Below are positions 1-64,000 of a stretch of 64,000 nucleotides of DNA, piece after piece. The stretch covers positions 26,124-90,123 of the forward strand of contig NZ_KB893725.1 in the NCBI RefSeq assembly GCF_000374165.1, in the 5' to 3' direction. A model generated the notes under the pieces. The model made no database searches. It was not told the origin of the DNA and saw only the letters and a list, made by a program, of their open reading frames with translations. The first letter of the stretch is position 1, and each line of letters opens with the position of its first letter. The DNA is from Parafrankia elaeagni. Its GTDB lineage: Bacteria; Actinomycetota; Actinomycetes; Frankiales; Frankiaceae. A program made the translations under genes and the position numbers.

Positions 1-2
1 GC

Positions 3-239
3 GACCTGGCCAGCTGGGCGATCCGGGTGAACACCATCGCGCCGGGTGTCTTCGAGACGCCCATGCTCGGGCGGCTGCGGGACGACATCCGCGACGGACT
101 GGCCGCCGGTGTCCCGCACCCGAAGCGCCTCGGCACACCGGCCGACTTCGGCCGCCTCGCCACCGACCTGCTGGAGAACGGCTACATCAACGGCGAGGTG
201 ATCCGCCTCGACGGCGCGCTGCGGATGGCACCTCGCTGA
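3..239 (+). CDS. Short-chain dehydrogenase/reductase, C-terminal part (5' end outside window)
   Basis: The frame is open from the first full codon at position 3, so this is the C-terminal end of a longer gene. The visible residues run through the typical SDR segment after the catalytic helix (RVNTIAPGVFETPML, where the Pro-Gly turn follows the last Rossmann strand). They end with the SDR tail NGYINGEVIRLDGALRM, which matches the usual nucleotide-fold closing motif G-x-x-x-x-x-D-G. The spacing and the ETPM motif resemble the 3-hydroxyacyl-CoA dehydrogenase type 2 subgroup. That subgroup assignment is tentative because the Gly-rich motif and the catalytic Tyr-Lys lie outside the window. A CoA-transferase and further catabolic genes follow, which fits beta-oxidation-like metabolism. 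Confidence 0.85.
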   Translation, partial: DLASWAIRVNTIAPGVFETPMLGRLRDDIRDGLAAGVPHPKRLGTPADFGRLATDLLENGYINGEVIRLDGALRMAPR

Positions 240-297
240 CCGCGGCCCCTCGCTGACCGCGGCACCTTGTCGACCGCGGCACCTCGCTGACCGCGGC
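230..297. repeat. Four tandem copies of a 17-bp unit spanning an SDR stop codon
   Basis: The unit ACCTCGCTGACCGCGGC is present at 230-246, 247-263 (first base C), 264-280 (two differences) and 281-297. The first copy contains the TGA stop (237-239) of the upstream SDR, so the array starts inside the coding sequence and runs into the spacer. It belongs to a pattern of stop-codon-proximal tandem repeats in this window. Confidence 0.9.
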
Positions 298-603
298 GTC
301 CTGCGTCAGCGGTGCCTGGCCTCCGCGGCGCGGGCGTGAGAGTGTCGTCACAGACGTGACGACGGTGTGACAAGCCGGTCCTGACCGCACCCGTGCCAGG
401 CCTGACCGCGGGCGAGTCCTCCGCCCGCACTGCTGGTGACCGCAGTTCGAGATCGCCAGATCAGCGGCTATGGCCCAGCCTCCCGCGGGCTGGGCGCGGC
501 CCGCAGACCTGGACCGGCCCCTGCGAACCTGGTATCGACGTCAATGTTAAATATTCGTCGGCCGGCCGAACCCTCGACCGCGGGCGCGAGCAGGAGGATG
601 GTC
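240..603. other. Intergenic region upstream of the CoA-transferase operon
   Basis: This 364-base stretch holds the rest of the 17-bp tandem repeat, an 8-bp inverted repeat at 344-363, and a small AT-rich patch at about 543-556 (ATGTTAAATATTC) that stands out from the GC-rich background and may be part of a promoter or operator. A strong ribosome-binding site (AGGAGG, 592-597) precedes the CoA-transferase. Open frames across it have no recognisable domain. Confidence 0.5.
344..363. promoter_or_regulatory. Inverted repeat, possible operator
   Basis: GTCGTCAC (344-351) and GTGACGAC (356-363) are perfect 8-bp inverted arms separated by 4 bases. The position upstream of the CoA-transferase/SDR/thiolase genes and the lack of a following T-run favour an operator, for example of a TetR-type regulator, over a terminator. 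No regulator gene lies beside it, so the binding protein is unknown. Confidence 0.35.
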
Positions 604-1821
604 ATGACACCGGTCATGCAGGGCGTCCGGATTCTCGAGGTCGCAGAGCACACGTTCGTCCCCGCCGCCTCGGCCCTCCTGGCCGACCTCGGTGCCGACG
701 TGATCAAGATCGAGCACGTCGAGCGCGGTGACGCCATGCGCGCCCTGGCCTCCTCGGGGATCGCCGTCGTCCCGAAGGACGTCCACGTCCTGCTCGAGCA
801 CTCCAACCGGGGCAAGCGCAGCCTCGGCCTCGACCTCACCTCCGAGGCGGGGCGCGACATCCTGTACCGGATCGCCGCGACGTCCGACGTCTTCCTGACG
901 AACAAGCTGCCGAGCGTGCGCACCAAGCTGCACGTGGACGTCGACGACATCCGCACCCACAACCCGAAGATCATCTACGTGCGCGGCACCGGTCAGGGTG
1001 AGCGGGGGCCGGACGCGGACCGCGGCTCGTACGACTCGCTGGCGTTCTGGGCCCGCTCCGGCGTCGCGGTCGGGATCATGCGGCCCGAGTACGGCCACGT
1101 GCCCGTACCGCCCGGGCCCGGCTTCGGGGACTCCATCGGCGCGATGACGATCGCCGGTGGCATCATGGGCGCGTTGTTCCACCGGGAGCGCACGGGCGAG
1201 GCCACCACGGTGGATGTCTCGCTGCTCTCCTCGGCGGTGTGGTCGATGGGCCAGGCCATGGCGCTGTCGCTGCTGCTCGGCGTGCCGTGGACGCCCCCGC
1301 CGGCGGACCAGCAGCGGATGAACCCCCTCAGTGGCAACTACCTGACCTCCGACGGCCGCTGGCTCTCCTTCACCTGCCTGCAGGCCGGAAAGTACTGGGC
1401 GCCGATGTGCGAGGTGATCGAGCGCCCGGATCTCGTCACCGACCCACGCTTCGCCGACCACGCCTCGCTGCTGGCCAACAGCGGGGAGGCGATCGCCATC
1501 CTGGTCGAGGTCTTCGCCGCGCGCCCGCTCGCCGAGTGGCGCGAGCGGCTGGCGACCTTCGTCGGCCAGTGGACCGTCGTCCAGGACACCCTGGAGGCCG
1601 CGGCGGACCCGCAGTCGATCGCCAACAGCTATGTCCAGGAATGCACGACCGCGGACGGGATCCCCTTCCAGCTCAGCACCGTGCCGGTGCAGTACGACGA
1701 GCAGCCGGCACCGCCGCGCCGCGCGCCGCAGTTCAACGAACACGGCGACGAGATCCTCGCCGAGCTGGGCCTGGACCAGGAAGCCGTCCTGGATCTGAAG
1801 ATCCGTGGCGTCGTCGCGTAG
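604..1821 (+). CDS. CaiB/BaiF (class III) CoA-transferase
   Basis: The protein is predicted to move CoA between carboxylic acids. It has the length (405 aa) and sequence course of the family: an N-terminal segment GVRILEVAEHTFVPAASALL followed by LGADVIKIEH, then NRGKRSLGLDL, and the Gly-Ser-Tyr-Asp segment near residue 141 whose Asp corresponds to the catalytic aspartate of formyl-CoA transferase. AGGAGG at 592-597 lies 6 bases before ATG 604; the in-frame ATG at 598 abuts that site and is less likely. An SDR starts 32 bases downstream, and a thioesterase, DUF35-thiolase and P450 follow in the same direction. The context suggests activation of a lipid, steroid or terpenoid acid; the substrate cannot be read from sequence. 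Confidence 0.92.
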   Translation: MTPVMQGVRILEVAEHTFVPAASALLADLGADVIKIEHVERGDAMRALASSGIAVVPKDVHVLLEHSNRGKRSLGLDLTSEAGRDILYRIAATSDVFLTNKLPSVRTKLHVDVDDIRTHNPKIIYVRGTGQGERGPDADRGSYDSLAFWARSGVAVGIMRPEYGHVPVPPGPGFGDSIGAMTIAGGIMGALFHRERTGEATTVDVSLLSSAVWSMGQAMALSLLLGVPWTPPPADQQRMNPLSGNYLTSDGRWLSFTCLQAGKYWAPMCEVIERPDLVTDPRFADHASLLANSGEAIAILVEVFAARPLAEWRERLATFVGQWTVVQDTLEAAADPQSIANSYVQECTTADGIPFQLSTVPVQYDEQPAPPRRAPQFNEHGDEILAELGLDQEAVLDLKIRGVVA

Positions 1822-1853
1822 CACTCACACCAGACACGATCAGGAGACAGAAG

Positions 1854-2681
1854 ATGACGCTGTTTGACGCCTTCCGCTTCGACGGCAAGCGGGTCGTGGT
1901 CGTCGGGGGCGCGACGGGCATGGGTGCCGCGGCTGCCGAGCTGGCCGTCAGCGCCGGCGCCGAGGTAGTGGTGCTCGACTACGCCGACATCAAGCTCGAC
2001 GGTGTCCAGGCGATCCACGTCAACCTCGCCGAGTCCGCCTCGATCGACGCCGCGCTCGCGCAGCTCGACGGGCCCGTGCACGCGCTGATCTCCGCCGCCG
2101 GTGTCGCCGACGGCACACCAGGCATCGAGAAGATCAACTTCATCGGGCACCGCTACCTCATCGACCGGCTGCTCGCCGCCGGCCAGCTGCCCAGCGGCTC
2201 CGCGATCGGTTTCATCTCCTCCGCCGCGGGTCTCGGCTGGGAGGCCAACCTCCCGCAGCTCAAGGAGTTCCTGGCCATCACCGACTTCGACGAGGCCTCG
2301 AAGTGGGCCGTCGAGAACGGCAAGGCCGACTACATGAACAGCAAGCAGGCCGTCTGCGCCTATGTCGCCACCCAGGCGCTGCCGCTGCTCAAGCAGGGCA
2401 TCCGCATCAACGCGATCTGCCCCGGCCCGACCGACACCCCGCTGGCGCAGGACAACAAGGAGACCTGGCTGGGCTTCGGCGCCGACTACCGGGCCGAGGT
2501 CGGCATCGAGGCCGCGACCTCGCTGGAGCAGGCCTACCCGCTGCTGTTCCTGGTCAGCGCCGCCGCCTCGGCGATCAGCGGCATCACGATCGTCACCGAC
2601 TCCGGCTACTTCTCCTCCGGCCTCACCGAGACCTACCCGGCGGCCACCCCCATCGTCCGTTACCTGTCCGGCCGCAGCTAG
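1854..2681 (+). CDS. SDR family NAD(P)-dependent oxidoreductase (paralogue of the gene at 60148)
   Basis: This is a 275-aa Rossmann-fold alcohol/hydroxysteroid-type dehydrogenase. The nucleotide-binding motif GGATGMG is at residues 18-24, Ser at 122/123, and the catalytic Tyr160-x-x-x-Lys164 (YMNSK) is intact. The Ser-to-Tyr distance (about 37 residues) is much longer than the usual 13, because of an inserted loop containing GLGWEANLPQLKEFLAITD. The proteins at 60148 and 51357 share this insertion, which defines a small subfamily. AGGAGA sits just upstream of ATG 1854. By eye about three quarters of residues match the 60148 protein over the first 170 positions. The gene is likely co-transcribed with the CoA-transferase. 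Confidence 0.92.
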   Translation: MTLFDAFRFDGKRVVVVGGATGMGAAAAELAVSAGAEVVVLDYADIKLDGVQAIHVNLAESASIDAALAQLDGPVHALISAAGVADGTPGIEKINFIGHRYLIDRLLAAGQLPSGSAIGFISSAAGLGWEANLPQLKEFLAITDFDEASKWAVENGKADYMNSKQAVCAYVATQALPLLKQGIRINAICPGPTDTPLAQDNKETWLGFGADYRAEVGIEAATSLEQAYPLLFLVSAAASAISGITIVTDSGYFSSGLTETYPAATPIVRYLSGRS

Positions 2682-2770
2682 TCCAGCGGGCCGGTCTCCT
2701 CGGCCTGGCATGACGCCCGGCCGAGGGACCCGGCCAGGGGGCCCGGAAAGGGACCTCGGAAAAGGGACGG

Positions 2771-3562
2771 ATGACGACAACAAGCAGTGACGGCCTGCGG
2801 CGCGACGGGCATATCATTCTCGAACTGGGATTCGAGGCCGCGCGGGTCGGCGACGAATTCCACGGAACGGCGGCCGTCGTTCCGGAAATGTTCGCGCCCG
2901 GCACGTCCAGCGTGCGGACGTCCATTCTCGCGACCTGGGCGGACGTGGTCGCGGGACGCACGATGATGGGTTACATCGCTCCGCGGGTCCCGGTCACGCT
3001 CGACCTCGACATTCACGTCCACCGTCCGCTGCGGGAGACCGAGCGGATCGACGCCACCGGCCGGCTGGTGAAGAACGGCCGGTCGGTCGCCGTCATCGAG
3101 ATCGACTTCACCGGGGCGGACGGGGAGAGCCTCGCCCTCGGCGTGGCGTCCTTCATGGCCGCCCCGGATCCGTCCGTGCTGCTGACCCCGGAGATGTCCC
3201 GGGAGCCGGACGTCTCACTCCCCCGGCAGCGGCTGCGCGAGCCCTTCGCCCGGCGCGCCCGGTGCGAGATCCGTGAGCCCGGCGTCGCCGTGCTGCCGCG
3301 GACCGACGACGGGCTGAACGCCGCGCGGACCCTCAACGGCGGGCTGATCGCGCTCGCCGCCGAGGAGGCGGCGCTCTCGCTCACCCCGGGAACCTCCCTG
3401 TCGCTGCTGGCGCTGCGGTACCTGCGCCCGGTGCGCACCGGGCCCGCCGTGGCGACGGCGACCGTACGATCCGGTCTCGGCCGGGTCGAGGTCCGGGACG
3501 CCGGCGACGACCGGCTCGCCGTCTACGCGACCACCAGGGCCTTCCCCGTCTCGGCGGACTGA
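2771..3562 (+). CDS. Acyl-CoA thioesterase-like protein, double hotdog fold
   Basis: The 263-aa protein looks like two hotdog domains in tandem. The first (about residues 15-135) contains AGRTMMGYIAPRVPVTLDLDIHV and RPLRETERIDATGRLVKNGRS, the pattern of PaaI/FadM-type thioesterases where a strand reading T-x-D-l-x-v-h-f-l-R-P precedes an alcohol/acid modification strand. The second (about 165-260) has LNGGLIALAAEEAAL and LRYLRPVRTGPAVATATV, again hotdog-like. It would hydrolyse acyl-CoA or act as a dehydratase-type binding scaffold. It lies between an SDR and the DUF35-thiolase in the same direction, so an acyl-CoA substrate of the same pathway is likely. Confidence 0.75.
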   Translation: MTTTSSDGLRRDGHIILELGFEAARVGDEFHGTAAVVPEMFAPGTSSVRTSILATWADVVAGRTMMGYIAPRVPVTLDLDIHVHRPLRETERIDATGRLVKNGRSVAVIEIDFTGADGESLALGVASFMAAPDPSVLLTPEMSREPDVSLPRQRLREPFARRARCEIREPGVAVLPRTDDGLNAARTLNGGLIALAAEEAALSLTPGTSLSLLALRYLRPVRTGPAVATATVRSGLGRVEVRDAGDDRLAVYATTRAFPVSAD

Positions 3563-3595
3563 TCGACACGAGCGGGACTGATCGACACGAGCGGG
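3558..3595. repeat. Two tandem copies of a 19-bp unit over a stop codon
   Basis: ACTGATCGACACGAGCGGG occurs perfectly at 3558-3576 and 3577-3595. The TGA stop of the thioesterase-like gene (3560-3562) lies inside the first copy. A degenerate third copy may follow. Confidence 0.9.
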
Positions 3596-3643
3596 ACTGG
3601 CCACCCGGGCGGGACCGACCACACGAGAGGACGAAGAGCAGGC

Positions 3644-5269
3644 ATGCGCCCACTTCCCGAGATCACCCCAGCGACCGAGTGGTTCTGGAAGTCCGGGGCT
3701 GACGGGAAGCTGCGGGTCCAGGGCTGCAACGACTGCGGCCAACTCGTGCACCCCCCCGTACCCATCTGCCCGCGGTGCCGCAGCCGCTCGCACGCGCCCA
3801 CCGAGGTCTCCGGCCGGGCCACCGTCGTCGGGTTCACGATCAACGCCCAGCAGTGGTCACCCGCGTTCAAGCCGCCCTACGTGATCGCGAACGTGGCCCT
3901 GACGGAGGACGCCGGAGTCCGGCTGACCACGAACATCACCGGCTGCGAGCCGACGGACGTCCACATCGGGCAGGAGGTGGCCGTCCGCTTCGAGCAGCAC
4001 GAGGACGTCTGGCTCGCCCTGTTCGAACCGACCGGCGGCACCGACCCGACGGACCGCGTCGGCGAGCCCGACCTGCCCGCCCCCCGCGCGCCGCTGAGTG
4101 CCGACCGCTTCGAGCACCGCGCGGTCCTGTCCGGGATCGGCCGGTCCCGGATCGGCCGGCGGCTGATGGTCGATCCGCTGGAGCTCACCGTCGACGCCTG
4201 TCTGAAGGCCGTCGCGGACGCCGGCCTCACCCTCGACGACATCGACGGTCTGTCCACCTACCCCGGGCCGACCGCGATGGGGATGAGCGAGGGCGGCGTG
4301 ACCGCCGTCGAGGAGGCCCTGCGGCTGCACCCCACCTGGACGAACGGTGGCGGTGACCTGCCCGGACCGGGCGGTTCGGTGATCGCGGCGATGCTGGCGG
4401 TCGCCTCCGGGCTGTGCCGCCACGTGCTGTGTTTCCGGACCGTGTGGGAATCGACCTACCGGGCCCTCGGGCTGGGCGCGCCCGGCGGGCGGTCCTCCAA
4501 CTCCAGTTCGCTGTGGCGCGCGCCGTTCGGAGCGATGTCCGCCGCGAACTGGATCGCGATGAACGCGAACCAGTACTTCCACCGGTACGGCGCCGACCGG
4601 GAGATGCTCGCCGCGATCGCGCTGAACGGCCGCGCGGGCGCCGCCCTCAACCCGAACGCGATCTACCGCGACCCGCTCACCCTCGACGACTACATGTCGG
4701 CCCGGATGGTCACGACCCCGTTCGGCCTGTACGACTGCGACGTGCCGTGTGACGCCTCGATCGCGGTCGTCGTCTCCGACGCCTCCGTCGCCGGGGACCT
4801 GCCGAAGCCGGCGATCCGGGTGGAGGCCGTCGGCACACAGATCCTGGAGCGGGTCTCCTGGGACCAGGGGATCATCACCCACGAACCGCAGGTCCTCGGC
4901 CAGGCCGCCCACCTGTGGACCCGGACCGACCTGCGCCCCGCGGACGTCGACCTGGCCCTGGTCTACGACGGCTTCACCTTCAACGCGATCTCCTGGCTGG
5001 AGGGGCTCGGCTTCTGCGGCATCGGTGAGGCGCAGGACTGGCTGGACAAGGGCCGGCGCATCGCGCTGGACGGCGAGCTGCCGCTGAACCCGCACGGTGG
5101 CCAGCTGTCCGAAGGCCGCACCCACGGCTACGGCTTCTTCTACGAGGCGGTGACCCAGCTGCGGCACGAGGCCGGCGAACGCCAGGTGGCCGACGCCCGG
5201 ACCGCGGTCGTCACCTCCGGCGGCGGCACCCCCTCCGGCGTCCTGCTGCTCCGGCGCGACGGCGTCTGA
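3644..5269 (+). CDS. DUF35 OB-fold/zinc-ribbon protein fused to a thiolase-like (Ltp2-type) domain
   Basis: The 541-aa protein has two parts. Residues about 10-130 are a DUF35 domain with a rubredoxin-like zinc ribbon (C28-x2-C31, C42-x2-C45) followed by an OB fold. From about residue 165 onward it is a thiolase-superfamily domain of the sterol-carrier/lipid-transfer type, ending with NPHGGQLSEGRTHGYG in place of the classical thiolase GHPxG box. The nucleophilic Cys region reads GPGGSVIAAM, with no cysteine where biosynthetic and degradative thiolases have one. In steroid side-chain catabolism Ltp2 is a thiolase-fold retro-aldolase that works with a DUF35 domain on a separate protein (ChsH2). 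Here both are on one chain, so an aldol-cleaving enzyme is the best inference. Confidence 0.85.
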   Translation: MRPLPEITPATEWFWKSGADGKLRVQGCNDCGQLVHPPVPICPRCRSRSHAPTEVSGRATVVGFTINAQQWSPAFKPPYVIANVALTEDAGVRLTTNITGCEPTDVHIGQEVAVRFEQHEDVWLALFEPTGGTDPTDRVGEPDLPAPRAPLSADRFEHRAVLSGIGRSRIGRRLMVDPLELTVDACLKAVADAGLTLDDIDGLSTYPGPTAMGMSEGGVTAVEEALRLHPTWTNGGGDLPGPGGSVIAAMLAVASGLCRHVLCFRTVWESTYRALGLGAPGGRSSNSSSLWRAPFGAMSAANWIAMNANQYFHRYGADREMLAAIALNGRAGAALNPNAIYRDPLTLDDYMSARMVTTPFGLYDCDVPCDASIAVVVSDASVAGDLPKPAIRVEAVGTQILERVSWDQGIITHEPQVLGQAAHLWTRTDLRPADVDLALVYDGFTFNAISWLEGLGFCGIGEAQDWLDKGRRIALDGELPLNPHGGQLSEGRTHGYGFFYEAVTQLRHEAGERQVADARTAVVTSGGGTPSGVLLLRRDGV

Positions 5270-5288
5270 CCCTGACATAGTGTGCGCC

Positions 5289-6476
5289 ATGACGGAGTTA
5301 ACCTGGAATCCCTACGACAAAGTGCTTCACCTCGCGCCCTACGATGTCTGGCGCGAGCTGCGCGACGAAGCGCCGGTCTACCGGAACGATGAACTGAATT
5401 TCTACGCGTTGTCGCGGTACGACGACATCGAGGCCGCCCACCGCGATCCGCAGACCTATAGTTCGGCGTACGGCACCGTTCTTGAGATCATGTCTCCGGA
5501 GCCGATGCAGACCGGCCACATGATCTTCCTCGACCCGCCGACGCACACCGAGCTGCGGACCCTCGTCTCCCGGGCGTTCACTCCCCGGCGGATCTCCGCC
5601 CTCGAGGACAGCATCCGGGCCCTGTGCGCGGAGATGCTCGACCCGCAGATCGGTGGCGACGGTTTCGACTTCGTCCAGGATTTCGCCGCCGAGCTGCCAT
5701 CCAAGGTGATCTCCGAGCTGATCGGCATCGACCCGGCGGACCGCGAGGAGATGCGCCGCCTCATCGATCTGACCTTCCACATCGAGGAGGGCGCCGGCAT
5801 GGTCAACGACGTGTCGTTCGGCGCCCAGATCGAGATGCATGCCTATCTGACCGAGCAGCTCGAACTGCGCCGCTCCCAGCCGCGCGACGACATGATGACC
5901 AGCCTGGTCCAGGCGGAGATCGTCACCGACAACGGGGTCCGCCGCCTCTCCAACCAGGAGGCCGCCGACTTCGCCAACCTGCTCATCAGCGCCGGCACCG
6001 AGACGGTCGCCCGCCTGCTCGGCTGGGCCTGCTCCGTGCTCGCCGAGCATCCCGACCAGCGGGCCGAGCTCGTCGCGGACCCGTCGCTGATCGGCAACAC
6101 GGTCGAGGAGCTGCTGCGCTACGAGGCACCCTCCCCCGTCCAGGGCCGCACGCTCACCACCGACGTGGAGCTGCACGGCACCCGGATGCCGGCGAAGTCC
6201 CGGGTCCTGCTGATCACCGGCTCGGGCGGCCGCGACGAGCGCAAGTACCCCGACGCGGACCGGTTCGACATCCACCGCCGGTTCGACAGCCATGTCTCAC
6301 TTGGCCACGGGGTGCACTTCTGCCTCGGCGCCGCGCTCGCCCGACTGGAGGCGCGGGTCGCCCTGGCGGAGACCCTGCGCCGCTTCCCCGAGTGGGGCGT
6401 CGACCACGAGCGCGCGGTGCGGCTGCACACCAGCACCGTGCGTGGCTACGAGAAGCTCCCCATCACCCTGGGTTGA
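5289..6476 (+). CDS. Cytochrome P450
   Basis: The 395-aa soluble bacterial P450 shows the I-helix oxygen-activation motif AGTET, a K-helix ExxR (EELLR), and the haem loop LGHGVHFCLG with the axial Cys at about residue 345. The first residue of the haem signature is Leu rather than Phe. It is a monooxygenase needing an external ferredoxin/reductase, and neither is encoded nearby. ATG 5289 is preferred; GTG 5280 would add three residues, and neither has a clear ribosome-binding site. The gene begins 20 bases after the DUF35-thiolase, so coupled expression is likely. The CYP family cannot be assigned from sequence alone. Confidence 0.95.
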   Translation: MTELTWNPYDKVLHLAPYDVWRELRDEAPVYRNDELNFYALSRYDDIEAAHRDPQTYSSAYGTVLEIMSPEPMQTGHMIFLDPPTHTELRTLVSRAFTPRRISALEDSIRALCAEMLDPQIGGDGFDFVQDFAAELPSKVISELIGIDPADREEMRRLIDLTFHIEEGAGMVNDVSFGAQIEMHAYLTEQLELRRSQPRDDMMTSLVQAEIVTDNGVRRLSNQEAADFANLLISAGTETVARLLGWACSVLAEHPDQRAELVADPSLIGNTVEELLRYEAPSPVQGRTLTTDVELHGTRMPAKSRVLLITGSGGRDERKYPDADRFDIHRRFDSHVSLGHGVHFCLGAALARLEARVALAETLRRFPEWGVDHERAVRLHTSTVRGYEKLPITLG

Positions 6477-6506
6477 TCCCCCGGCGGGCACTGCCCGGCC
6501 GGCGCT

Positions 6507-6537
6507 GCCCGGCAGCCGGGCAGCCCGGCTGCCGGGC
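6507..6537. terminator. Bidirectional hairpin between convergent genes
   Basis: Perfect 15-base arms (6507-6521 and 6523-6537) flank a single A; in practice the tip pairs would open to make a loop. It sits in the 76-base gap between the P450 (+) and an SDR (-), which end toward each other. This suits an intrinsic terminator of the U-less actinobacterial kind serving both strands. Confidence 0.65.
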
Positions 6538-6552
6538 TGCCGGCCGGTGCCG

Positions 6553-7464
6553 TCACTCGTCGCCGAGAGCCACCGGCCTGCCGGTCGCGGGGTCGACCGC
6601 GGCGAGGACGTGCGCCGGGGCGTGGTTCGACCAGCCGACCTTGGGCCAGTTCAGCCAGCCGGACGACGCATAGGTGCCGCCGTCGGGGTGCAGCGTCGTC
6701 CCGGTGACGTAGGCGGACAGTGCGGAGGCGAGGAAGACCACGCAGCCGGACACGTCCGTGACGTCGCCGGGCCGGCCCATCGGGATCCCGACCCGGACAC
6801 CGACGGGCGTCGAGTAGGCGTTGTCGCCGCCCCCGGACATCTTCTGCATGTTCGGGGTCGGGGTGTAGTCCGGGGCGACGTTGTTGACCCGGATGCCGCT
6901 CGGGGCGACCTCCACGGCCAGGGTGCGGCCGAACTGCTCGACGGCGGCCTTCGCCGCGGCGTAGACGGCGAAGCCGGGCGCGGCACGGTGCGCCTCGACC
7001 GTGGTCAGGTTGACGATGCTGCCGCCGCGCCCACCGGCCTGCATCCGCGGCACGGCCAACGAGCAGGTGTGCAGGATGTGCGTCAGGTTCTGCCGGATCA
7101 GCGCGTCCCAGCCCTTCGGCCGGGTCTCGACGAACGGCGCCCGGAAGGTGCCGCCGACCACGTTGACCAGGGTGTCGAGCCGGCCCCAGGCCTCGTCGAC
7201 CGCGGTGAACAGCCGCGTGAGCTCCTCGGGGTCACGCGCGTCGCCGTGGTGCACGATCGCGTCGGCGCCCTGCTCCTTCAGCGTGGCCCGCAGCGCCTCG
7301 ACGGCGGGCCCGTCGATGTCGATGACCGCGAGCCGTACGCCGTTGGCGGCGAGGTCCGTGGTGACTGCGCCCCCGATCCCGCCCGCTCCGCCACTGATGA
7401 CGGCGACCGTGCCCGCCAACCCACCGCGATCCTCGAACCAGCCCACGCCGGACCTCGCCTCCAC
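6553..7464 (-). CDS. SDR family NAD(P)-dependent oxidoreductase
   Basis: This is a 303-aa SDR with the cofactor motif SGGAGGIG near residue 24, the VNVVGG segment in place of NNAG, a Ser/Thr-containing strand IVNLTTVEAHRAA and the catalytic YAAAK motif. A tail of about 45 residues beyond the SDR core (from GWLNWPKVGW) is unusual and has no recognised domain. The gene is followed about 60 bases downstream on the same strand by the F420-type oxidoreductase, suggesting one transcript. The substrate is unknown; a role in the neighbouring catabolic cluster is inferred from position only. Confidence 0.9.
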   Translation of the reverse strand: MEARSGVGWFEDRGGLAGTVAVISGGAGGIGGAVTTDLAANGVRLAVIDIDGPAVEALRATLKEQGADAIVHHGDARDPEELTRLFTAVDEAWGRLDTLVNVVGGTFRAPFVETRPKGWDALIRQNLTHILHTCSLAVPRMQAGGRGGSIVNLTTVEAHRAAPGFAVYAAAKAAVEQFGRTLAVEVAPSGIRVNNVAPDYTPTPNMQKMSGGGDNAYSTPVGVRVGIPMGRPGDVTDVSGCVVFLASALSAYVTGTTLHPDGGTYASSGWLNWPKVGWSNHAPAHVLAAVDPATGRPVALGDE

Positions 7465-7504
7465 TCCATGTCAGATGCACATCGGTCGCGCCTGCGCGGC
7501 GCGG

Positions 7505-7534
7505 TCAGATCAGGTCAGGTCAGGTCAGGTCAGG
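7505..7534. repeat. Pentanucleotide TCAGG tandem array over a stop codon
   Basis: Five TCAGG units (7510-7534) preceded by one TCAGA (7505-7509). On the minus strand the unit reads CCTGA, so a 5-base period places TGA in all three frames. The stop codon of the downstream oxidoreductase gene (7525-7527) is one of these units. Confidence 0.9.
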
Positions 7535-8430
7535 AAGGTCTCGCCGAAGGCCTCGACGAAGGCGATGGTCTCGGCGGCGGAACGGGTGCGGGACGAGATC
7601 ACCGTCCAGGTCACACCGGCCTTCTCGATCTCGGCGAGGGCCTCGCGATGGCGGTCCACGTCGGTGGTGACGGCCTCGGCGGAGGTCACGCCCGAGTAGG
7701 AGTAGGACACGTCGATCAGGTCGGTGCGGCCGTTCGCCGCGGCGGTGTCCCGCATCTCGCGGATCATGCCGCCGAGGTCCGCGAGAGACCCGATCGAGAC
7801 CGTCCGGGCGGTGGTCGACAGCTCCGGGCCGCCGCCCATCGCCATCCAGCCCTGCCCGCGCGCGGCCACCCGCCGGCGGCTCAGCTTCGAGTTGCCGCCG
7901 ATCCAGATCGGAATCGGGTCCTGGACGGGCCGGGGCTGTGCGATCACGTTGCGGGCGTCGAAGTGCAGGCCCTTGAAGCTGAACGGCTCGCCGGACCAGT
8001 GTAGCGGCAGGACGTCGAGGATCTCGTCGAACAGGGCGTTGCGCTCCTCGAAGTCCACCCCCAGCGCGTAGAACTCGGACTTCTGGTAGCCCGTGCCGAT
8101 ACCCAGCGTGAACCGGCCGCCGGAGACCTTGTCGACGGTCGCCGCCGCCTTGGCGAGCAGGAACGGGTTGCGGTAGGGGGCGACCGACAGGTGGGTGAGC
8201 AGCCGCAGCCGCTCGGTAACGGCGGCCACGTAGCCCAGGCCGACGAACGGGTCGAGGCTCTGGTGCCCGCCGTTCTCCAGCCAGCGGGCGCCGGGAACCG
8301 GGTGCTCGGTGAGGGACAGCGCGTCGAACCCGGCCTTCTCGGCGGCCCGGGCGACATCCCCGAGCGGTCCGGGGTCGAGGAAGTCGCCGCTGGTCCCCGA
8401 CGTCTCCGGGTAATGAAAGATGTAGCGCAT
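7525..8430 (-). CDS. LLM-class, probably F420-dependent, oxidoreductase (paralogue of the gene at 61084)
   Basis: The 301-aa protein has the luciferase-like TIM-barrel pattern. It opens with MRYIFHYPETSG, then KAGFDALSLTEHPVPG, VAPYRNPFLLAKAAATVDKV, GRFTLGIGTGYQKSEF and PIPIWIGGNSKLSRRRVAARG. The last two are typical of the actinobacterial F420-dependent TIGR03619-type group, which binds the deazaflavin at the barrel mouth. F420 use is inferred from the family. The 61084 protein is clearly its paralogue and keeps the same landmarks. The two C-termini differ by a few residues, and this one ends inside the TCAGG array. Confidence 0.9.
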   Translation of the reverse strand: MRYIFHYPETSGTSGDFLDPGPLGDVARAAEKAGFDALSLTEHPVPGARWLENGGHQSLDPFVGLGYVAAVTERLRLLTHLSVAPYRNPFLLAKAAATVDKVSGGRFTLGIGTGYQKSEFYALGVDFEERNALFDEILDVLPLHWSGEPFSFKGLHFDARNVIAQPRPVQDPIPIWIGGNSKLSRRRVAARGQGWMAMGGGPELSTTARTVSIGSLADLGGMIREMRDTAAANGRTDLIDVSYSYSGVTSAEAVTTDVDRHREALAEIEKAGVTWTVISSRTRSAAETIAFVEAFGETFLT

Positions 8431-8590
8431 CGTGTCGTCGCCCTGTCCGTGCGTCGCGGCGTCCGTCTTTGCTCTGCCTCTCGTGTCTACCAGAAAGTAG
8501 ACACCGACGTCAGAAATGCGCGCCCGACCGGGTAGGAGACAGGCGGGTGGGGGGCGGGCGGGCGCGAACCGCCGGGCGGATCGCCGCAGG

Positions 8591-9301
8591 TCAGGGCTGG
8601 AAGCGGTAGCCCATGCCGGGCTCGGTGGTCAGGTGGCGCGGCCGGGTCGGGTCCGGTTCGAGTTTGCGGCGCAGCCGGTTGATGTAGAGCCGCAGCGACG
8701 AGGTGTCGTCCGGGTAGGTCGGGCCCCAGACCTCGCTGACCAGCGCGCGACTGCTGACCAGCTTGCCCGGGTCGCGGGCCAGTGCGTCGAGCAGTCGCCA
8801 TTCGGTCGGCGTCAGATGCACCGGCGGCACGCCGTCCCCGCGGGCGGTCACCGACCGGGCGGCGAAGTCGACGCGGTAGCCGCCGACGTCCACCGCCGGC
8901 CCGGTCTCGGCCGCCGGGGACCGCCGGCTCACCGCGCGCATGCGGGCGAGGAGCTCCTCGACGGAGAACGGCTTGGTGACATAGTCGTCGGCACCGGCGT
9001 CCAGAGCGGCGATCTTCTCCGGCCCGGACGTCCGGCCGGACAGCACGATGATCGGCACCCGGGTCCACCCCCGCAGACCGCGGATGACGTCGATGCCGTC
9101 CATGTCGGGCAGGCCGAGGTCCAGCACCACGAGATCGGGCGGATGCCCGGCGGCCTCGGACAGCGCCTGCCCGCCGTCGACCGCCGTCCGCACCTCGTAG
9201 CCCCGGGCGCGCAGCGTGATCCGCATCGCCCGCAGCAGCTGGGGCTCGTCGTCGACGAACAGCACCCGCACGCCGGGCCGCGGCCCGGACCCGTCGCCCA
9301 T
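8591..9301 (-). CDS. OmpR/KdpE-type response regulator
   Basis: The 236-aa two-domain regulator has a receiver domain (VLFVDDEPQ with the acidic pair, phospho-acceptor Asp in LVVLDLGLPDMDG, conserved Thr/Ser in IVLSGR, and Lys in YVTKPF). A C-terminal winged helix follows (HLTPTEWRLLDALARDPGK, then LRLYINRLRRKLE and GMGYRFQP). The C-terminal wording is closest to KdpE, the potassium-response regulator. No sensor kinase or kdp transporter is next to it, so the symbol is withheld. Start 9301 is preferred because GGGAG lies about 9 bases upstream and the receiver begins right after; the longer frame to 9436 adds a proline/arginine-rich stretch without domain character. Confidence 0.88.
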   Translation of the reverse strand: MGDGSGPRPGVRVLFVDDEPQLLRAMRITLRARGYEVRTAVDGGQALSEAAGHPPDLVVLDLGLPDMDGIDVIRGLRGWTRVPIIVLSGRTSGPEKIAALDAGADDYVTKPFSVEELLARMRAVSRRSPAAETGPAVDVGGYRVDFAARSVTARGDGVPPVHLTPTEWRLLDALARDPGKLVSSRALVSEVWGPTYPDDTSSLRLYINRLRRKLEPDPTRPRHLTTEPGMGYRFQP

Positions 9302-9412
9302 CAGCCACAGCTCCCGTCCCGCGCCCGTCGATCCAGCATGCCAGGGCGGCCGGGGCCGCTCACCCGACAGCTCGGGCTGGCAGGAGTTCGCGGAGGCTGT
9401 GGTCCGATGGCG

Positions 9413-9460
9413 AGGCCCGCAGGCCCGCAGGCCCACGGGCCCGACGGCCCGACGGCCCGG
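9413..9460. repeat. Six imperfect 8-bp tandem units
   Basis: AGGCCCGC, AGGCCCGC, AGGCCCAC, GGGCCCGA, CGGCCCGA and CGGCCCGG follow each other without gaps in the spacer between the response regulator start and the flavoprotein stop codon (9518). Confidence 0.75.
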
Positions 9461-9517
9461 CGCCGCTGTCCTCGGGCTACGCCAACGCGATCAACCGCCG
9501 AGGCCAGGTCGTCGGCT

Positions 9518-11005
9518 TCACGAGCCCGCAGGGCGGGCGCCGGATCCCCCTGCTCTGGCAGGCTGCCGTCTGACGTCGCCGGTCGCGCCCGGCCCGGTCC
9601 CCCCCGGCGGCCCGGCCGGAACCACGGGCTCGGGCCGCCCCGCGGGCTCGCGCGACACCGCAGGTTCGGCCGGTTCGACCGGTTCGGCCGGCCTCCCGGA
9701 CCCCGCCGGCGCAGCGGGCCGGGTCGCGTCGGCGGGCAGCGGGCGGGCGGGCAGGACCGGCTCACCGCGCCGGCGGGCCAGATACCACCGCAGGCCGGTG
9801 TCGAGCGCGCGCTGGGCCCGGCGCACCACCGGCAGCTGCATCGCCCGGTGGATCTGGTAGCGCCACGGGGGCTGGTCGCTCTGGCGGACCGCCATCGCGT
9901 ACGCGAACTCGACCGGATCGGGGCCGCCCGCGCCCGCCGGCATCCGGTCGAGCAGCGCGTCGACCCGTTCGAACCAGGCCATGCTCGTCCGCGCGCGGGC
10001 CTGCAGCGGAGCGAGGGCGGCGTGGCCGTCCCGGTCGAACTGGGCGAGCGCCCCGGGGACGTCGTCGTGCTCGTAGAGCATCTGGGCGAGCATGACTCCG
10101 TCCAGCATCGCCAGCGCGGTGCCGGAGCCGAGGGTGAAGTGGGTGGTGTGGGCGGCGTCGCCGAGCAGCACCGTGTTGCCGGCGTACCAGCTGCGGTTGC
10201 TGATTTGGGCGAAACGCTGCCACCGGGCGGGGCGGCCGGGGTGGTCGATCAGGCCCTGTCCGCCGAGCGGGCCGGCGAAGATCTCGCTGAGGCGCCGGCG
10301 TACCTCGCCGGCGTCCGCGGTGGCGAACCCCAGCCGCTCCCAGGTACCCGGCGCGCATTCGACGATGCAGGTGCTGATGTCCGCGCTGGACGGGTAGGCG
10401 TGGAACCACACCCAGCCCGCCGGAGTGCGCTCGAAGGCGAAGGTGAAGTTGTCGAAGCGCCGCGGTGTCCCCAGCCAGATGTACTGGTTCGCGCCGAGGT
10501 CGGTCCGGGTGCCGAACTGGCCGTCGAACATCGTGCGCAGCTGGCTGTTCGCGCCGTCGGCGGCGACGACCAGGTCTGCGTCCGGGCGGGACGGCGTCCC
10601 GACCCCGCCGAGGGCTCCCAGGTCGGCCAGGTCGGTCAGGTCCGCGATCTCGCGCCGGTGTTCGACGTGCACCCCGAGCTCGACGGCCCGCCGGGTGAGG
10701 ATCTCCAGCAGGGCCGACCGCTGCACGCTGAACCCGTAGCCGGCGAAGTGCGCGACCCGGCCCGGGCCGAGACTGATCCGCTGCTCCTGCCAGAGCGCGG
10801 ACGCGGCCCGGATCTCCCGGGCGCTGTCCGCGTCGTTACGGAACAGGACGTCGAGCAGGTTGTCCCAGTAGACGACGCCCCAGCCGTACGTGGCGGCCGG
10901 GGAGTCCCGGTCGATCACCGTGATCTCGTGGCCGGCGTCCCGGCGCATGGCGGAGATGGCGAAGTAGAGGCCGGCCGGCCCCCCACCCACGCAGACGATC
11001 CTCAC
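9518..11005 (-). CDS. FAD-dependent monooxygenase, salicylyl-CoA 5-hydroxylase/anthraniloyl-CoA monooxygenase-like
   Basis: The 495-aa flavoprotein begins with an FAD-binding motif VRIVCVGGGPAGLYFAISA. It then shows the hallmark YGWGVVYWDNLL (compare FGWGVVFSD in the acyl-CoA hydroxylase group), DLVVAADGANSQLR (the DG motif) and VLLGDAAHTTHFTLGSGTALA (second FAD/ribityl motif). This pattern is that of salicylyl-CoA 5-hydroxylase and the N-terminal half of anthraniloyl-CoA monooxygenase. The start is GTG 11005 behind a run of six G. The last about 80 residues are low-complexity Pro/Ala/Gly encoded by short DNA repeats. It lies downstream, on the same strand, of the Gly/Trp-rich peptide gene, so tailoring of that peptide is conceivable but unproven. 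Confidence 0.85.
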   Translation of the reverse strand: MRIVCVGGGPAGLYFAISAMRRDAGHEITVIDRDSPAATYGWGVVYWDNLLDVLFRNDADSAREIRAASALWQEQRISLGPGRVAHFAGYGFSVQRSALLEILTRRAVELGVHVEHRREIADLTDLADLGALGGVGTPSRPDADLVVAADGANSQLRTMFDGQFGTRTDLGANQYIWLGTPRRFDNFTFAFERTPAGWVWFHAYPSSADISTCIVECAPGTWERLGFATADAGEVRRRLSEIFAGPLGGQGLIDHPGRPARWQRFAQISNRSWYAGNTVLLGDAAHTTHFTLGSGTALAMLDGVMLAQMLYEHDDVPGALAQFDRDGHAALAPLQARARTSMAWFERVDALLDRMPAGAGGPDPVEFAYAMAVRQSDQPPWRYQIHRAMQLPVVRRAQRALDTGLRWYLARRRGEPVLPARPLPADATRPAAPAGSGRPAEPVEPAEPAVSREPAGRPEPVVPAGPPGGTGPGATGDVRRQPARAGGSGARPAGS

Positions 11006-11196
11006 GAGCCCCCCTGACCTGCGTAGAAGATGCTGCCGAAGAAAGATGCCGCCACACAGCGATGAACAGAGACGGCAGCTGAACAGAGACGGCAAAGGCC
11101 GTGCAGCTCGGATGATGATCACCGACCTGCACGACCGTGGGCGGGCCGCGGGGAAACGGGGCCCGCCTCGGGGCTCACGCCCCTGACTCGCCTTCT

Positions 11197-11234
11197 CGGG
11201 AGAGTGCGGTCACGCCCGGGAGAGTGCGGTCACG
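11197..11234. repeat. 18-bp direct repeat with 20-bp period, 3' of the Gly/Trp peptide gene
   Basis: CGGGAGAGTGCGGTCACG is found at 11197-11214 and 11217-11234. The stop codon of the minus-strand peptide gene (11244-11246) lies 10 bases away, so the repeat sits at its 3' end. Confidence 0.85.
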
Positions 11235-11243
11235 GCGCCGGGC

Positions 11244-11426
11244 TCACCAGCCCCAGCCGCCGCCCCAGCCCCAGCCGCCCCAGCCCCAGCCGCCCCAGCC
11301 GCCCCAGCCCCAGCCACGGCCCCAACCGCCGCCGCCACCACCACCGACGATCAGCACGCCGGCACGGGTCGAGTCTCGGAACGAGCCCTGGGCCTGGATC
11401 GCCGGTGCTTCGTATGTCGCCCTCAT
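11244..11426 (-). CDS. Gly/Trp-rich RiPP-like precursor with lasso-type leader
   Basis: The 60-residue peptide starts at ATG 11426 with a near-ideal ribosome-binding site (GAGGAG, 6-base spacer). Residues 1-21 match the leader signature of lasso-peptide precursors: Y5-x2-P8-x-I10-x3-G14-x-F16-x3-T20, the element recognised by the PqqD-like RRE protein. By lasso rules Thr20 would be at -2 and cleavage after Arg21. The remaining 39 residues hold 23 Gly and 10 Trp and no Asp or Glu, so a lasso isopeptide ring cannot form. No cyclase, peptidase or RRE gene is seen nearby; the next same-strand gene encodes a flavin monooxygenase. It may be a non-lasso RiPP that borrows a lasso leader, or a structural Gly/Trp-rich peptide. 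Confidence 0.75.
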   Translation of the reverse strand: MRATYEAPAIQAQGSFRDSTRAGVLIVGGGGGGGWGRGWGWGGWGGWGWGGWGWGGGWGW

Positions 11427-11790
11427 CGCGTACTCCTCACGTCCGAGTCACCTCACGTGATCTCCGGCTGGCCGGGCACCCGTAGCCATCCGACCTCGAA
11501 GGCCGACGATGGGTAGCACCCGTCCGATCTCTATCGTGCCCCCATCCGGTTCAGTGACGGTTCAGTCTCGTGACGTCACCATTCCGGTTCTGGTGTCACC
11601 ACAAGCGACGATTTCGCCGCCCGGGAATCCCCGGCTCCTCCGGGCCGGAGCACGGGTTGGGACCGGCCCTCCAGGGAAGGCCGTCGCGAACGCCGGAAAC
11701 AACGCCGGGAACACTGCCGGGGACGCGACCGCTCGCCCGATCGCGACCACTCGCCCGGATCGCGACCGCTCGCCGATGAGGAGCGCTGCC

Positions 11791-13317
11791 ATGAGGAACT
11801 CGCCGACCGTCGCCCGCCTCATCCGCCAGGCCGAGCGCTGGCGCCAGACCGGGTCCGGGCCGACGGCAGCGACCACGGCACGGACCACGGACACGAACGC
11901 CGCCCCCGCCGAGACCACGACCGCGACCGCGAGCCCGCGGGAGGCCGCCAGTTCGCGGGAGGTCACGACCTCGCGGGAGGCCAGGTCCGCCCTCGCCGGG
12001 CGCGGTTCAGGCCGGCCGCGGGTGGTTGTCGTCGGCAGCGGCTACGCGGGTCTCGGCGTGCTCCGCTACCTGGAGGCTCGGCTGCCCGCGGGCGCGGCGG
12101 AACTCGCCGTCGTCTCCCCCGTCGACCATCTGCTCTACACCTCGCTGCTGCCGCAGGTCGCCGCCGGGGACATCGAGCCGCGGCACCTGGCGGTGTCCGT
12201 CCGCGGGACCCTGCGGCGGACGGTGTCCCACCTGGGCCATGCCACCGAGATCGACACCCGCGGCCGGACGGTCACCGTGCTCAGCCGGGCGGGCACGCCG
12301 TTCACACTGGGCTGGGACCGGCTCGTCCTCGCTCCCGGTGCCCACACCCGGACCTTCGACATCCCCGGTCTGGCCGAGCACGGGCTCGGGATGAAGAACC
12401 TGGCCGAGGCCGTCTACCTGCGCGATCACGTCCTGCGTCAGCTCGCCTACGCCGATGCCAGCGCCCAGGAGGCCGAGCGCCGGGCGCGCTGCACCTTCGT
12501 CGTCGTCGGCGCCGGCTACACCGGGACGGAGCTGGCCGCGCAGATGCGCCGGTTCACCGTCAAGGCGCTGGAGCAGTTCCCGCGGCTGCGGGTCGACGAG
12601 GTGCGCTGGCTGCTGGTCGACCTCGCCGACCGGGTCCTGCCCGAGCTGGACGAACATCTGGGCGACGGCGCGTCGAAGGTGCTGCGGGAGCGGGGGGTGG
12701 AGGTCCAGCTGTCCACCTCGGTCCGCGAGGTCCGTCCGGATGCGGTCACGCTCACCACCGGCGAGGTCGTGCCGGCCCACACACTGGTCTGGTGCGCGGG
12801 GGTGACCCCGAACCCGCTGGTCCGCGCACTCGGGACGGAGACCGTGCGGGGCCGCATCGTCGTCGACGACCAGTTCCGGGTGCCCGGCCTGCCCGGGGTG
12901 TTCGCGCTCGGGGACGCCGCCGCGGTGCCGGACACGACCCGCGGCGGCGTCCCCGCCGGGCAGACCGCACAGAACGCCGTCCGGCAGGGCACCGCCGCGG
13001 GACGGAACATCGCCGCCTCGCTCGGCTTCGGCGAGATGCGGCCGTACCAGCACCGCGACCTGGGCTTCGTCGTCGACCTCGGCGGGGCGGACGCGGTCGC
13101 CAACCCGCTGGGCCTGAACCTCTCCGGCCTGCCCGCCGCGGCCGTCACCCGCGGCTACCACCTGATGGCGCTGAGGTCGGCGACCAACCGGGCCTACGTG
13201 GCCGCCGACTGGTTGCTCAGCGCCCTGCTGAAGCCGCGGACCGTCCAGCTGGGTTTTCTGCCGCCACCGCAGGCCACGATCGCCGAGGTGGAGCAGACCG
13301 AGCTCTACCCATCCTGA
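11791..13317 (+). CDS. NAD(P)/FAD-dependent oxidoreductase, NDH-2-like
   Basis: The 508-aa pyridine-nucleotide-disulphide-fold flavoprotein has an FAD motif (VVVVGSGYAGLGVLRYLEA), a second dinucleotide motif for NAD(P)H (FVVVGAGYTGTELAAQ) and the C-terminal FAD-contact motif VFALGDAAAVP. The GYAG, HLLYTSLLPQVAAG and TLVWCAGVTPNP segments are typical of type II NADH:quinone dehydrogenases, which feed electrons to the quinone pool at the inner face of the membrane. Start 11791 has GAGGAG 7 bases upstream. An earlier in-frame ATG (11509) would add a Thr/Ala-rich extension with no domain. Even from 11791 the first 75 residues are low complexity, which is unusual for NDH-2. Confidence 0.9.
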   Translation: MRNSPTVARLIRQAERWRQTGSGPTAATTARTTDTNAAPAETTTATASPREAASSREVTTSREARSALAGRGSGRPRVVVVGSGYAGLGVLRYLEARLPAGAAELAVVSPVDHLLYTSLLPQVAAGDIEPRHLAVSVRGTLRRTVSHLGHATEIDTRGRTVTVLSRAGTPFTLGWDRLVLAPGAHTRTFDIPGLAEHGLGMKNLAEAVYLRDHVLRQLAYADASAQEAERRARCTFVVVGAGYTGTELAAQMRRFTVKALEQFPRLRVDEVRWLLVDLADRVLPELDEHLGDGASKVLRERGVEVQLSTSVREVRPDAVTLTTGEVVPAHTLVWCAGVTPNPLVRALGTETVRGRIVVDDQFRVPGLPGVFALGDAAAVPDTTRGGVPAGQTAQNAVRQGTAAGRNIAASLGFGEMRPYQHRDLGFVVDLGGADAVANPLGLNLSGLPAAAVTRGYHLMALRSATNRAYVAADWLLSALLKPRTVQLGFLPPPQATIAEVEQTELYPS

Positions 13318-13351
13318 GTTCTGGCCGGCTCCGCGGGGCCGCGGGCTCGTT

Positions 13352-13396
13352 CCCGCGGGAACCGGGCCCGCGGGAACCGGGCCCGCGGGAACCGGG
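13352..13396. repeat. Three perfect 15-bp tandem repeats abutting a stop codon; palindromic
   Basis: CCCGCGGGAACCGGG is repeated at 13352-13366, 13367-13381 and 13382-13396, ending directly at the stop codon of the minus-strand phosphodiesterase gene (13397-13399). Each unit carries the palindrome CCCGCGGG, and GTTCCCGCGGGAAC (13349-13362) is a perfect 14-bp palindrome. The array can therefore form hairpins and may terminate both convergent genes. Confidence 0.85.
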
Positions 13397-14620
13397 TCAG
13401 CGGCCGGCGACCTCGGAACGGGCGACGACGCCGATGTCCGGGTTGTCGGTGAACACCCCGTCGATGCCGGCACGCAGGTAGGCGACCTGCTCGTCGATGG
13501 CGCGGCCGTAGTCGCTGGTGACGGTCCCCCGGCGCAGGCCCGGCGGCAGGAACTGGTTCTCCGCCCGGAACGTGTACGGGTGGACCAGCAGCCCGGCGGC
13601 GTGCGCGTCACGGACCAGAGCCGTCGGGGCGGCGAGCTTGCCGTCCGCGCCGACCGGGATGACCTGGCCCTTCTCCGGGCCGACGCCGTTCGCGTAGGCC
13701 GCGATGCCCTTCAGCCCGGCGGGGGTGATCAGGTCGGCGTAGGTGCGCGGGTCGCCGGCGGCGGCCAGGTCGTAGGGCGCCCCGGCCGAGCTCAGCAGCT
13801 GCACCGCGTTCGTCCGCAGGCCGCGGCGGCGCAGGTCGCCGAGGTTCTTCGTCTCGAACGACTGGACGAACACCGGCGCGGTGCGGGTGTTCAGCCCGTT
13901 GCGGTGCAGGATGTCCAGCAGCCGCTGCTCGAGGGCCAGCCCGGCCTGCTGGAAGTAGGTCGGGTGCTTGGTCTCCGGGTAGACGCCGATCTCGCGGCCG
14001 AGCTCCGACGACAGGCGGCGGCGCAGCTCCAGGACCTCGATGAAGGTCGGGATCTCGTACCGGCCGTCATACAGCGTGTTCTCCTGCCGGACCGCGGGCA
14101 GTCGCTCCTTCGCCCGCAGCTTCTTCAGCTCGGCGAGGGTGAAGTCCTCCGTGAACCAGCCGGTGACGGCGACGCCGTCCAGCTGCTTCGTCACCCGGCG
14201 GGCGGCGAACTCGGCGCGGTCGGCGACGTCCGTCGTGCCGCCGATCTCCGGCTCGTGCCGGCAGACGAGATGACCGTCCTTCGTCACCACCAGGTCCGGC
14301 TCGACGAAGTCGGCGCCCATCCGCGCGGCGAGCTCGTAGGAGGCCAGGGTGTGCTCCGGGCGGTAGCCCGACGCACCGCGGTGGCCGATCACCAGCGTCC
14401 GGTTCCCGCGGCCGGGACCGCCGGGGCGCCCGTCCGCCGGCGCGCCGGACCCGGCCGGAGCAGCCGAGGCGGCCGAGGCGGTGGCCACGACCAGCGGCGC
14501 GGCGGCGAGACCGGCGATCAGTCCGCGCCGGCCCACCCCCCGCCGGGACTGCGCCGACGGGTCGGCCGAGGGGTCACCGGCCGGTTCGCTGCCGCGAACA
14601 TCCTGCCCGCGAGGCTCCAC
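13397..14620 (-). CDS. Secreted glycerophosphodiester phosphodiesterase (GlpQ-like)
   Basis: The 407-aa enzyme hydrolyses glycerophosphodiesters to glycerol 3-phosphate and an alcohol. It carries a twin-arginine-type signal (GRRGLIAGLAAAPLVVATA followed by an ASAAPA cleavage region). The GDPD core starts with IGHRGASGYRPEHT, then FVEPDLVVTKDGHLVCRHEP, which supplies the metal-binding Glu/Asp and the catalytic His pair. It continues through YPETKHP and ends with GVFTDNPD. GTG 14620 has GGAGG 4 bases upstream and gives the best start; the frame continues further upstream without a binding site. Length fits the long, secreted GlpQ group. Function outside the membrane in phosphate or glycerol scavenging is expected. 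Confidence 0.93.
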   Translation of the reverse strand: MEPRGQDVRGSEPAGDPSADPSAQSRRGVGRRGLIAGLAAAPLVVATASAASAAPAGSGAPADGRPGGPGRGNRTLVIGHRGASGYRPEHTLASYELAARMGADFVEPDLVVTKDGHLVCRHEPEIGGTTDVADRAEFAARRVTKQLDGVAVTGWFTEDFTLAELKKLRAKERLPAVRQENTLYDGRYEIPTFIEVLELRRRLSSELGREIGVYPETKHPTYFQQAGLALEQRLLDILHRNGLNTRTAPVFVQSFETKNLGDLRRRGLRTNAVQLLSSAGAPYDLAAAGDPRTYADLITPAGLKGIAAYANGVGPEKGQVIPVGADGKLAAPTALVRDAHAAGLLVHPYTFRAENQFLPPGLRRGTVTSDYGRAIDEQVAYLRAGIDGVFTDNPDIGVVARSEVAGR

Positions 14621-14708
14621 AGATCCTCCAGCGCGGCGACGGCGTCCGTCGCCGGCGGCGCGCGCCACCAAGCGAAGCAATCACGGAGAACGCGGGAACG
14701 GATCAGAC

Positions 14709-14870
14709 ATGACGGCCCGGGGTCGGGCGGACGGCGACTACGCCAACCGCAACAACGGAGCCCCGACACAGGTGGCCGACATCCGCCAGACGGGTGTTCT
14801 GCATGACATTCAGGTGAACACCCTCCGTACTGTCGCGGCGGCGACACCGGCAGGCCGTTCCGTGCCCTGA
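14709..14870 (+). CDS. Possible small protein (53 aa), unrecognised
   Basis: A short frame from ATG 14709 ends 7 bases before the GTG of the next gene. It would encode a polar peptide containing NNGAPTQVADIRQTGVLHDI. Third codon positions are about 77 percent G or C, lower than in the neighbouring genes, and there is no good ribosome-binding site. It may be a real leader gene of the following trio or simply spacer sequence. Confidence 0.25.
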   Translation: MTARGRADGDYANRNNGAPTQVADIRQTGVLHDIQVNTLRTVAAATPAGRSVP

Positions 14871-14877
14871 TGATCGC

Positions 14878-15993
14878 GTGGTGCGCCTGACCCGCGTCCT
14901 CGGACCCGCGCTGGCACTCCTGCTCGTCGCGGGAGTCGCCGCGCTCGCGGTCGTGCCTCGCCTCGGCGCGGGCGGCGGCGACGAGCTGGTCACCGTCCGC
15001 GCCCTGGTCGGATCGGAGAAGCGGTCGTTCCTGACCGATCCCGACGTCACCAGGGCGCTGGCGGACGCCGGCTACCGGCTGACCGTCGACATCGCCGGCA
15101 GCCGCGACATCGCCACCCGGCCGGACCTGAGCGGTTACGACCTCGTCTTCCCCGCGAACACCCCGCAGGCCGACCGCATCCGCCGCGATCACAACCTGAC
15201 CCGCTCGCACCAGCCGTTCTACTCGCCGATGGCGATCGCCACGTTCGGCCCGATCGCCGAGCTGCTGACCCGGGCCGGCGTGGTCCGCGCCGAGGGCGAT
15301 GTGCGCTTCTTCGACATGCGCGCCTACCTGGACCTGGTCGCGGCGGGCCGGCGCTGGTCCCAGCTGCCGGGCGCCGACACCGTGTACGCCACCGACCGCT
15401 CGGTGCTCATCGGGTCGACGGACGTCCGCACCTCGAACTCGGCGGCGTTGTACCTGGCGCTCGTCTCCTACGTGGCGAACGACGACCAGGTGGTCACCGA
15501 TCCGGCCAGGGCCGACGAGATGGCCGCCCTCGCCGCCGATCTGTTCCTGCGGCAGGGCTATCTCAACAGCACCACCGCGGAACCGTTCGACGAGTACCTC
15601 TCCATCGGCATGAGCAAGGCGCCACTCGTCATGATCTACGAGGCGCAGTTCCTGGAACGGGTCCGCGCGAACGACGGCTCGATCACCAGCCAGATGCTGC
15701 TTCTCTACCCGACGCCGACGATCTACGCCCGGCACACCGTGGTGCCGCTCACCGACGCCGGGGACGCGGTCGGCCAGCTGCTGACCACCGACCCGGGGCT
15801 GGTGCGGCTCGCCGTCCGGCACGGCTTCCGGCCCAGTGACCCGGCCGCCGCGGGCCAGGAACGCGGGCAGAGCGCCGCGAACACCGGCTCCGGGCCGCCC
15901 GAGCTGATCGACGTCGTCGAGCCGCCCAGCCAGGAGATCTCCGAGCGGATGATCGGCCGTATCGAGGAACGCTACCGGGGAGGCACCGGATGA
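14878..15993 (+). CDS. Membrane-anchored extracellular solute-binding-like protein
   Basis: The 371-aa protein starts with one hydrophobic segment (about residues 6-28, LGPALALLLVAGVAALAVV), which acts as an uncleaved anchor or signal. The rest has a periplasmic-binding type-2 character, with APLVMIYEAQFL and LLYPTPTIYARHTVVPL resembling the sulphate/molybdate-type binding-protein core. The same motif types recur in the next gene (GAMINYESEIL, TIIYPRDGIITADYP), so the two proteins share a domain. Its stop overlaps the start of the next gene as ATGA. No ABC permease or ATPase is adjacent, so transport is doubtful; a surface sensing or assembly role is an inference. Confidence 0.65.
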   Translation: MVRLTRVLGPALALLLVAGVAALAVVPRLGAGGGDELVTVRALVGSEKRSFLTDPDVTRALADAGYRLTVDIAGSRDIATRPDLSGYDLVFPANTPQADRIRRDHNLTRSHQPFYSPMAIATFGPIAELLTRAGVVRAEGDVRFFDMRAYLDLVAAGRRWSQLPGADTVYATDRSVLIGSTDVRTSNSAALYLALVSYVANDDQVVTDPARADEMAALAADLFLRQGYLNSTTAEPFDEYLSIGMSKAPLVMIYEAQFLERVRANDGSITSQMLLLYPTPTIYARHTVVPLTDAGDAVGQLLTTDPGLVRLAVRHGFRPSDPAAAGQERGQSAANTGSGPPELIDVVEPPSQEISERMIGRIEERYRGGTG

Positions 15994-17642
15994 TCCACCG
16001 CCCGATCCCGGGCCGGCTGCGGCGGAGCGCGGCCGCGTGCCTGGCGGTCCTCGTGGTCCTCGCCGTCCTCGCCGGTGCCGGAGCCTGCACCGGCGGGGAC
16101 GAATCCCCCACCCGGCCGGACGGGACCGGCGGGCCCGGCCGGGTCGGCGGCACGCTGCGCATCCTGGCGGGTTCGGAGCTGCGGGACCTCGGCGGGATCC
16201 TCGAGGACTTCCAGCGCGAGAGCGGCGTCGAGGTCACCCTGGAGTACGCCGGGACCCTGGACGCCGTCGACCGGATCGCGGGCGGGCGGGCCGACGCCGA
16301 CGCGGCGTGGCTCGCCTCCGACCGCTACCTGCACCTCGCCCTCGACGACCCGAAGACCGTCGTCGCCCGGTCGACCACGATGATGTCCCCGGTGGTCGTC
16401 GGCGTGCGACCCGAGCTGGCGCAGCGGTTCGGCTGGGTCGGCAACTCGTCCGTGACCTGGGCGGACGTCGCGGAGAAGGTCGCGGTGGGTGAGCTCACCT
16501 ACGCGATGACCAACCCCGCCGCCTCCAACTCGGGCTTCTCCGCGCTGACCGGCATCGCCGCCGCCCTCGCCGGCACCGCCGACGCCCTCACCGTCGACGA
16601 CATCCGGCCCGACGCGCTGACGTCCTTCTTCTCCGGGCAGGTCCTCACCGCCGGCAGCTCCGCCTGGCTGACGGACGCCTTCGTCCGGTCGGCGACCCCC
16701 GTCGGCGCGATGATCAACTACGAGTCGGAGATCCTCGCGCTCAACGCCGACAGGCTTCGCTCGACACCGTTGACGATCATCTACCCGCGGGACGGGATCA
16801 TCACCGCCGACTACCCGCTGCAGCTCCTGCGGGCCGACCGCCGGGCCGCCTACGACGCGCTCGTCAGCTGGCTGCGCACACCGGACGTCCAGCGCCGCCT
16901 CGCGACCGAGACCCACCGGCGCCCCGCCACTCCCGGTGTGCGGATCGACCCCGCGCCGTGGCCGACCGGGCCGCTGCCCGCCGAACTGCCCTTCCCCGCC
17001 ACCCGCGCCGTGGCCGACCAGCTCCTGACCGCCTACCTGGGCCGTTTCCGCCGCCCCGCGCACGCGATCTTCGTCCTGGACGTCTCCCCGTCCATGGAGG
17101 GGGAACGGCTCGCCCTGCTGCGCTCCACGCTCGCCGGTCTGGCCGGTGCCGACGACTCGCTGGCCGGGCGGTTCACCCGGTTCCGCGAGCGGGAGCGCGT
17201 CACCCTGATCACCTTCAGCGGGGTGGTGCACCGCACCCAGGAGTTCACCGTCACCGACCCGGCGCCCGGCTCCCGCGACCTGGCGGCGATCACCGCCGCC
17301 GCCGACGGCCTCACCCTGGGCTCCGGCACCGCGATCTACACCGCGCTGAACGCGGCCTACCGCTACGCGTCCGACGCCGTGGGGGACGACCCGAGCCACC
17401 TGACCTCGATCGTGCTGATGACCGACGGGGAGAACAACCAGGGCGAGACGGCGGACGCCTTCCGCGCCGCCTATCGGGCGCTCCCCGACACCGCGCGGGC
17501 GGTGCGGACCTTCTCCGTGGTCTTCGGGGATGCCCAGATCGACGAGATGCGCGCCATCGCGGACGAGACGGGAGGCGCGATGTTCGACGCGCGGTCGTCC
17601 TCCCTCTCCGAGGCGTTCCGTGAAATACGTGGCTATCAGTAA
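15990..17642 (+). CDS. Lipoprotein with solute-binding-like domain and von Willebrand factor A domain
   Basis: The 550-aa protein carries a lipoprotein signal (hydrophobic stretch ending LAGAGAC, modified Cys at residue 33). A binding-protein-like domain follows (about 50-340), with GTLRILAGSELRDL and LEYAGTLDAVDRI. It ends with a VWA domain (about 360-550) whose metal-ion site DVSPS is at 364-368, with the further metal-site Thr and Asp in GSGTAIY and LMTDGEN. Such proteins usually bind ligands or partner proteins on the outer face of the membrane. It overlaps both neighbours by start/stop coupling (4 bases upstream, 23 bases downstream), so the three genes are almost certainly one unit. Confidence 0.88.
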   Translation: MIHRPIPGRLRRSAAACLAVLVVLAVLAGAGACTGGDESPTRPDGTGGPGRVGGTLRILAGSELRDLGGILEDFQRESGVEVTLEYAGTLDAVDRIAGGRADADAAWLASDRYLHLALDDPKTVVARSTTMMSPVVVGVRPELAQRFGWVGNSSVTWADVAEKVAVGELTYAMTNPAASNSGFSALTGIAAALAGTADALTVDDIRPDALTSFFSGQVLTAGSSAWLTDAFVRSATPVGAMINYESEILALNADRLRSTPLTIIYPRDGIITADYPLQLLRADRRAAYDALVSWLRTPDVQRRLATETHRRPATPGVRIDPAPWPTGPLPAELPFPATRAVADQLLTAYLGRFRRPAHAIFVLDVSPSMEGERLALLRSTLAGLAGADDSLAGRFTRFRERERVTLITFSGVVHRTQEFTVTDPAPGSRDLAAITAAADGLTLGSGTAIYTALNAAYRYASDAVGDDPSHLTSIVLMTDGENNQGETADAFRAAYRALPDTARAVRTFSVVFGDAQIDEMRAIADETGGAMFDARSSSLSEAFREIRGYQ

Positions 17643-18423
17643 GCGCATTGCTTCCTGGCTGGGTTCGGCCCGGAACACGGCCGGCTGCGCCGCGGGGCTG
17701 TGCGGGATCGCCCTCGGTGCCACCGGTGTGGTGCCCGCCCCGTACTGGCCCCTCGCCACCGCCGCGCTCTACGCCGCGGGCGCCCTCGCCATGCCGGCCC
17801 GCCGCCCCACGCGCCCGGTCCCCCGCCCGCCAGACCCCCGCGGCCCCTCGGACGTGCCGGCGCGGCACGAAGCGGCGCGACACCAGGCGACACAGCACCA
17901 GGCGACACAGCACGAGGCGGAGCGGCACGAGGCGCGGGACAGCGGTGGACGGGCCCAGGTGCGGGACGTCCTGGACGCGCAGATCGCCAGGCTGGCCGGG
18001 CGGTCCACCCCCGTGGAGCCGGACCTGGTCTCGGCGGTGCGCGATCTCGCCGACGCGGTCCGTGAGTTCCTTGACGACCCCGGGCTCGCGGGCCGGTCCC
18101 ACGGCCCGGCGGACAGCGCGGGCCGTGCCATCGAGCGAACAGTCCGCGATCATCTGCCGGGGGTGCTCGACGAGTACCTCGCCCTGCCGCGCCTGTACGC
18201 CACGCTGCACCGGCGCCCCGACGGCCGTACCCCGCACCAGGCCGCGTTCGACCGGCTCACCCTGCTCTCCGCGGTCGTCCACGCGGTCACCGCGGCGGCC
18301 TGGCGCGGCGACGAGGGGGCTGTCCGGGCCCAGGCGGAACGCCTCGCCCGGGAGCCGCTCCTGGCGCGGGACGAGCAGCCGCCGGACGGCGGCCCCGACG
18401 CCCCCGCGCCTCCCGGAGCCTGA
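17620..18423 (+). CDS. Membrane protein of unknown function in the VWA operon
   Basis: A GTG start at 17620 lies inside the 3' end of the VWA gene, with GAGG 6 bases upstream, giving 267 aa. Residues about 18-60 contain two hydrophobic segments separated by Pro-Tyr-Trp-Pro (AGLCGIALGATGVVPAPYW and TAALYAAGALAM), so a short hairpin in the membrane is likely. A proline-rich linker follows, with a short repeated segment (QATQHQATQHEAERHEA). The C-terminal part (about 100-250) is helical and charged and has no domain I recognise. The overlap implies translational coupling to the VWA lipoprotein and a shared complex. Confidence 0.65.
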   Translation: MKYVAISKRIASWLGSARNTAGCAAGLCGIALGATGVVPAPYWPLATAALYAAGALAMPARRPTRPVPRPPDPRGPSDVPARHEAARHQATQHQATQHEAERHEARDSGGRAQVRDVLDAQIARLAGRSTPVEPDLVSAVRDLADAVREFLDDPGLAGRSHGPADSAGRAIERTVRDHLPGVLDEYLALPRLYATLHRRPDGRTPHQAAFDRLTLLSAVVHAVTAAAWRGDEGAVRAQAERLAREPLLARDEQPPDGGPDAPAPPGA

Positions 18424-18732
18424 CGCGGCCCGGTTCCCCGCGCCCCGCGCCCCGTAACCCCGGACGTCGACAACCCCGGACGTCGACGCGGCAGCCGGCG
18501 CGCCCGACGGCGGGACGTCCCACGACCGCGCGCCCGCCGGCGGTAAACCCGAAGGCGCGCTGACCGGAGGCGCGCCTACCGGAGGCGGAGCGGGCCGGAA
18601 ATCGGAGCGGGCCGGATCAGGCTGGGATCGTGTGATCTCACCGGTGCTGACCGGGAGGGCCCTGCCGGCTCCGCCGGGTGATCGGGCAGGATATGTACAG
18701 GTAGCGCCGCCCGGCGCGGAACGAGACCAGGG
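18424..18732. other. Intergenic region with a 16-bp tandem repeat
   Basis: In this 309-base gap AACCCCGGACGTCGAC is repeated perfectly at 18456-18471 and 18472-18487, starting 33 bases after the membrane protein stop codon. Further on, short GC-rich direct repeats (CCGGAGGCGCGC-like) occur near 18545-18590. No gene or clear promoter was identified. Confidence 0.6.
18456..18487. repeat. Two perfect 16-bp tandem units downstream of a stop codon
   Basis: AACCCCGGACGTCGAC at 18456-18471 and 18472-18487. Each copy contains the palindrome GACGTC. It is another member of the 3'-end tandem-repeat set of this window. Confidence 0.9.
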
Positions 18733-20658
18733 ATGCTGACGACCTACCTGCTGGGCCTGGGATCCGCGGTGTGCTTCGGCGTCGCCGCAGTGATCCAGCA
18801 GCGCGTGGCCTTCCACGCGCCGCCCGAGGACGTGCTGCGGCTGCGGCTGCTGCTGTGGCTGGTCCGGCGTCCGATGTGGGACCTCGGTGTGCTCCTGTCC
18901 GCGGTCGGGACCTTCGCGTCCGCGGCCGCGCTCGCCCGGTCGACCGTCGCCTTCGTCGCGCCGCTGCAGGTCTGCCAGCTGCTCTTCGCGCTGCCGCTGG
19001 CCGCGTTCTGGGCGCGAAGACGGGTCCCGCGGCGGGACTGGCTGGCCGCAATGGCGACCGCGCTCGGCCTGGCCACCTTCCTCCTCGCGGGTGATCCGCA
19101 CCAGGGCGAGGTCGAAGCGGCGACAACGCTCGGCTGGATCCTGACCGGTGGCTCGATCGGCGGCCTGGCCGCCTGGTCGGTGCTCGGCACCCGCCGGCTC
19201 GACCCGGCGCGCCGTGCCACCCTGCTCGCCGGCGGCGCGGGCCTGCTCTCCGCCCTGCAGGGCGCCCTCATCGGGAGCGTCGGCCGGCTGGTGGAGACGT
19301 CCGGCATCGGGGCCGTCCCGACGTCCTGGCAGACCTATGCGGTCGTCGTGGTGGCGCTGAGCAGCGGCCTGCTGCTGCAGAGCGCCTACGAGATGGCCCC
19401 GCTGCCCGCCTCCCTGCCCGCCGCGGTCAGCCTCGAGCCCCTCGGCGGCGTGGCGATCGGAGTCTTCCTGCTCGGCGGCATGCTCCGCCTCAACCCGCTC
19501 GCCATCGCCGGTGAGATCGCGGGTCTCGCCATCATGATCCTGGGTGTCCGGGCCCTGGCCGCCTCGCCGCTGGTCACCGGGCAGCTCTCCCGGCTGCGCG
19601 CGCGGACGTCCCAGGGCCAGCTCTCACGGCTCGAGGACCTGCTCCACCGCGATCTGGAACTGCTGCGCGATGACCTGATCCGTGGGCGCCGCGCCAGCAC
19701 CGACCGGGCGCAGCGCCGCCAGTGCCGGCGGCTGCACAACGACCTGGACCGCATCCACTGCGAACTCGCCCGGCTCGTCGACGACCGGGACCATCTCGAT
19801 TCCCGCATCCAGACGATGCGCGCGGGCGGGCGGTCCGACGGCCACTGCACCACGGCCGTGGCGGGCGTTCCGGGGACGACGCCGGCGGAAGACGCCCCTG
19901 CGGGCGAGACCGTTCCCAACGGATCCGTTCCCAACGGATCCGTACCAGGCGGGCTCGAGCCAGGCGGGCTCGAGCCAGGCAGCAGTGCACGATCAGCGGA
20001 ACCCGGCACGCTCGGGACCTCGCTCAGACGGCTCTCGGCCCGGGTTCGGCTGCGGACGGCCCTGGCGGCCCCTCCCGTCGAGCCCACCCCGTCCCCGCGG
20101 GACACCACGCCCGCCCCCGGCGGCCGGACAGCGGCCATTGCATCCACCGGCGTCGCGGAGCCCAGCGAGGCGACCACCGGGATGAGAGGCCGTGGCCGGC
20201 GATCGGGCGCGGGTCGCCCGTCGGCCCGCGTCCCGCGCGGAACAGCACCCCGACCGGTCAGGACGCCCGGAGGCGCCACTCCCCCCGCCGCCCCACACCC
20301 GCACCGGGCCCAGCCGGTGACGCCGGGTTCGTCCGCCGCGCCCCCGCGGGCCGGTCGGGTTTCGGCCCGCGCAGGTCGGGCCGAGCCAGCGCAGCCAGGC
20401 AGTCCGCCCCGCCCGCAGCGCACCCCCACGGGCGCCTCCGCGCCTGGGCCGGCCGCCTCGCCGCCGCCCCCGGCGAACGGTCCGGCGGCCGGCCGGCCCG
20501 ACGCGTCTCCGGATGTCGTCAGCGATCATGATCTCGCCGCCTCGCAGCGGGCGCTGGACGCCCGTGCGGACGCCCTGCTCTCCCAGGCCGAGGAGCTTTC
20601 GGTGAAGGCCGAGACCGTCCTGCGCTCACTGGCCGGACGTCCACCGGCGGCACCCTGA
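18733..20658 (+). CDS. DMT-superfamily-like membrane protein with coiled-coil and Pro-rich cytoplasmic tail
   Basis: The N-terminal about 285 residues form roughly nine to ten hydrophobic helices in the EamA/drug-metabolite-transporter style (start MLTTYLLGLGSAVCFGVAAV, then VAPLQVCQLLFALPLAAFWA, a midpoint duplication and GVAIGVFLLGGML). Residues about 290-365 are strongly charged and helical (LEDLLHRDLELLRDDLIRG and RLHNDLDRIHCELARLVDD), consistent with a coiled coil. About 250 residues of Pro/Ala/Gly/Ser-rich sequence follow, partly encoded by 15-bp repeats near 19917-19980, and a short charged helix closes the protein. At 641 aa it is twice the length of a normal DMT transporter. Substrate unknown. 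Confidence 0.75.
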   Translation: MLTTYLLGLGSAVCFGVAAVIQQRVAFHAPPEDVLRLRLLLWLVRRPMWDLGVLLSAVGTFASAAALARSTVAFVAPLQVCQLLFALPLAAFWARRRVPRRDWLAAMATALGLATFLLAGDPHQGEVEAATTLGWILTGGSIGGLAAWSVLGTRRLDPARRATLLAGGAGLLSALQGALIGSVGRLVETSGIGAVPTSWQTYAVVVVALSSGLLLQSAYEMAPLPASLPAAVSLEPLGGVAIGVFLLGGMLRLNPLAIAGEIAGLAIMILGVRALAASPLVTGQLSRLRARTSQGQLSRLEDLLHRDLELLRDDLIRGRRASTDRAQRRQCRRLHNDLDRIHCELARLVDDRDHLDSRIQTMRAGGRSDGHCTTAVAGVPGTTPAEDAPAGETVPNGSVPNGSVPGGLEPGGLEPGSSARSAEPGTLGTSLRRLSARVRLRTALAAPPVEPTPSPRDTTPAPGGRTAAIASTGVAEPSEATTGMRGRGRRSGAGRPSARVPRGTAPRPVRTPGGATPPAAPHPHRAQPVTPGSSAAPPRAGRVSARAGRAEPAQPGSPPRPQRTPTGASAPGPAASPPPPANGPAAGRPDASPDVVSDHDLAASQRALDARADALLSQAEELSVKAETVLRSLAGRPPAAP

Positions 20659-20683
20659 TCCCGGACCGCGGATCCGCGGGATC
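20657..20683 (+). terminator. Hairpin at the end of the DMT-like gene
   Basis: GATCCCG (20657-20663) pairs with CGGGATC (20677-20683). The 13-base loop contains most of the palindrome CCGCGGATCCGCGG, so alternative stems are possible. It begins at the stop codon (20656-20658) and would serve as a terminator without a U-run. Confidence 0.4.
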
Positions 20684-20756
20684 GCGCGGGCCTGTCGCTG
20701 TGGTCCAGGTCACCTGAACGGCGCGTTACCGGAAGAAAGACCGGAGGCCGGACTAG

Positions 20757-20773
20757 TTGTATGCTGCAGCCAA
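20757..20773. promoter_or_regulatory. Putative MarR operator
   Basis: TTGTATGCTGCAGCCAA is an interrupted palindrome of the form TTG-n2-TGC-n-GCA-n2-CAA, the shape and length bound by MarR dimers. It lies about 110 bases before the MarR start chosen here, in a slightly AT-richer patch, and would allow autoregulation of the MarR-efflux operon. Confidence 0.45.
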
Positions 20774-20880
20774 ATTGCCAGGACGAACGGCTTGGCGGAT
20801 CATGCGACTGGACGGTACCGCGGCCCCGGCGGCGGCGGCATCCGTTCCAGCAGACCGACCTCAGGAAGAGCACCACGCGC

Positions 20881-21507
20881 ATGGACGAGACCAAGGCACC
20901 CACCGACCAGCAACGTCCGGCGGGCCACGAGCATCCGGCGGGCCCCGAGCGCCCACAGAGCCCCGAGCATCCGGAGAACCGCGAGTACCAGGTGGCACAG
21001 CTCGCCGACGATCTCGCACGCCTGCTCCGGGGCCTCGCCCGCGCCCGCAGCCAGTACCTCGCCCGCGCCCGGGACGATGTCGAGTGGGCCGCGCAGATCC
21101 TGATCTCGCACCTGGCCGCGAACGGCCCGAAACGGCTCGGCGCCCTCGCCGCGTCCGTCCAGTCTGATCCGTCCACCGTCAGCAGGCAGGTCTCGGCGCT
21201 CGTCCGGGCCGGCTATGTCGAGCGGCGCGCCGATCCGGATGACGGGCGCGCCGTGGTCCTGGACGTCACCGAGGCGGGCCGGGAGGTCTACCGAGACCAC
21301 ATCGAGATCCGCAACCGGCGTTACGAGGACATGCTCGCCGGCTGGAGCAGCGAGGACCTGGTCACCTTCACCACCCTGCTGCGCAGGTTCGGGGACGAGA
21401 TGGAGGTGCACCAGCCCACCTGGGTCTCCCGACCCGAGACCACTCGACTCAGCCGGGAGACGTCCGCCCAGGGCAGACCCGCGCCGCAGGAGGCACACCA
21501 CATATGA
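20881..21507 (+). CDS. MarR family transcriptional regulator
   Basis: This is a 208-aa winged-helix regulator. After a polar, proline-rich N-terminus (about 40 residues) come a helical dimer segment (LARLLRGLARARSQYLARA), the recognition helix region RLGALAASVQSDPSTVSRQVSALVRAG, the wing ERRADPDDGRAVVLDVTEAG, and C-terminal dimer helices. ATG 20881 has AGGAAGAG about 10 bases upstream. An earlier ATG (20761) would add 40 residues and overlap the likely operator, so it is less attractive. Its stop overlaps the ATG of the efflux pump (ATGA), the classical arrangement of a ligand-responsive repressor controlling its own exporter. Confidence 0.92.
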   Translation: MDETKAPTDQQRPAGHEHPAGPERPQSPEHPENREYQVAQLADDLARLLRGLARARSQYLARARDDVEWAAQILISHLAANGPKRLGALAASVQSDPSTVSRQVSALVRAGYVERRADPDDGRAVVLDVTEAGREVYRDHIEIRNRRYEDMLAGWSSEDLVTFTTLLRRFGDEMEVHQPTWVSRPETTRLSRETSAQGRPAPQEAHHI

Positions 21508-23453
21508 CCGCCGACACGACGACCGCGGCGCAGGCACCGGCACCGGCACCGGGCGGGCTCACCCACCGCCAGATCATGACCATCGTCACGGCACTGCTGC
21601 TGGGAACCTTCCTCGCCGCGCTCGACCAGACAGTGGTCACGACCGCCATCCGGAGCATCGGCGACGACCTGCACGGGCTGTCCGCCCAGGCCTGGGTCAC
21701 CACGGCGTTCCTCATCACCTCGACGGTCACCACCCCGCTCTACGGCAAGCTCTCGGACATCTACGGGCGCAAGCCGCTGTTCATGATCGCCATCTCGGTC
21801 TTCATCGTCGGCTCGGTGCTGTGCGGGATCGCGTCCGACATGTACGTGCTCGCCGGCTTCCGCGCCTTCCAGGGACTCGGCGCGGGCGGCCTGTTCTCGC
21901 TGGCGATGTCGATCATGGCGGACATCGTGTCGCCGCAGCAGCGCCCCAAGTACATGGCCTACTTCATGGGGACCTTCGCGACCTCCAGCGTCGCCGGGCC
22001 ACTCATCGGCGGGTTCCTGTCCGGTCGCGACAGCCTGCTCGGGCTCGCCGGATGGCGCTGGATCTTCTGGATCAACGTCCCGATCGGACTGGCGGCGCTC
22101 GTGGCCGTCAACCGGGTCCTGCGGGGAGGCCGCAGCCGGGGCGACTCCCGCATCGACTGGTGGGGAACCGTCGCGATCATCGCGGCGGTCGTGCCGCTTC
22201 TCCTCGTCGCCGAACAGGGACGCGACTGGGGCTGGGGCTCCCCCCTCTCCATCGCCTGCTATGTCATCGGCGTACTCGGCCTCGCGTGGTTCATCGTCGC
22301 CGAACAGCGCATGGGCGACGACGCACTGATCCCCCTGCGGCTGTTCCGGGCCCGCGCGTTCTCCGTCGGCTCGGCGCTGTCGGTCGTCCTCGGCATCGCG
22401 ATGTTCGGCGGTCTCGCGACCATTCCCCTCTACCTGCAGATCGTCAAGGGCGCGTCACCGACCGAAGCCGGCCTGCTGATGCTCCCCCTGATGACCGGCA
22501 TCATGACGGCGTCCATGATCTCCGGGCGCCTGATCGCCCGCACCGGCCACTACCGCCCCTACCCGATCATCGGCGCCGCGGCGATGATCGCCGCGTTCCT
22601 CCTGCTCTCCCGGATCGGCGCCGACACACCGCTGTGGCAGACGAGCCTCATGATGGCGCTGTACGGCCTCGGGCTCGGCCAGAGCATGCAGACCCTGGTC
22701 GTCGCGCTGCAGAACTGCGTGGCCCCCCGGGACATCGGCGTGGCGACGGCGTCCGCCACCTTCTTCCGGCAGATCGGCGGCACCCTGGGAACCGCGGTCT
22801 TCCTGTCGATCCTCTTCGGCGCGGCACCCGCCCAGATCGCGGACGCCTACCAGGACGCACAGGGCAGCTCCGCGTTCACCGCGGCCGCCGCCGCCCACCC
22901 CGACCAGCTCCGCCAGGTCACCTCCAGCGGATCCCTCGACGACTCCGCGTTCCTGCAGGAGATCGACAAGGCGCTCGCCCACCCGTTCATGGTCGGCTTC
23001 TCGAACTCGATGGACCTGGTGTTCCTGGTCGCCGCCGCCGTCATCGCGGTCGGCCTGGTGCTGGCGGTGGTCCTCCCCGAGGTCCCGCTGCGGACCGTCT
23101 CCGGGCTCGAGGCCGCCCGCGCCGAGGCAGGCCGCGCGGCGGCAGCAACCGCAGCCACGGCGGTCGCGGAAGCTGGCAGCGCCTCAGCCGCGGAGGCGAC
23201 AGGTGACGCAGCGGGCCGCACGGCGGTGCCCGGCTCCGACCCGACCCCGACCCCAGCCCCGGCCCCGGCCCCGGCCGAGAAGACCCTCGTCGGAGGGACC
23301 TCGCTGGGCGGAGCGGCCCGGCCATCCCGCGAAGCCGGAGGAACCGAGGAACCGGCAGGAGTCCGGGAGCCAGCGGAATCCGAGGGAGCCAGCGGCGCCG
23401 CGGAGGCCGGGGACGTCGCGCCGCGTGGTGCTCAGGCAGGAAGCGCTTCCTGA
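21504..23453 (+). CDS. MFS drug transporter, DHA2 (EmrB/QacA) family, 14 TM
   Basis: The 649-aa proton-coupled exporter has the MFS motif A (GKLSDIYGRKP) between helices 2 and 3 and the antiporter motif C region (AGPLIGG) in helix 5. It carries the DHA2-typical D in helix 1 (LAALDQTVVTTAI), with about 14 hydrophobic segments up to residue 530. The last about 120 residues are an Ala/Pro/Glu-rich tail without domain. The gene is translationally coupled to the preceding MarR regulator, so the pump is most likely induced by a MarR ligand. Its 3' end overlaps the convergent HxlR gene by 22 bases. Substrate unknown. Confidence 0.93.
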   Translation: MTADTTTAAQAPAPAPGGLTHRQIMTIVTALLLGTFLAALDQTVVTTAIRSIGDDLHGLSAQAWVTTAFLITSTVTTPLYGKLSDIYGRKPLFMIAISVFIVGSVLCGIASDMYVLAGFRAFQGLGAGGLFSLAMSIMADIVSPQQRPKYMAYFMGTFATSSVAGPLIGGFLSGRDSLLGLAGWRWIFWINVPIGLAALVAVNRVLRGGRSRGDSRIDWWGTVAIIAAVVPLLLVAEQGRDWGWGSPLSIACYVIGVLGLAWFIVAEQRMGDDALIPLRLFRARAFSVGSALSVVLGIAMFGGLATIPLYLQIVKGASPTEAGLLMLPLMTGIMTASMISGRLIARTGHYRPYPIIGAAAMIAAFLLLSRIGADTPLWQTSLMMALYGLGLGQSMQTLVVALQNCVAPRDIGVATASATFFRQIGGTLGTAVFLSILFGAAPAQIADAYQDAQGSSAFTAAAAAHPDQLRQVTSSGSLDDSAFLQEIDKALAHPFMVGFSNSMDLVFLVAAAVIAVGLVLAVVLPEVPLRTVSGLEAARAEAGRAAAATAATAVAEAGSASAAEATGDAAGRTAVPGSDPTPTPAPAPAPAEKTLVGGTSLGGAARPSREAGGTEEPAGVREPAESEGASGAAEAGDVAPRGAQAGSAS

Positions 23454-24247
23454 ACCGCGGGCAGCGTCTCCTGCGCTGCCGGCACACCCTGCCGCACTGC
23501 TGCCGGCACGACGTCCCGCGCGGAGGGCGCGGAGGGCGCGGAGGGCGCGCTGGTCTGGGTGCGGCGTTGCCGCCCCCGGCCCAGGCTCTCGGCGAAGACG
23601 CCCGTGTTGAACCAGTCCGGGAACTCCCGCACCAGGCCGGCCGGGCCCAGCATGCGGACCTGCCCGTTGGTCCGCAGCTCCCGGAAGGACGCCATTCCCA
23701 TCAGCCAGCGGAGCAGATGCGCCGTCTCGGCCTCGAGCGTCAGGTCGTCGTCACGGCCGGGAGCCTCCCGGCACACCGTGACCGCACCGTCATCGATGTC
23801 AAGCCAGCCTTCGGCCGCGCCCGCGCCGGTGAGCACCAGGTGGACCACGGTCCGCCGCTCCGGCAGCACCCCGGCGATCGCGCACTGGTGCAGACGCCAC
23901 ATCAGGCCCAGGCCGTCGCACTCCTCGTCCGTCGGATCGCCGAACATCCACTCGGCCGCCCACTGGCCGATCGCCCACACCACCGGTGACAGCGCCTGCC
24001 CCGCCTCGGTCAGCGAGTACCGCACCTGCTGGCCGCGCGGGGCCGGCGCGCGGCGGACCAGCCCACGGCGTTCGAGCATGCGCAGCCGCTGAGCCAGCAG
24101 CGTCCGGCTCAGCCGGGGCAGCCCACGGTGGATCTCGTTGAAGCCGCTAGCCCCCACACCCAGCTCGCGGATGACCAGGGGCGTCCAGCGGTCACCGACG
24201 ATCTCGACGCCCAGCGCTATCGGACAGTACTCGACGTGGCGGCCCAT
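23432..24247 (-). CDS. HxlR family transcriptional regulator with C-terminal extension
   Basis: The 271-aa protein opens with the HxlR signature: a Cys at residue 8 followed by PIALGVEIVGDRWTPLVIREL, then FNEIHRGLPRLSRTLLAQRL and the wing RRAPAPRGQQVRYSLTEAGQAL. Cys8 is the usual redox/electrophile-sensing position in this family. Residues about 110-215 form an additional domain (VHLVLTGAGAAEGWLDIDD) that may resemble an SCP2-type ligand-binding fold; this is tentative. The tail is low complexity (SAPSAPSAPSA), encoded by a 9-bp repeat. It is divergent from the methyltransferase at 24438 and probably controls it. Confidence 0.88.
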   Translation of the reverse strand: MGRHVEYCPIALGVEIVGDRWTPLVIRELGVGASGFNEIHRGLPRLSRTLLAQRLRMLERRGLVRRAPAPRGQQVRYSLTEAGQALSPVVWAIGQWAAEWMFGDPTDEECDGLGLMWRLHQCAIAGVLPERRTVVHLVLTGAGAAEGWLDIDDGAVTVCREAPGRDDDLTLEAETAHLLRWLMGMASFRELRTNGQVRMLGPAGLVREFPDWFNTGVFAESLGRGRQRRTQTSAPSAPSAPSARDVVPAAVRQGVPAAQETLPAVQEALPA

Positions 24248-24340
24248 GCCCCGATGCTCGCACCGCCTCCCCGCCGCAGGGAGTACACATCCGGTACCGG
24301 ACAACACAGAGCGACGACTGTCGCCCGGCCGACTCCGACC

Positions 24341-24357
24341 AGTACGAGATCCGTACT
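24341..24357. promoter_or_regulatory. Inverted repeat in the HxlR/methyltransferase divergent region
   Basis: AGTACG (24341-24346) and CGTACT (24352-24357) are inverted arms with a 5-base spacer. A second GTAC core lies at 24293-24296 (GGTACC) and another at 24282-24285. HxlR proteins commonly bind GTAC-centred palindromes, so these are plausible operators for the divergent pair. Confidence 0.45.
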
Positions 24358-24437
24358 CGTCGGCCGACCTCCACCCGACGCATGCTGGCTGCGTGCGCCG
24401 CCACCATCACGGACGGCGACCGACTCGAGGAGTTGGC

Positions 24438-25265
24438 ATGCCCACCACCCAGACCTCACCGGACCTGGCCGCCGTCACGGAACGCCAGCGGCAGACCTGG
24501 TCCAGCGGGAACTTCGCGAAGGTCGCGGCCCGCATCGTGCTCAGCAGCGAGCTGCTCGCCGACGCCGCCGACCTGCACGCCGGCTGGCGCGTGCTGGACG
24601 TCGCCTGCGGCACCGGCAACGCCGCGATCGCCGCCGCCCGCGCCGGCGCCCAGGTCGTCGGCATCGACTACGTTCCCCAGCTGCTGGCGGACGCCGAGGC
24701 ACGGTCCCGCGCCGAAGGTCTCGACGCCGAGTTCCGGGTCGGCGACGTCCAGCACCTGCCGGTGCCCGACGGCAGCTTCGACGCGGTCCTCAGCGTCTTC
24801 GGCTCGATGTTCGCGCCCGACCACCGGCGCACCGCCGCCGAGATCGTGCGCGCGGCGCGCCCCGGCGGGATCGTCGGCCTCGCCTCGTGGACGCCCGACG
24901 GCTTCGTCGGGGAGATGTTCCGGGTCATCTCCACGTTCGTCCCGCCGCCGGCCGGAGTCAGTTCCCCGCTGCTGTGGGGAACCCGCCCACACCTGGACGA
25001 CCTTTTCGGCAACGCGATCGCCACGGCGGAATCCGTCGAACAGACGTGTACCTTCCGCTTCGCGTCCGCCGAGGAGTTCGTCGCCTTCTTCCGCCGCTGG
25101 TACGGCCCGACCTTCAAGGCCTTCGAAGCCCTTGATCCGGCCGGGCGCGACCAGCTCGCAGCCGAGCTCACCGACCTGGCCCGCCGCTGGGACCGCTACG
25201 GCGGAAGCGAGAACGCGGTCGCCCTGCCCTCGACCTATCTCCAGACAGTCATCACCCTCCGTTAG
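24438..25265 (+). CDS. Class I SAM-dependent methyltransferase
   Basis: The 275-aa protein has a complete Rossmann methyltransferase core: motif I VLDVACGTGNAAIAAARAGA, the acidic motif II end GIDYVPQLLADA, motif III region FRVGDVQHLPVPDGSFDAVL and motif IV SVFGSMFAPDHRRTAAEIVR. It resembles the UbiE/type-11 group. GAGGAG lies 5 bases upstream of ATG 24438; the open frame extends further upstream into the regulator region without a better start. Divergent transcription from an HxlR-type regulator implies induction by an electrophile or aromatic compound. The methyl acceptor is unknown. Confidence 0.92.
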   Translation: MPTTQTSPDLAAVTERQRQTWSSGNFAKVAARIVLSSELLADAADLHAGWRVLDVACGTGNAAIAAARAGAQVVGIDYVPQLLADAEARSRAEGLDAEFRVGDVQHLPVPDGSFDAVLSVFGSMFAPDHRRTAAEIVRAARPGGIVGLASWTPDGFVGEMFRVISTFVPPPAGVSSPLLWGTRPHLDDLFGNAIATAESVEQTCTFRFASAEEFVAFFRRWYGPTFKAFEALDPAGRDQLAAELTDLARRWDRYGGSENAVALPSTYLQTVITLR

Positions 25266-25404
25266 TCGCGTGGACGGGTCTGACCGGCCGGGTGCGTCTC
25301 CTCAAGGCCGTGCGAGGGCCTCGCCGTCCGCAGGCCGGTCAGGCGGCGGCCCAGCACCGGCCCGCAGCAGTCCGCGGCGGCCGCTGGCTCGGCCCGGTCA
25401 CGCC

Positions 25405-25989
25405 TCATGGCTTCGACGCCACCACGACAAACGCCGTCTCAGCGAAGAAGAACTCGCCGGCGGCCCGCGCCGTGCACAGCTGTTCCTGCCATTCGTCGAC
25501 CTCGCTCACGGTGACCGAACCGAGACCTCGTTCGGCACTTCGACGGACCGCCGTCATCACCTCGTCCAGGCGGGCACTCCTCGCTTCGGACAGTTCGGCG
25601 TGAACCGTCGTGAAAGCCCGTACCGATTCGAGACTCAGCGGACTCCGCCGAACCAGTCCGGCCAGCTTCCGGCCCATCCAGGGATCAGCGGCGGCCATGT
25701 GCTCGTAGAGCACCGGCAGATCCGCATAGGTCTGCAGCACCCGGCGGGTGAGATCCCGACTCTCGACCGCTACCACTATCGACTCGAAGTCGGTATGGCC
25801 CAGCACCGCCCGCCCGCCTGGTCGCAGAACCCGGGCGACATCACGGAGCAACGCCGACGGGTCGACCAGGCACTCGAGCACGTTGTGCGACACCACGCAG
25901 TCGCAGTGTTCCCCCCGAAAGGGCAACTCCGGAAAGGACGAGATCGACGAGGAGGCTGTGCAGCGATCCGCCCGCATCCGAACATTCAC
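25405..25989 (-). pseudogene. Truncated SAM-dependent methyltransferase fragment
   Basis: The 194-aa frame starts in the middle of a methyltransferase fold: LPFRGEHCDCVVSHNVLECL matches the segment around motif IV, followed by ALLRDVARVLRPGGRAVLGH (motif V). The S-adenosylmethionine-binding motif I and the first strand-helix units are absent, and the first 20 residues (rich in Ser, Arg and Cys) do not look like them. No continuation was found in other frames of 25990-26200. It is probably a 5'-truncated remnant. Base composition here is somewhat less GC-biased than in neighbours, which would fit an acquired and decaying segment. A functional partner role without motif I is unlikely. Confidence 0.55.
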
Positions 25990-26217
25990 CCGTCACAGTC
26001 GCCCCAGTCTCGGTCAACGGCCCCGCCCAGCAGCGTCACCTTCAGGGCCTACTACCAACCCCGGCGTCGATCTGCCCACCGGCGACATCCTCCTCGCCTC
26101 GTCCGCGACGCGCTGACCGACCCGGAAACTCTGCTGGGAGCGGCCAGCGCCGGCCGGACCTGCGGTTTGATGGAAAGGCCTCCGCGCGGAGCACGCGGGG
26201 TCTACGCTCAGCCCTCG

Positions 26218-26613
26218 ATGGCGATACGCGACAAACTTGCCTCTCGTGCCCAGCCCTATCTGGAACCCGGTGAACAGGTCCGGCAGGTGTTCAGAGCCCA
26301 GACTCGATCGCAGTTGCTGGTCGTTCTGATTCCCGTGTTCCACTTCATGATCGGCCGCCGGATCGTTGTCGTCACCGATCGCAGCGTCACAGTGCTGCGT
26401 GCCCGGCGCCTGATGCCCAGCAGACCCACGGGCGACACACCACTGGCCCGGCTACCGCGGCGAACCCGCTTCGGTGAGATGGAAGGCGTGTTCTGGGGCA
26501 GCACGTCCGCGACGGGCGAGCAGCTGTGGATTGCCAGCCCCTTCCACAAGGACGTTGCGCAGGCGGACCGGGAACGACACCGACCTCCTCGTCACACGCC
26601 CCCTGATCCCTGA
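26218..26613 (+). CDS. Conserved hypothetical protein, PH-like
   Basis: The 131-aa protein begins MAIRDKLASRAQPYLEPGEQ, followed by a hydrophobic strand-rich middle (LLVVLIPVFHFMIGRRIVVV) and TDRSVTVLRARRL. It then has ARLPRRTRFGEMEGVFWGST and the closing FHKDVAQADRER. This layout (IRDKL...PYL.PGE, VVVTDR, LPR.TR.G, FHKDV..AD) is that of a small actinobacterial family with a bacterial PH-like fold, function unknown. The C-terminal about 13 residues after ADRER (Pro/His-rich) lack family character and may reflect a late frameshift. It stands alone, flanked by a methyltransferase remnant and a convergent hydrolase. Confidence 0.7.
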   Translation: MAIRDKLASRAQPYLEPGEQVRQVFRAQTRSQLLVVLIPVFHFMIGRRIVVVTDRSVTVLRARRLMPSRPTGDTPLARLPRRTRFGEMEGVFWGSTSATGEQLWIASPFHKDVAQADRERHRPPRHTPPDP

Positions 26614-26741
26614 CCCGCGTCAGCTGCAGGCCCGCCTGAGTCGAGAAGGTGTCACCCGGGTTGGCAGTACCCGAAGGCGCTGACCGTCAGCGTCCGCAAG
26701 GGCATCCCTAGCGGACGCCGACGGCGTCATCCCTGCAGCGG

Positions 26742-27506
26742 TCAACGTGCCCCGGCCGCGACGGCATCGCCGACGAGATGGCGGGCGAAGAAACGTTCAG
26801 CGCTGCCCATTTCGAATCTGGGCAGGTCGACATGCCGACCGGAGTTGGCGTGCAGCGTCTTCTCCGGGGAGGCTATGGTGTCGAACAGGGCGAGGCCGGC
26901 CGCGCGCGGCACGATCTCGTCGTCCCACTGGAGCAGAAACTGCACGGGGATGGTGAGGCGCGAGGCCGCATCGGTGAGGACGTCGTAGCCGACGAGGCCG
27001 AGAACGGCCGCGGTGATCCGCGGTTCGGCGGCGACCAACGGCATGCCGATCATGCTGCCGAGCGAGACGCCCCAGTACCCCACTGGTCCGTCGGCGCCGA
27101 TCCGGTCGAGGCTCTGAAGAGCGTTCAGGGTGGCCTGCCACTCGGGAACAGCCTGCGCGGCACGGACGGCGTTGTCCTGAGCGATCAGCTCGCCGACGGG
27201 CTCGCCAGCCGTCATCCGGCTACGCAGCTGCACGGCGAACTGCTCGTCCTGCGCGGTTCTCGGGCGGTCGCCGTGTCCGGGAGCGTCGATCGCCGCCGCG
27301 GCGAAACCGAATTCCGTCACATACCGGTGGGCACGGGCCAGCAGGCCGGGGGCACACTTGTGCTGACCGCCGCCGTGCCCGAGCAGTATCAGTGGGCGCG
27401 GGCCGAACGCGTCAGCCGGCGACCAGAGCACACCGGGAATGCCGTCAAGGACGAACCGACCTTCCGAAACACCGGTCGAGGTCGTCGTCTCCGAGGTGAA
27501 ACGCAT
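26742..27506 (-). CDS. Alpha/beta hydrolase (dienelactone-hydrolase-like)
   Basis: The 254-aa hydrolase has the expected triad pieces: an oxyanion segment LILLGHGGGQHK, the nucleophile elbow G-V-S-L-G (in GYWGVSLGSMIG) with Ser, an acid in LLQWDDEIVP and a C-terminal His in NSGRHVDLP. AAAIDAPGHGDRPR is the typical strand-4 loop. This is the pattern of small cytosolic carboxyl-ester or dienelactone hydrolases. The gene stands alone on the minus strand and the substrate is unknown. The start ATG 27506 gives a normal length. Confidence 0.9.
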   Translation of the reverse strand: MRFTSETTTSTGVSEGRFVLDGIPGVLWSPADAFGPRPLILLGHGGGQHKCAPGLLARAHRYVTEFGFAAAAIDAPGHGDRPRTAQDEQFAVQLRSRMTAGEPVGELIAQDNAVRAAQAVPEWQATLNALQSLDRIGADGPVGYWGVSLGSMIGMPLVAAEPRITAAVLGLVGYDVLTDAASRLTIPVQFLLQWDDEIVPRAAGLALFDTIASPEKTLHANSGRHVDLPRFEMGSAERFFARHLVGDAVAAGAR

Positions 27507-27670
27507 GAATTTTATTGCCTTTCGGGATGCCTTGGGCGCTCCCGACGGCCACCTGGGTCAGATGAACCATTCCGCGGGACGGAAGGAGAGCACCCGGTCG
27601 GATTCAGCGGTAACGGGTCTCACCTCCTCAGGCCGATTCACGGACGCTGTGACGTTACCAGAGAACAGGG

Positions 27671-27721
27671 GGTGCCGGGAACGATGTGCCGGGGACGAGA
27701 AACGTGTGCCGGGGACGAGAA
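27671..27721. repeat. Three imperfect copies of GTGCCGGGGACGAGAAC
   Basis: A degenerate copy (27671-27684, GTGCCGGGAACGAT) is followed by copies beginning at 27685 and 27705 that share GTGCCGGGGACGAGAA. They lie in the 274-base gap between the hydrolase start (27506) and the Lrp-type regulator stop (27781). Apart from this repeat the gap shows no gene. Confidence 0.75.
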
Positions 27722-27780
27722 CGGTGGACCGCACCCGCAGCGTCCACAGGGCCGCCCCCACCCCCGCCGCCGACCACCGG

Positions 27781-28857
27781 TCAGGCCGGCTCGCGGCGCG
27801 GGCGGTGCGCGAGGGGCGGTTCGACCAGACGGCCGCCGTCGGTCCAGGCCCCGGACTGCTTGACCGTGCGAAAGACCGGTGAGATCTCCAGGGTCTGGAT
27901 ACCGTCGAGCTGGCCGACACGGCGGGTGGTGAAGGCGTAGAGATCGGCCAGATCGCGGCAGGCGACGGAGGCCACCAGGTTGTGCCGGCCGGACCTGGCC
28001 GCGGCGAACGCGACCTCCGGCAGGTCGGCGAGCGCCTGGCCGGTCTCGTGCAGCCGTGCCGGGCTGACTCCCAGGTAGAGGTGGGCCTTCGCGTGGTAGC
28101 CGAGCCTGGTCATGGCCAGGTCCATGTCGAGGTGCATCGTGCCGCTCCGCAGCAGCGCGCCGAGCCGGCGGGTGACCCGGCCCTCGCTCATCCCCGCCGC
28201 GGCGGCCAGCTCCGCGTAGCTCGCGCGGCCGTCGCGGGCCAGTGCGGCGACGATCGCCTCGTCGGCTGGTTCCAGCGGCACGGGCCGCGGCGCGGGGACG
28301 GCGGGCGACGGGGTGGCGGCAGCACGCAGCGCGGCTGTCTCACCGGTGTCCAGATACCCGGCCAGCGCCCCCCAGTCGTCGGAGCGCTGGCCGGCGAAGT
28401 AGTGCAGCAGCACGGAGGCCTCGACGTTCAGGACATGGGTCGCGCGGGGCAGCCGGTGGGTGAGCAGGGTGTCGCGCTGCTCGGCCGACAGCGACCGGAT
28501 CGCGAATGTCACCTCGGACCCGCCCGCGGACAGGACCACCCACGCGATGTCGTCGCGCCACGCCAGCGCCGCGGCCAGCGCCTCGGCGCTGTCCGGACGG
28601 CAGTGCACCCGGACGCTCCACGGGTGCTCGCCTGTCGTGGCCGGGTTCAGCACGCCGAAGATCCGCAGGATCCCGTCCCGGCGCAACGCGCCGTAGCGTC
28701 GGGCGACCGTCCGTTCGGGCAGGCGCAGCGCGGCGGCGATCCGCGCGAAGGGCGCTCTCGGCGCGAGCTGCAGGGCACGGATGATCCGGAGGTCGTCTGG
28801 GTCGGTCACCTCGTTTCGAACCAGTGCCGTGTCGGATTCCCGCAGGACAGCCGTCAT
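27781..28857 (-). CDS. Lrp/AsnC family regulator with two HTH-RAM modules
   Basis: The 358-aa protein contains two Lrp-type units in tandem. The first HTH is LRIIRALQLAPRAPFARIAAALRLPERTVARRYGALRRDGIL with a ligand-type domain after it. The second is DEAIVAALARDGRASYAELAAAAGMSEGRVTRRLGALLRSG (cited as spans, residues about 22-63 and 197-237) followed by another RAM-like domain (SPARLHETGQALADLPEVAF). Duplicated Lrp proteins of this length are common in actinobacteria. ATG 28857 is chosen because the upstream frame has no domain, although there is no clear Shine-Dalgarno, so the mRNA may be leaderless. It is divergent from the MFS gene at 29008 and likely regulates it. Confidence 0.85.
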   Translation of the reverse strand: MTAVLRESDTALVRNEVTDPDDLRIIRALQLAPRAPFARIAAALRLPERTVARRYGALRRDGILRIFGVLNPATTGEHPWSVRVHCRPDSAEALAAALAWRDDIAWVVLSAGGSEVTFAIRSLSAEQRDTLLTHRLPRATHVLNVEASVLLHYFAGQRSDDWGALAGYLDTGETAALRAAATPSPAVPAPRPVPLEPADEAIVAALARDGRASYAELAAAAGMSEGRVTRRLGALLRSGTMHLDMDLAMTRLGYHAKAHLYLGVSPARLHETGQALADLPEVAFAAARSGRHNLVASVACRDLADLYAFTTRRVGQLDGIQTLEISPVFRTVKQSGAWTDGGRLVEPPLAHRPRREPA

Positions 28858-29007
28858 CACGGATGGAAATCTACACAACGCACCCCGTCGGACGGTTCGT
28901 TCCCAGGCGGTGGGCAGAGTGGGACCGGCGTCGCGGGGCGGTCCCGCGGACGAGGCCGCCCCGGTCACGGGGCCGGCGCCCGGCCCGGAGGGGACGTGTG
29001 AGGGTCG

Positions 29008-30585
29008 ATGGAACGCAGATGGTGGACGCTGGTCGCGGTGCTGGCGTCGACGTTCATGCTCCTGCTCGACATCACGATCGTCGTCGTGGCGTTGCCCGAC
29101 ATCCAGCAGGAGCTGAACACCAGCTTCAGTGACATGCAGTGGGTCGTCGACGCCTACGCGCTCACCCTCGCCGCGCTGCTGCTGACCTCCGGCTCGCTCG
29201 CCGACCGGTACGGCCGCCGACTGCTGTTCCTCATCGGCCTGGGCGTCTTCACCGCCGGCTCCGCGCTGTGCGCGGCGGCGCAGACGCCGTTGATGCTGAT
29301 CGGATCCCGGGCACTGCAGGGTGTCGGCGGGGCGATCCTGTTCGCCACGTCGCTCGCGCTGCTCGCGATGAACTTCCACGGCCGGGAGCGCGGCATCGCG
29401 TTCGGCGCGTGGGGCGCGGTCGCCGGCGTGTCGACCGCGCTCGGGCCGATCCTCGGCGGTCTGATCACCAGCGGAGTGAGCTGGCGGGGCATCTTCTGGG
29501 TGAACCTGCCGATCGGTGTGGCCGCGATCGCGATCGCGCTGCGGAAGGTGGACGAGTCGCGCGCCCCGCATGCCCACCGGCCGGACCTGGCCGGGTTCGC
29601 GACGCTGACCTCGGGGCTGGTCGCGCTCGTCTACGGGCTGGTCCGGGCCAGTACGGACGGCTGGGGCGACGCCGGCGTGATCATCTGTCTCGTCCTGGCG
29701 GCGGTGCTCCTCATGGCATTCACCGTGGTCGAGACGCGGGTGGCGCACCCGATGTTCGACCTGTCGCTGCTGCGGATCCCGACGTTCCTCGGCGGCTCGG
29801 TCGCCGCGTTCGCGATGAACGGCTCGCTGTACGCGATGCTGCTCTACCTGACGATCTACCTGCAGAACGACCTCGGCTACTCGGCGCTCGGGGCCGGCCT
29901 GCGGATGGTGGTCCTCTCCGCGACGGCGATGGTCGTGTCGGCCGCGGCGGGGCGGTTGTCGACAGTCGTGCCGGTCCGCTGGCTCATCGGCCCGGGCCTC
30001 GCGCTCGTCGGTGCCGGGCTGCTGCTGATGGCGGGCCTGGATGCCGGGTCCGACTGGACGCACCTCGTTCCGGGTCTCGTCGTCGCGGGCGCCGGGTCGG
30101 GTCTGGTGAACCCGCCACTGGCCTCGACGGCTGTCGGCGTCGTGCACCCGTTCCGGTCCGGCATGGCGTCGGGAGTGAACACCACGTTCCGCCAGGTCGG
30201 TATCGCGGTCGGCACCGCCGTCTACGGCTCGATCTTCACCGCCCGGCTCGCGCACGGCCTCGAAGACCGGCTCGCGGGCGTCCCGGCGCTGGCCGGGCAG
30301 ACGGACCAGATCGCCGACGCGGTGCACGGCGGCGGCGCGGGCCAGGTGATCGGCGCCGCCCCGGCAGCGGCCCGGCCCGTACTGACCGACGCGATCCACG
30401 CCAGCTTCGCCGGCGCGCTGAACGACCTGCTCATCACGGCTGGCGTCCTGGCGATCCTCGGCGGTGCCCTGGCCCTCGCCCTGATCCGCGGCAAGGATTT
30501 CGCGACCGTCCCCCAGCAGGCCCCGAGGACCGGCGTGGGCCCGCCCGAGAGCGAACCACAACAGAACATCACGTCGATCCGTTAA
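29008..30585 (+). CDS. MFS transporter, DHA2 (EmrB/QacA) family
   Basis: The 525-aa efflux-type permease has helix 1 with the DHA2 Asp (MLLLDITIVVVALPDIQ), motif A GSLADRYGRRLL, motif C region ALGPILGG and about 14 hydrophobic segments, ending with a short polar tail. The second half contains the TM-rich ATAMVVSAAAGRLSTVVPVR. It exports drugs or metabolites by proton antiport according to family knowledge. The 150-base divergent spacer with the Lrp/AsnC regulator suggests control by it. ATG 29008 begins just before helix 1, and AGGG lies about 5 bases upstream. Confidence 0.93.
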   Translation: MERRWWTLVAVLASTFMLLLDITIVVVALPDIQQELNTSFSDMQWVVDAYALTLAALLLTSGSLADRYGRRLLFLIGLGVFTAGSALCAAAQTPLMLIGSRALQGVGGAILFATSLALLAMNFHGRERGIAFGAWGAVAGVSTALGPILGGLITSGVSWRGIFWVNLPIGVAAIAIALRKVDESRAPHAHRPDLAGFATLTSGLVALVYGLVRASTDGWGDAGVIICLVLAAVLLMAFTVVETRVAHPMFDLSLLRIPTFLGGSVAAFAMNGSLYAMLLYLTIYLQNDLGYSALGAGLRMVVLSATAMVVSAAAGRLSTVVPVRWLIGPGLALVGAGLLLMAGLDAGSDWTHLVPGLVVAGAGSGLVNPPLASTAVGVVHPFRSGMASGVNTTFRQVGIAVGTAVYGSIFTARLAHGLEDRLAGVPALAGQTDQIADAVHGGGAGQVIGAAPAAARPVLTDAIHASFAGALNDLLITAGVLAILGGALALALIRGKDFATVPQQAPRTGVGPPESEPQQNITSIR

Positions 30586-30833
30586 ATAGCTACAAAGAAC
30601 CGCCAGATTGATCGATGATTGTCTCGTTGTCAACCCGAAGGGTGATCGGACTCTGTTCACATCGCAAGGTGACGCCTGTGGCGGCGATTCCGCGCACACT
30701 GAGGGCACGATGCACCCCGCAACCTGCCAGCGGATCACGAGACTCCGCGGGGAGCGGGCACACGACAGGTGCGTCATGCTGTGGCGTCGCGGCGCGAATC
30801 CACAGCTGGCGTAAGGCGATACGAGGAGGTCAG

Positions 30834-31502
30834 GTGTCGACGCAGTCCCCGCCCCCACTGGATGCGGCGTCACACGCGGGGCCCGGTGAGCCCGTGGTGG
30901 TCCTGCCCTCGGTGGCCGACTCCCGGCTCGCGCGGCAGCTCGCGTTCATCCTGGAGATCGACAAGCTCAAGTCGGTGGTCCGGCGCAGCCGCCTCGCCGA
31001 CGGCTCCCGAGCCGAGAACGATGCCGAGCACTCCTGGCATCTCGCCATGATGGCCGTGCTTCTCGGCGAGTACGCCGAGGAGGAGGTGGACACCGGCCGA
31101 GTGCTGCGCATGCTGCTCGTTCACGACCTCGTGGAGATCTACGCCGGGGACACCTTCGTCTACGACGCCACGGCCATCGCCGAGCAGGAGGCCCGGGAGC
31201 GGGCGGCGGCCGACCGGCTGTTCCCCCAGCTTCCCCGCGACCAGGCGGTCCAGCTCCGCTCGCTGTGGGAGGAGTTCGAGGCCCGCCGCACCCCGGACGC
31301 GCGCTTCGCCCGGGCGTTGGACCGCCTCCAGCCCCTGATCCTGAACTACGCGACGGGCGGCGGAAGCTGGCTGGCGCACGGGGTACGCGCCGAGGACGTC
31401 CTGGCACACCAGCGGGTCGTCTCCGAGGGCTCGCAAGCCCTGTGGGAGTACATCACCCACCTGGTGGGTGACGCCGTCCGCCGCGGGTACCTGGCGGCCT
31501 AG
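30834..31502 (+). CDS. HD-domain phosphohydrolase (YfbR/HDDC2-like)
   Basis: The 222-aa protein has the HD metal-site pattern: ENDAEHSWHLAMMAVLL gives the first His residues, and MLLVHDLVEIYAGDTFVYD gives the HD pair and the following Asp. LKSVVRRSRLADGSRAEN matches the R-x-E-N start of 5'-deoxynucleotidase-type HDDC2/YfbR proteins, and DRLQPLILNYATGGGSW the C-terminal helix. It likely dephosphorylates nucleoside monophosphates, though other small phosphates are possible. GTG 30834 with GAGGAGG close upstream is the best start. It stands alone between the MFS gene and the helicase operon, which converges on it. Confidence 0.87.
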   Translation: MSTQSPPPLDAASHAGPGEPVVVLPSVADSRLARQLAFILEIDKLKSVVRRSRLADGSRAENDAEHSWHLAMMAVLLGEYAEEEVDTGRVLRMLLVHDLVEIYAGDTFVYDATAIAEQEARERAAADRLFPQLPRDQAVQLRSLWEEFEARRTPDARFARALDRLQPLILNYATGGGSWLAHGVRAEDVLAHQRVVSEGSQALWEYITHLVGDAVRRGYLAA

Positions 31503-31552
31503 CCACGCCGAACACAGGCGGTGGGCCGACGCCGGCCGCACGGCGCCACCTG

Positions 31553-31600
31553 GTGCTGTGCGGCCGCGGAGCGCGCGTGCTGTGCGGCCGCGGAGCGCGC
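31553..31600. repeat. Two perfect 24-bp tandem repeats next to the helicase stop codon
   Basis: A 24-base unit beginning GTGCTGTGCGGCCGCGGAGC is found at 31553-31576 and again at 31577-31600. The stop codon of the minus-strand helicase gene is 31602-31604, one base away. The unit contains the palindrome GCGGCCGC. Confidence 0.9.
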
Positions 31601-31601
31601 G

Positions 31602-32951
31602 TCAGGCCTGGACGCGGCTGGACGCCAGATGAGCGAGAACAGCCTGGTTGGCGGCCCAGCCGTCCGGGAACCGAACCGGCTCCCCGAGGTGCACGGGATC
31701 GCTGGTGGGGTGGGCGTCGAGCAGGTCCCGGATGCCGGCCCGGGCGACGACCAGGCAGGCCTGCCGATGCCGGGAGGCCAGGACGCACAGCCGGCCGGCT
31801 TCCAGGTGGAAGGCGGTGGCGTCGCGCCGGCCGGAGAGCGGATGCAGGATCACGGTGACCTCGTACTCCCGGCCCTGCAGGCGGTTGGCGGTGTCCACCA
31901 CGATCCGGTCGTCGCCGAGAGCCGCGCGGATGGCCACCACCTGATCCCGGTGGGCGGCTCCGACCGCGACCCGGTCCGCGGTGACCAGGGTCTCCTCGCC
32001 ACCGGATCGGGCGACCGTGCCCCGCTCGAGAACCCGTCGGGTGAGGGCCGCGACGGCCGCGACGGCTTCGGCGTCCGTGCGCACGGTGTGGCGGGCGGGG
32101 AGTTCGAGCAGCCCCCAGCCGGTGCCCGCGGCGATGTCGAGGACCTCGTCCACCGGCCGGTCGCCCCGCCCGGGGAGCACCAGGCCACGTTCCCCGAGGT
32201 CGGTGCCTGTCCGGAACCCGGTGAACGGGTAGAAGGCGTCGGCGACCACGGCCTGGGCGGTGCGCGGCAGGCGCCACGACACCGGCAGGCGGTGCACCGG
32301 CAGGTCGGGGTTGGTTCGCTGCAGTACGGCGACGGCGCTCTGCATCGGGTTCCAGACCAGGCCGTGCCAGCGGTCGTTGGTGACCGTGGAGAACGGGTCG
32401 AGCTGACCCGGGTCGCCGACGAACAGTGCCCGTTCGAACCGGGAGGCCATGGCCAGCAGCGTGTCCGACCGCATCTGGTACGCCTCGTCGATGATCGCCC
32501 AGGGCCACGTCCCGTCCCGGACGTACGTCCATTTCGCCGCTGTCGAGATGGTCACGGCCGGTTCGCCGAGTCCACCGACGTCGCTCGCGGTGACCACGTT
32601 CGTGAGCTCCGCCAGGCGGGGGGACGGGACGTAGCCGGCGCGGCCGAGGCGTCCGATCCGGGCGCCGGGCAGCTCCGCGGCAAAGCGCGCCGACAACCGC
32701 TCGACGAGGTCGTCGACCTGTTCGTTGGTCTGGGCGACGATCATCAGCGGTTCGCCGGAGGCGGCGAGGACAGCGGCGGTCCGGACTACGAGGGTCGACT
32801 TCCCGGCACCGGGCGGCGAGTCGACGATGACGCCACGGTGACACCCCGACGCCAGATCGTCCAGGATCCCGCGGATGGCCTGCTCGGCCTCGGCGGCCGC
32901 CGAACGGCCGGCCGCCGCCGAGCGCCCAGGCCCGGCGGAGAGGGTCGTCAT
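31602..32951 (-). CDS. SF1 (Upf1/Dna2-type) helicase-like ATPase
   Basis: The 449-aa protein carries Walker A SPPGAGKST (residues 45-53), a Q/Thr-rich motif Ia (IVAQTNEQVDDLVERL), Walker B with DEAYQ (155-159) and motif III GDPGQLDPF (179-187). Motif V is VDTANRLQGREYEVTVI and the motif VI region is LASRHRQACLVVAR. DEA-x-Q plus GDPxQLxP plus the QGxE motif V define SF1B Upf1/Dna2/SMUBP2-like helicases, which move 5'-3' on single strands. It is shorter than most, lacking obvious 1B/1C insert domains. Its ATG overlaps the stop of the preceding gene (ATGA), so it is translated with the unknown 515-residue protein and the Fe-S nuclease upstream. Confidence 0.85.
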   Translation of the reverse strand: MTTLSAGPGRSAAAGRSAAAEAEQAIRGILDDLASGCHRGVIVDSPPGAGKSTLVVRTAAVLAASGEPLMIVAQTNEQVDDLVERLSARFAAELPGARIGRLGRAGYVPSPRLAELTNVVTASDVGGLGEPAVTISTAAKWTYVRDGTWPWAIIDEAYQMRSDTLLAMASRFERALFVGDPGQLDPFSTVTNDRWHGLVWNPMQSAVAVLQRTNPDLPVHRLPVSWRLPRTAQAVVADAFYPFTGFRTGTDLGERGLVLPGRGDRPVDEVLDIAAGTGWGLLELPARHTVRTDAEAVAAVAALTRRVLERGTVARSGGEETLVTADRVAVGAAHRDQVVAIRAALGDDRIVVDTANRLQGREYEVTVILHPLSGRRDATAFHLEAGRLCVLASRHRQACLVVARAGIRDLLDAHPTSDPVHLGEPVRFPDGWAANQAVLAHLASSRVQA

Positions 32952-34495
32952 TCCCAGACCTCCGCGGTGTCACGTTCGGTCGGCTCGTAGGGCTCGGGCG
33001 GACCGCCGTGCGTCCACGGGGTGTCCGCGGCGTCCGGCATGGCGACGGAGCGGACTCCGTCGGCGAGGACCGCGCTGTAGCAGAGGGTCTCACCCGCCTC
33101 CGGAACCGAGCCCGGGGCGGGAGCCGCGGACCGGCCCATTCCGCTCTGCGCCTCCAGAGTGATCAGAATCGCGCCCGTGGCGCCCCGGCCGCCGTCCGCG
33201 CCGGTGCCGATGTCCGCGACAGTGTCGCCGCCATCCCCAGGGGAATCAATCGCGACGATGAGGCATTCCTGCTTCCGCCGGCTGCTGGCGACGACGCGGG
33301 TACCGAGGGCGAGGCGGACCGGGTCCTCCGTCCGCACGGTGAGCAGGGGGCGGGTGACGAGCCGGCCCTTGCCCCGGCCGTTGGGGACACGCCGGTCGCG
33401 GTCGACGGCGAGAACGGTGCCCTGGAAGGCCTCGCCGGTGACCCGATGGTCGGCCATGACCAGCGGGTCGTCGAAGGCGCGTTCGGCGTCGTAGGCGGAC
33501 TGGGCCGCTTCGATGCGGTTCAGCCGCCGCGCGGCCGCGACCGCGCCGTCGAGGCGGGCCTGCGGCAGGCCCTCCTCGGCCATGTAGGTGTGGAATCCCG
33601 TGTAGCGGGCGCGGTCGGTCTCCCAGCGGCCGGCGACCGACGCGCCGGGCGGTAGCTGGCGGAGCAGGTCGAGGGCGCGCCAGACCAGGTCCCAGGTCGG
33701 CTGGAGCTGGCCGCGCAGGACGTCCCGCAGACGTGCCAGCACCGTCGGCAGCGCGGCGGGATCGGTCACCGCGTCGTAGGCGGCGATCGCGGGGGCGAGG
33801 ATGTCGTTGTCGAAGCCGGGGTCGGTGGTGGGGCCCGCCGGCGGGCTGTGCGCCGGGTCCTCGGCGAGGCGGGCGGACGTCGGACCGTCCCGGCCGGGAG
33901 GCGGGTCGATCCAGCCCATGGCGGCGGCGAGGTTCGCGTCCTCGAGGGCGCTCTGCCCGGTCGCCCAGTGCAGGGAGAGCAGGTCGGTGACGGCCCGGGC
34001 CAGCGAGGAGCCGGGGATCTCCGCCCGCTCGGCGAAGAAGGTGAGCCACCGCCCGAGCAGGGGAACGCTCGGCGGGACGGCGTAGTCACCGTCGGTGGCA
34101 CGGAAGCGGGTGGAACGACCGAACAGCCGCAGGAAGGCGAGGCCCGCCGGGTTGGGCAGGATCAGCTGGGGGGCGTCGTGGGCCCGCGGCCCGTTCGCGA
34201 GCTCCTCGGCGTCGGCGGCGAAGCCGAGGACGTGCGGCAGGACGATCTCGGCGAGGTCGGCCGCGAAGGCGAAGCGCAGGTCGCGGTTGCGCGGCTGGGG
34301 CACGACGAGGAGGGTCGGGTCGGCCTGGCGGGTCCCGACGAGCGCGGCGAGCGGGGCGTTCGCCTCACCGGCCAGCGTCAGCGGGACGAGGACGAGCGGA
34401 CGCTCGGACAGGTGCACATGACGCACGGTGGCGATCGGCGCGGCCGTCCCGGTGGCGGCGGCGAGCGCGCGGGCGTACGAGCTGATCGCGCTCAC
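32948..34495 (-). CDS. Unrecognised 515-aa protein between nuclease and helicase
   Basis: I do not recognise this protein. It starts at GTG 34495 (overlapping the nuclease stop as GTGA) and ends overlapping the helicase start. The N-terminal about 200 residues are mixed alpha/beta with repeated short hydrophobic strands (RPLVLVPLTLAGEANAPLAA, LRFAFAADLAEIVLPHVLGF). The middle has a helical, Trp/Arg-containing region (WDLVWRALDLLRQLPPGASV, YTGFHTYMAEEGLPQARLDG). The C-terminal about 130 residues look like a beta-barrel (EAFQGTVLAVDRDRRVPNGR, PVRLALGTRVVASSRRKQEC). Such a barrel is what the 1B domain of Upf1/Dna2-type helicases normally provides and what the small helicase here lacks; that link is inference. 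Confidence 0.75.
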   Translation of the reverse strand: MSAISSYARALAAATGTAAPIATVRHVHLSERPLVLVPLTLAGEANAPLAALVGTRQADPTLLVVPQPRNRDLRFAFAADLAEIVLPHVLGFAADAEELANGPRAHDAPQLILPNPAGLAFLRLFGRSTRFRATDGDYAVPPSVPLLGRWLTFFAERAEIPGSSLARAVTDLLSLHWATGQSALEDANLAAAMGWIDPPPGRDGPTSARLAEDPAHSPPAGPTTDPGFDNDILAPAIAAYDAVTDPAALPTVLARLRDVLRGQLQPTWDLVWRALDLLRQLPPGASVAGRWETDRARYTGFHTYMAEEGLPQARLDGAVAAARRLNRIEAAQSAYDAERAFDDPLVMADHRVTGEAFQGTVLAVDRDRRVPNGRGKGRLVTRPLLTVRTEDPVRLALGTRVVASSRRKQECLIVAIDSPGDGGDTVADIGTGADGGRGATGAILITLEAQSGMGRSAAPAPGSVPEAGETLCYSAVLADGVRSVAMPDAADTPWTHGGPPEPYEPTERDTAEVWE

Positions 34496-35721
34496 CCGTC
34501 GGCACCGCCGAGCGGCAGGGGCGCGCCGGCCAGCGCCTCGGCGTACATCCTGGCGGTGATCCGCAGGCGTTCGGCGGCTTCGGCCTGGTCCTCGGCCGGC
34601 GCGCGGGTGCCGTGGGCGAGGCCGAGCGCCTCGGTGACGGTGTCGATGCCACCGAGGTCCTCGCGCACGCTCGCGCCGAGGGCGGCCGTGCGGCCGGCGG
34701 CCTCGTGCCGGCAGCGGAACGCGAGCTCGCAGGTGGACAGGCAGTCCGGTGTGTAGCGGGCGTCGAGCAGGTCGAGTCCCGCGGTGAGCTCGGTGGCGGG
34801 CCGGGTCGGCGCACCGTCCGGGCCGGCGGCGAGGTCGAAGGTCAGGCCGGCGGGCAGGTCGTCGAGCAGAGCCTCGATGGTGGCCAGCCGGGTGAGCTGA
34901 TGCTCGAGTCCGAGCAGCTGCCGCCGGACGTCGACCCTGGTCGCCAGGGGCGCGTTGGAGAAGTCGCGGGGGCACACGAGGACCACATCGTGGGAGACGG
35001 TGGCCGGCGGGACGACCGGCATCATCGGCACGGTCGGGACGACCTCGCGAGCGCGCAGCATCCGGCGCAGTGCCAGCACGTAGACGGCGGCCTGGACCGC
35101 GGCGGCCGCGACCTTCTCCCCGTCGGCCTGCCCGTCGACGACCGGGAACGACTTGATCTCGACGATGTGGAACTGCCCGTCGGGGCGGATCACCAGCAGG
35201 TCCGGTTCCAGGTGGACGTCCTGCCCGCCGACGGGCAGCGCCAGCAGCGGATGGGCGACGAGAACGATCCCGTGCGGGTCCGGGCGCAGCGCGGCGACCG
35301 TCCGGTCCAGCCGGTCCGCGAGGTTCTCCGCGGCCGGGCGGACCCCCCCGCCCTGCTCGGCGGACGCGCCGAGGTCGACGACGGTGACACCGGGGGAACC
35401 CTCGGGGCCGGGATCGAACCCCAGGCAGTCCGCCAGGAGACGGAGCAGATCGGTGCCACCGTCGTTCCTGACCCGGGCCTCGAAGGCGTTGCCGCGGATG
35501 ATCGCGAACTGGGACTGGCCGAAAGGGGCCGCGAAGCCGATGTGGCGGGACAGGCCGTCCTTGTCCACCCCGGCGGCGTCGAGGACGGCCCGCCGGTTGC
35601 ACCCTGGGTTACGGGTCAGTGCCGCGATGGTGCGCGCGTCGTGGCGCCGGCGGGCGGCGGAGCCTCGGATGAGGTCGAGGCGCGCCTCGGTCCGGTTCTG
35701 CTCTGACCCCCGGTTCTGCAC
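34492..35721 (-). CDS. PD-(D/E)XK nuclease of RecB/Cas4 type with a predicted Fe-S cluster
   Basis: The 409-aa protein shows the full nuclease signature: E81 in RGNAFEARVR, D174 in HLEPDLLVIRPDG, E188-x-K190 in FHIVEIKSF, and the RecB/Cas4-specific Q210-x3-Y214 (QAAVY). Four cysteines, C41 near the N-terminus and C327-x3-C331-x5-C337 near the C-terminus, mirror the 4Fe-4S pin of Cas4, AddB and Dna2. GTG 35721 is preceded by AAGGTGGG and fits the domain start; the frame extends upstream in unrelated sequence. It is followed by overlapping genes for a 515-aa protein and a helicase. There are no cas genes or CRISPR repeats, so Cas4 adaptation function is unlikely. DNA end processing or defence is inferred. 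Confidence 0.85.
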   Translation of the reverse strand: MQNRGSEQNRTEARLDLIRGSAARRRHDARTIAALTRNPGCNRRAVLDAAGVDKDGLSRHIGFAAPFGQSQFAIIRGNAFEARVRNDGGTDLLRLLADCLGFDPGPEGSPGVTVVDLGASAEQGGGVRPAAENLADRLDRTVAALRPDPHGIVLVAHPLLALPVGGQDVHLEPDLLVIRPDGQFHIVEIKSFPVVDGQADGEKVAAAAVQAAVYVLALRRMLRAREVVPTVPMMPVVPPATVSHDVVLVCPRDFSNAPLATRVDVRRQLLGLEHQLTRLATIEALLDDLPAGLTFDLAAGPDGAPTRPATELTAGLDLLDARYTPDCLSTCELAFRCRHEAAGRTAALGASVREDLGGIDTVTEALGLAHGTRAPAEDQAEAAERLRITARMYAEALAGAPLPLGGADG

Positions 35722-35815
35722 TGACCCACCTTCGTGACGGCCGTCGTCGCGGAGCAACCGCGGGCAACGATGCCGTCGACGGGGGCGTCCGTCCAGTCTT
35801 GTGCCGGCATGTCGG

Positions 35816-36069
35816 TCAATGAGTTCGTGGCCGGGGCCGGGCGCAGGCGTCCTTGAGGGCGTCCGCGAGGATGCCGAAGGAGTCGAGCGTGCCGCCGGGC
35901 GCGCCGTCGATCTCGGGGAGGTTGTCGGTGGTGACCCTGCGCTCGCCGAGGACGCCGCGCAGGTCGGCGACGAGCTGGTTGCGCCCGCCGGCCTGCGTGA
36001 ACAGCGTGGTCCCGGTGAAGTAGGGTCCGCTATCGCCTTCTTTATCTTGTCCTGATCCTTCGCGGCCAC
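35816..36069 (-). pseudogene. Small gene with a frameshift upstream of the nuclease operon
   Basis: GTG 36069 has GAGAGGAA 6 bases upstream and opens AAKDQDKIKKAIADP. In the frame one base off, the sequence immediately continues as YFTGTTLFTQAGGRNQLVAD, then LRGVLGERRVTTDNLPEIDG and a stop at 35816-35818. A single inserted base near 36022-36026 would join them into about 85 aa of well-behaved, charged, helical sequence. Neither frame alone gives a convincing protein. I do not recognise the family. It may be a sequencing error, a genuine lesion, or a programmed frameshift site. It lies just 94 bases before the nuclease start on the same strand and could be the first gene of that operon. Confidence 0.5.
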
Positions 36070-36220
36070 CGGTGATTCCTCTCCCATAGGACGACGAGTA
36101 CGGGAGGAGCATTACCGAGGTCCAGCGAGATCGCCGACCCGGAACAATGCGCGAGATCCGGGAGAACAATGCGGGACGAGCTTTCTCCCGGATCACGCGG
36201 CGACATCTCCGGAAAGGATT

Positions 36221-38650
36221 TCAACGGACGAGCGGCGCTCCGGATCCGCCGGCGACGCGCCCGCCGTCCGAGCCGCCCGAGGCGGCGGAACCACCGGAGG
36301 CGGCCGACCCGCCGGCCCCGGACCCGGCCCCGGACCCGGCGGTGGTCCCCTTTCCCTTACCGGCAGGGGCCCCTGACGCGCCCTGCCCGCGACGGGTGGT
36401 GCGCTCCGCCTGCCAGCGCTGGCCGAGGTGGACGGAGGCGGGCAGAATCGCCGCGCGCACCAGGACTGCGTCCACCGCCAGGCCGATCGCCAGGCCGAAG
36501 CCGAGCATCTTCAGGGTGCGGGGTGGCTGCGCGACGACGGCGAGGAACACGAAGACCATCACGAAGTTCATGGTCAGGACGACGTGGCCGAGGTCGGCGT
36601 GCCCGCGGCGAACGGCGTCGCGGCCGTCGCGGATCGGGTCGGGCCGGGCGCCGTCCCGGCGGCGGGCGACCAGCCGGGCGGCACGCCGAAACGCTCCCCC
36701 GTCCCCGGCGCCGGTCTTCGCGGGCGGATCCGCGGAGCCGCCCTCACGCAGCCGCATGAGCAGGATGAGGTTCATCGCCGGCCCGAGCCCGAACACCGAG
36801 ATCATGACCGGGACGAGGACGAACGGCTCGACGGGGCTGGTCATCACCCCCAGCCGCCGGGCCAGGTCGGGGTCCTGGAACAGGACCCGCAGCAGGCCGG
36901 CGGAGGCGAGGACGCTCAGCACGCCGGCCGCGCCGAGCACGACGGCGAGCACCGGCGAGCCCGCCACGGCGTACACCACCAGCCCGATCGTGAGCAGGAC
37001 GATGGCGAGGAACAGCGGCAGGGTGGACCGGAACTCGTCCGCGGCGTCGTCGAACATGGCGGTCGGGCCACCGACCGCGGCGGTCGTGACGGTGCCGCGC
37101 AGCGCGGCGGGCAGCACCTCGTCCCGCAACTGTCGGACCAGGTCGCTGGTCTGGGTGGTGCGGGGGCCGTCGGCGGGCAGCACCCGGATGACCGCCGGTC
37201 CGCGTGTCGGGTCGTCCAGGGAGACCTCCGACGTCCGCACGCCCGGCACACCGCGGAGCACCGCGGCGACGGTGCGCGGTTCGGTGGTCCGTTCGGTGGG
37301 GTCGCGGGGCTGCCCCCTGTCCACGGTGACGAGGATCGGGCCGTTGATGCCGGCGAAGAAGCCTTCGCTCGCCAGGTCGTAGGCGCGCCGGGTGGTCATC
37401 GAGGTGGGGTCGGTACCCGAGTCACCGCCACCGATCCGCAGGCCGGACGTCTGGTTGCCCAGCGTCATGAGCAGGACGCCCGCCGCGACGACGATGAAGG
37501 CCGGGTAGCGGCCGACCTGCGCCGCCCACCAGGACCGCAGGCCGGGCCGCCGGGCGAGCCCGGCGCCGGCCATGGCCAGGTAGTGCCGTTCGGCCCAGCC
37601 GAGCAGCCGGGCGCCGCCCGTCGCGAGCAGCGCGGGAAGCAGGGTGAGCAGGGTGAGCACGGCCAGGGCCGTGCCTCCCGCGGCGGCGAGCGCCAGACCG
37701 CCGAACGGGCTGGGGCGCAGGGCCGCGAGGGCGAGCATCGCGAGACAGAAGCCGAACCCGCCGACGACGACCGCGGCACCGGAGCGGGTGGTCGCGACCG
37801 CCGCGGCCTGAGCCCGGTTCCTGCCGCTCAACAGCGCCGACTGGGCCCGGTGCACGGCGACGATCGCACCGCCCAGGCAGGTCCCGAAGGCGAGAACGGC
37901 GGCTGTGACCGGGGCGAACGGGGTCAGCTGGGTGACATGCGAGAGCCGGGCGGTGAGCGCGACGGCCAGCAGCGCGCTGACCGCGGCGGGCAGCACGCAC
38001 ACCAGGACAGCCAGCCGCGAGCGGAGGGTCACCCCCAGCAGCACGATCACGGCGAAGGCGGCGACGGCCAGCGGCGCGGGCTGGAGATCCGAGGACTCGA
38101 TCATGGTCACGCCGGGACCGGACAGCTCGACCTGGATCTCCGGCCCGTCGTAGGCACGGGCCGTCGCCAGGAGCTGGCGGACGTCGTCGAGGTCCGGGGT
38201 GAGCGCGTCGTCGTCCATGAGCACGGAGACGAGCGCGGTCCTGCGGTCGGCGCTGACCGGGTCGATGCCGGCGGTGGCGGCACCGATCGGCCCGGCGGGG
38301 TCGGCGACGAGGACGACGCCGGGAAGCCGGCCCGCCTCGGCGACCAGAGCGGTGATCCGCTCGCGGGCCCGGCCGGCGTCGACCGTCCCGAGCCGGGCCC
38401 GTACCACGATGGTCTCGACGTCCGGCAGCTGTGCGTTCGGCGAGGACCGGGCGACGCCGTCCATGGCGCGCGCCGCCTCGGAACCGGTCGGGGCGACCTG
38501 CTGGGCGTACCGGGCGCCGCCCTCCCGGATGTACTGGACCGCGGGCACGAACGCCACCAGCCACGCCGCCAGAACCAGCCAGCGATAGCGTGCGCAGCAA
38601 CGCGCGAGAAGCCCCACGACTCCGGTGAGTTTCTCGGGCCTGTCGGTCAT
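36221..38650 (-). CDS. MMPL/RND-family transporter lacking the proton-relay Asp-Tyr pairs
   Basis: The 809-aa membrane protein has the MMPL plan: TM1 at about 20-42, a periplasmic domain (about 45-190), a TM2-6 block, a second periplasmic domain (about 405-540), a TM7-12 block and a Gly/Ser-rich cytoplasmic tail. In MmpL3-type proteins helices 4 and 10 carry an Asp-Tyr pair in G-L-x-x-D-Y that relays protons. Here the equivalent places read GTCLGGAIVAVHRAQ (Asp-Tyr replaced by Gly-Gly) and GLGPAMNLILLMRLREG (replaced by Ala-Met). The overall MMPL assignment is firm; proton-driven lipid export is not supported by these residues. It may be a divergent scaffold or use another coupling. Confidence 0.88.
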   Translation of the reverse strand: MTDRPEKLTGVVGLLARCCARYRWLVLAAWLVAFVPAVQYIREGGARYAQQVAPTGSEAARAMDGVARSSPNAQLPDVETIVVRARLGTVDAGRARERITALVAEAGRLPGVVLVADPAGPIGAATAGIDPVSADRRTALVSVLMDDDALTPDLDDVRQLLATARAYDGPEIQVELSGPGVTMIESSDLQPAPLAVAAFAVIVLLGVTLRSRLAVLVCVLPAAVSALLAVALTARLSHVTQLTPFAPVTAAVLAFGTCLGGAIVAVHRAQSALLSGRNRAQAAAVATTRSGAAVVVGGFGFCLAMLALAALRPSPFGGLALAAAGGTALAVLTLLTLLPALLATGGARLLGWAERHYLAMAGAGLARRPGLRSWWAAQVGRYPAFIVVAAGVLLMTLGNQTSGLRIGGGDSGTDPTSMTTRRAYDLASEGFFAGINGPILVTVDRGQPRDPTERTTEPRTVAAVLRGVPGVRTSEVSLDDPTRGPAVIRVLPADGPRTTQTSDLVRQLRDEVLPAALRGTVTTAAVGGPTAMFDDAADEFRSTLPLFLAIVLLTIGLVVYAVAGSPVLAVVLGAAGVLSVLASAGLLRVLFQDPDLARRLGVMTSPVEPFVLVPVMISVFGLGPAMNLILLMRLREGGSADPPAKTGAGDGGAFRRAARLVARRRDGARPDPIRDGRDAVRRGHADLGHVVLTMNFVMVFVFLAVVAQPPRTLKMLGFGLAIGLAVDAVLVRAAILPASVHLGQRWQAERTTRRGQGASGAPAGKGKGTTAGSGAGSGAGGSAASGGSAASGGSDGGRVAGGSGAPLVR

Positions 38651-39157
38651 TCGAACACCCTAGAACGGGAAATTGCCCCCTATTCCGCCGTTGGTGGGGT
38701 CGGTAGCAATGGTCCGTATGCTCCATAGTTCCGGGGCTGGGAAGGCCCGCCTTCGGCCGCCACGCAGCGCAATGGCAGACCCCACGAAGATGCCTTTCTC
38801 GCGGACGGATCCAGGGGTCGATGGCGGCAGTGGCGTATGACGGCACCCGTTTTCTCGGCGGCCCGGCCGTCACGCGGCCGGCAGGTGCCGACCGCCGTGA
38901 CAAACCCCACCGCCAGCGAGGATTCGGGGTTTCCCACCACCACGCGGCCCCCGCTATCGGACGCCCGGCCGTCGAAAGTTCCCCGCCGGCGGTGGGAGGT
39001 GCCGCGGCCCGGGGCGGAAGGTGCCGGCCCGAGGTGGGTGGGGACGCCGCGCCGGGCGGGCCGCGCGCCGGGCGGGCCGGCGCGGCGGCGATGATGAACG
39101 GGTCCGCCGCGACGGCGGGCGGGCCGCATCCCGCGGCACGAGGACGGAGGCCAGGCG
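38651..39157. other. Intergenic region between divergent MMPL and epimerase genes
   Basis: The 507 bases are GC-rich with short direct repeats near 39040-39080 (GCCGGGCGGGCC-type). Frames crossing it have biased composition and no domain, so I see no gene. A slightly AT-richer patch at about 38700-38730 (GTATGCTCCATAGTTCC) lies upstream of the MMPL gene and could contain its promoter. Confidence 0.5.
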
Positions 39158-40087
39158 ATGGGGACGAGCGCGCCGTCGGGGCGACAGCTCGAGCTGGTGC
39201 ACGGCGAGAGCAGCGCGGTGATCACCGAGGTGGGTGCCGGACTGCGCGAGTACCGCGCCCACGGGGTCGCCGTGCTCGACGGCTACCCGGCCGACGCGAT
39301 GGCGACCAGGGGCCGCGGCCAGCTGCTGCTGCCCTGGCCGAACCGCGTGGACGGGGGCCGCTACACCTTCGGCGGGGCCGGGCATCAGCTGCCCGTGAAC
39401 GAGGTCGCGCTCGGCAACGCGAGCCACGGCCTGACCCGCTGGCTGGCCTGGGACCTCGAACGCCTCGACGAGGCAGCGGCGCGGGCCCGGGTCGTCCTGC
39501 ACGCCCAGTCGGGCTACCCGTTCACCGTGGGGTTCACCGCCCTGTACCGGCTGGACGACGGCGGGCTGACCGTCACCGTGACCGCGACGAACCTGGGCGC
39601 GGCCCCGGCGCCGGTCGGCATGGGTGCCCACCCCTACTTCGTGCTGCCCGGGGCGGACGGTGCCCTGGTCCAAGCGGACGACATCACCGTGACGGTGCCG
39701 GCGAGGACCCGGCTGCTGGTCAACGACCGCCTCATCCCCACCGGTGCGGAGCACGTCGCCGACGGCCCGTTCGACCTGCGCGAGCCGCGGCGCCTCGGGG
39801 ATCTCGTCCTCGACACCTGCTTCACCGATCTCGCCCGCGACGACGCCGGGCGGGCGACCGTCACGCTGACCTCCGCGGGCGGTGGTCTCGCCATCTGGCA
39901 GGACGAGACCTGGCCCTGTGTGCAGCTGTTCACCGGAGACACGTTCGCGCCCGGTGAGCGGCGGCGCAGCATCGCGGTGGAGCCGCTGACCTGCCCGGCG
40001 AACGCGTTCAACAGCGGCGCCGGGCTGCGCGTCCTGGATCCGGGCGAGTCGTTCGGAGGTTCCTGGGGGGTGAGCCCGCGGCGCTGA
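39158..40087 (+). CDS. Aldose 1-epimerase family protein
   Basis: The 309-aa beta-sandwich protein carries galactose-mutarotase signatures: LLLPWPNRVDGGRYTF (substrate Arg), NASHGLTRWLAW (first catalytic His), GMGAHPYFVLPG (second His) and the C-terminal IAVEPLTCPANAFN with the catalytic Glu. It interconverts sugar anomers; sugar specificity cannot be judged. GGAGG lies about 8 bases upstream of ATG 39158. It stands alone between the MMPL gene and the VWA-metallopeptidase gene, which converges on it. Confidence 0.93.
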   Translation: MGTSAPSGRQLELVHGESSAVITEVGAGLREYRAHGVAVLDGYPADAMATRGRGQLLLPWPNRVDGGRYTFGGAGHQLPVNEVALGNASHGLTRWLAWDLERLDEAAARARVVLHAQSGYPFTVGFTALYRLDDGGLTVTVTATNLGAAPAPVGMGAHPYFVLPGADGALVQADDITVTVPARTRLLVNDRLIPTGAEHVADGPFDLREPRRLGDLVLDTCFTDLARDDAGRATVTLTSAGGGLAIWQDETWPCVQLFTGDTFAPGERRRSIAVEPLTCPANAFNSGAGLRVLDPGESFGGSWGVSPRR

Positions 40088-40108
40088 GCGCCGCGGCCCC
40101 GGCCCGCT

Positions 40109-40128
40109 CGCGTGAGGTCGCGTGAGGT
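40109..40128. repeat. Two 10-bp tandem units at a stop codon
   Basis: CGCGTGAGGT is repeated at 40109-40118 and 40119-40128. The last base is the first base of the stop codon (40128-40130) of the minus-strand VWA-metallopeptidase gene. Confidence 0.8.
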
Positions 40129-42533
40129 CAGCGGGCCGGGAGCAGGTCGAACTCCGCCTGGGCGGTCTCGGGTGTGACCCGCAGCAGCCGGATGAACCGC
40201 CGCACCGGTTCGATGCCGCCGTCCTGGTACAGCCGCTCCAGGATGTCGGCGCCCCGGTAGGGCCAGGTCCGGTGGCTTCCGGACCGGATGTAGTGGGTGC
40301 ACTCCTGCGCCATCCGCGGGTTGTCGCGGTAGAAGTGCGCCTGCGCCCAGGCGGCCAGCGCCTCGTTGAGCCGGGTGCCCGCGGCCCAGGCGGACGTCCC
40401 GGCGGCGGCCGCGCGGGCACCGTGCTCGTCCAGGCCGGTCGCGATGGCGGCGTGGGTGTGCTCGTGCACGAGCGCCAGCTCACAGAACGCCGCGGCCCGT
40501 TCCCAGGTCGGCTCGTCGAGGACCGCGTCACCGCGCAGCGCCGCGGCCACCTTGCCGAGCGCGCCCGCCCCCATGAGCACAGCCGGCGCGGACGTCGGCA
40601 CCAGCATGCCGGACCGCCCGAAGCGCCCCGCGCCGCCGGAGTACCGGAAGACACCGAACACGTTCGCACCGGAGCGCAGGAACTCGGAGGCGACCGGGTC
40701 GCGGGCGTCGACCATGGTGCGCAGGTCGTCGAGCGCGGCACCGAGGCGCAGGCGGAAGTCCTGGTCGATCGGCGGGTCGGCGACCACCCCGCCCACCGAC
40801 CGCTCGATCGCCGCGGCGGCGCGCGGCCCGAGCTCGGTCACCAGCCGTGCGCGCACCTCGGGGTCGATGCGGTTGCGGGAGTGGGCGCGGATGTGCCGGT
40901 CGGTGTAGCGGGTCACCAGCTCGCAGTAGAGGCCGGCGAAGCTCGGGAAGTCCTCCGCGCACCGCTGGCGCCAGATCATCGGTGGCTCGGGGAAGGACGG
41001 CCCCGCGCCGCTGTCCTCGTCCAGGGAGGTGGGACGCCCCGCCAGGTAGCGGCGGACGTTGCCGGCGAAGCCGCCCAGCGCCTCGCGCCGGACGTGGACC
41101 AGGTCGGTGTCGGGACCGACGTCGAGCACATGCTCGGTGAACGTCACCAGCAGCGCGCGGACCCGGTCGACCGCTGCCTCCTCGTCGGCGGCGAGCGCGC
41201 CGGACGGAACGTCGCCGGTGTGGTCCTCGGTGGTGAACCGCGCGTCCGGCTCGCAGGTGCGGCGCAGATGGGTGACCGTCGTGTCGTCGGTGACGTAGGT
41301 CGGCGGCGGGTAGTAGCGCAGGCCGGTGAGATCCTCCAGGAACGGGACGATCGTGCGCAGCGACTCCCCGATGCGCTCGACGTTGCCGTTCGCGACCGTC
41401 GGGACGAGGGTGAACACCGGGAAGGTGACGTCCACCCGGCGCGGGGCCGGGCGCCGGCGCCCCGGCGGCTCCTCCCCGCCCGCGCCCTCCCCGCCCGCGC
41501 CCTCCCCGCCGGCGTCTCCCGCGCCTCCCGGAGCCGCGGTGGCCTGCTCCGGAGCGTCGGGCCCGCGGCCTGCCGCCCCACCCGCTCCCGGCTGCGCGCC
41601 CGCGGACTCCTCCGCCTCGGCTCGCACGGCCTCACCGGCGGGTGCGTCCGCGGGCTCGGCAGGCGCGGGCTCGGCAGGCGCAGGCTCGGCCGCCACCGAC
41701 TCGGCGGACGCAGGCCCGACCTCCACCGGACGGGCGCCCGCCTCCAGCGACTGCAGCGCGGCACGGCGGCCGGCGGCGGAGATCGCCCGGCCGAGATCGC
41801 CTTCGCCCGGGGCGGCTTCCCAGCTCCCGCCGGTGACACCGACGATCACCTCGGCGAGCTCGCCGGCGCGCGGGGACGTGTCGAGCACGACGACGTCGAC
41901 CGTGATCCCCGAGTGCGCGCAGTCATAGGCGGCCTGGAGCAGGTCGCCAGGAGCGGTGAGGTCGTCGGTGACGAGCAGCAGGCGGGCGAAGGGCGGCTGT
42001 TCGGGCAGGCCGGCGAGGTGCAGCCGGGCACGTTCCAGGGCGGAGGCGACGTCCGCGCCGCCGCTGTCGCCGGTCGGGGCGACGGTACGCAGCGTCCGTT
42101 CGAAGGTGGCGCGGTCGCCGGCACGACCCTCGTAGACGACATCCGCGGAGTCGGTGAAGCCGACCAGGACGGTGGGCATGGCCGGCGGCAGCTCGGCAAG
42201 CGCGTGGGAGACGCTCTCCACCGTGACGTCGAGTTTGCCGCGCCCGGACTCTCCGTGCTGTGTCGAGCCGGCTCCGGGCCGGCTGCCGTCAGCGCTCTTC
42301 CCCTCGTCGGAAAGATGTGGACCGGAACGCGGGCCCGAGCGAGGCCCGGAACGTGAGTCGGCCGGTGTGCGGCCATCCGCGGAACGCCGGTGCCGAAGAC
42401 CACCGAGGTTCGGGAATGACCGCGTTCCCGCACCCGTGCGGTCGCCTCGACGGCGGCCGAAGCGGGTGTGCGCGGAATCGCTGCCGAACGGCCGCGACAT
42501 GGACGCCGAATGGTCCAGTAGAACAATCCACAC
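40128..42533 (-). CDS. VWA-domain protein with C-terminal HExxH metallopeptidase-like domain
   Basis: The 801-aa protein opens directly with a VWA fold: WIVLLDHSASMS gives the metal-site D-x-S-x-S, and further VWA strands read TVLVGFTDSADVVYEG and ARLLLVTDDLTAPGDLL. An acidic Ala/Glu/Pro/Gly-rich linker (about 265-360), encoded by short DNA repeats, follows. The C-terminal half ends in a zincin-like site: HEHTH at 690-694 within LALVHEHTHAAIAT, and a downstream Glu in RLNEALAAWAQ (Glu about 724), as in gluzincins. The GTG start 42533 has GGGGGAG 8 bases upstream. There is no signal peptide, so it is cytoplasmic. I know no described family with this exact pairing; a ligand-gated or partner-gated protease is inferred. 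Confidence 0.78.
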   Translation of the reverse strand: MWIVLLDHSASMSRPFGSDSAHTRFGRRRGDRTGAGTRSFPNLGGLRHRRSADGRTPADSRSGPRSGPRSGPHLSDEGKSADGSRPGAGSTQHGESGRGKLDVTVESVSHALAELPPAMPTVLVGFTDSADVVYEGRAGDRATFERTLRTVAPTGDSGGADVASALERARLHLAGLPEQPPFARLLLVTDDLTAPGDLLQAAYDCAHSGITVDVVVLDTSPRAGELAEVIVGVTGGSWEAAPGEGDLGRAISAAGRRAALQSLEAGARPVEVGPASAESVAAEPAPAEPAPAEPADAPAGEAVRAEAEESAGAQPGAGGAAGRGPDAPEQATAAPGGAGDAGGEGAGGEGAGGEEPPGRRRPAPRRVDVTFPVFTLVPTVANGNVERIGESLRTIVPFLEDLTGLRYYPPPTYVTDDTTVTHLRRTCEPDARFTTEDHTGDVPSGALAADEEAAVDRVRALLVTFTEHVLDVGPDTDLVHVRREALGGFAGNVRRYLAGRPTSLDEDSGAGPSFPEPPMIWRQRCAEDFPSFAGLYCELVTRYTDRHIRAHSRNRIDPEVRARLVTELGPRAAAAIERSVGGVVADPPIDQDFRLRLGAALDDLRTMVDARDPVASEFLRSGANVFGVFRYSGGAGRFGRSGMLVPTSAPAVLMGAGALGKVAAALRGDAVLDEPTWERAAAFCELALVHEHTHAAIATGLDEHGARAAAAGTSAWAAGTRLNEALAAWAQAHFYRDNPRMAQECTHYIRSGSHRTWPYRGADILERLYQDGGIEPVRRFIRLLRVTPETAQAEFDLLPAR

Positions 42534-42652
42534 CGCGCCGACTCCCCCCTGACCGACGGCAACCGGAACGGGACCTCGGGTATGTGGATCAGCGTACGCG
42601 ACCAGCCGGCGGCCAGGCGGTTACGGGCGTCCCCCGAGACATTCGGTGGGCT

Positions 42653-43446
42653 TCAGGTGGTCTTCTTCGCGCGGCTGGGCTGTACCCGGCGCGGCTCGCC
42701 GGCCATCTTCGGATGGTCGGGCGGGTAGGGCAGATCGGCCAGACCGTGCTCGGCGACGTCCCGCTCCCACCACTGCAGCAGCGGGCCGAGATCATGGTGG
42801 GTGTCGTCGATGCCGGCCCACAGGTCGCCGAGGCGTTCGAACCGCTCCGGCACGGAGCGGACCGTGAAATCGCGGGGCTCGACGTCGGGAAGCTCGTCCC
42901 AGCGCACCGGGGTGGAGACCGGCGCTCCAGCTCACGGGCGAACGCGATGGCGGCGTGACGGACCTGGGTGAACGTCCACCGCGGCTCGATGCGGACGTAG
43001 ATGTGCAGGCCGCGGCCGCCGCTCGTCTTCGGCCAGCCGATCCAGCCCAGCTCGCCGAGCAGCACGCGGGCCTCGGCGGCGACGACCGCCGCCTCGGTCA
43101 CGCAGATCTCGTTCGCGGTCCGGCCGCTGGGGAAGGTGATCCGTGCTGTCTGCACATAGTCCGGAGCGTTCCTGGGCACCCGCTTCTGCTAGAAGGCGTC
43201 ACTCGGTGTCCCGTCGCGCTGGGTCGGCTGGGCTCCCTCGACCACGCCGTCGGGCCAGCGTTCCAGGGTGGTCGGTCGTGCCCGCAGGGCGCGGACCGCG
43301 CCGTCGGCGACCGCGAGGTAATAGCGGACAAGATTGATCTTGGTGACGCCCGCCTCGGGAAAGTAGACCCGCTCGGGGTTGCTGACCCGCACCGCCCGCC
43401 CGCCGACATCCAGCTCGAGGGGTTCGCCATACCGTGACACCGCCAT
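42653..43446 (-). pseudogene. LigD polymerase/primase domain, inactivated
   Basis: Three pieces form one LigD polymerase-type protein. The first (ATG 43446) reads RVSNPERVYFPEAGVTKINL and ends at an in-frame TAG at 43189-43191 exactly where the family has F-Y-Q-K-R: TTC TAG CAG AAG, a nonsense change of TAC. The same frame continues with NAPDYVQTARITFPSGRTAN, WPKTSGGRGLHIYVRI and FARELERR. It then jumps to another frame within a few bases (near 42920) and resumes as VSTPVRWDELPDVEPRDF to a stop at 42653. The jump skips the usual stretch between these blocks, so catalytic residues are lost. LigD with Ku performs non-homologous end joining; no Ku gene is near. Confidence 0.85.
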
Positions 43447-43787
43447 CGTGTGACGGTATGGCGGCCTTGGTCAGGGCACGGACACTCTCGCCGGGTCCTC
43501 CTGCCCGGAGTTCTCGGCCGCAGCCGAGGAGGATCGGTCCGCCCCCCGGCGGAGATCATGTCGTTCCCGACGACGATCACCGATGGCCGGCCGATGCCGC
43601 GGTGACCGCGGGAAGCACCACTCTTAATCACCCGATAGAAGACAGAAATGGCGGTTGACGTTTCCGCCGATCATTCTCGAAGATGGGGAGAACGCACCGC
43701 GCGAGGTCGCAGCCGCGCACCGGGAAAGGCGGTGGGAGGAATTCGTTCCCGCCGGACCGGCTGGCCCACTGCTCGGAGGAGTTCGCG
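43447..43787. other. Intergenic region between the ligD pseudogene and a P450
   Basis: This 341-base stretch has no supportable gene. Around 43620-43680 the base composition is less GC-rich (CTTAATCACCCGATAGAAG) and a TTGACG hexamer lies at 43655-43660, a possible -35 element for the P450 about 130 bases downstream, though no matching -10 is clear. A strong GGAGGAG site precedes the P450. Confidence 0.4.
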
Positions 43788-45044
43788 ATGGAGAATGCGG
43801 CGACGCCAGCACAGAAAGCCGGGCAGCCGCCGGCGATACTGACGGCTCTCGAGGCGGTGAGCCGGCCCGACCCGTACCCCACCTACCGGTCGATACAGGA
43901 GAGCGGAGCATTCATCCGGTGTGACGTCGGGGGCTGGGTCACCACCATGGTCACCGGCTATGCCGACTGTTCCGCCACCTTTCAGAGCCCCTCTTTCGGC
44001 AGCGGCTACTCGGCGGGGATCCATGCCGACGCGCACCGCGCGCCCGGCTCGACGGACAGCGGGCTGAAGTCGCTGCTGCGGAAGGACCCACCGGAGCACA
44101 CCCGCCTGCGCGGCCTGGTGAGCCGGGCGTTCACCCCGGGCGTCGTCGCGACCCTGACCGAGGAGATCACCTCTTTGGTCGACACGCTGCTCGACGCCGC
44201 TCTCGCGGCCGCCGAGGTCGACCTGATCGAGGCCTTCGCCCGCCCACTGCCACTGTTCGTCATCTGCCGCCTGCTGGGCGTCCCGGCGCAGGACGAGCCC
44301 GTCTTCAGCGAGTGGATCGTCCCGATGGTGCGCGGCCTGGCACCCGACATGACGCTGACGCCGGAGGACCTGCGCGCCCGCACGGAGGCCACGAACGCCA
44401 TCCACGACTATTTCCGGGAACTGGTCGCCGAGGTCCGGGCGAGACCACGCCACGACCTGCTGAGCCAGCTCGTCGCCGCCGCGCGGGACAGCGACGATCT
44501 CCCCGAGCAGGAAATACTCGACCTGTGCGTCCTGCTGCTCGTGGCCGGTTTCGAAACAACTGTGAACCTGATCGGCAGCGGTACGGTCGCGCTTCTACGG
44601 AATCCGGACCAACTGGCCAGGCTACGCGCGGACCCCGATCTCGTTCCGGCCGCGGTAGAGGAAATGCTCCGGTATGACCCGACGTTCCCCTTCACCGTAC
44701 GCACGGCGCTGCGGGACACCGAGGTTAACGGGCGCCCGTTCAGGCGGGGAGACGGCGTGGTGCTGCTCCTCGCGGCGGCGAACCGCGATCCCGGCGCCTA
44801 CCGTGAACCCGACCGGTTCGATGTCGCGCGGTACGCGGATTCCACGGACGTCCCCCGCCATCTCGGGCTGGGCCTGGGTGTGCATTACTGCCTCGGTGCC
44901 CCGCTGGCCCGCGCGGAGGGGGTGATCGCGTTCCGTGCCCTGCTCGCCCGGGCCGGGCGGATCACTCTGCTCGACGAGCCCTCCTACCGGACCAGCGCCT
45001 GGGTGCGGGCGATGAGTCAGCTGCCGATCGGGCTGTCGGGGTAG
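43788..45044 (+). CDS. Cytochrome P450
   Basis: The 418-aa soluble P450 has the I-helix motif AGFETT, the K-helix EEMLR and the haem-binding loop LGLGVHYCLG with axial Cys at about residue 368. As in the P450 at 5289 the first residue of the haem signature is not Phe. KDPPEHTRLRGLVSRAFTP is the conserved C-helix segment. GGAGGAG lies 7 bases before ATG 43788; the longer frame from 43683 adds Arg-rich sequence. No redox partner gene is adjacent. Possibly DosR-related boxes and a hairpin follow the gene. The function cannot be predicted beyond oxidation of a hydrophobic compound. Confidence 0.95.
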   Translation: MENAATPAQKAGQPPAILTALEAVSRPDPYPTYRSIQESGAFIRCDVGGWVTTMVTGYADCSATFQSPSFGSGYSAGIHADAHRAPGSTDSGLKSLLRKDPPEHTRLRGLVSRAFTPGVVATLTEEITSLVDTLLDAALAAAEVDLIEAFARPLPLFVICRLLGVPAQDEPVFSEWIVPMVRGLAPDMTLTPEDLRARTEATNAIHDYFRELVAEVRARPRHDLLSQLVAAARDSDDLPEQEILDLCVLLLVAGFETTVNLIGSGTVALLRNPDQLARLRADPDLVPAAVEEMLRYDPTFPFTVRTALRDTEVNGRPFRRGDGVVLLLAAANRDPGAYREPDRFDVARYADSTDVPRHLGLGLGVHYCLGAPLARAEGVIAFRALLARAGRITLLDEPSYRTSAWVRAMSQLPIGLSG

Positions 45045-45064
45045 TCCCCCGCGGCGGCGGCACA

Positions 45065-45102
45065 TTCGGGACCGGCGACGCATTCGGGACCAAAGACCCG
45101 CG
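45065..45102. promoter_or_regulatory. Two tandem DosR/DevR-box-like sequences
   Basis: TTCGGGACCAAAGACCCGCG (45083-45102) matches 16 of 20 positions of the DosR box as I recall it (TTSGGGACTWWAGTCCCSAA). A second partial copy, TTCGGGACCGGCGACGCATT, begins at 45065. A weaker half-like match (GCGACTTTCGGACG, 45263-45276) is nearer to the following gene. Because genes downstream encode a DosS-like kinase and a kinase-like protein, control by a DosR-type regulator is plausible. The hairpin at 45160 between these boxes and the gene is a complication. Confidence 0.4.
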
Positions 45103-45159
45103 CCGCGGGCCGCCGGCCGGGGCACGGATTCCCGGCCGACGGTCAGGCGAAAGCGTGTC

Positions 45160-45196
45160 CCCGGCCCGTCCAGCGCGCTGACCTGGACGGGCCGGG
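45160..45196 (+). terminator. Perfect 14-bp hairpin downstream of the P450
   Basis: The arm CCCGGCCCGTCCAG (45160-45173) pairs perfectly with CTGGACGGGCCGGG (45183-45196) across a 9-base loop. It lies about 115 bases after the P450 stop and fits an actinobacterial intrinsic terminator without a U-tract. An attenuator for the downstream gene is an alternative. Confidence 0.55.
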
Positions 45197-45334
45197 TGGC
45201 GTCAGGCGCATCACACCGAACGCGGCCGCCGCCCGCCCAGGTGACCTTCCGCCCCTGAGGGTGCGACTTTCGGACGCCGGTAGCCCGACTCACGCACGCT
45301 GTGATCTCCGGGGGTTGACCGGCAGTCTCATTCC

Positions 45335-46873
45335 ATGCGTATGGCGACGACCGGCATCACGGTCCCCGCAGGCACCGGGCCAGGTCTCGGCGCCATGCCG
45401 GGCCTGCCCGCCGCGCTCTCCGAGACGCTGACGTCCGTGCTCGTGTTCCTCGGCGACCGGGTCTACAAGATAAAGAAGACCGCCGACCTCGGGTTCCTGG
45501 ATTTCCGTACCCGTGAGGCACGTCTCGCCGCCTGCCAGGCCGAAGTCAACCTCAACCGGCGCCTCGCCCCGGACGTCTACCTGGGCGTCGCCGACATCCA
45601 GGGCCCGGACGGGGTGCTGCTCGACCACATGGTCGTGATGCGGCGCCTGCCGGCCGACCGCAGGCTGTCGTCGCTCCTCGCCGCCGGCAGCGACGTGACC
45701 GGCCCGCTGCGCGCCGTCGCCCGGCTGCTGGCCGACTTCCACGCCCGCTGCGCCACCTCGGAGCGGATCACCGAGGCTGGTTCCCCGGCGAACCTGCGCT
45801 GGCTGTGGGCGGAGGTCCTCGACAGCATCGAGCCGTTCCTCGGGCCGGTGCTCGACACGAACACCATCGACGCCATCCGCCACCTCGCCCACCGCTACCT
45901 CGACGGCCGCGGTCCCCTGCTGCACGAGAGGCAACGTGACGGACGCATCCGTGACGGCCACGGCGATCTACTGGCCGACGACATCTACTGCCTCGACGAC
46001 GGCCCGCGCATCCTGGACTGCCTGGAGTTCGACCAGCGGCTGCGGGTCGGCGACGTCCTGTCCGACATCGCCTTCCTCGCCATGGACCTGGAGCGCCTCG
46101 GCCGCCCGGACCTCAGCCGCTTCCTGCTCGACCAGTACCGGGCCTACACGGCCGTGACCCACCCGCTCTCCCTGGAGAACCTCTACATCGCCTACCGGGC
46201 CTTCACGATGTGCCGGATCGCCTGCACCCAGTACGCGCAGGGCTGGGCCTCGGCCGCGGCCGAGGCCAGGGCTCTCGCCTCGCTCGCGCTCGCCAGCCTG
46301 CGGCGCGGCCGGACCCGGCTCGTCCTCGTCGGCGGCGGCCCGGAGACAGGGCGCTCGGCGGTCGCCGGCCGTCTCGCCGAAAGCGAGGGCTGGACGCTGC
46401 TGCGCGCCAGCTCCGTCGAACGCGAGCTGGGCCGCCTGCCCCGTGGCGACGGCCACCCGGACAGCCACCTGGACGGCCATCCGGACGGACGGGTCGACGG
46501 ACGGGCGGACAGGCGGACGGACGTGGCCGCAGCGGTGCGGGACGAGTTGCTGCGCCGGGCCAGAACCGCCGTCGAGCGCGGTGAGACCGTCGTCCTCGAC
46601 GCCTCCTGGACCCGGCGCCAGGACCGGCAGGAGGCTGCCGCCCTCGCCCGTGCGACCTTCACCGATCTCGTCCAGCTTCGCTGCGCGCCCCCGGGACCGG
46701 CGGCGGGGAGCCTCGCCCGCGCCGAGAGCGACGCCGGTTCCCCCGTCGCCTGGTCGACGCCGACCGGGCCCGAACACCCCTTCCACACCGACCCGTGGCC
46801 GGAGGCGAAGACCCTTGAACACGGACCCACGCCGACCGACATCCACCGGGCGGCACGGCGGGCGGCACGGTGA
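45335..46873 (+). CDS. Bifunctional aminoglycoside phosphotransferase-like/AAA kinase-like protein
   Basis: The 512-aa protein joins an APH-like kinase domain (about 25-320) and a P-loop kinase-like domain (about 330-500). The APH part has the Brenner-type catalytic loop DGHGDLLADDIYCLDD and the metal-site ILDCLEFD. In the second domain the Walker A position reads GGGPETGRSA, with Arg in place of the invariant Lys, so ATP binding may be weak. A low-complexity insert of Asp/Gly/Arg (about 370-395) is encoded by DNA repeats. Mycobacterial proteins of this type (Rv2004c, as I recall) belong to the DosR hypoxia regulon. The next gene here is a DosS-like kinase, which supports a link to hypoxia. 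Confidence 0.85.
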   Translation: MRMATTGITVPAGTGPGLGAMPGLPAALSETLTSVLVFLGDRVYKIKKTADLGFLDFRTREARLAACQAEVNLNRRLAPDVYLGVADIQGPDGVLLDHMVVMRRLPADRRLSSLLAAGSDVTGPLRAVARLLADFHARCATSERITEAGSPANLRWLWAEVLDSIEPFLGPVLDTNTIDAIRHLAHRYLDGRGPLLHERQRDGRIRDGHGDLLADDIYCLDDGPRILDCLEFDQRLRVGDVLSDIAFLAMDLERLGRPDLSRFLLDQYRAYTAVTHPLSLENLYIAYRAFTMCRIACTQYAQGWASAAAEARALASLALASLRRGRTRLVLVGGGPETGRSAVAGRLAESEGWTLLRASSVERELGRLPRGDGHPDSHLDGHPDGRVDGRADRRTDVAAAVRDELLRRARTAVERGETVVLDASWTRRQDRQEAAALARATFTDLVQLRCAPPGPAAGSLARAESDAGSPVAWSTPTGPEHPFHTDPWPEAKTLEHGPTPTDIHRAARRAAR

Positions 46874-47006
46874 ACCGCCGGCCGCCCGGCCGGCGCCGGA
46901 GGCCACCCACCCTGCCGCCGCACCGGCCGCCCACCCGGTCCCGGGCCCACTCACGGCCGCGGCCGCGGCGCGGGCCGCCATACCCGCGCCCCCCGGCGAC
47001 GGGCTG

Positions 47007-48734
47007 ATGTTTCCCACCGTGGCCCGGTTGGAACTCGACGACCTGCTGACCCAGCTCGTCGAACGCGCGCAGGACGTCCTGGCGACCCAGAGTCGCCTGC
47101 GCGGCCTGCTGCAGGCCAACCGGATCATCGCCACGGACCTGCGGCTCCCCGTGCTGCTCCGGCACATCGTCGAGGCCGCGACCGACCTGCTCGGCGCGCG
47201 CTACGGCGCACTCGGTGTGGTCGCCCCCGACCGGACGCTGGAGGAGTTCGTCCACGTCGGGATGTCCGACGCCGATGTCGCGCGGATCAGGTACCTGCCG
47301 ACCGGCCAGGGCATCCTCGGCCTGCTGATCGACGACCAGCGCCCGCGCCGCGTCGACGACATCGCCGAGGACCCGAGCGCCTACGGGTTCCCGCCGGGGC
47401 ACCCGCCGATGCGCACGTTCCTCGGCGTACCGATCATGGTCCGGGCCGAGGTGTTCGGCAACCTCTACCTGACCGACAAGCACGACGGCGCGCCGTTCAC
47501 CGCCGAGGACGAGGAGCTGGCCCTGGCCCTGGCGGCGAACGCCGGGGTCGCCATCGAGAACGCGCGGCTGTACCACGAGTCCCAGCAGCGGCACCTGTGG
47601 ATGACGGCCTCCGCCGAGATCACCCGGCTGTTCATGGCCGGGGACCCAGACGCGCTCCAGCGACTGGCACAGCGCGTGCTCGAGATCACCGACGCCACGT
47701 TCGTCGCCCTGGCGCTGCGGGCGGAGGAGCCCGCGGGCGACCAGGCCCGGGTCGCCATCGCCGTGACCGCGCCGCCCACCGGCCGGAGGCCGGCGCGGGA
47801 CGGGTCGGACCAGAGCGGCGAGGAGGCTGTGAGCCGGGCGGGGCGACGGATCCCGCTGGAGCACACGCTGACGGGCCGCGTGCTCACCGAACGCCAGGCG
47901 CTGCGGGTCGACAACGCCCAGCTCGACGCCCTGCCCGACGAACGCACCGAGCACACCGGACCGCTCATGGTCGTGCCGCTCGTCGCCGGCATCGACCAGT
48001 GTGACGGGGCGCTGCTCGTCGGGCGCGACCACGGCTCGCCCGCGTTCACCGAGACCGACCTGACCCTGGCCACCAGCTTCGCCGGCCACATCGCCATCGC
48101 CCTGGAGCTCGCCCACGCCAAGGCGGACCAGGAGCGCCTGCTCGTCCTCGCCGACCGCGGGCGGATCGCCCGGGACCTGCACGACCACGTCATCCAGCGG
48201 CTGTTCGCCGTCGCGCTCGGCATGCAGGACCTGGCGCAGTACGAGAACCCGTCCAACAGCGACCGCATCACCAGCTACATCGAGGACATCGACGCCACCA
48301 TCAAGGACATCCGCCGCACCATCTTCGAGCTGCGCAGCGCCCACCCGACGCGCGCCGCGCGGCTGCGCACGGCGCTGGAGGAGATCTCCGAGGACATCCG
48401 GCCCGCGCTCGGCTTCGCGCCGACGATCACGCTGAGCGGCCCGCTCGACTCCGTCGTGGACGACCGGCTCGCCGACCATCTCCTCGCGGTCGCCCGTGAG
48501 GCCCTCACCAACACCGCCCGCCATGCCCGGGCCGGCACCGCGGAGCTACGGCTCGCCGTCGACGGCGACGCGGTCACCCTCGACGCGGTGGACGACGGCG
48601 TCGGCATCGGGGACTCGACCCGCCGCAGCGGGCTCGACAACCTGCGCACCCGCGCCGAGATCGTCGGCGGCAGCTACACCATCTCCACCCCACCCGGCGG
48701 CGGGACGCACCTGCACTGGTCCGCCCCCCTGTAG
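47007..48734 (+). CDS. DosS/DevS-like haem-sensor histidine kinase
   Basis: The 575-aa kinase has two GAF domains (about 45-185 and 205-355), a HisKA_3 dimerisation/phosphoacceptor segment (ADRGRIARDLHDHVIQRLFA, His in DLHDH) and a HATPase module with LAVAREALTNTARHARAG and GSYTISTPPGGG. GAF1 aligns closely with mycobacterial DosS. The proximal haem His of DosS (His149) corresponds to His132 here in YGFPPGHPPMRTFLGVP, and the distal Tyr171 to Tyr154 in FGNLYLTDK. A haem-based sensor of O2, NO or CO, or of redox state, is therefore likely. ATG 47007 is the first convincing start although its ribosome-binding site is weak. No DosR-type regulator gene is adjacent. Confidence 0.9.
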   Translation: MFPTVARLELDDLLTQLVERAQDVLATQSRLRGLLQANRIIATDLRLPVLLRHIVEAATDLLGARYGALGVVAPDRTLEEFVHVGMSDADVARIRYLPTGQGILGLLIDDQRPRRVDDIAEDPSAYGFPPGHPPMRTFLGVPIMVRAEVFGNLYLTDKHDGAPFTAEDEELALALAANAGVAIENARLYHESQQRHLWMTASAEITRLFMAGDPDALQRLAQRVLEITDATFVALALRAEEPAGDQARVAIAVTAPPTGRRPARDGSDQSGEEAVSRAGRRIPLEHTLTGRVLTERQALRVDNAQLDALPDERTEHTGPLMVVPLVAGIDQCDGALLVGRDHGSPAFTETDLTLATSFAGHIAIALELAHAKADQERLLVLADRGRIARDLHDHVIQRLFAVALGMQDLAQYENPSNSDRITSYIEDIDATIKDIRRTIFELRSAHPTRAARLRTALEEISEDIRPALGFAPTITLSGPLDSVVDDRLADHLLAVAREALTNTARHARAGTAELRLAVDGDAVTLDAVDDGVGIGDSTRRSGLDNLRTRAEIVGGSYTISTPPGGGTHLHWSAPL

Positions 48735-48742
48735 AACGCGAA

Positions 48743-48796
48743 CCACCTCCACCTCCACCTCCACCTCGAGCTTGAGCTTGAGCTTGAGCTTGAGAT
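48743..48796. repeat. Hexanucleotide arrays CCACCT and TGAGCT
   Basis: Four CCACCT units (48743-48766) are followed directly by CGAGCT and three TGAGCT units plus a partial one (48767-48796). The arrays begin 9 bases after the kinase stop codon (48732-48734). The gap of 223 bases to the convergent binding-protein gene contains no gene. Confidence 0.9.
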
Positions 48797-48957
48797 CACT
48801 GTCTGAAACCTTCGTCGTCCTCCGCGCGGCCCTCGATTCCCCGTGTCGCCCGTTCTCGCTCCCGAGGAAAAGTCGAGCCCCACGAGGAGGAGGGCACACC
48901 GCATCCCGGTTCGATCCGGAATGCGGCGTTCCCCCAGCGGGCCCTCAAGAACGGTGG

Positions 48958-50523
48958 CTAATTTCCGATCCAGAGCTCTTCGGGCTGCAGCGAGCCGGAA
49001 CCGTACTGGGTGATTCCGCCGACGTTCTTCCCTGCGATGACCCCAGAGGCGGTCCGCGCCAGAAAGACCACCGGAACCAGTTCCTCCAGTCGCTTCTGCA
49101 CGGTCTCGTAGGCAGACCTACGCGCCTCGACGGTGCTCTCCGTCCGGCCAGCCTGCAAGGCCTCGCTGAGCTCGGCGTCCTTCACCCCGGACAGGTTCGC
49201 CGAGGAGTCCTGGTGGAAGGCCGTCCACAGCCGTGGCTCGGGGTCCTGGAAGAACGCCGAGGAGATGACCGCGTCGAAGTCATAGGTCGTGCGTATCGCG
49301 GCGACCTGGGAGAAGTCGATGACCTTCACCTCGGCCTTGACGTTGCGGAAGCCGCTGAGCTGGGTCTGGACGTTCTCCGCCATCACCCGCCCCTGACTGG
49401 TGGGGAAGGTGGAGAAGGTGAAGGTCACCGGCTTGCCCTCGGCGGCGAGCTCGTCGAAGAGCTCCTGGGCCCTCGCCTTGTCCGCCGTGTGCAGCGGAAT
49501 GTCCGCGTAGAACGAAGAGGCTTCGTTGAAGAGCTTCTCGGGAAGCTCTTCCGCGGTGCCGTTGAAGGCGGCGAGGTTGAACACGTCCAGATCGATCGCG
49601 GCGGAGACGGCCTGCCGGGCGCGGACGTCGTCGAACGGTGCCCGCCGCGCGTTGAGCGTCATGAAGTTTCCGCCGTTGAGCGGCAGGAGGTCGGTGGGCA
49701 GGCCGGCCTGGGTGGCCTTGTCGAGGTTGACCCAGTCGGCCTCCACCGCGACGTCGGCACCACCACTGACAATCGTGTTGTAGCGCTGGCTGCTGTCGAG
49801 TGCGGAACGGATGGTGAGCCTGTCCAGGTACGGCTTGGGCGCATCCCAGTAACGCGGGTTCTTCACCAGTCGGATGTCGGCCTGGCGGGTCCAGTTCTGC
49901 AACGTGAACGGGCCGGCACCGATCGGACGAGCGTCGAAGCCCTGTGTTCCCCCGCGCAGGGCCTCCGGCGAAGCGATCCAGTTCAACGACGAGTTGAGGA
50001 CCGCCTGGGCGTAGGCCGCCACGGGAGCCGCCATCGTGACCTTGAGGGTGACGTCGTCGACCACCTCCGTGGAGGCGATCATGGATGCCTCAGCCATGTA
50101 GGAGGAGCCGACAGCCGGATCCTTGGTTCGGTCCCAGTTGAACTTCACCGCCTCGGCGCTGAGCGGGCTGCCGTCGGAGAACACCAGGTCCGGGCGTAGC
50201 TTCAGCGTGAAGGTCGCGCCGTTGTCGGTCGTGTCGAACGACTCGGCCATCGTGTAGGAGACCTTGCCGGTCTTGTCGGTGGTCATCAGGGTGCCGTACA
50301 GGGCGTTACCGAGGACAGCGGTGATCGGGGCGGTGTTGCCGAGGGTCGCCGGGTCCAGGCTGCGCGGGTCGCTCAACATCAGGATGCGTCCCTCGCCACC
50401 CTGCACCGGCTCGCCCGATGGGCCCGCCGAGGACGACGAGGAGTCACCACCGCCGCAGGCCCCGAGGGCGAGGACCACGCTGGACAGGACGACAGCAGCC
50501 CCTAATCGTGTTCTACGGATCAT
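48958..50523 (-). CDS. ABC transporter substrate-binding lipoprotein, family 5 (peptide/nickel type)
   Basis: The 521-aa protein has a lipoprotein signal (VVLSSVVLALGAC, then a Gly/Ser-rich linker) and the SBP_bac_5 signature. This comprises RSLDPATLGNTAPITAVLGN, FTLKLRPDLVFSDGSPLSAE, GPFTLQNWTRQADIRLVKNP (aligned with the family's NPxYW block) and ARQAVSAAIDLDVF. It would capture oligopeptides or other ligands outside the cell for an ABC importer. Permease and ATPase genes are not next to it, so it is an orphan binding protein. The start ATG 50523 gives a complete signal sequence. Confidence 0.93.
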   Translation of the reverse strand: MIRRTRLGAAVVLSSVVLALGACGGGDSSSSSAGPSGEPVQGGEGRILMLSDPRSLDPATLGNTAPITAVLGNALYGTLMTTDKTGKVSYTMAESFDTTDNGATFTLKLRPDLVFSDGSPLSAEAVKFNWDRTKDPAVGSSYMAEASMIASTEVVDDVTLKVTMAAPVAAYAQAVLNSSLNWIASPEALRGGTQGFDARPIGAGPFTLQNWTRQADIRLVKNPRYWDAPKPYLDRLTIRSALDSSQRYNTIVSGGADVAVEADWVNLDKATQAGLPTDLLPLNGGNFMTLNARRAPFDDVRARQAVSAAIDLDVFNLAAFNGTAEELPEKLFNEASSFYADIPLHTADKARAQELFDELAAEGKPVTFTFSTFPTSQGRVMAENVQTQLSGFRNVKAEVKVIDFSQVAAIRTTYDFDAVISSAFFQDPEPRLWTAFHQDSSANLSGVKDAELSEALQAGRTESTVEARRSAYETVQKRLEELVPVVFLARTASGVIAGKNVGGITQYGSGSLQPEELWIGN

Positions 50524-51356
50524 GGTCGACCTTTCTCGGATTCTGTCTGGATCATGCGTTGTTGAAAGCCGCGGGGACTCCGCGCCCAGGCCACAGCTGC
50601 GCCTGGCGTGCTGAGACGGGGTTGGTTGGCGGCGACCGCGTCAGGTGATGACGCCGCCGTTTCTCTCGGCTGGACGCTGGAACCGGCGGGTCGGGGCATC
50701 AGGACGAGCCCGGCCAGAGCCGCGATCTTCGGCCAGGAGGGCGGACCTCGAAGTCCTGCCGGCCGGCTACCACTACCCGGAACGAAGTACCTGGTCTCGG
50801 GCGTGCGATGGAGCCCCGGGCGTTGACAGCGCGGCCCGCGGACCGGCAGAGATCCTGGGCGTGGAGCTCATCGCCGCATGGAGCTCATCGCTCCGCGCCG
50901 AGAGGACAGCACTGTCCGAGGAAGCCGCGGCGGGGTGGGCCACCAGCGACGATCCGCACGGTACCAGGCCGGTTCCGGATGCGCCACGGAGCTGCCGAGC
51001 ATCGGCCTCGTCCGGGCCGCTGGGGCGTGTACCGCCCCAGCGGCTCGACGGCCCGATCGCAGGATGACCAGCCGGCCGGCCAGGCACCGGGGCTGCTGTC
51101 GCGCCTTGCCCTCGCCTGGACCAGGCGTCTACGGTGACATCAACTTCGGAGAGGGCGGTGGCTCGGTCCGCTGACAGGCGGGCCCGCGGTCCGGGAACAA
51201 CCGATGCCGAGCCTGCCGATGCGTTCAATCAACGCCGGCTCAGGCGGACCGTCGACCGCGTCGGTGTCAACAGGCACGTGACCGGAACGTACGCAGAGGC
51301 GTGGCCATCACCTGCCTCACCGCGAACGCGACGGTCAGACGATCATGGGAGGGGAC
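50524..51356. other. Long intergenic region without a supportable gene
   Basis: About 830 bases separate the binding-protein gene from the next SDR. Several open frames of 70-150 codons cross it on both strands but show no domain and unlike codon usage. CATGGAGCTCATCGC-like sequence occurs twice around 50865-50890. The stretch is somewhat less GC-biased than coding neighbours. A GGAGG site occurs just before the SDR start at 51357. A decayed gene cannot be excluded. Confidence 0.5.
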
Positions 51357-52211
51357 GTGGGCGAGCTTGATGGCCTCGGCTACCGAGGCCGGACAGTGGT
51401 GGTGACCGGCTGTACGTCGGGCATGGGCAAGGCGGTCGCGGAGATTCTGAGTGATCTCGGCGCCCGCGTGCACGCGGTGGGCCGGCGCGCGCCGGCCGTC
51501 GCGCATGCCGCCTTCTACCGCACCGATCTCGTGGAGCCCGACCAGATTGCGGCGACAGCGGCCGCTCTGCGGCGGGTGGGGCCGATCGACCACCTCTTCA
51601 ACTGCGCCGGGGTACCGCACATGATCGGCGGTCCGTTGCACTGCATGCTCGTGAACTACATCGGCACCCGGTTCCTCACGGAGCAGGTGCTGGCATCGCT
51701 GGTGGACGGCGCTGGCATCGCCAACGTGGCATCGAACGCGGGGATGGGATGGCAGCGCCGACTTCCGGACATTCTCGAGCTGCTGGCGGTGACTGACCCT
51801 GTGCAGGCTCGGACCTGGTGCGAACAGCACATGGAAGTGGTCGCCGACGGGTATTCCCTGTCCAAGGAGGCATTGATCGTCTGGACGCTGCGGCAGGCTG
51901 TGGCATGGGGCCAGGACCGGGGAGTCCGCATGACCTGCATCGCGCCCGGCCCGACCAGAACGGCATTCATGGACGAGGCGGTGCGGGACATGGGGCAGGC
52001 GTACTTCGACCGGTTGCCCTACCCGACGCTGGGCCGTATGGCCACCCCGCACGAGCAGGCGTGGCCGATGATCCTGCTGAACAGCTCACTGAACGCAGTG
52101 GCTTCCGGTAACGTCCTCTACACCGACCAGGCGGTGGCGGGCGGAATGCTCACCGGTGCCATCGACGCAGCGGTGTTCAGACGCGATTTCGTGGCCGAGA
52201 CGGCCACCTGA
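51357..52211 (+). CDS. SDR family oxidoreductase (related to the 1854/60148 subfamily)
   Basis: The 284-aa SDR has the motif TGCTSGMG, NCAG in FNCAGVPHMIGG, a Ser in NVASNAGMGW and the catalytic GYSLSK (Tyr-x3-Lys). Like the 1854 and 60148 proteins it has an inserted loop between Ser and Tyr (GMGWQRRLPDILELLAVTD), marking it as a third, more distant member of that subfamily. GTG 51357 has GGAGG 4 bases upstream; ATG 51345 would add four residues and overlap that site. It may be regulated by, or act with, the LysR-type gene that converges from the right. Confidence 0.9.
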   Translation: MGELDGLGYRGRTVVVTGCTSGMGKAVAEILSDLGARVHAVGRRAPAVAHAAFYRTDLVEPDQIAATAAALRRVGPIDHLFNCAGVPHMIGGPLHCMLVNYIGTRFLTEQVLASLVDGAGIANVASNAGMGWQRRLPDILELLAVTDPVQARTWCEQHMEVVADGYSLSKEALIVWTLRQAVAWGQDRGVRMTCIAPGPTRTAFMDEAVRDMGQAYFDRLPYPTLGRMATPHEQAWPMILLNSSLNAVASGNVLYTDQAVAGGMLTGAIDAAVFRRDFVAETAT

Positions 52212-52215
52212 CCGT

Positions 52216-52237
52216 CCCCGCGGGGAAGAGCCGGCTC
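52216..52237. terminator. Two adjacent palindromes between convergent genes
   Basis: CCCCGCGGGG (52216-52225) and GAGCCGGCTC (52228-52237) lie in the 48-base gap between the SDR stop (52211) and the LysR stop (52260). Each can form a short stem. A shared terminator is plausible, though the stems are small. Confidence 0.3.
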
Positions 52238-52259
52238 GGCCCCTTGCTCGGCGGCCGCC

Positions 52260-53225
52260 CTACTGCTGAGGCTCTTCGGTCGGCTCGCGGCGCGGTGCCA
52301 GCTGGGCGGTCCAGACGCCGGACCTGACCAGCCGTTCCGCCTCCTCCCGGATGATCTGGCCGACCCTGGTGGCGAACCCTCTCGGCAGTTCGAGGTGCGA
52401 CGTGACAGCGATTCCCAGCTGCTGGGTCAGCGAAGGGTCGCGCAGCGGCGCGTGGCGCAGCCTTTCCGTCTCGAATTCGGCGACGCAGGCGGACCGCGGC
52501 AGAACGCTGTGGCCGTGACCTGCCCGAATGAGGTCCTTCGCCACTTCCAGTGAATCGGTGGCGAATCTGGGAATGATCCTCAGCTTCAGCCGCAGCGCTG
52601 TGTTCTCGAGACTGTGCCGGATTCCGGTCAGGGAGACGGGAAGAATCAGCGGCAGGTTCGCGAGCTCGGCGAAATCAATGGCGCGCCCAGGGTGGAGAGC
52701 GGACGTTCTCCCTCCCACCACGACGAGTTCTTCGGAGAGAAGGTCGCGGTAGAAGAGCCTGCCGTCCTGCACCGGACCGATGACCGAGATGTCAATCGCT
52801 CCCCTCAGCATGCCCTGGACGAGGACATCGGTGCTCCCGACGCTCACCTGCAGCTCGACCTTGGGGAATGCGGCACTCAGACCCTCGAGCAGCGGTGCCG
52901 CCAGGATACCGGCGGCGGTCGACGGAAGGCCGATGTGTAGACCCCGCTCGATCCGCGCCAGCGGGGAACCGGCGTATCGCATGGCGAGTTCGAGCTGACG
53001 CAGCGGCGCGGCCGTGGTCGCGCGCAGCCTTTCCCCCTCCTCCGTCAGTTGCACACCGCGAGCTGTTCGTTGGAAGAGCGTGATGCCGAGGTCCTCCTCG
53101 AGGAGCCGTATCTGACGACTCAGCGCCGGTTGGGCGATACCCAGCGCCGCCGCGGCCCGGTTGATCGAGCCTTCCTCAGCGACCCGGAGGAAGTACCTGA
53201 GGCGATGCGTGTCCACGTCCCGCAT
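52260..53225 (-). CDS. LysR family transcriptional regulator
   Basis: The 321-aa regulator has the N-terminal winged helix (LRYFLRVAEEGSINRAAAAL, then GIAQPALSRQIRLLEEDLGI and LFQRTARGVQLTEEG). A co-inducer domain of two alpha/beta halves follows (about 90-300), with IDISVIGPVQDGRLFYRDLL in the first. ATG 53225 is preferred; GTG 53234 would add three residues. It is divergently transcribed from the SDR at 53384 with an AT-rich palindrome in between, so it most likely controls that SDR and the genes beyond it, perhaps including the sulfation operon. The inducer is unknown. Confidence 0.93.
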   Translation of the reverse strand: MRDVDTHRLRYFLRVAEEGSINRAAAALGIAQPALSRQIRLLEEDLGITLFQRTARGVQLTEEGERLRATTAAPLRQLELAMRYAGSPLARIERGLHIGLPSTAAGILAAPLLEGLSAAFPKVELQVSVGSTDVLVQGMLRGAIDISVIGPVQDGRLFYRDLLSEELVVVGGRTSALHPGRAIDFAELANLPLILPVSLTGIRHSLENTALRLKLRIIPRFATDSLEVAKDLIRAGHGHSVLPRSACVAEFETERLRHAPLRDPSLTQQLGIAVTSHLELPRGFATRVGQIIREEAERLVRSGVWTAQLAPRREPTEEPQQ

Positions 53226-53242
53226 GCTACCCACACCCGGGC

Positions 53243-53259
53243 TATATAGATCTTGTATA
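53243..53259. promoter_or_regulatory. AT-rich LysR-type binding site and promoter candidate
   Basis: TATATAGATCTTGTATA is a partial palindrome (TATA arms, T-n11-A core) in the 158-base divergent spacer between the LysR gene and the SDR at 53384. It is one of the most AT-rich spots in the window. LysR proteins typically bind T-n11-A sites in such positions. A second AT patch (AAATTTGTATTGG) lies about 10 bases further. Confidence 0.45.
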
Positions 53260-53383
53260 CCTCGGCGCCGAAATTTGTATTGGTGTGGCCTGACAATCTG
53301 GTCGTAACATCACTCGAAGCAGTCACGACAGGTGCCCTGCCGTTCTGGCCGCACCTTCCTTGTCGGACATGACAGGAGCTCTC

Positions 53384-54256
53384 GTGAGTACGGATGAGCA
53401 GGACTGGACCGAGATAATGGGGCTGAACCGGCTCCCCACTCACATCATCGAGAAGCGGGTGAGCGACCTTCTCGACCTGAGCGGCCAGAAAGCGATCGTC
53501 ACCGGGGCGGGGGGTGACGGACTGGGTCAGGCAGTGGCAAATCGCCTCGCCGGCTCCGGGGCTGATGTCGCCCTCATCGGCCGGACTTTCGAGAAGGTCG
53601 AGAGGCGGGCCGCGGAGATCGAGAAGCGGTGGGGAGTCAAAGCCGTCCCGATCCGGGCAGACCTGTCGGACTGGGATCAGGTGCATCAGGCCGTACAGGA
53701 AAGCAAGGATGCGCTCGGCGGCCTCGACATTATGATCAACAATCCGGTCATGGCGGTTGGCGGTGCCTTCGAGCAGCACACGAAGGACGAGATCGACCAG
53801 ACCGTGCTGGGCAGTCTGACGATGATGATGTATGGCGCACACGCGGCGCTGCAGCACCTGGTTCCCCAGGGATCCGGTCGGATCATCAACATCGGCGCGG
53901 TCGGGGGGCGCGTCCAGCAGCCCGGCCTGACCGTCTACTGCTCGTGCAAGGCGGGCGTGATCGGGTTTACCCGCAACCTCGCCTACGAGTTCGCGCCGCG
54001 AGGCGTGAATGTTCTCGGGGTCGCCCCCGGAATCATGATCAAACCCGACATGAAAAAAATGATCTTCACGCCGGAGAACGAAGGCCAGATCGCCGGCCGA
54101 ACCTCCATCGCGAACGCGCTGAAGAACCAGGTTCAGCTGGGCCGCGTCTGCCTGCCGGAGGAGGTCGCCAACATGGTTGCCTACCTCGCCTCGGAGGCTG
54201 CCAACTACATGTGCGGTCAGACCATCGACGTGGCCGGCGGGCAGTGGATGGGCTGA
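53384..54256 (+). CDS. SDR family oxidoreductase with unusual active-site residues
   Basis: The 290-aa SDR has the cofactor motif TGAGGDGLG, a variant of NNAG (MINNPVMAVGG) and the catalytic VYCSCK (Tyr-x3-Lys). The strand that normally carries the catalytic Ser reads INIGAVGGRVQQPGLTVYCS, with Gly-Ala where Ser is expected. The core Tyr-Lys is intact, but proton-relay chemistry may differ. The tail ANYMCGQTIDVAGGQWMG is the usual SDR closing segment. GTG 53384 with AGGAG 6 bases upstream is the best start (ATG 53360 lacks one). It is divergent from the LysR gene and followed by another SDR. Confidence 0.9.
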   Translation: MSTDEQDWTEIMGLNRLPTHIIEKRVSDLLDLSGQKAIVTGAGGDGLGQAVANRLAGSGADVALIGRTFEKVERRAAEIEKRWGVKAVPIRADLSDWDQVHQAVQESKDALGGLDIMINNPVMAVGGAFEQHTKDEIDQTVLGSLTMMMYGAHAALQHLVPQGSGRIINIGAVGGRVQQPGLTVYCSCKAGVIGFTRNLAYEFAPRGVNVLGVAPGIMIKPDMKKMIFTPENEGQIAGRTSIANALKNQVQLGRVCLPEEVANMVAYLASEAANYMCGQTIDVAGGQWMG

Positions 54257-54430
54257 ACACCGGAAATGTCTTCCTGGCGACACGCCGAGGATGGTGGGAT
54301 CCTCTCGCGATGATGCCAGAGAAATGAGCAATGAAGGGGTCCCGGGCCCTTCCGCGCCTTCTTTGAGATGATCACGGAAGGCCCCGCCCCGGCAACATCT
54401 CCCGTGATCGTAAAGTGCTGGAGCAGAGAG

Positions 54431-55204
54431 ATGCGTGGGCTGACAGGAAAGACGTTCGTAGTAGCGGGCGGAGCGACCGGAATCGGAGCGGGGGCAGCGA
54501 TAAGGCTCGGCGAGGAGGGCGCCAACGTCGTCGTCGGCGATATCAACATCGCGGGGGCCACATCGACCGTCAACAAGATCGTCGAGGGCGGTGGAAAGGC
54601 GGTGGCCACCCACTTCGACCTCGCGGACGAGCTCTCCGCCGAGGCGCTGGTCGACATGGCGATCGCCCAGTTCGGCACCGTCCACGGCCTGTTCAACGTC
54701 GGCGCCGATCTGTCACCCGGCAACCTCGGGCGGGACAGGTCGCTGCTCGACACCGATCTCGACGTGTGGCACCGCACGCTGGACGTCAATGTGGTCGGTT
54801 TCGTCCGGACCTCCCGTGCGGTTCTGCCGCACCTGCTCGCGAACGGCGGGGGCAGCATCGTCAACACGTCCTCGGGCGCCGCGGTCAGCGGAGGTGATCG
54901 CCTGCGTCCTGCGTACGCGGCGTCGAAGTCGGCCGTGAACGCTCTGACCCGACACATCGCCGGGAACTGGGGCCCCAGGGGAGTCCGGTGCAACGGTGTC
55001 ATGCCCGGCCTGGTGATGGGGGAGACGCAGGAGCAGCAGAACGACGTCGCCCTTCAGGAGAGGTTCCTGCGGGAGGTCCCCACGACCCGGCTGGGCCGTC
55101 CCGCAGACCTGGCGGCGGTCGTGGCGTTCTTGCTTTCCGACGACGCCGAATGGGTCAACGGCCAGGTGTGGGCGATCGACGGCGGCGCCAACATGCGCGC
55201 CTGA
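54431..55204 (+). CDS. SDR family oxidoreductase
   Basis: The 257-aa classical SDR starts at ATG 54431 (GGAG nearby) with RGLTGKTFVVAGGATGIGAG. It has FNVGAD in place of NNAG, Ser in IVNTSSGAAVSG, the catalytic AYAASK and the closing GQVWAIDGGANMRA. It follows the preceding SDR by 174 bases in the same direction and precedes the sulfotransferase by 83 bases. A dehydrogenase step on the compound that is later sulfated is a possible role, but only by position. Confidence 0.92.
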   Translation: MRGLTGKTFVVAGGATGIGAGAAIRLGEEGANVVVGDINIAGATSTVNKIVEGGGKAVATHFDLADELSAEALVDMAIAQFGTVHGLFNVGADLSPGNLGRDRSLLDTDLDVWHRTLDVNVVGFVRTSRAVLPHLLANGGGSIVNTSSGAAVSGGDRLRPAYAASKSAVNALTRHIAGNWGPRGVRCNGVMPGLVMGETQEQQNDVALQERFLREVPTTRLGRPADLAAVVAFLLSDDAEWVNGQVWAIDGGANMRA

Positions 55205-55286
55205 GCCGGCACCGCGACCGGCACCGGCGCCGTGACCGAGCCCCTCGGTGGGCCGACGCCGAGTGCTCTGCTGAAGGGAGCCACTG

Positions 55287-56435
55287 ATGGATGGACACGA
55301 CGAGCTGCTTGACGCGGCCCGGACCGAGACCGGGCTCGGGGATTTCGGGAACGACTCCTTCCGGGACGGGCTGGAGCGGCTCACCCGCTCGCTGCGGGTG
55401 GAGGCGCGGCTGAACTCCGCCGGCGAGAGCGTGCTCCGCAAGCTCCTCGTGGGGCTGCTCTCCCAGCGGCTCCAGGTCGAGGACTGGTACCGGCGCCATC
55501 CGGAGATCGACGACGAGCCGATCGTCGCGCCACTGATCGGTCTGGGGCTGCCGCGGACGGGTTCGACCGCGTTGTCGTTCCTGCTCGCGGAGGATCCGCA
55601 GGCCCGTTCGCTGCGCACCTGGGAGGCATCGCGGCCCTGTCCGCCCCCGTCCACCGGAGACGGGCTGGGCTCCAGGATCGACGACAGTCGTTCCGAGGTC
55701 GCCTTCCGGACCAGGACCTCGCCCCGGCGTGGTGCGCTGGTGCCGGCCAGCGCGACCGGGCCGACCGAGTGCCAGAGCCTGATGGCGCTTGATTTCAAGG
55801 CGCACTACTTCCAGGCCTTCGCGTACGTCCCGTCCTACTCGAAGTGGCTGCTTGACAGCGCCGATCTCACCACGACCTACCAGTACGAGCGTCGCGTCCT
55901 GAAGCTTTTGCAGTGGGGCTACCCGGCGGTGCCGTGGCGGCTGAAGTGCCCGACGCATCTGCTGTTCCTGGAACAGCTCGACCAGGCGTTTCCCGATGCC
56001 CGTTTCGTGATGACCCATCGGGATCCGGCCGAGGTCATGGTCTCGGCCGCCGACCTCTACGCCGCGGTCGCCCGCTCCTACTCCGATGACATCGACCCGC
56101 GTTATCTCGGCGCGCTCAACGTCGAGCACTGGTCGGTCGGGATGGAACGCGCTCTTGCGTTCCGCGACAAGGGCCGGGACGACAGGTTCTACGACATCGA
56201 TTTCCGGGCCATGCAGCGGGATCCGGTCGGTGAGGTGCGTGGGCTGTACGCGTGGCTGGGTGAGCCGGTCACCGACGCGTTCGAGGCCGGGATGGCGCGG
56301 TGGTGGCGGGAGAACGCGGAGAAGCGGGCGGCCAACGTACACCCGGACCCGGCCACGTTCGGCATCGACGTCGAGGAGATCCGCCCGCTGTTCGCCGAGT
56401 ACACAGCGCGCGCGGCGCGGTGGACCACTCGCTGA
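55287..56435 (+). CDS. Sulfotransferase family protein
   Basis: The 382-aa enzyme transfers sulfate from PAPS to a hydroxyl or amine. The 5'-phosphosulfate-binding loop is in [19 protein letters not shown] (residues about 86-104). The 3'-phosphate-binding part is in [20 protein letters not shown], with the Arg/Ser pair that contacts the 3'-phosphate. The length and the [25 protein letters not shown] segment fit the Sulfotransfer_3 type common in actinobacteria. It heads a run of four same-strand genes, followed by CysD, CysNC and CysQ. Those make PAPS and remove the PAP product, so this enzyme is their likely consumer. Confidence 0.9.
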
Positions 56436-56494
56436 GAGCGACACGAGGAAAGCCCGGCCCCGCGGGGCCCCGGGGCGAGAAGGGTAGGACGGCC

Positions 56495-57397
56495 ATGGGC
56501 CGGCTGACACATCTGCAACGCCTGGAGGCGGAGAGCATCCAGATCTTCCGGGAGGCCGTTTCGGAGAGCGAGCGGCCAGTGATGCTGTACTCGGTGGGAA
56601 AGGACAGCTCCGTCCTGCTGCACCTGGCGACGAAGGCGTTCTACCCGTCGAAGCCCCCGTTCCCGCTGCTACACGTGGACACGACGTGGAAGTTCCGGGC
56701 GATGTACGAGTTCCGGGACAGGGTCTCCGCCGACCTGGGTGTGGATCTGATCGTGCACCAGAACCCGGAGGCGCTCGCGCGGGGCATCAATCCCTTCGAT
56801 CACGGTTCGGCCACGCACACCGACGTGTGGAAGACCGAGGGCCTCAAACAGGCGTTGGACAAGTACGGGTTCGACCTGGCATTTGGCGGGGCGCGGCGCG
56901 ACGAGGAGAAGTCGCGGGCGAAGGAGCGTGTGTTCTCCATCCGCTCGGCGGCGCACCGCTGGGACCCGAAGGCACAGCGCCCTGAGCTGTGGCACGTGTA
57001 CAACGCGCGTAGGCAGCAGGGACAGAGTGTGCGGGTGTTTCCGCTGTCGAACTGGACCGAGCTGGACGTGTGGCAGTACATCCACGCCGAGCAGATCCCC
57101 ATCGTGCCGCTGTACTTCGCCGCGCCCCGGCCGGTGGTGGAACGCGACGGTACGTTGATCATGGTGGACGACGAGCGTATGCCGCTTCGTCCGGGCGAGG
57201 AGCCTGCGCAGCGCTCCGTCCGGTTCCGCACGCTGGGCTGCTACCCGCTGACCGGCGCCGTGGAGAGTACCGCCGCGACCTTGCAGGAGATCATCCAGGA
57301 GATGCTGCTGACGACGAGTTCGGAGCGGCAGGGCCGGGTGATCGATCACGACTCCTCCGGCTCGATGGAGAAGAAGAAGCAGGAGGGGTACTTCTGA
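56495..57397 (+). CDS. cysD: Sulfate adenylyltransferase subunit 2
   Basis: The 300-aa protein is the catalytic ATP-sulfurylase subunit that makes APS from sulfate and ATP. It shows the PP-loop [53 protein letters not shown] and the C-terminal [13 protein letters not shown] and [10 protein letters not shown], all near-invariant in CysD. The length is normal. It lies 60 bases downstream of the sulfotransferase, and its stop overlaps the CysNC start (TGATG), which keeps the two subunits stoichiometric. Confidence 0.97.
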
Positions 57398-59319
57398 TGG
57401 CGCACGCGACCAACGACCTCGTCGCGACCGACATCGGGGCCTATCTGGCGGCGCACGAGAACAAGTCGATGCTGCGGTTCATCACCTGCGGCAGCGTCGA
57501 CGACGGCAAGTCGACGCTGATCGGCCGGCTTCTCTACGACTCGAAGCTGGTCTTCTCCGACCAGCTCGCCGCGTTGGAAAGCGACTCGAAGAAGGTCGGC
57601 ACGCAGGGCGGCGAGCTGGACTTCGCGCTGCTCGTCGACGGCCTGGCCGCCGAGCGCGAGCAGGGCATCACGATCGACGTCGCCTACCGCTTCTTCTCCA
57701 CGGAGCGACGAAAGTTCATCGTCGCGGACACCCCCGGTCACGAGCAGTACACCCGCAACATGGTGACCGGGGCGTCCAACGCGGACCTGGCGGTGATCCT
57801 GATCGACGCGCGCAAGGGAGTGCTCACCCAGACCTGCCGGCACAGCTATCTGGTCTCGCTGCTCGGGATCCGCCACGTCGTCCTGGCCGTGAACAAACTT
57901 GACCTGGTCGGCTACGCCAAGGAGGCTTTCGACGCCGTCGAGGCGGACTATCGCCAGTTCGCCGCCGGGATCGGCCTCACCGACATCGTGTGCATCCCGA
58001 TGTCGGCGCTGGCGGGTGACAACATCACCAGTGCGAGTCCCAACACTCCCTGGTACACCGGACCGACGCTCGTGGGACACCTCGAGACCGTCGAGATCGC
58101 GGACGATCTGGAGAGCGGCCCGTTCCGCCTGCCGGTGCAGTGGGTCAACCGGCCCAACCTTGACTTCCGCGGTTTCTCCGGGCAGATCGCCGGCGGGGTG
58201 GTCCGCCCCGGGGACCGGGTGCGGGTCCTGCCCTCGGGTCAGGAGAGCACCGTCTCGCGGATCGTCACGGCCGACGGCGACCTGCCCGAGGCCGGTGCCG
58301 GCCAGTCCGTCACCCTCACCCTCACCGACGAGATCGACGTCAGCCGCGGCGACGTTCTCGCGACCGCCACCGATCCGCCGGAGGTCGCCGACCAGTTCGA
58401 GTGCCACCTGGTCTGGATGGCCGAGGAACCGATGCTGCCGGGCCGGCCCTACCTGCTCAAGCTCGGCACCCGCACCGTCGGCGCGACGGTCACCCAGCCG
58501 AAGTACAAGGTCAACGTCAACACGCTGGAACACCTGGCCGCGCGTTCGCTCGAGCTGAACGAGATCGGCGTGGTCAACATCAGCCTCGACCGGCCGGTGC
58601 CGTTCGACCCCTATACCGCCAACCGCGACATGGGCGGGTTCATCCTGATCGACCGGTTCACCCATGCCACGGTCGCCGCCGGTCTGCTGCACTTCGCGCT
58701 GCGGCGCGCGCACAACGTGCACTGGCAGGCGGTCGAGGTCGACAAGCAGGCCCGCGCCGTCAGCAAGGGCCAGCGGCCGGCGGCCGTGTGGTTCACCGGT
58801 CTGTCGGGCGCCGGCAAGTCGACCATTGCCAACCTCGTCGAGAAGCGGCTGCACGAGCAGGGCTTCCACACCTATCTGCTGGACGGCGACAACGTCCGGC
58901 ACGGCCTGAACAAGGACCTCGGCTTCACCGAGGCCGACCGGGTCGAGAACATCCGCCGCGTCGCCGAGGTCGCGAAGCTCATGGTTGACGCCGGCCTCAT
59001 CGTGCTCACGTCGTTCATCTCGCCGTTCCGCGCCGAACGGCGACTGGCCCGGGACCTGTTCGACGACGACGAGTTCGTCGAGGTCTTCGTCGACACCCCG
59101 CTCGATGTGGCCGAGTCCCGCGACCGCAAGGGCCTCTACGCCAAGGCCCGCCGCGGCGAACTGAGCAACTTCACCGGCATCGGCTCGCCGTACGAGCCCC
59201 CCGTGACACCCGACCTGCGCCTCGACGCGAGCGGTGCCGTCACCGCGGAGGTCTCCGCCGAGCTCGTCATCGCCCATCTGCGCCAGGCAGGTGTCCTCAC
59301 CCCACCGCCCGTATCGTGA
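57397..59319 (+). CDS. cysNC: Bifunctional sulfate adenylyltransferase subunit 1/adenylylsulfate kinase
   Basis: The 640-aa fusion has an EF-Tu-like GTPase half (CysN, about 1-440) with G1 [10 protein letters not shown]3 DTPGHEQY and G4 NKLD, and a C-terminal APS kinase (CysC, about 460-630). The kinase has P-loop [24 protein letters not shown] and [23 protein letters not shown] hydrolysis drives APS synthesis with CysD, and the kinase makes PAPS. AGGAGGGG lies about 9 bases before ATG 57397. Its GTGA overlap with cysQ couples PAP removal. The fused form is common in actinobacteria. Confidence 0.97.
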
Positions 59320-60065
59320 CCAGCCTCGACGATCTCGACGATCTCGACGGGTTGGACGATCACGCTCTCGCGGCCCGGCTGGCCGAGCTGGCCGGTGCCC
59401 TGTTGCTCGCCATCCGCTCCCAGGGCGGCAAGGAGGGCGACCGGCAGTCGAACGAGCTCCTGCTCGGTCTGCTCGCGCGGTCCCGGCCCGGTGACGCCGT
59501 CCTGTCCGAGGAGAGCGCGGACGACCCCGTGCGCCTCGACCGGGAACGGGTCTGGATCATCGACCCTCTCGACGGAACCCGTGAGTACGGCGAGCCACCT
59601 CGGGAGGACTGGGCCGTCCACGTGGCTCTCGCTCTCGGCGGGCAACCCGCCGTCGGCGCCGTCGCCCTGCCCGCGGCCGGGCTCGTCCTCCGCACCGGCG
59701 CTCCGCCGACCTCCCCGCCGGGGACGCCGGGGCCGGTCCGCCTCGTCGTGTCACGCACCCGGCCGCCGGCCTGTGTCGACCTGCTCCGTACCCACCTGGA
59801 CGCCGAACTCGTACCCATGGGTTCGGCCGGGGCGAAGGCGATGGCTGTCGTGCGCGGCCAGGCGGACGTCTACGCCCATTCCGGTGGCCAGTTCGAGTGG
59901 GACTCCTGCGCCCCCGTGGCCGTCGCCGCGGCCGCCGGCCTGCATGTGTCCCGGCTCGACGGCAGCCCACTGCGCTACAACCGGCCCGACCCCTATCTCC
60001 CTGACCTGCTGATCTGCCGGCCGGACCTCGCGGCCGCGGTCCTCAGCGTTCTCCAGGAGAGCTGA
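59316..60065 (+). CDS. cysQ: 3'(2'),5'-bisphosphate nucleotidase (CysQ-like)
   Basis: The 249-aa inositol-monophosphatase-fold enzyme removes the 3'-phosphate from PAP left by sulfotransferases. Motifs are [12 protein letters not shown] (metal Glu), [14 protein letters not shown] (metal Asp-x-x-Asp-Gly-Thr) and [18 protein letters not shown]. It starts at GTG 59316, overlapping the CysNC stop. The length is near the family norm. Its N-terminus ([11 protein letters not shown]) is encoded by a short repeated DNA segment (GATCTCGAC). The symbol is inferred from the family and context. Confidence 0.92.
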
Positions 60066-60147
60066 GCGCGCCGAACCCCATCCGGTGGGCCTGGGCCGTC
60101 CGCCGGACCACGGAAATTTGATCATCGACGGGAGGAGACGGACGCAC

Positions 60148-60972
60148 ATGTCCCTGTTTGACGCGTTCCGATTCGACGGGAAACGGGTTCTCGTGGTGGG
60201 CGGCGCCACCGGAATGGGCGCCGCGGCTGCCGAGCTGGCGCAGAGCGCCGGTGCCGAAGTCGTGGTGATGGACTACGCCGACGTCGCCCTCGCCGGCGCG
60301 ACGGCGATCACCGTCAACCTCGCGGACGTCGCCTCCATCGACGCCGCCGTCGAGGAGTGCGGCGGGCCGGTCCACGCGGTCCTGGCCTGTGCGGGTGTCG
60401 CCGACGGCACCCCGGGCATCGAGAAGATCAATTTTCTCGGCCACCGCTACCTGATCGAACGGCTGCTGTCCGCCGGCGCCCTCCCGCCCGGGTCGGCGAT
60501 CGGTTTCATCTCCTCCGCGGTCGGTCTGGGCTGGGAGAAGAACCTCCCGGAGCTGCGCGAGTATCTCGCCATCACCGACGTCGAGAAGGCCTCGGCCTGG
60601 GCCGTCGAGCGTGGCCGGGCCACCTACCTGTGGAGCAAGCAGACCGTCTGCGCGTACGTGGCCAGCGAGTCGCTGCGCCTGCTCAAGCTGGGCATCCGTA
60701 TCAACGCCATCTGCCCGGGGCCGACCGAGACTCCACTCGCGCAGGCGAACAAGGAGACCTGGCTCGGATTCGGTGCCGACTACCGGGCCGAGGCCGGCGT
60801 TGAGGTGGCCACCTCCCTGGAACAGGCCTACCCGCTGCTCTTCCTGTGCAGCGACGCCGCGACCGCGATCAGCGGCATCACCCTGATCACCGATTCGGGC
60901 TACTTCGGCGCCGGTGTCACCGAGTCCTTCCCCGCCGCGGCGGCAGCGGTGAAGTTCGTTCTCAGCCTCTGA
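60148..60972 (+). CDS. SDR family oxidoreductase (paralogue of the gene at 1854)
   Basis: The 274-aa SDR has GGATGMG at 18-24, Ser 122/123 and Tyr160-x3-Lys164 (YLWSK), plus the same long Ser-Tyr insertion (GLGWEKNLPELREYLAITD) as the 1854 protein. By eye about three quarters of residues match that protein over the first 170 positions. GGAGGAG lies about 12 bases before ATG 60148. It is followed by an F420-type oxidoreductase that is itself paralogous to the one at 7525, so the two loci are partial duplicates. A hydroxyl-oxidising role on a polycyclic or terpenoid CoA substrate is an inference from the neighbourhood. Confidence 0.92.
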   Translation: MSLFDAFRFDGKRVLVVGGATGMGAAAAELAQSAGAEVVVMDYADVALAGATAITVNLADVASIDAAVEECGGPVHAVLACAGVADGTPGIEKINFLGHRYLIERLLSAGALPPGSAIGFISSAVGLGWEKNLPELREYLAITDVEKASAWAVERGRATYLWSKQTVCAYVASESLRLLKLGIRINAICPGPTETPLAQANKETWLGFGADYRAEAGVEVATSLEQAYPLLFLCSDAATAISGITLITDSGYFGAGVTESFPAAAAAVKFVLSL

Positions 60973-61083
60973 GCATCCGGGGAGACTCCGGGCGTCTGCA
61001 GTTCTCCACGCGCTCGGGATCTCTTCCGCCGGCCGGGTGGCCGGAACGTCGAGCACCTTTCGAAACTGGACGGTTGGCTTTCC

Positions 61084-61986
61084 ATGCGATTCGTGTATCA
61101 CTATCCCGAAACCAACGGCCTCGAGCGCGACATGCTCGACGCCGGGGCCATCGGTGCGGTGGCGGCAGCGGCGGAGAAGGCCGGGTTCCACGGCCTCTGT
61201 CTCAGTGAGCACCCCGCACCGAGCGCACGCTGGCTCGCCTCCGGCGGTCATCAGAGCCTCGACCCGTTCGTCGCGCTCGGGCACGTCGCCGCCGTGACCA
61301 CGCGGCTCCGGCTGCACACCAATCTCTCGGTCGCGCCCTACCGCAACCCGTTCCTGCTCGCGAAGGCGGCGGCCACCGTCGACAAGCTCTCCGGCGGACG
61401 GCTCGTGCTCGGCCTCGGGGCCGGATACATGAAGACCGAGTTCTACGCGCTCGGGGTGGACATGGCCGAGCGCAACGTCCTGTTCGACGAGGTGCTCGAC
61501 GTGCTCCCGCTGCACTGGAGCGGTGAGCCGTTCAGCTACCAGGGCCGCCACTTCGACGCCCGCAACGTCATCGCCCGGCCCCGGCCGGTGCAGAACCCCA
61601 TTCCGATCTGGATCGGCGGCAACTCGAAACTGGCACGGCGCCGGGTCGCCGAACGGGCTCAGGGATGGATGCCGCTGGTGGGACCGCCCGAGCTCAGCGC
61701 CGCCGTCCGCACCACCGCGATCGGTTCACTGGCGGAACTGGGCAGCATGATCAGCGAGATTCGCGAGACGGCCGCGGCCGCCGGGCGGACGGACCCGATC
61801 GACCTGCAGTACTCCTACAAGGACCGCTCCATCGCCACACCGGCGGTCGAGGCCGACCGCCACCGCGCCGCTCTGGCCGAGATCGAGAAGGCCGGCGTGA
61901 CCACGGTGATCGTGTCCAGCCCGTCGGTGTCGCCCGAGGCCACCTTCGAGTTCCTCGAAGCCTTCGGCGCCACCTACCTGTCCTGA
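61084..61986 (+). CDS. LLM-class, probably F420-dependent, oxidoreductase (paralogue of the gene at 7525)
   Basis: The 300-aa TIM-barrel oxidoreductase carries MRFVYHYPETNGLERD, GFHGLCLSEHPAPSARW, VAPYRNPFLLAKAAATVDKL, GLGAGYMKTEFYALGVDMAE and PIPIWIGGNSKLARRRVAER. These are the same landmarks as in the 7525 protein, with which it shares most positions in the first 200 residues. Deazaflavin F420 is inferred from the family. The C-terminal part differs in the KDRSIATPAVEADRHRAALA segment. It lies 111 bases after the SDR and 24 bases before the aldehyde dehydrogenase, likely in one operon. Confidence 0.9.
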   Translation: MRFVYHYPETNGLERDMLDAGAIGAVAAAAEKAGFHGLCLSEHPAPSARWLASGGHQSLDPFVALGHVAAVTTRLRLHTNLSVAPYRNPFLLAKAAATVDKLSGGRLVLGLGAGYMKTEFYALGVDMAERNVLFDEVLDVLPLHWSGEPFSYQGRHFDARNVIARPRPVQNPIPIWIGGNSKLARRRVAERAQGWMPLVGPPELSAAVRTTAIGSLAELGSMISEIRETAAAAGRTDPIDLQYSYKDRSIATPAVEADRHRAALAEIEKAGVTTVIVSSPSVSPEATFEFLEAFGATYLS

Positions 61987-62010
61987 CGGCGCGACCGGGA
62001 AGAAGCCGCG

Positions 62011-63492
62011 ATGATGGTGGGAACGCGCACAGTCAACCCCGAGCACAGGATGCTGATCGACGGTCAGCTGATCGACGCCGACTCGGGAAGGACCTTCGAC
62101 AACATCAACCCGGCGACCGAGGAGGTACTCGGTCAGGTCGCCGACGCCTCGAGTGCGGAGATGCACCGGGCGATCGCCGCGGCCCGCCGGGCCTTCGACG
62201 AGACGGGCTGGTCGACGGACCGAGCCCTGCGCCGTCGCTGCCTCGAACAGCTGCAGGACGCGCTGGAGTCGGCCCGCGAGGAGCTACGCGAGCAGGTGAT
62301 CCTCGAGACGGGCTGCCCCCGTCTCCTCACGAACGGGCCGCAGCTCGACGACCCCCTCTCCGAGGCGATCCGCCACCCGCTGAAACTCATGGAGGAGTTC
62401 CCGTGGGAGGTCGATCTTCCGGATGCCCTCACCCGCGGAACGGTGAACCACCGCCGGATCCGGAAGGAGCCGGTCGGGGTGGTCGGGGCCATCGCGCCGT
62501 GGAACTTCCCCTTCGAGATCGCCCTGCACAAGCTCGGCCAGATCCTCGCCACCGGCAACACCGTGGTCCTCAAACCGGCTCCGGACACACCCTGGAATGC
62601 CACTGCGATCGGCCGGCTGGTCGCCGAACAGACCGACTTCCCAGCCGGCGTGATCAATGTCGTGCCGTCCGCCCAGCACCTGGTCGGAGAGGAACTGACA
62701 CTTTCTCCGCTGGTCGACGCCGTCTCCTTCACGGGATCCACGGCTGTCGGCAAAAGAATCATGGAGAAGGGTGCGGCGACGGTCAAACGGGTTTTTCTGG
62801 AACTGGGCGGCAAGTCGGCGACCGTCGTGCTCGACGACGCCGACTTCCCGAAGGCGCTCATGGCGGGTCTCGGCGTCTGCGTCCACGCCGGCCAGGGCTG
62901 CGCGATCCAGAGCCGCATGCTGCTCCCCCGCTCTCGTTACGCCGAGGGCGTCGCGATACTGAAGGCGGCCATGGCGGCGGTTCCCTACGGCGATCCGCAG
63001 CGCCCCGATGTGATCATGGGGCCGGTGGTGTCGAGGAAACAGCGCGACCGGGTGCTCGGCTACATCGAGAAGGGCGTCCAGGAGGGCGCGACGCTCGCCG
63101 TCGGAGGCGGTCGCCCCAGTCACCTGCCGAAGGGCTGGTACGTCGAGCCGACCCTGTTCGTGGACGTGGACAACTCGATGACGATCGCCCGGGAGGAGAT
63201 CTTCGGGCCGGTGCTCGTCGTCATCCCCTTCGACGACGACGATGACGCCGTCCGTCTTGCCAACGACAGTTCCTACGGCCTCGGCGGAGGGGTCTTCTCG
63301 GGGTCGCTGGAGCGATCCTTCGCAGTGGCGCGCAGGATCCGCGCCGGCAGTGTCGGTCTGAACGGCGGGATATGCTACGGCGCCGATCTCCCCTTCGGCG
63401 GCTACAAGCACAGCGGCGTGGGGAGACAGAACGGAAGCATCGGTTTCGAGCAGTATCTCGAGACGAAGTCGCTCGCCTGGCCGGCAACCTGA
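62011..63492 (+). CDS. Aldehyde dehydrogenase (NAD(P)+)
   Basis: The 493-aa ALDH oxidises an aldehyde to its acid. It has the cofactor-site GVVGAIAPWNFPFEIALHKL, LKPAPDTPWNATAIGR, and the Glu of VFLELGGKSATVVLDDADF. The catalytic Cys is in AGQGCAIQSRM, followed by EEIFGPVLVVIPFDDDDDAV and PFGGYKHSGVGRQNGSIGFE. All key residues are present. ATG 62011 is weakly preceded by GAAGAAG. It closes the run SDR, F420-type oxidoreductase, ALDH, which could carry an alcohol through an aldehyde to an acid for CoA activation. The actual substrate is unknown. Confidence 0.95.
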   Translation: MMVGTRTVNPEHRMLIDGQLIDADSGRTFDNINPATEEVLGQVADASSAEMHRAIAAARRAFDETGWSTDRALRRRCLEQLQDALESAREELREQVILETGCPRLLTNGPQLDDPLSEAIRHPLKLMEEFPWEVDLPDALTRGTVNHRRIRKEPVGVVGAIAPWNFPFEIALHKLGQILATGNTVVLKPAPDTPWNATAIGRLVAEQTDFPAGVINVVPSAQHLVGEELTLSPLVDAVSFTGSTAVGKRIMEKGAATVKRVFLELGGKSATVVLDDADFPKALMAGLGVCVHAGQGCAIQSRMLLPRSRYAEGVAILKAAMAAVPYGDPQRPDVIMGPVVSRKQRDRVLGYIEKGVQEGATLAVGGGRPSHLPKGWYVEPTLFVDVDNSMTIAREEIFGPVLVVIPFDDDDDAVRLANDSSYGLGGGVFSGSLERSFAVARRIRAGSVGLNGGICYGADLPFGGYKHSGVGRQNGSIGFEQYLETKSLAWPAT

Positions 63493-63580
63493 ACCGTCGT
63501 CTCTCAGCGGGCGGGACGGGTGCCCGAATTCGCCAGTGATCAACTGTGCCGGGAAATCAAGGTGGTAGGGAGCGATCACA

Positions 63581-64000
63581 ATGACCCTTGAGAAAGATCG
63601 GCAGACCCGGCCGGTCCTGGCGACGCCGTCGCAGATCCTCGCCGAGGAGACCCTGCTGGAGATCCTCGAGGACACCCCGCTCAAACGCCTGCAGGCCGAC
63701 CTGCGCGACCAGCTCGCCGCGACACCGCGCGGGCAGTCCCCGGCGGGCGCGGCCACCCTCGACGAAGCGGTCTCCCAGTGGTCCAACTCTCTGATCATGG
63801 CCGAGATCGCGAACTTCCTGCCGCTGCCCTCCCAGCTCTGGGTCACCGACGACACCCCCCGCGAATGGCTCGGCCACACCCTGCCCGGCGTCGGCACCTC
63901 CGGCGACAACCCGGACGCGATCTACCGGATCGCCTCCATCGACGGAGACCGGCGCTTCGAGGTCCTCGGCCGGTTCGACCCCGCCCACCGACCCGCACAG
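63581..64000 (+). CDS. DUF1214-like hypothetical protein, N-terminal part (3' end outside window)
   Basis: A frame beginning ATG 63581 stays open to the end of the window (140 codons visible). The visible sequence reads LLEILEDTPLKRLQADLRDQ near the start, IANFLPLPSQLWVTDDTPRE in the middle, then DNPDAIYRIASIDGDRRFEV. The NPDAIYRIASIDGDRRFEV segment resembles the N-terminal region of actinobacterial DUF1214/DUF1254-related proteins, often found beside lipid or steroid catabolic genes; this is a tentative likeness. No catalytic motif is visible in the present fragment. Confidence 0.7.
   Translation, partial: MTLEKDRQTRPVLATPSQILAEETLLEILEDTPLKRLQADLRDQLAATPRGQSPAGAATLDEAVSQWSNSLIMAEIANFLPLPSQLWVTDDTPREWLGHTLPGVGTSGDNPDAIYRIASIDGDRRFEVLGRFDPAHRPAQ

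Follow-up and report, generated by a model that had tools for sequence, protein, structure and literature searches.

The window, the whole stretch of 64,000 nucleotides analysed here, carries an operon encoding a nuclease (NUC), a 515-residue middle protein (MID) and a helicase (HEL), and these probably make up one Dna2-like complex, with its domains on three chains, that acts at DNA ends. A three-chain helicase-nuclease of this kind is proposed because the operon repeats the domain order of Dna2, HEL leaves no room for a barrel, and MID has one; we put its probability at about 0.7. A Dna2 split into nuclease, middle subunit and helicase had already been suggested in a sequence-only reading of this DNA, and is supported by gene order, co-inheritance, motifs and the predicted folds of MID and NUC. 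The physical complex, its activity at DNA ends, its polarity and its role in defence or repair are each something that we infer. The gene set belongs to filamentous soil bacteria, is co-inherited, and is undescribed in the literature and libraries covered.

All three frames are present on the minus strand (Table 1), and the same three were chosen by a gene caller based on codon-position GC. The genome holding the window (G000) measures 7.6 Mb, and GC in the window is about 65-76%. Overlaps of start and stop codons had been claimed for both joints, and each is indeed a 4-bp overlap (34492-34495 for NUC/MID, 32948-32951 for MID/HEL). A small broken gene had also been placed before the set. This decayed gene does exist, but it is no part of the operon: the frame matches only residues 241-329 of a 403-residue alpha/beta hydrolase, which is full-length in four congeners (L032, L034, L035, L036) and incomplete in L031, and it was rejected as an operon member. 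In the sister locus L031 (genome G002), MID is 97% identical to that of the window, and a gene on the opposite strand between MID and HEL (L031:11808-12836) bears what we take to be a resemblance to TnpB of IS200/IS605. Elsewhere in the window, two look-alike gene pairs close to its two ends (1854-2681 with 60148-60972, and 7525-8430 with 61084-61986; first 60 residues compared) suggest a duplicated cluster, and a tRNA-Gly (gcc) predicted at 24557-24647, antisense within the predicted coding frame 24438-25265, is perhaps a false call.

Table 1. Features of the operon and its upstream flank, in window positions.
Feature	Position	Strand	Basis
NUC: PD-(D/E)XK nuclease, RecB/Cas4/EXO5 kind, with 4Fe-4S-like cysteine placement	34492..35721	-	sequence
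NUC Cys30 codon, first of four invariant cysteines	35599..35601	-	39/39 rows
NUC Cys316, Cys320 and Cys326 codons, C-x3-C-x5-C cluster	34711..34743	-	39/39 each
NUC stretch with codons D163, E177 and K179 of the predicted active site	35152..35202	-	36/39, 36/39, 39/39
MID: 515 aa, family without description in the libraries searched	32948..34495	-	profile searches, predicted structure
MID residues 31-338: fold resembling RNase H and, tentatively, the DnaQ/DEDD exonucleases; no recognisable D-x-E	33482..34405	-	predicted structure
MID residues 348-480: beta barrel resembling that of Upf1-type helicases	33056..33454	-	predicted structure
MID residues 493-500: C-terminal PWTHGGPP motif	32996..33019	-	7/8 positions 46/46, one 45/46
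HEL: SF1 helicase core, Upf1/Dna2 branch	31602..32951	-	Pfam, motifs, nearest solved sequences
Alpha/beta hydrolase remnant, decayed, outside the system	35846..36103	-	comparison with congeners

The NUC start was set at a GTG at 35721 by the gene caller and by resemblance to starts in relatives. Its residues are numbered by P0003, which starts 11 residues downstream of the earlier numbering, such that the residues first listed as E81, D174, E188, K190, Q210 and Y214 are here E70, D163, E177, K179, Q199 and Y203. As residues of a RecB/Cas4-type nuclease they stand up well in an alignment of 39 relatives, with E70, D163, E177 and Q199 each conserved in 36 and K179 and Y203 in all 39. The four cysteines (C30, C316, C320, C326), conserved throughout the same alignment, are placed as in Fe-S nucleases, just as had been remarked, and NUC may thus carry an Fe-S cluster. 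Nearly all fold matches to the predicted NUC structure are nucleases (EXO5, Cas4, RecB/AddAB/AdnAB and the lambda-exonuclease sort, including Dna2), with the best scores for EXO5 and Cas4 (9.6) and only 6.8 for Dna2. The best two rows of the NUC profile against PDB sequences (1.1e-5 and 1.3e-4) were repeat design proteins over 31 residues, and were taken as chance. A few NUC copies may be inactive, because three of the 39 lack D163 (L068, L107, L126), three others E177 (L081, L106, L122) and three E70; the D163 and E177 losses look, by sequence, as if nuclease activity had been lost repeatedly.

The middle protein, unrecognised at first reading, likewise found no match in Pfam, NCBIfam, PADLOC or PHROGs, and its profile gave nothing below E 0.05 against PDB sequences. 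Its structure was predicted with a pLDDT of 89.1 and a pTM of 0.86 (model m2e216d499ca0), and the larger part of the chain looks RNase H-like in that model, with a possible likeness to the DnaQ/DEDD type. DnaQ/DEDD exonucleases have a D-x-E motif in the first strand. In MID, the corresponding residues 34-41 contain no conserved acidic residue among 46 aligned rows, in all of which Pro38 is conserved, as is Glu44 just beyond. The beta-rich C-terminus had been suspected of supplying the helicase barrel, and is predicted to form a barrel whose closest fold match is that of Ighmbp2; the scores of ribosomal-particle chains (up to 8.0) and of further small barrels are little lower, and the Dna2 row has an rmsd of 7.0. 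To obtain a barrel profile from bacterial IGHMBP2-like helicases, 198 genomes were searched with TIGR00376, which yielded one partial, unusable match. The C-terminal PWTHGGPP motif is proposed as a partner contact.

The helicase motifs DSPPGAGKST, DEAYQ and GDPGQLDPF are invariant in 29 aligned rows, save for one position of the first, which agrees with the assignment of the last gene to SF1B. Its nearest solved sequences are Ighmbp2 (2.2e-11), DNA2 (2.6e-8) and UPF1 (1.8e-6). The profile match starts at the core of Ighmbp2 (its residue 201), without the barrel, and the Walker motif lies too near the start of HEL to leave a barrel before it. No family named UvrD appears among the 12 Pfam families listed up to E 1, and HEL weakly resembles other helicases in PADLOC and NCBIfam (MkoC 2e-8, PLuB_AAA 1.2e-9).

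In the proposed mechanism, HEL would be the motor, presumably moving 5' to 3' like other SF1B helicases, and MID would give it the missing beta barrel. With its putative degenerate exonuclease-fold domain, MID would probably also grip single-stranded DNA and dock HEL onto NUC, which, stabilised by its putative Fe-S cluster, would cut the strand fed to it. At DNA ends the complex would carry out resection or degradation; where the operon adjoins c39 (a fourth gene in many relatives), SbcCD, Wadjet or pPIWI-RE, it might finish off foreign DNA cut by those systems.

The operon is probably a DNA-degrading machine in defence or repair, because many relatives have it next to systems for destroying foreign DNA. 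On two Streptomyces plasmids, SbcC-SbcD, c39-NUC-MID-HEL and Wadjet JetABCD follow one another, with SbcC and SbcD fragmented on the second. When 246 Streptomyces genomes were searched for c39, 21 had a match, strong in 20 and at 4.8e-4 in the remaining one, and in this set, found via c39 and not randomly drawn, all 20 strong loci were fetched. Every one adjoins either SbcD (12 loci: L144, L181, L182, L184, L185, L191-L193, L195-L198) or pPIWI-RE (eight: L143, L183, L186-L190, L194). SbcC is present in ten of the 12 SbcD loci, with a mere piece of it in L185, and SbcD is itself a piece in L182. Wadjet genes occur in six of the 12 (type I in L181; II in L182, L185 and L191; III in L192 and L193), Wadjet and pPIWI-RE having been assigned by PADLOC on representatives and by BLASTP for the remainder, and within a single MID clade each of the types I, II and III has become a neighbour. 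One more named c39 locus of Streptomyces, L109, whose upstream side is cut by a contig end, shows neither SbcD nor pPIWI-RE, and carries GmrSD-like and AbiU-like genes. A dependence of pPIWI-RE on the cassette was rejected: PprDinG (1e-50 or better) is found in 63 of the 246 genomes, in eight of them beside the cassette.

Further loci with SbcD and SbcC next to the operon are L053, L099, L113 and L049; L049 also has two Wadjet-II-like genes, and L113 a JetD match of 30% identity. In the MID tree, built by a quick method and rooted at its midpoint, 18 of 128 rows have SbcD or SbcC near the operon, against a rough chance expectation of 0.44 rows. These rows occupy five places. Three of the five are basal and may go back to a single early association, which makes the count of independent events uncertain. 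The clade containing the window has L053 as its immediate outgroup.

The c39 protein has about 260 residues. Three c39 proteins gave no Pfam match above the cut-off, the c39 profile found nothing below E 0.05 among PDB sequences, and c39, NUC and MID of L140 had no match up to 0.001 in PADLOC-DB 2.0.0. In G530 and G604, c39 matches (L172, L177, L175, L178) are found some 24 kb in from either end of the main contig, a placement that terminal inverted repeats would produce, and in G570 the distance from the contig end to the start of the match is 4.7 kb.

Plasmid and phage defence in every lineage, with the chromosomal forms as fixed immune genes, comes close to an even bet as an account of this distribution. 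In addition to Wadjet I-III and pPIWI-RE, nine of ten flank proteins (three taken from Streptomyces loci, the remaining seven from different genera) matched PADLOC at 1e-20 or better, as Druantia DruE, type IV restriction (three), Cas3g, Shango SngC, AbiU and two GmrSD-like proteins, and the operon itself is interrupted between MID and HEL by a RhuM gene in L063 and by GmrSD-like genes in L075 and L077. However, these ten proteins were picked by eye, the window's flanks suggest no defence gene by gene calls, and close relatives have flanks in common and cluster by genus. No relative was found among viral contigs (22 pattern matches) and no match in phage records. Beside the window's operon there is neither c39 nor SbcCD, no BLASTP match to the Jet proteins used (window 20001-48000) and no pPIWI-RE found. 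No cas gene stood out in the gene calls of the window, and PADLOC-DB 2.0.0 holds no match to MID up to E 1 and only Cas4 for NUC, at E 0.011, in line with the original view that the operon has no cas genes and matches no known defence system. SbcD is above the family cut-off in 13 of 16 genomes; G000, G002 and G006 are without it, G000 reaching 59.1 bits against 77.65, and draft assemblies may miss genes.

A housekeeping role, in which the copy in the window's genus and the Streptomyces core copy serve chromosomal break resection or fork processing and the defence neighbours are secondary, is a real possibility that stays below even odds. MID is present in all seven genomes of the window's genus, where the flanking genes are largely common, and the Streptomyces-like L043-L045 also share flanks; these forms have no adjacent c39 or SbcCD, and of 16 genomes of the window's family searched throughout for c39, 15 are without it, G000 included (the exception is G035). 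Against this, the strong Streptomyces c39 copies without exception lie beside SbcD or pPIWI-RE, copies sit on two plasmids, and most of the actinobacterial genomes sampled are without the set, MID being found in 14 of 396 drawn over the phylum. The evidence on role thus divides: SbcCD, Wadjet and pPIWI-RE neighbours point to foreign-DNA destruction, and shared flanks in the window's genus to repair or fixed defence. A more specific proposal, tentative and with the odds leaning against it, is that actinomycetes evolved their own bacterial version of the pathway in which Mre11-Rad50 and Dna2 act, with a split Dna2 on a dead DnaQ-like scaffold that, with c39 and SbcCD, degrades the linear products of Wadjet and pPIWI-RE, and that some lineages, the window's included, fixed this split Dna2 chromosomally without those partners.

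Co-inheritance speaks for the three-chain complex itself. MID was found in 21 of 98 relatives. Of the 396 actinobacterial genomes, the 14 with MID are also those with strong NUC matches, the two genes being adjacent at 16/16 places, and chance association is thereby excluded; two weak NUC matches (5.6e-10, 2.8e-14) in this sample are in genomes without MID. Among the named loci, which are the best 80 of at least 580 (L051 and L052 share contigs with L032 and L033), MID adjoins the other two genes as the three-gene reading implies: NUC at 79, HEL at 70 and c39 at 60, some misses being contig ends. These counts are by tblastn, gene calls alone having missed MID in L103 and HEL in L049. In 20 fetched relatives the figures are NUC 20, MID 20, HEL 19 and c39 3. 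The sole named locus without NUC, L071, is cut by a contig end; of the ten without HEL, L081 ends soon past MID, and nine are Micromonosporaceae, unexplained by contig ends. A Micromonosporaceae clade (L090, L092, L098, L100, L102, L115, L119, L123, L145) keeps NUC and MID with no adjacent HEL, and in most of these loci a GGDEF/EAL-like protein (by eye) of about 700-780 residues comes next. Pairwise distances between loci correlate at r 0.911 for NUC/MID (123 loci), 0.921 for MID/HEL (114) and 0.947 for NUC/HEL (110), with shuffle maxima of at most 0.17; overall, protein distances give r 0.83-0.95, the main conflict being L144. That the operon encodes three enzymes acting in succession, without a Dna2-like assembly, is unlikely: the Micromonosporaceae clade and the genes inserted between MID and HEL favour it, but overlapping frames in called pairs (NUC-MID 72/127, MID-HEL 75/115), this strong co-inheritance, a barrel present in MID and missing in HEL, and a natural MID-HEL fusion (one 933-residue frame in L196, the sole fusion among the loci examined) all argue against it.

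If the Dna2-like reading is true, the operon is a natural dissection of Dna2 into nuclease, barrel/scaffold and motor, each separately testable, and offers a functional hypothesis for three families (MID, NUC, c39) without an above-threshold model in the libraries searched. Cleavage of small circular plasmids has been reported for Wadjet (PMC10586767); nothing was found, in the portion of that paper available, on what removes the linear products, for which the operon is a candidate. No title or abstract opening describing the set was among the matches listed in open PubMed Central texts; a description elsewhere is possible, since bioRxiv and subscription papers lay outside the search.

Among known systems, Wadjet (JetABCD) and pPIWI-RE are the operon's neighbours in Streptomyces, but are different proteins. 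In the part available of a survey of actinobacterial defence, Wadjet is enriched toward Streptomyces chromosome ends, and helicase, nuclease, SbcCD and PIWI do not occur in its main text (PMC10482375). Cas4, solo-Cas4 and human EXO5 share with NUC the nuclease fold and cysteine placement, but NUC has MID and HEL as partners. A Cas4 survey, as far as its text was available, associates nucleases resembling Cas4 with the helicases UvrD and YprA and names no set like NUC-MID-HEL (PMC5704561). The NUC fold is also like the nuclease domains of AddAB, AdnAB and RecBCD, with which the operon would share a DNA-end helicase-nuclease logic; unlike AddAB and RecBCD, it has a nuclease on its own chain and a helicase with no UvrD family in its Pfam list, against the UvrD-type SF1A motors there.

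The closest likeness is to Dna2, Ighmbp2 and Senataxin: a nuclease with Fe-S-type cysteines, a barrel and an SF1B core follow in identical order, HEL being nearest Ighmbp2 and DNA2 by sequence and the MID barrel nearest Ighmbp2 by fold. In Dna2, as described in the part of the source available, a barrel and stalk sit between nuclease and helicase (PMC4716839). The operon has each of these elements, namely a putative Fe-S PD-(D/E)XK nuclease (by sequence and predicted fold), a Upf1-like SF1B helicase and, in between, a predicted barrel with a helical stalk. It differs from Dna2 in dividing over three genes and chains what is there a single polypeptide, in the extra, predicted RNase H-like domain carried with the MID barrel, and in the c39 gene of many relatives.
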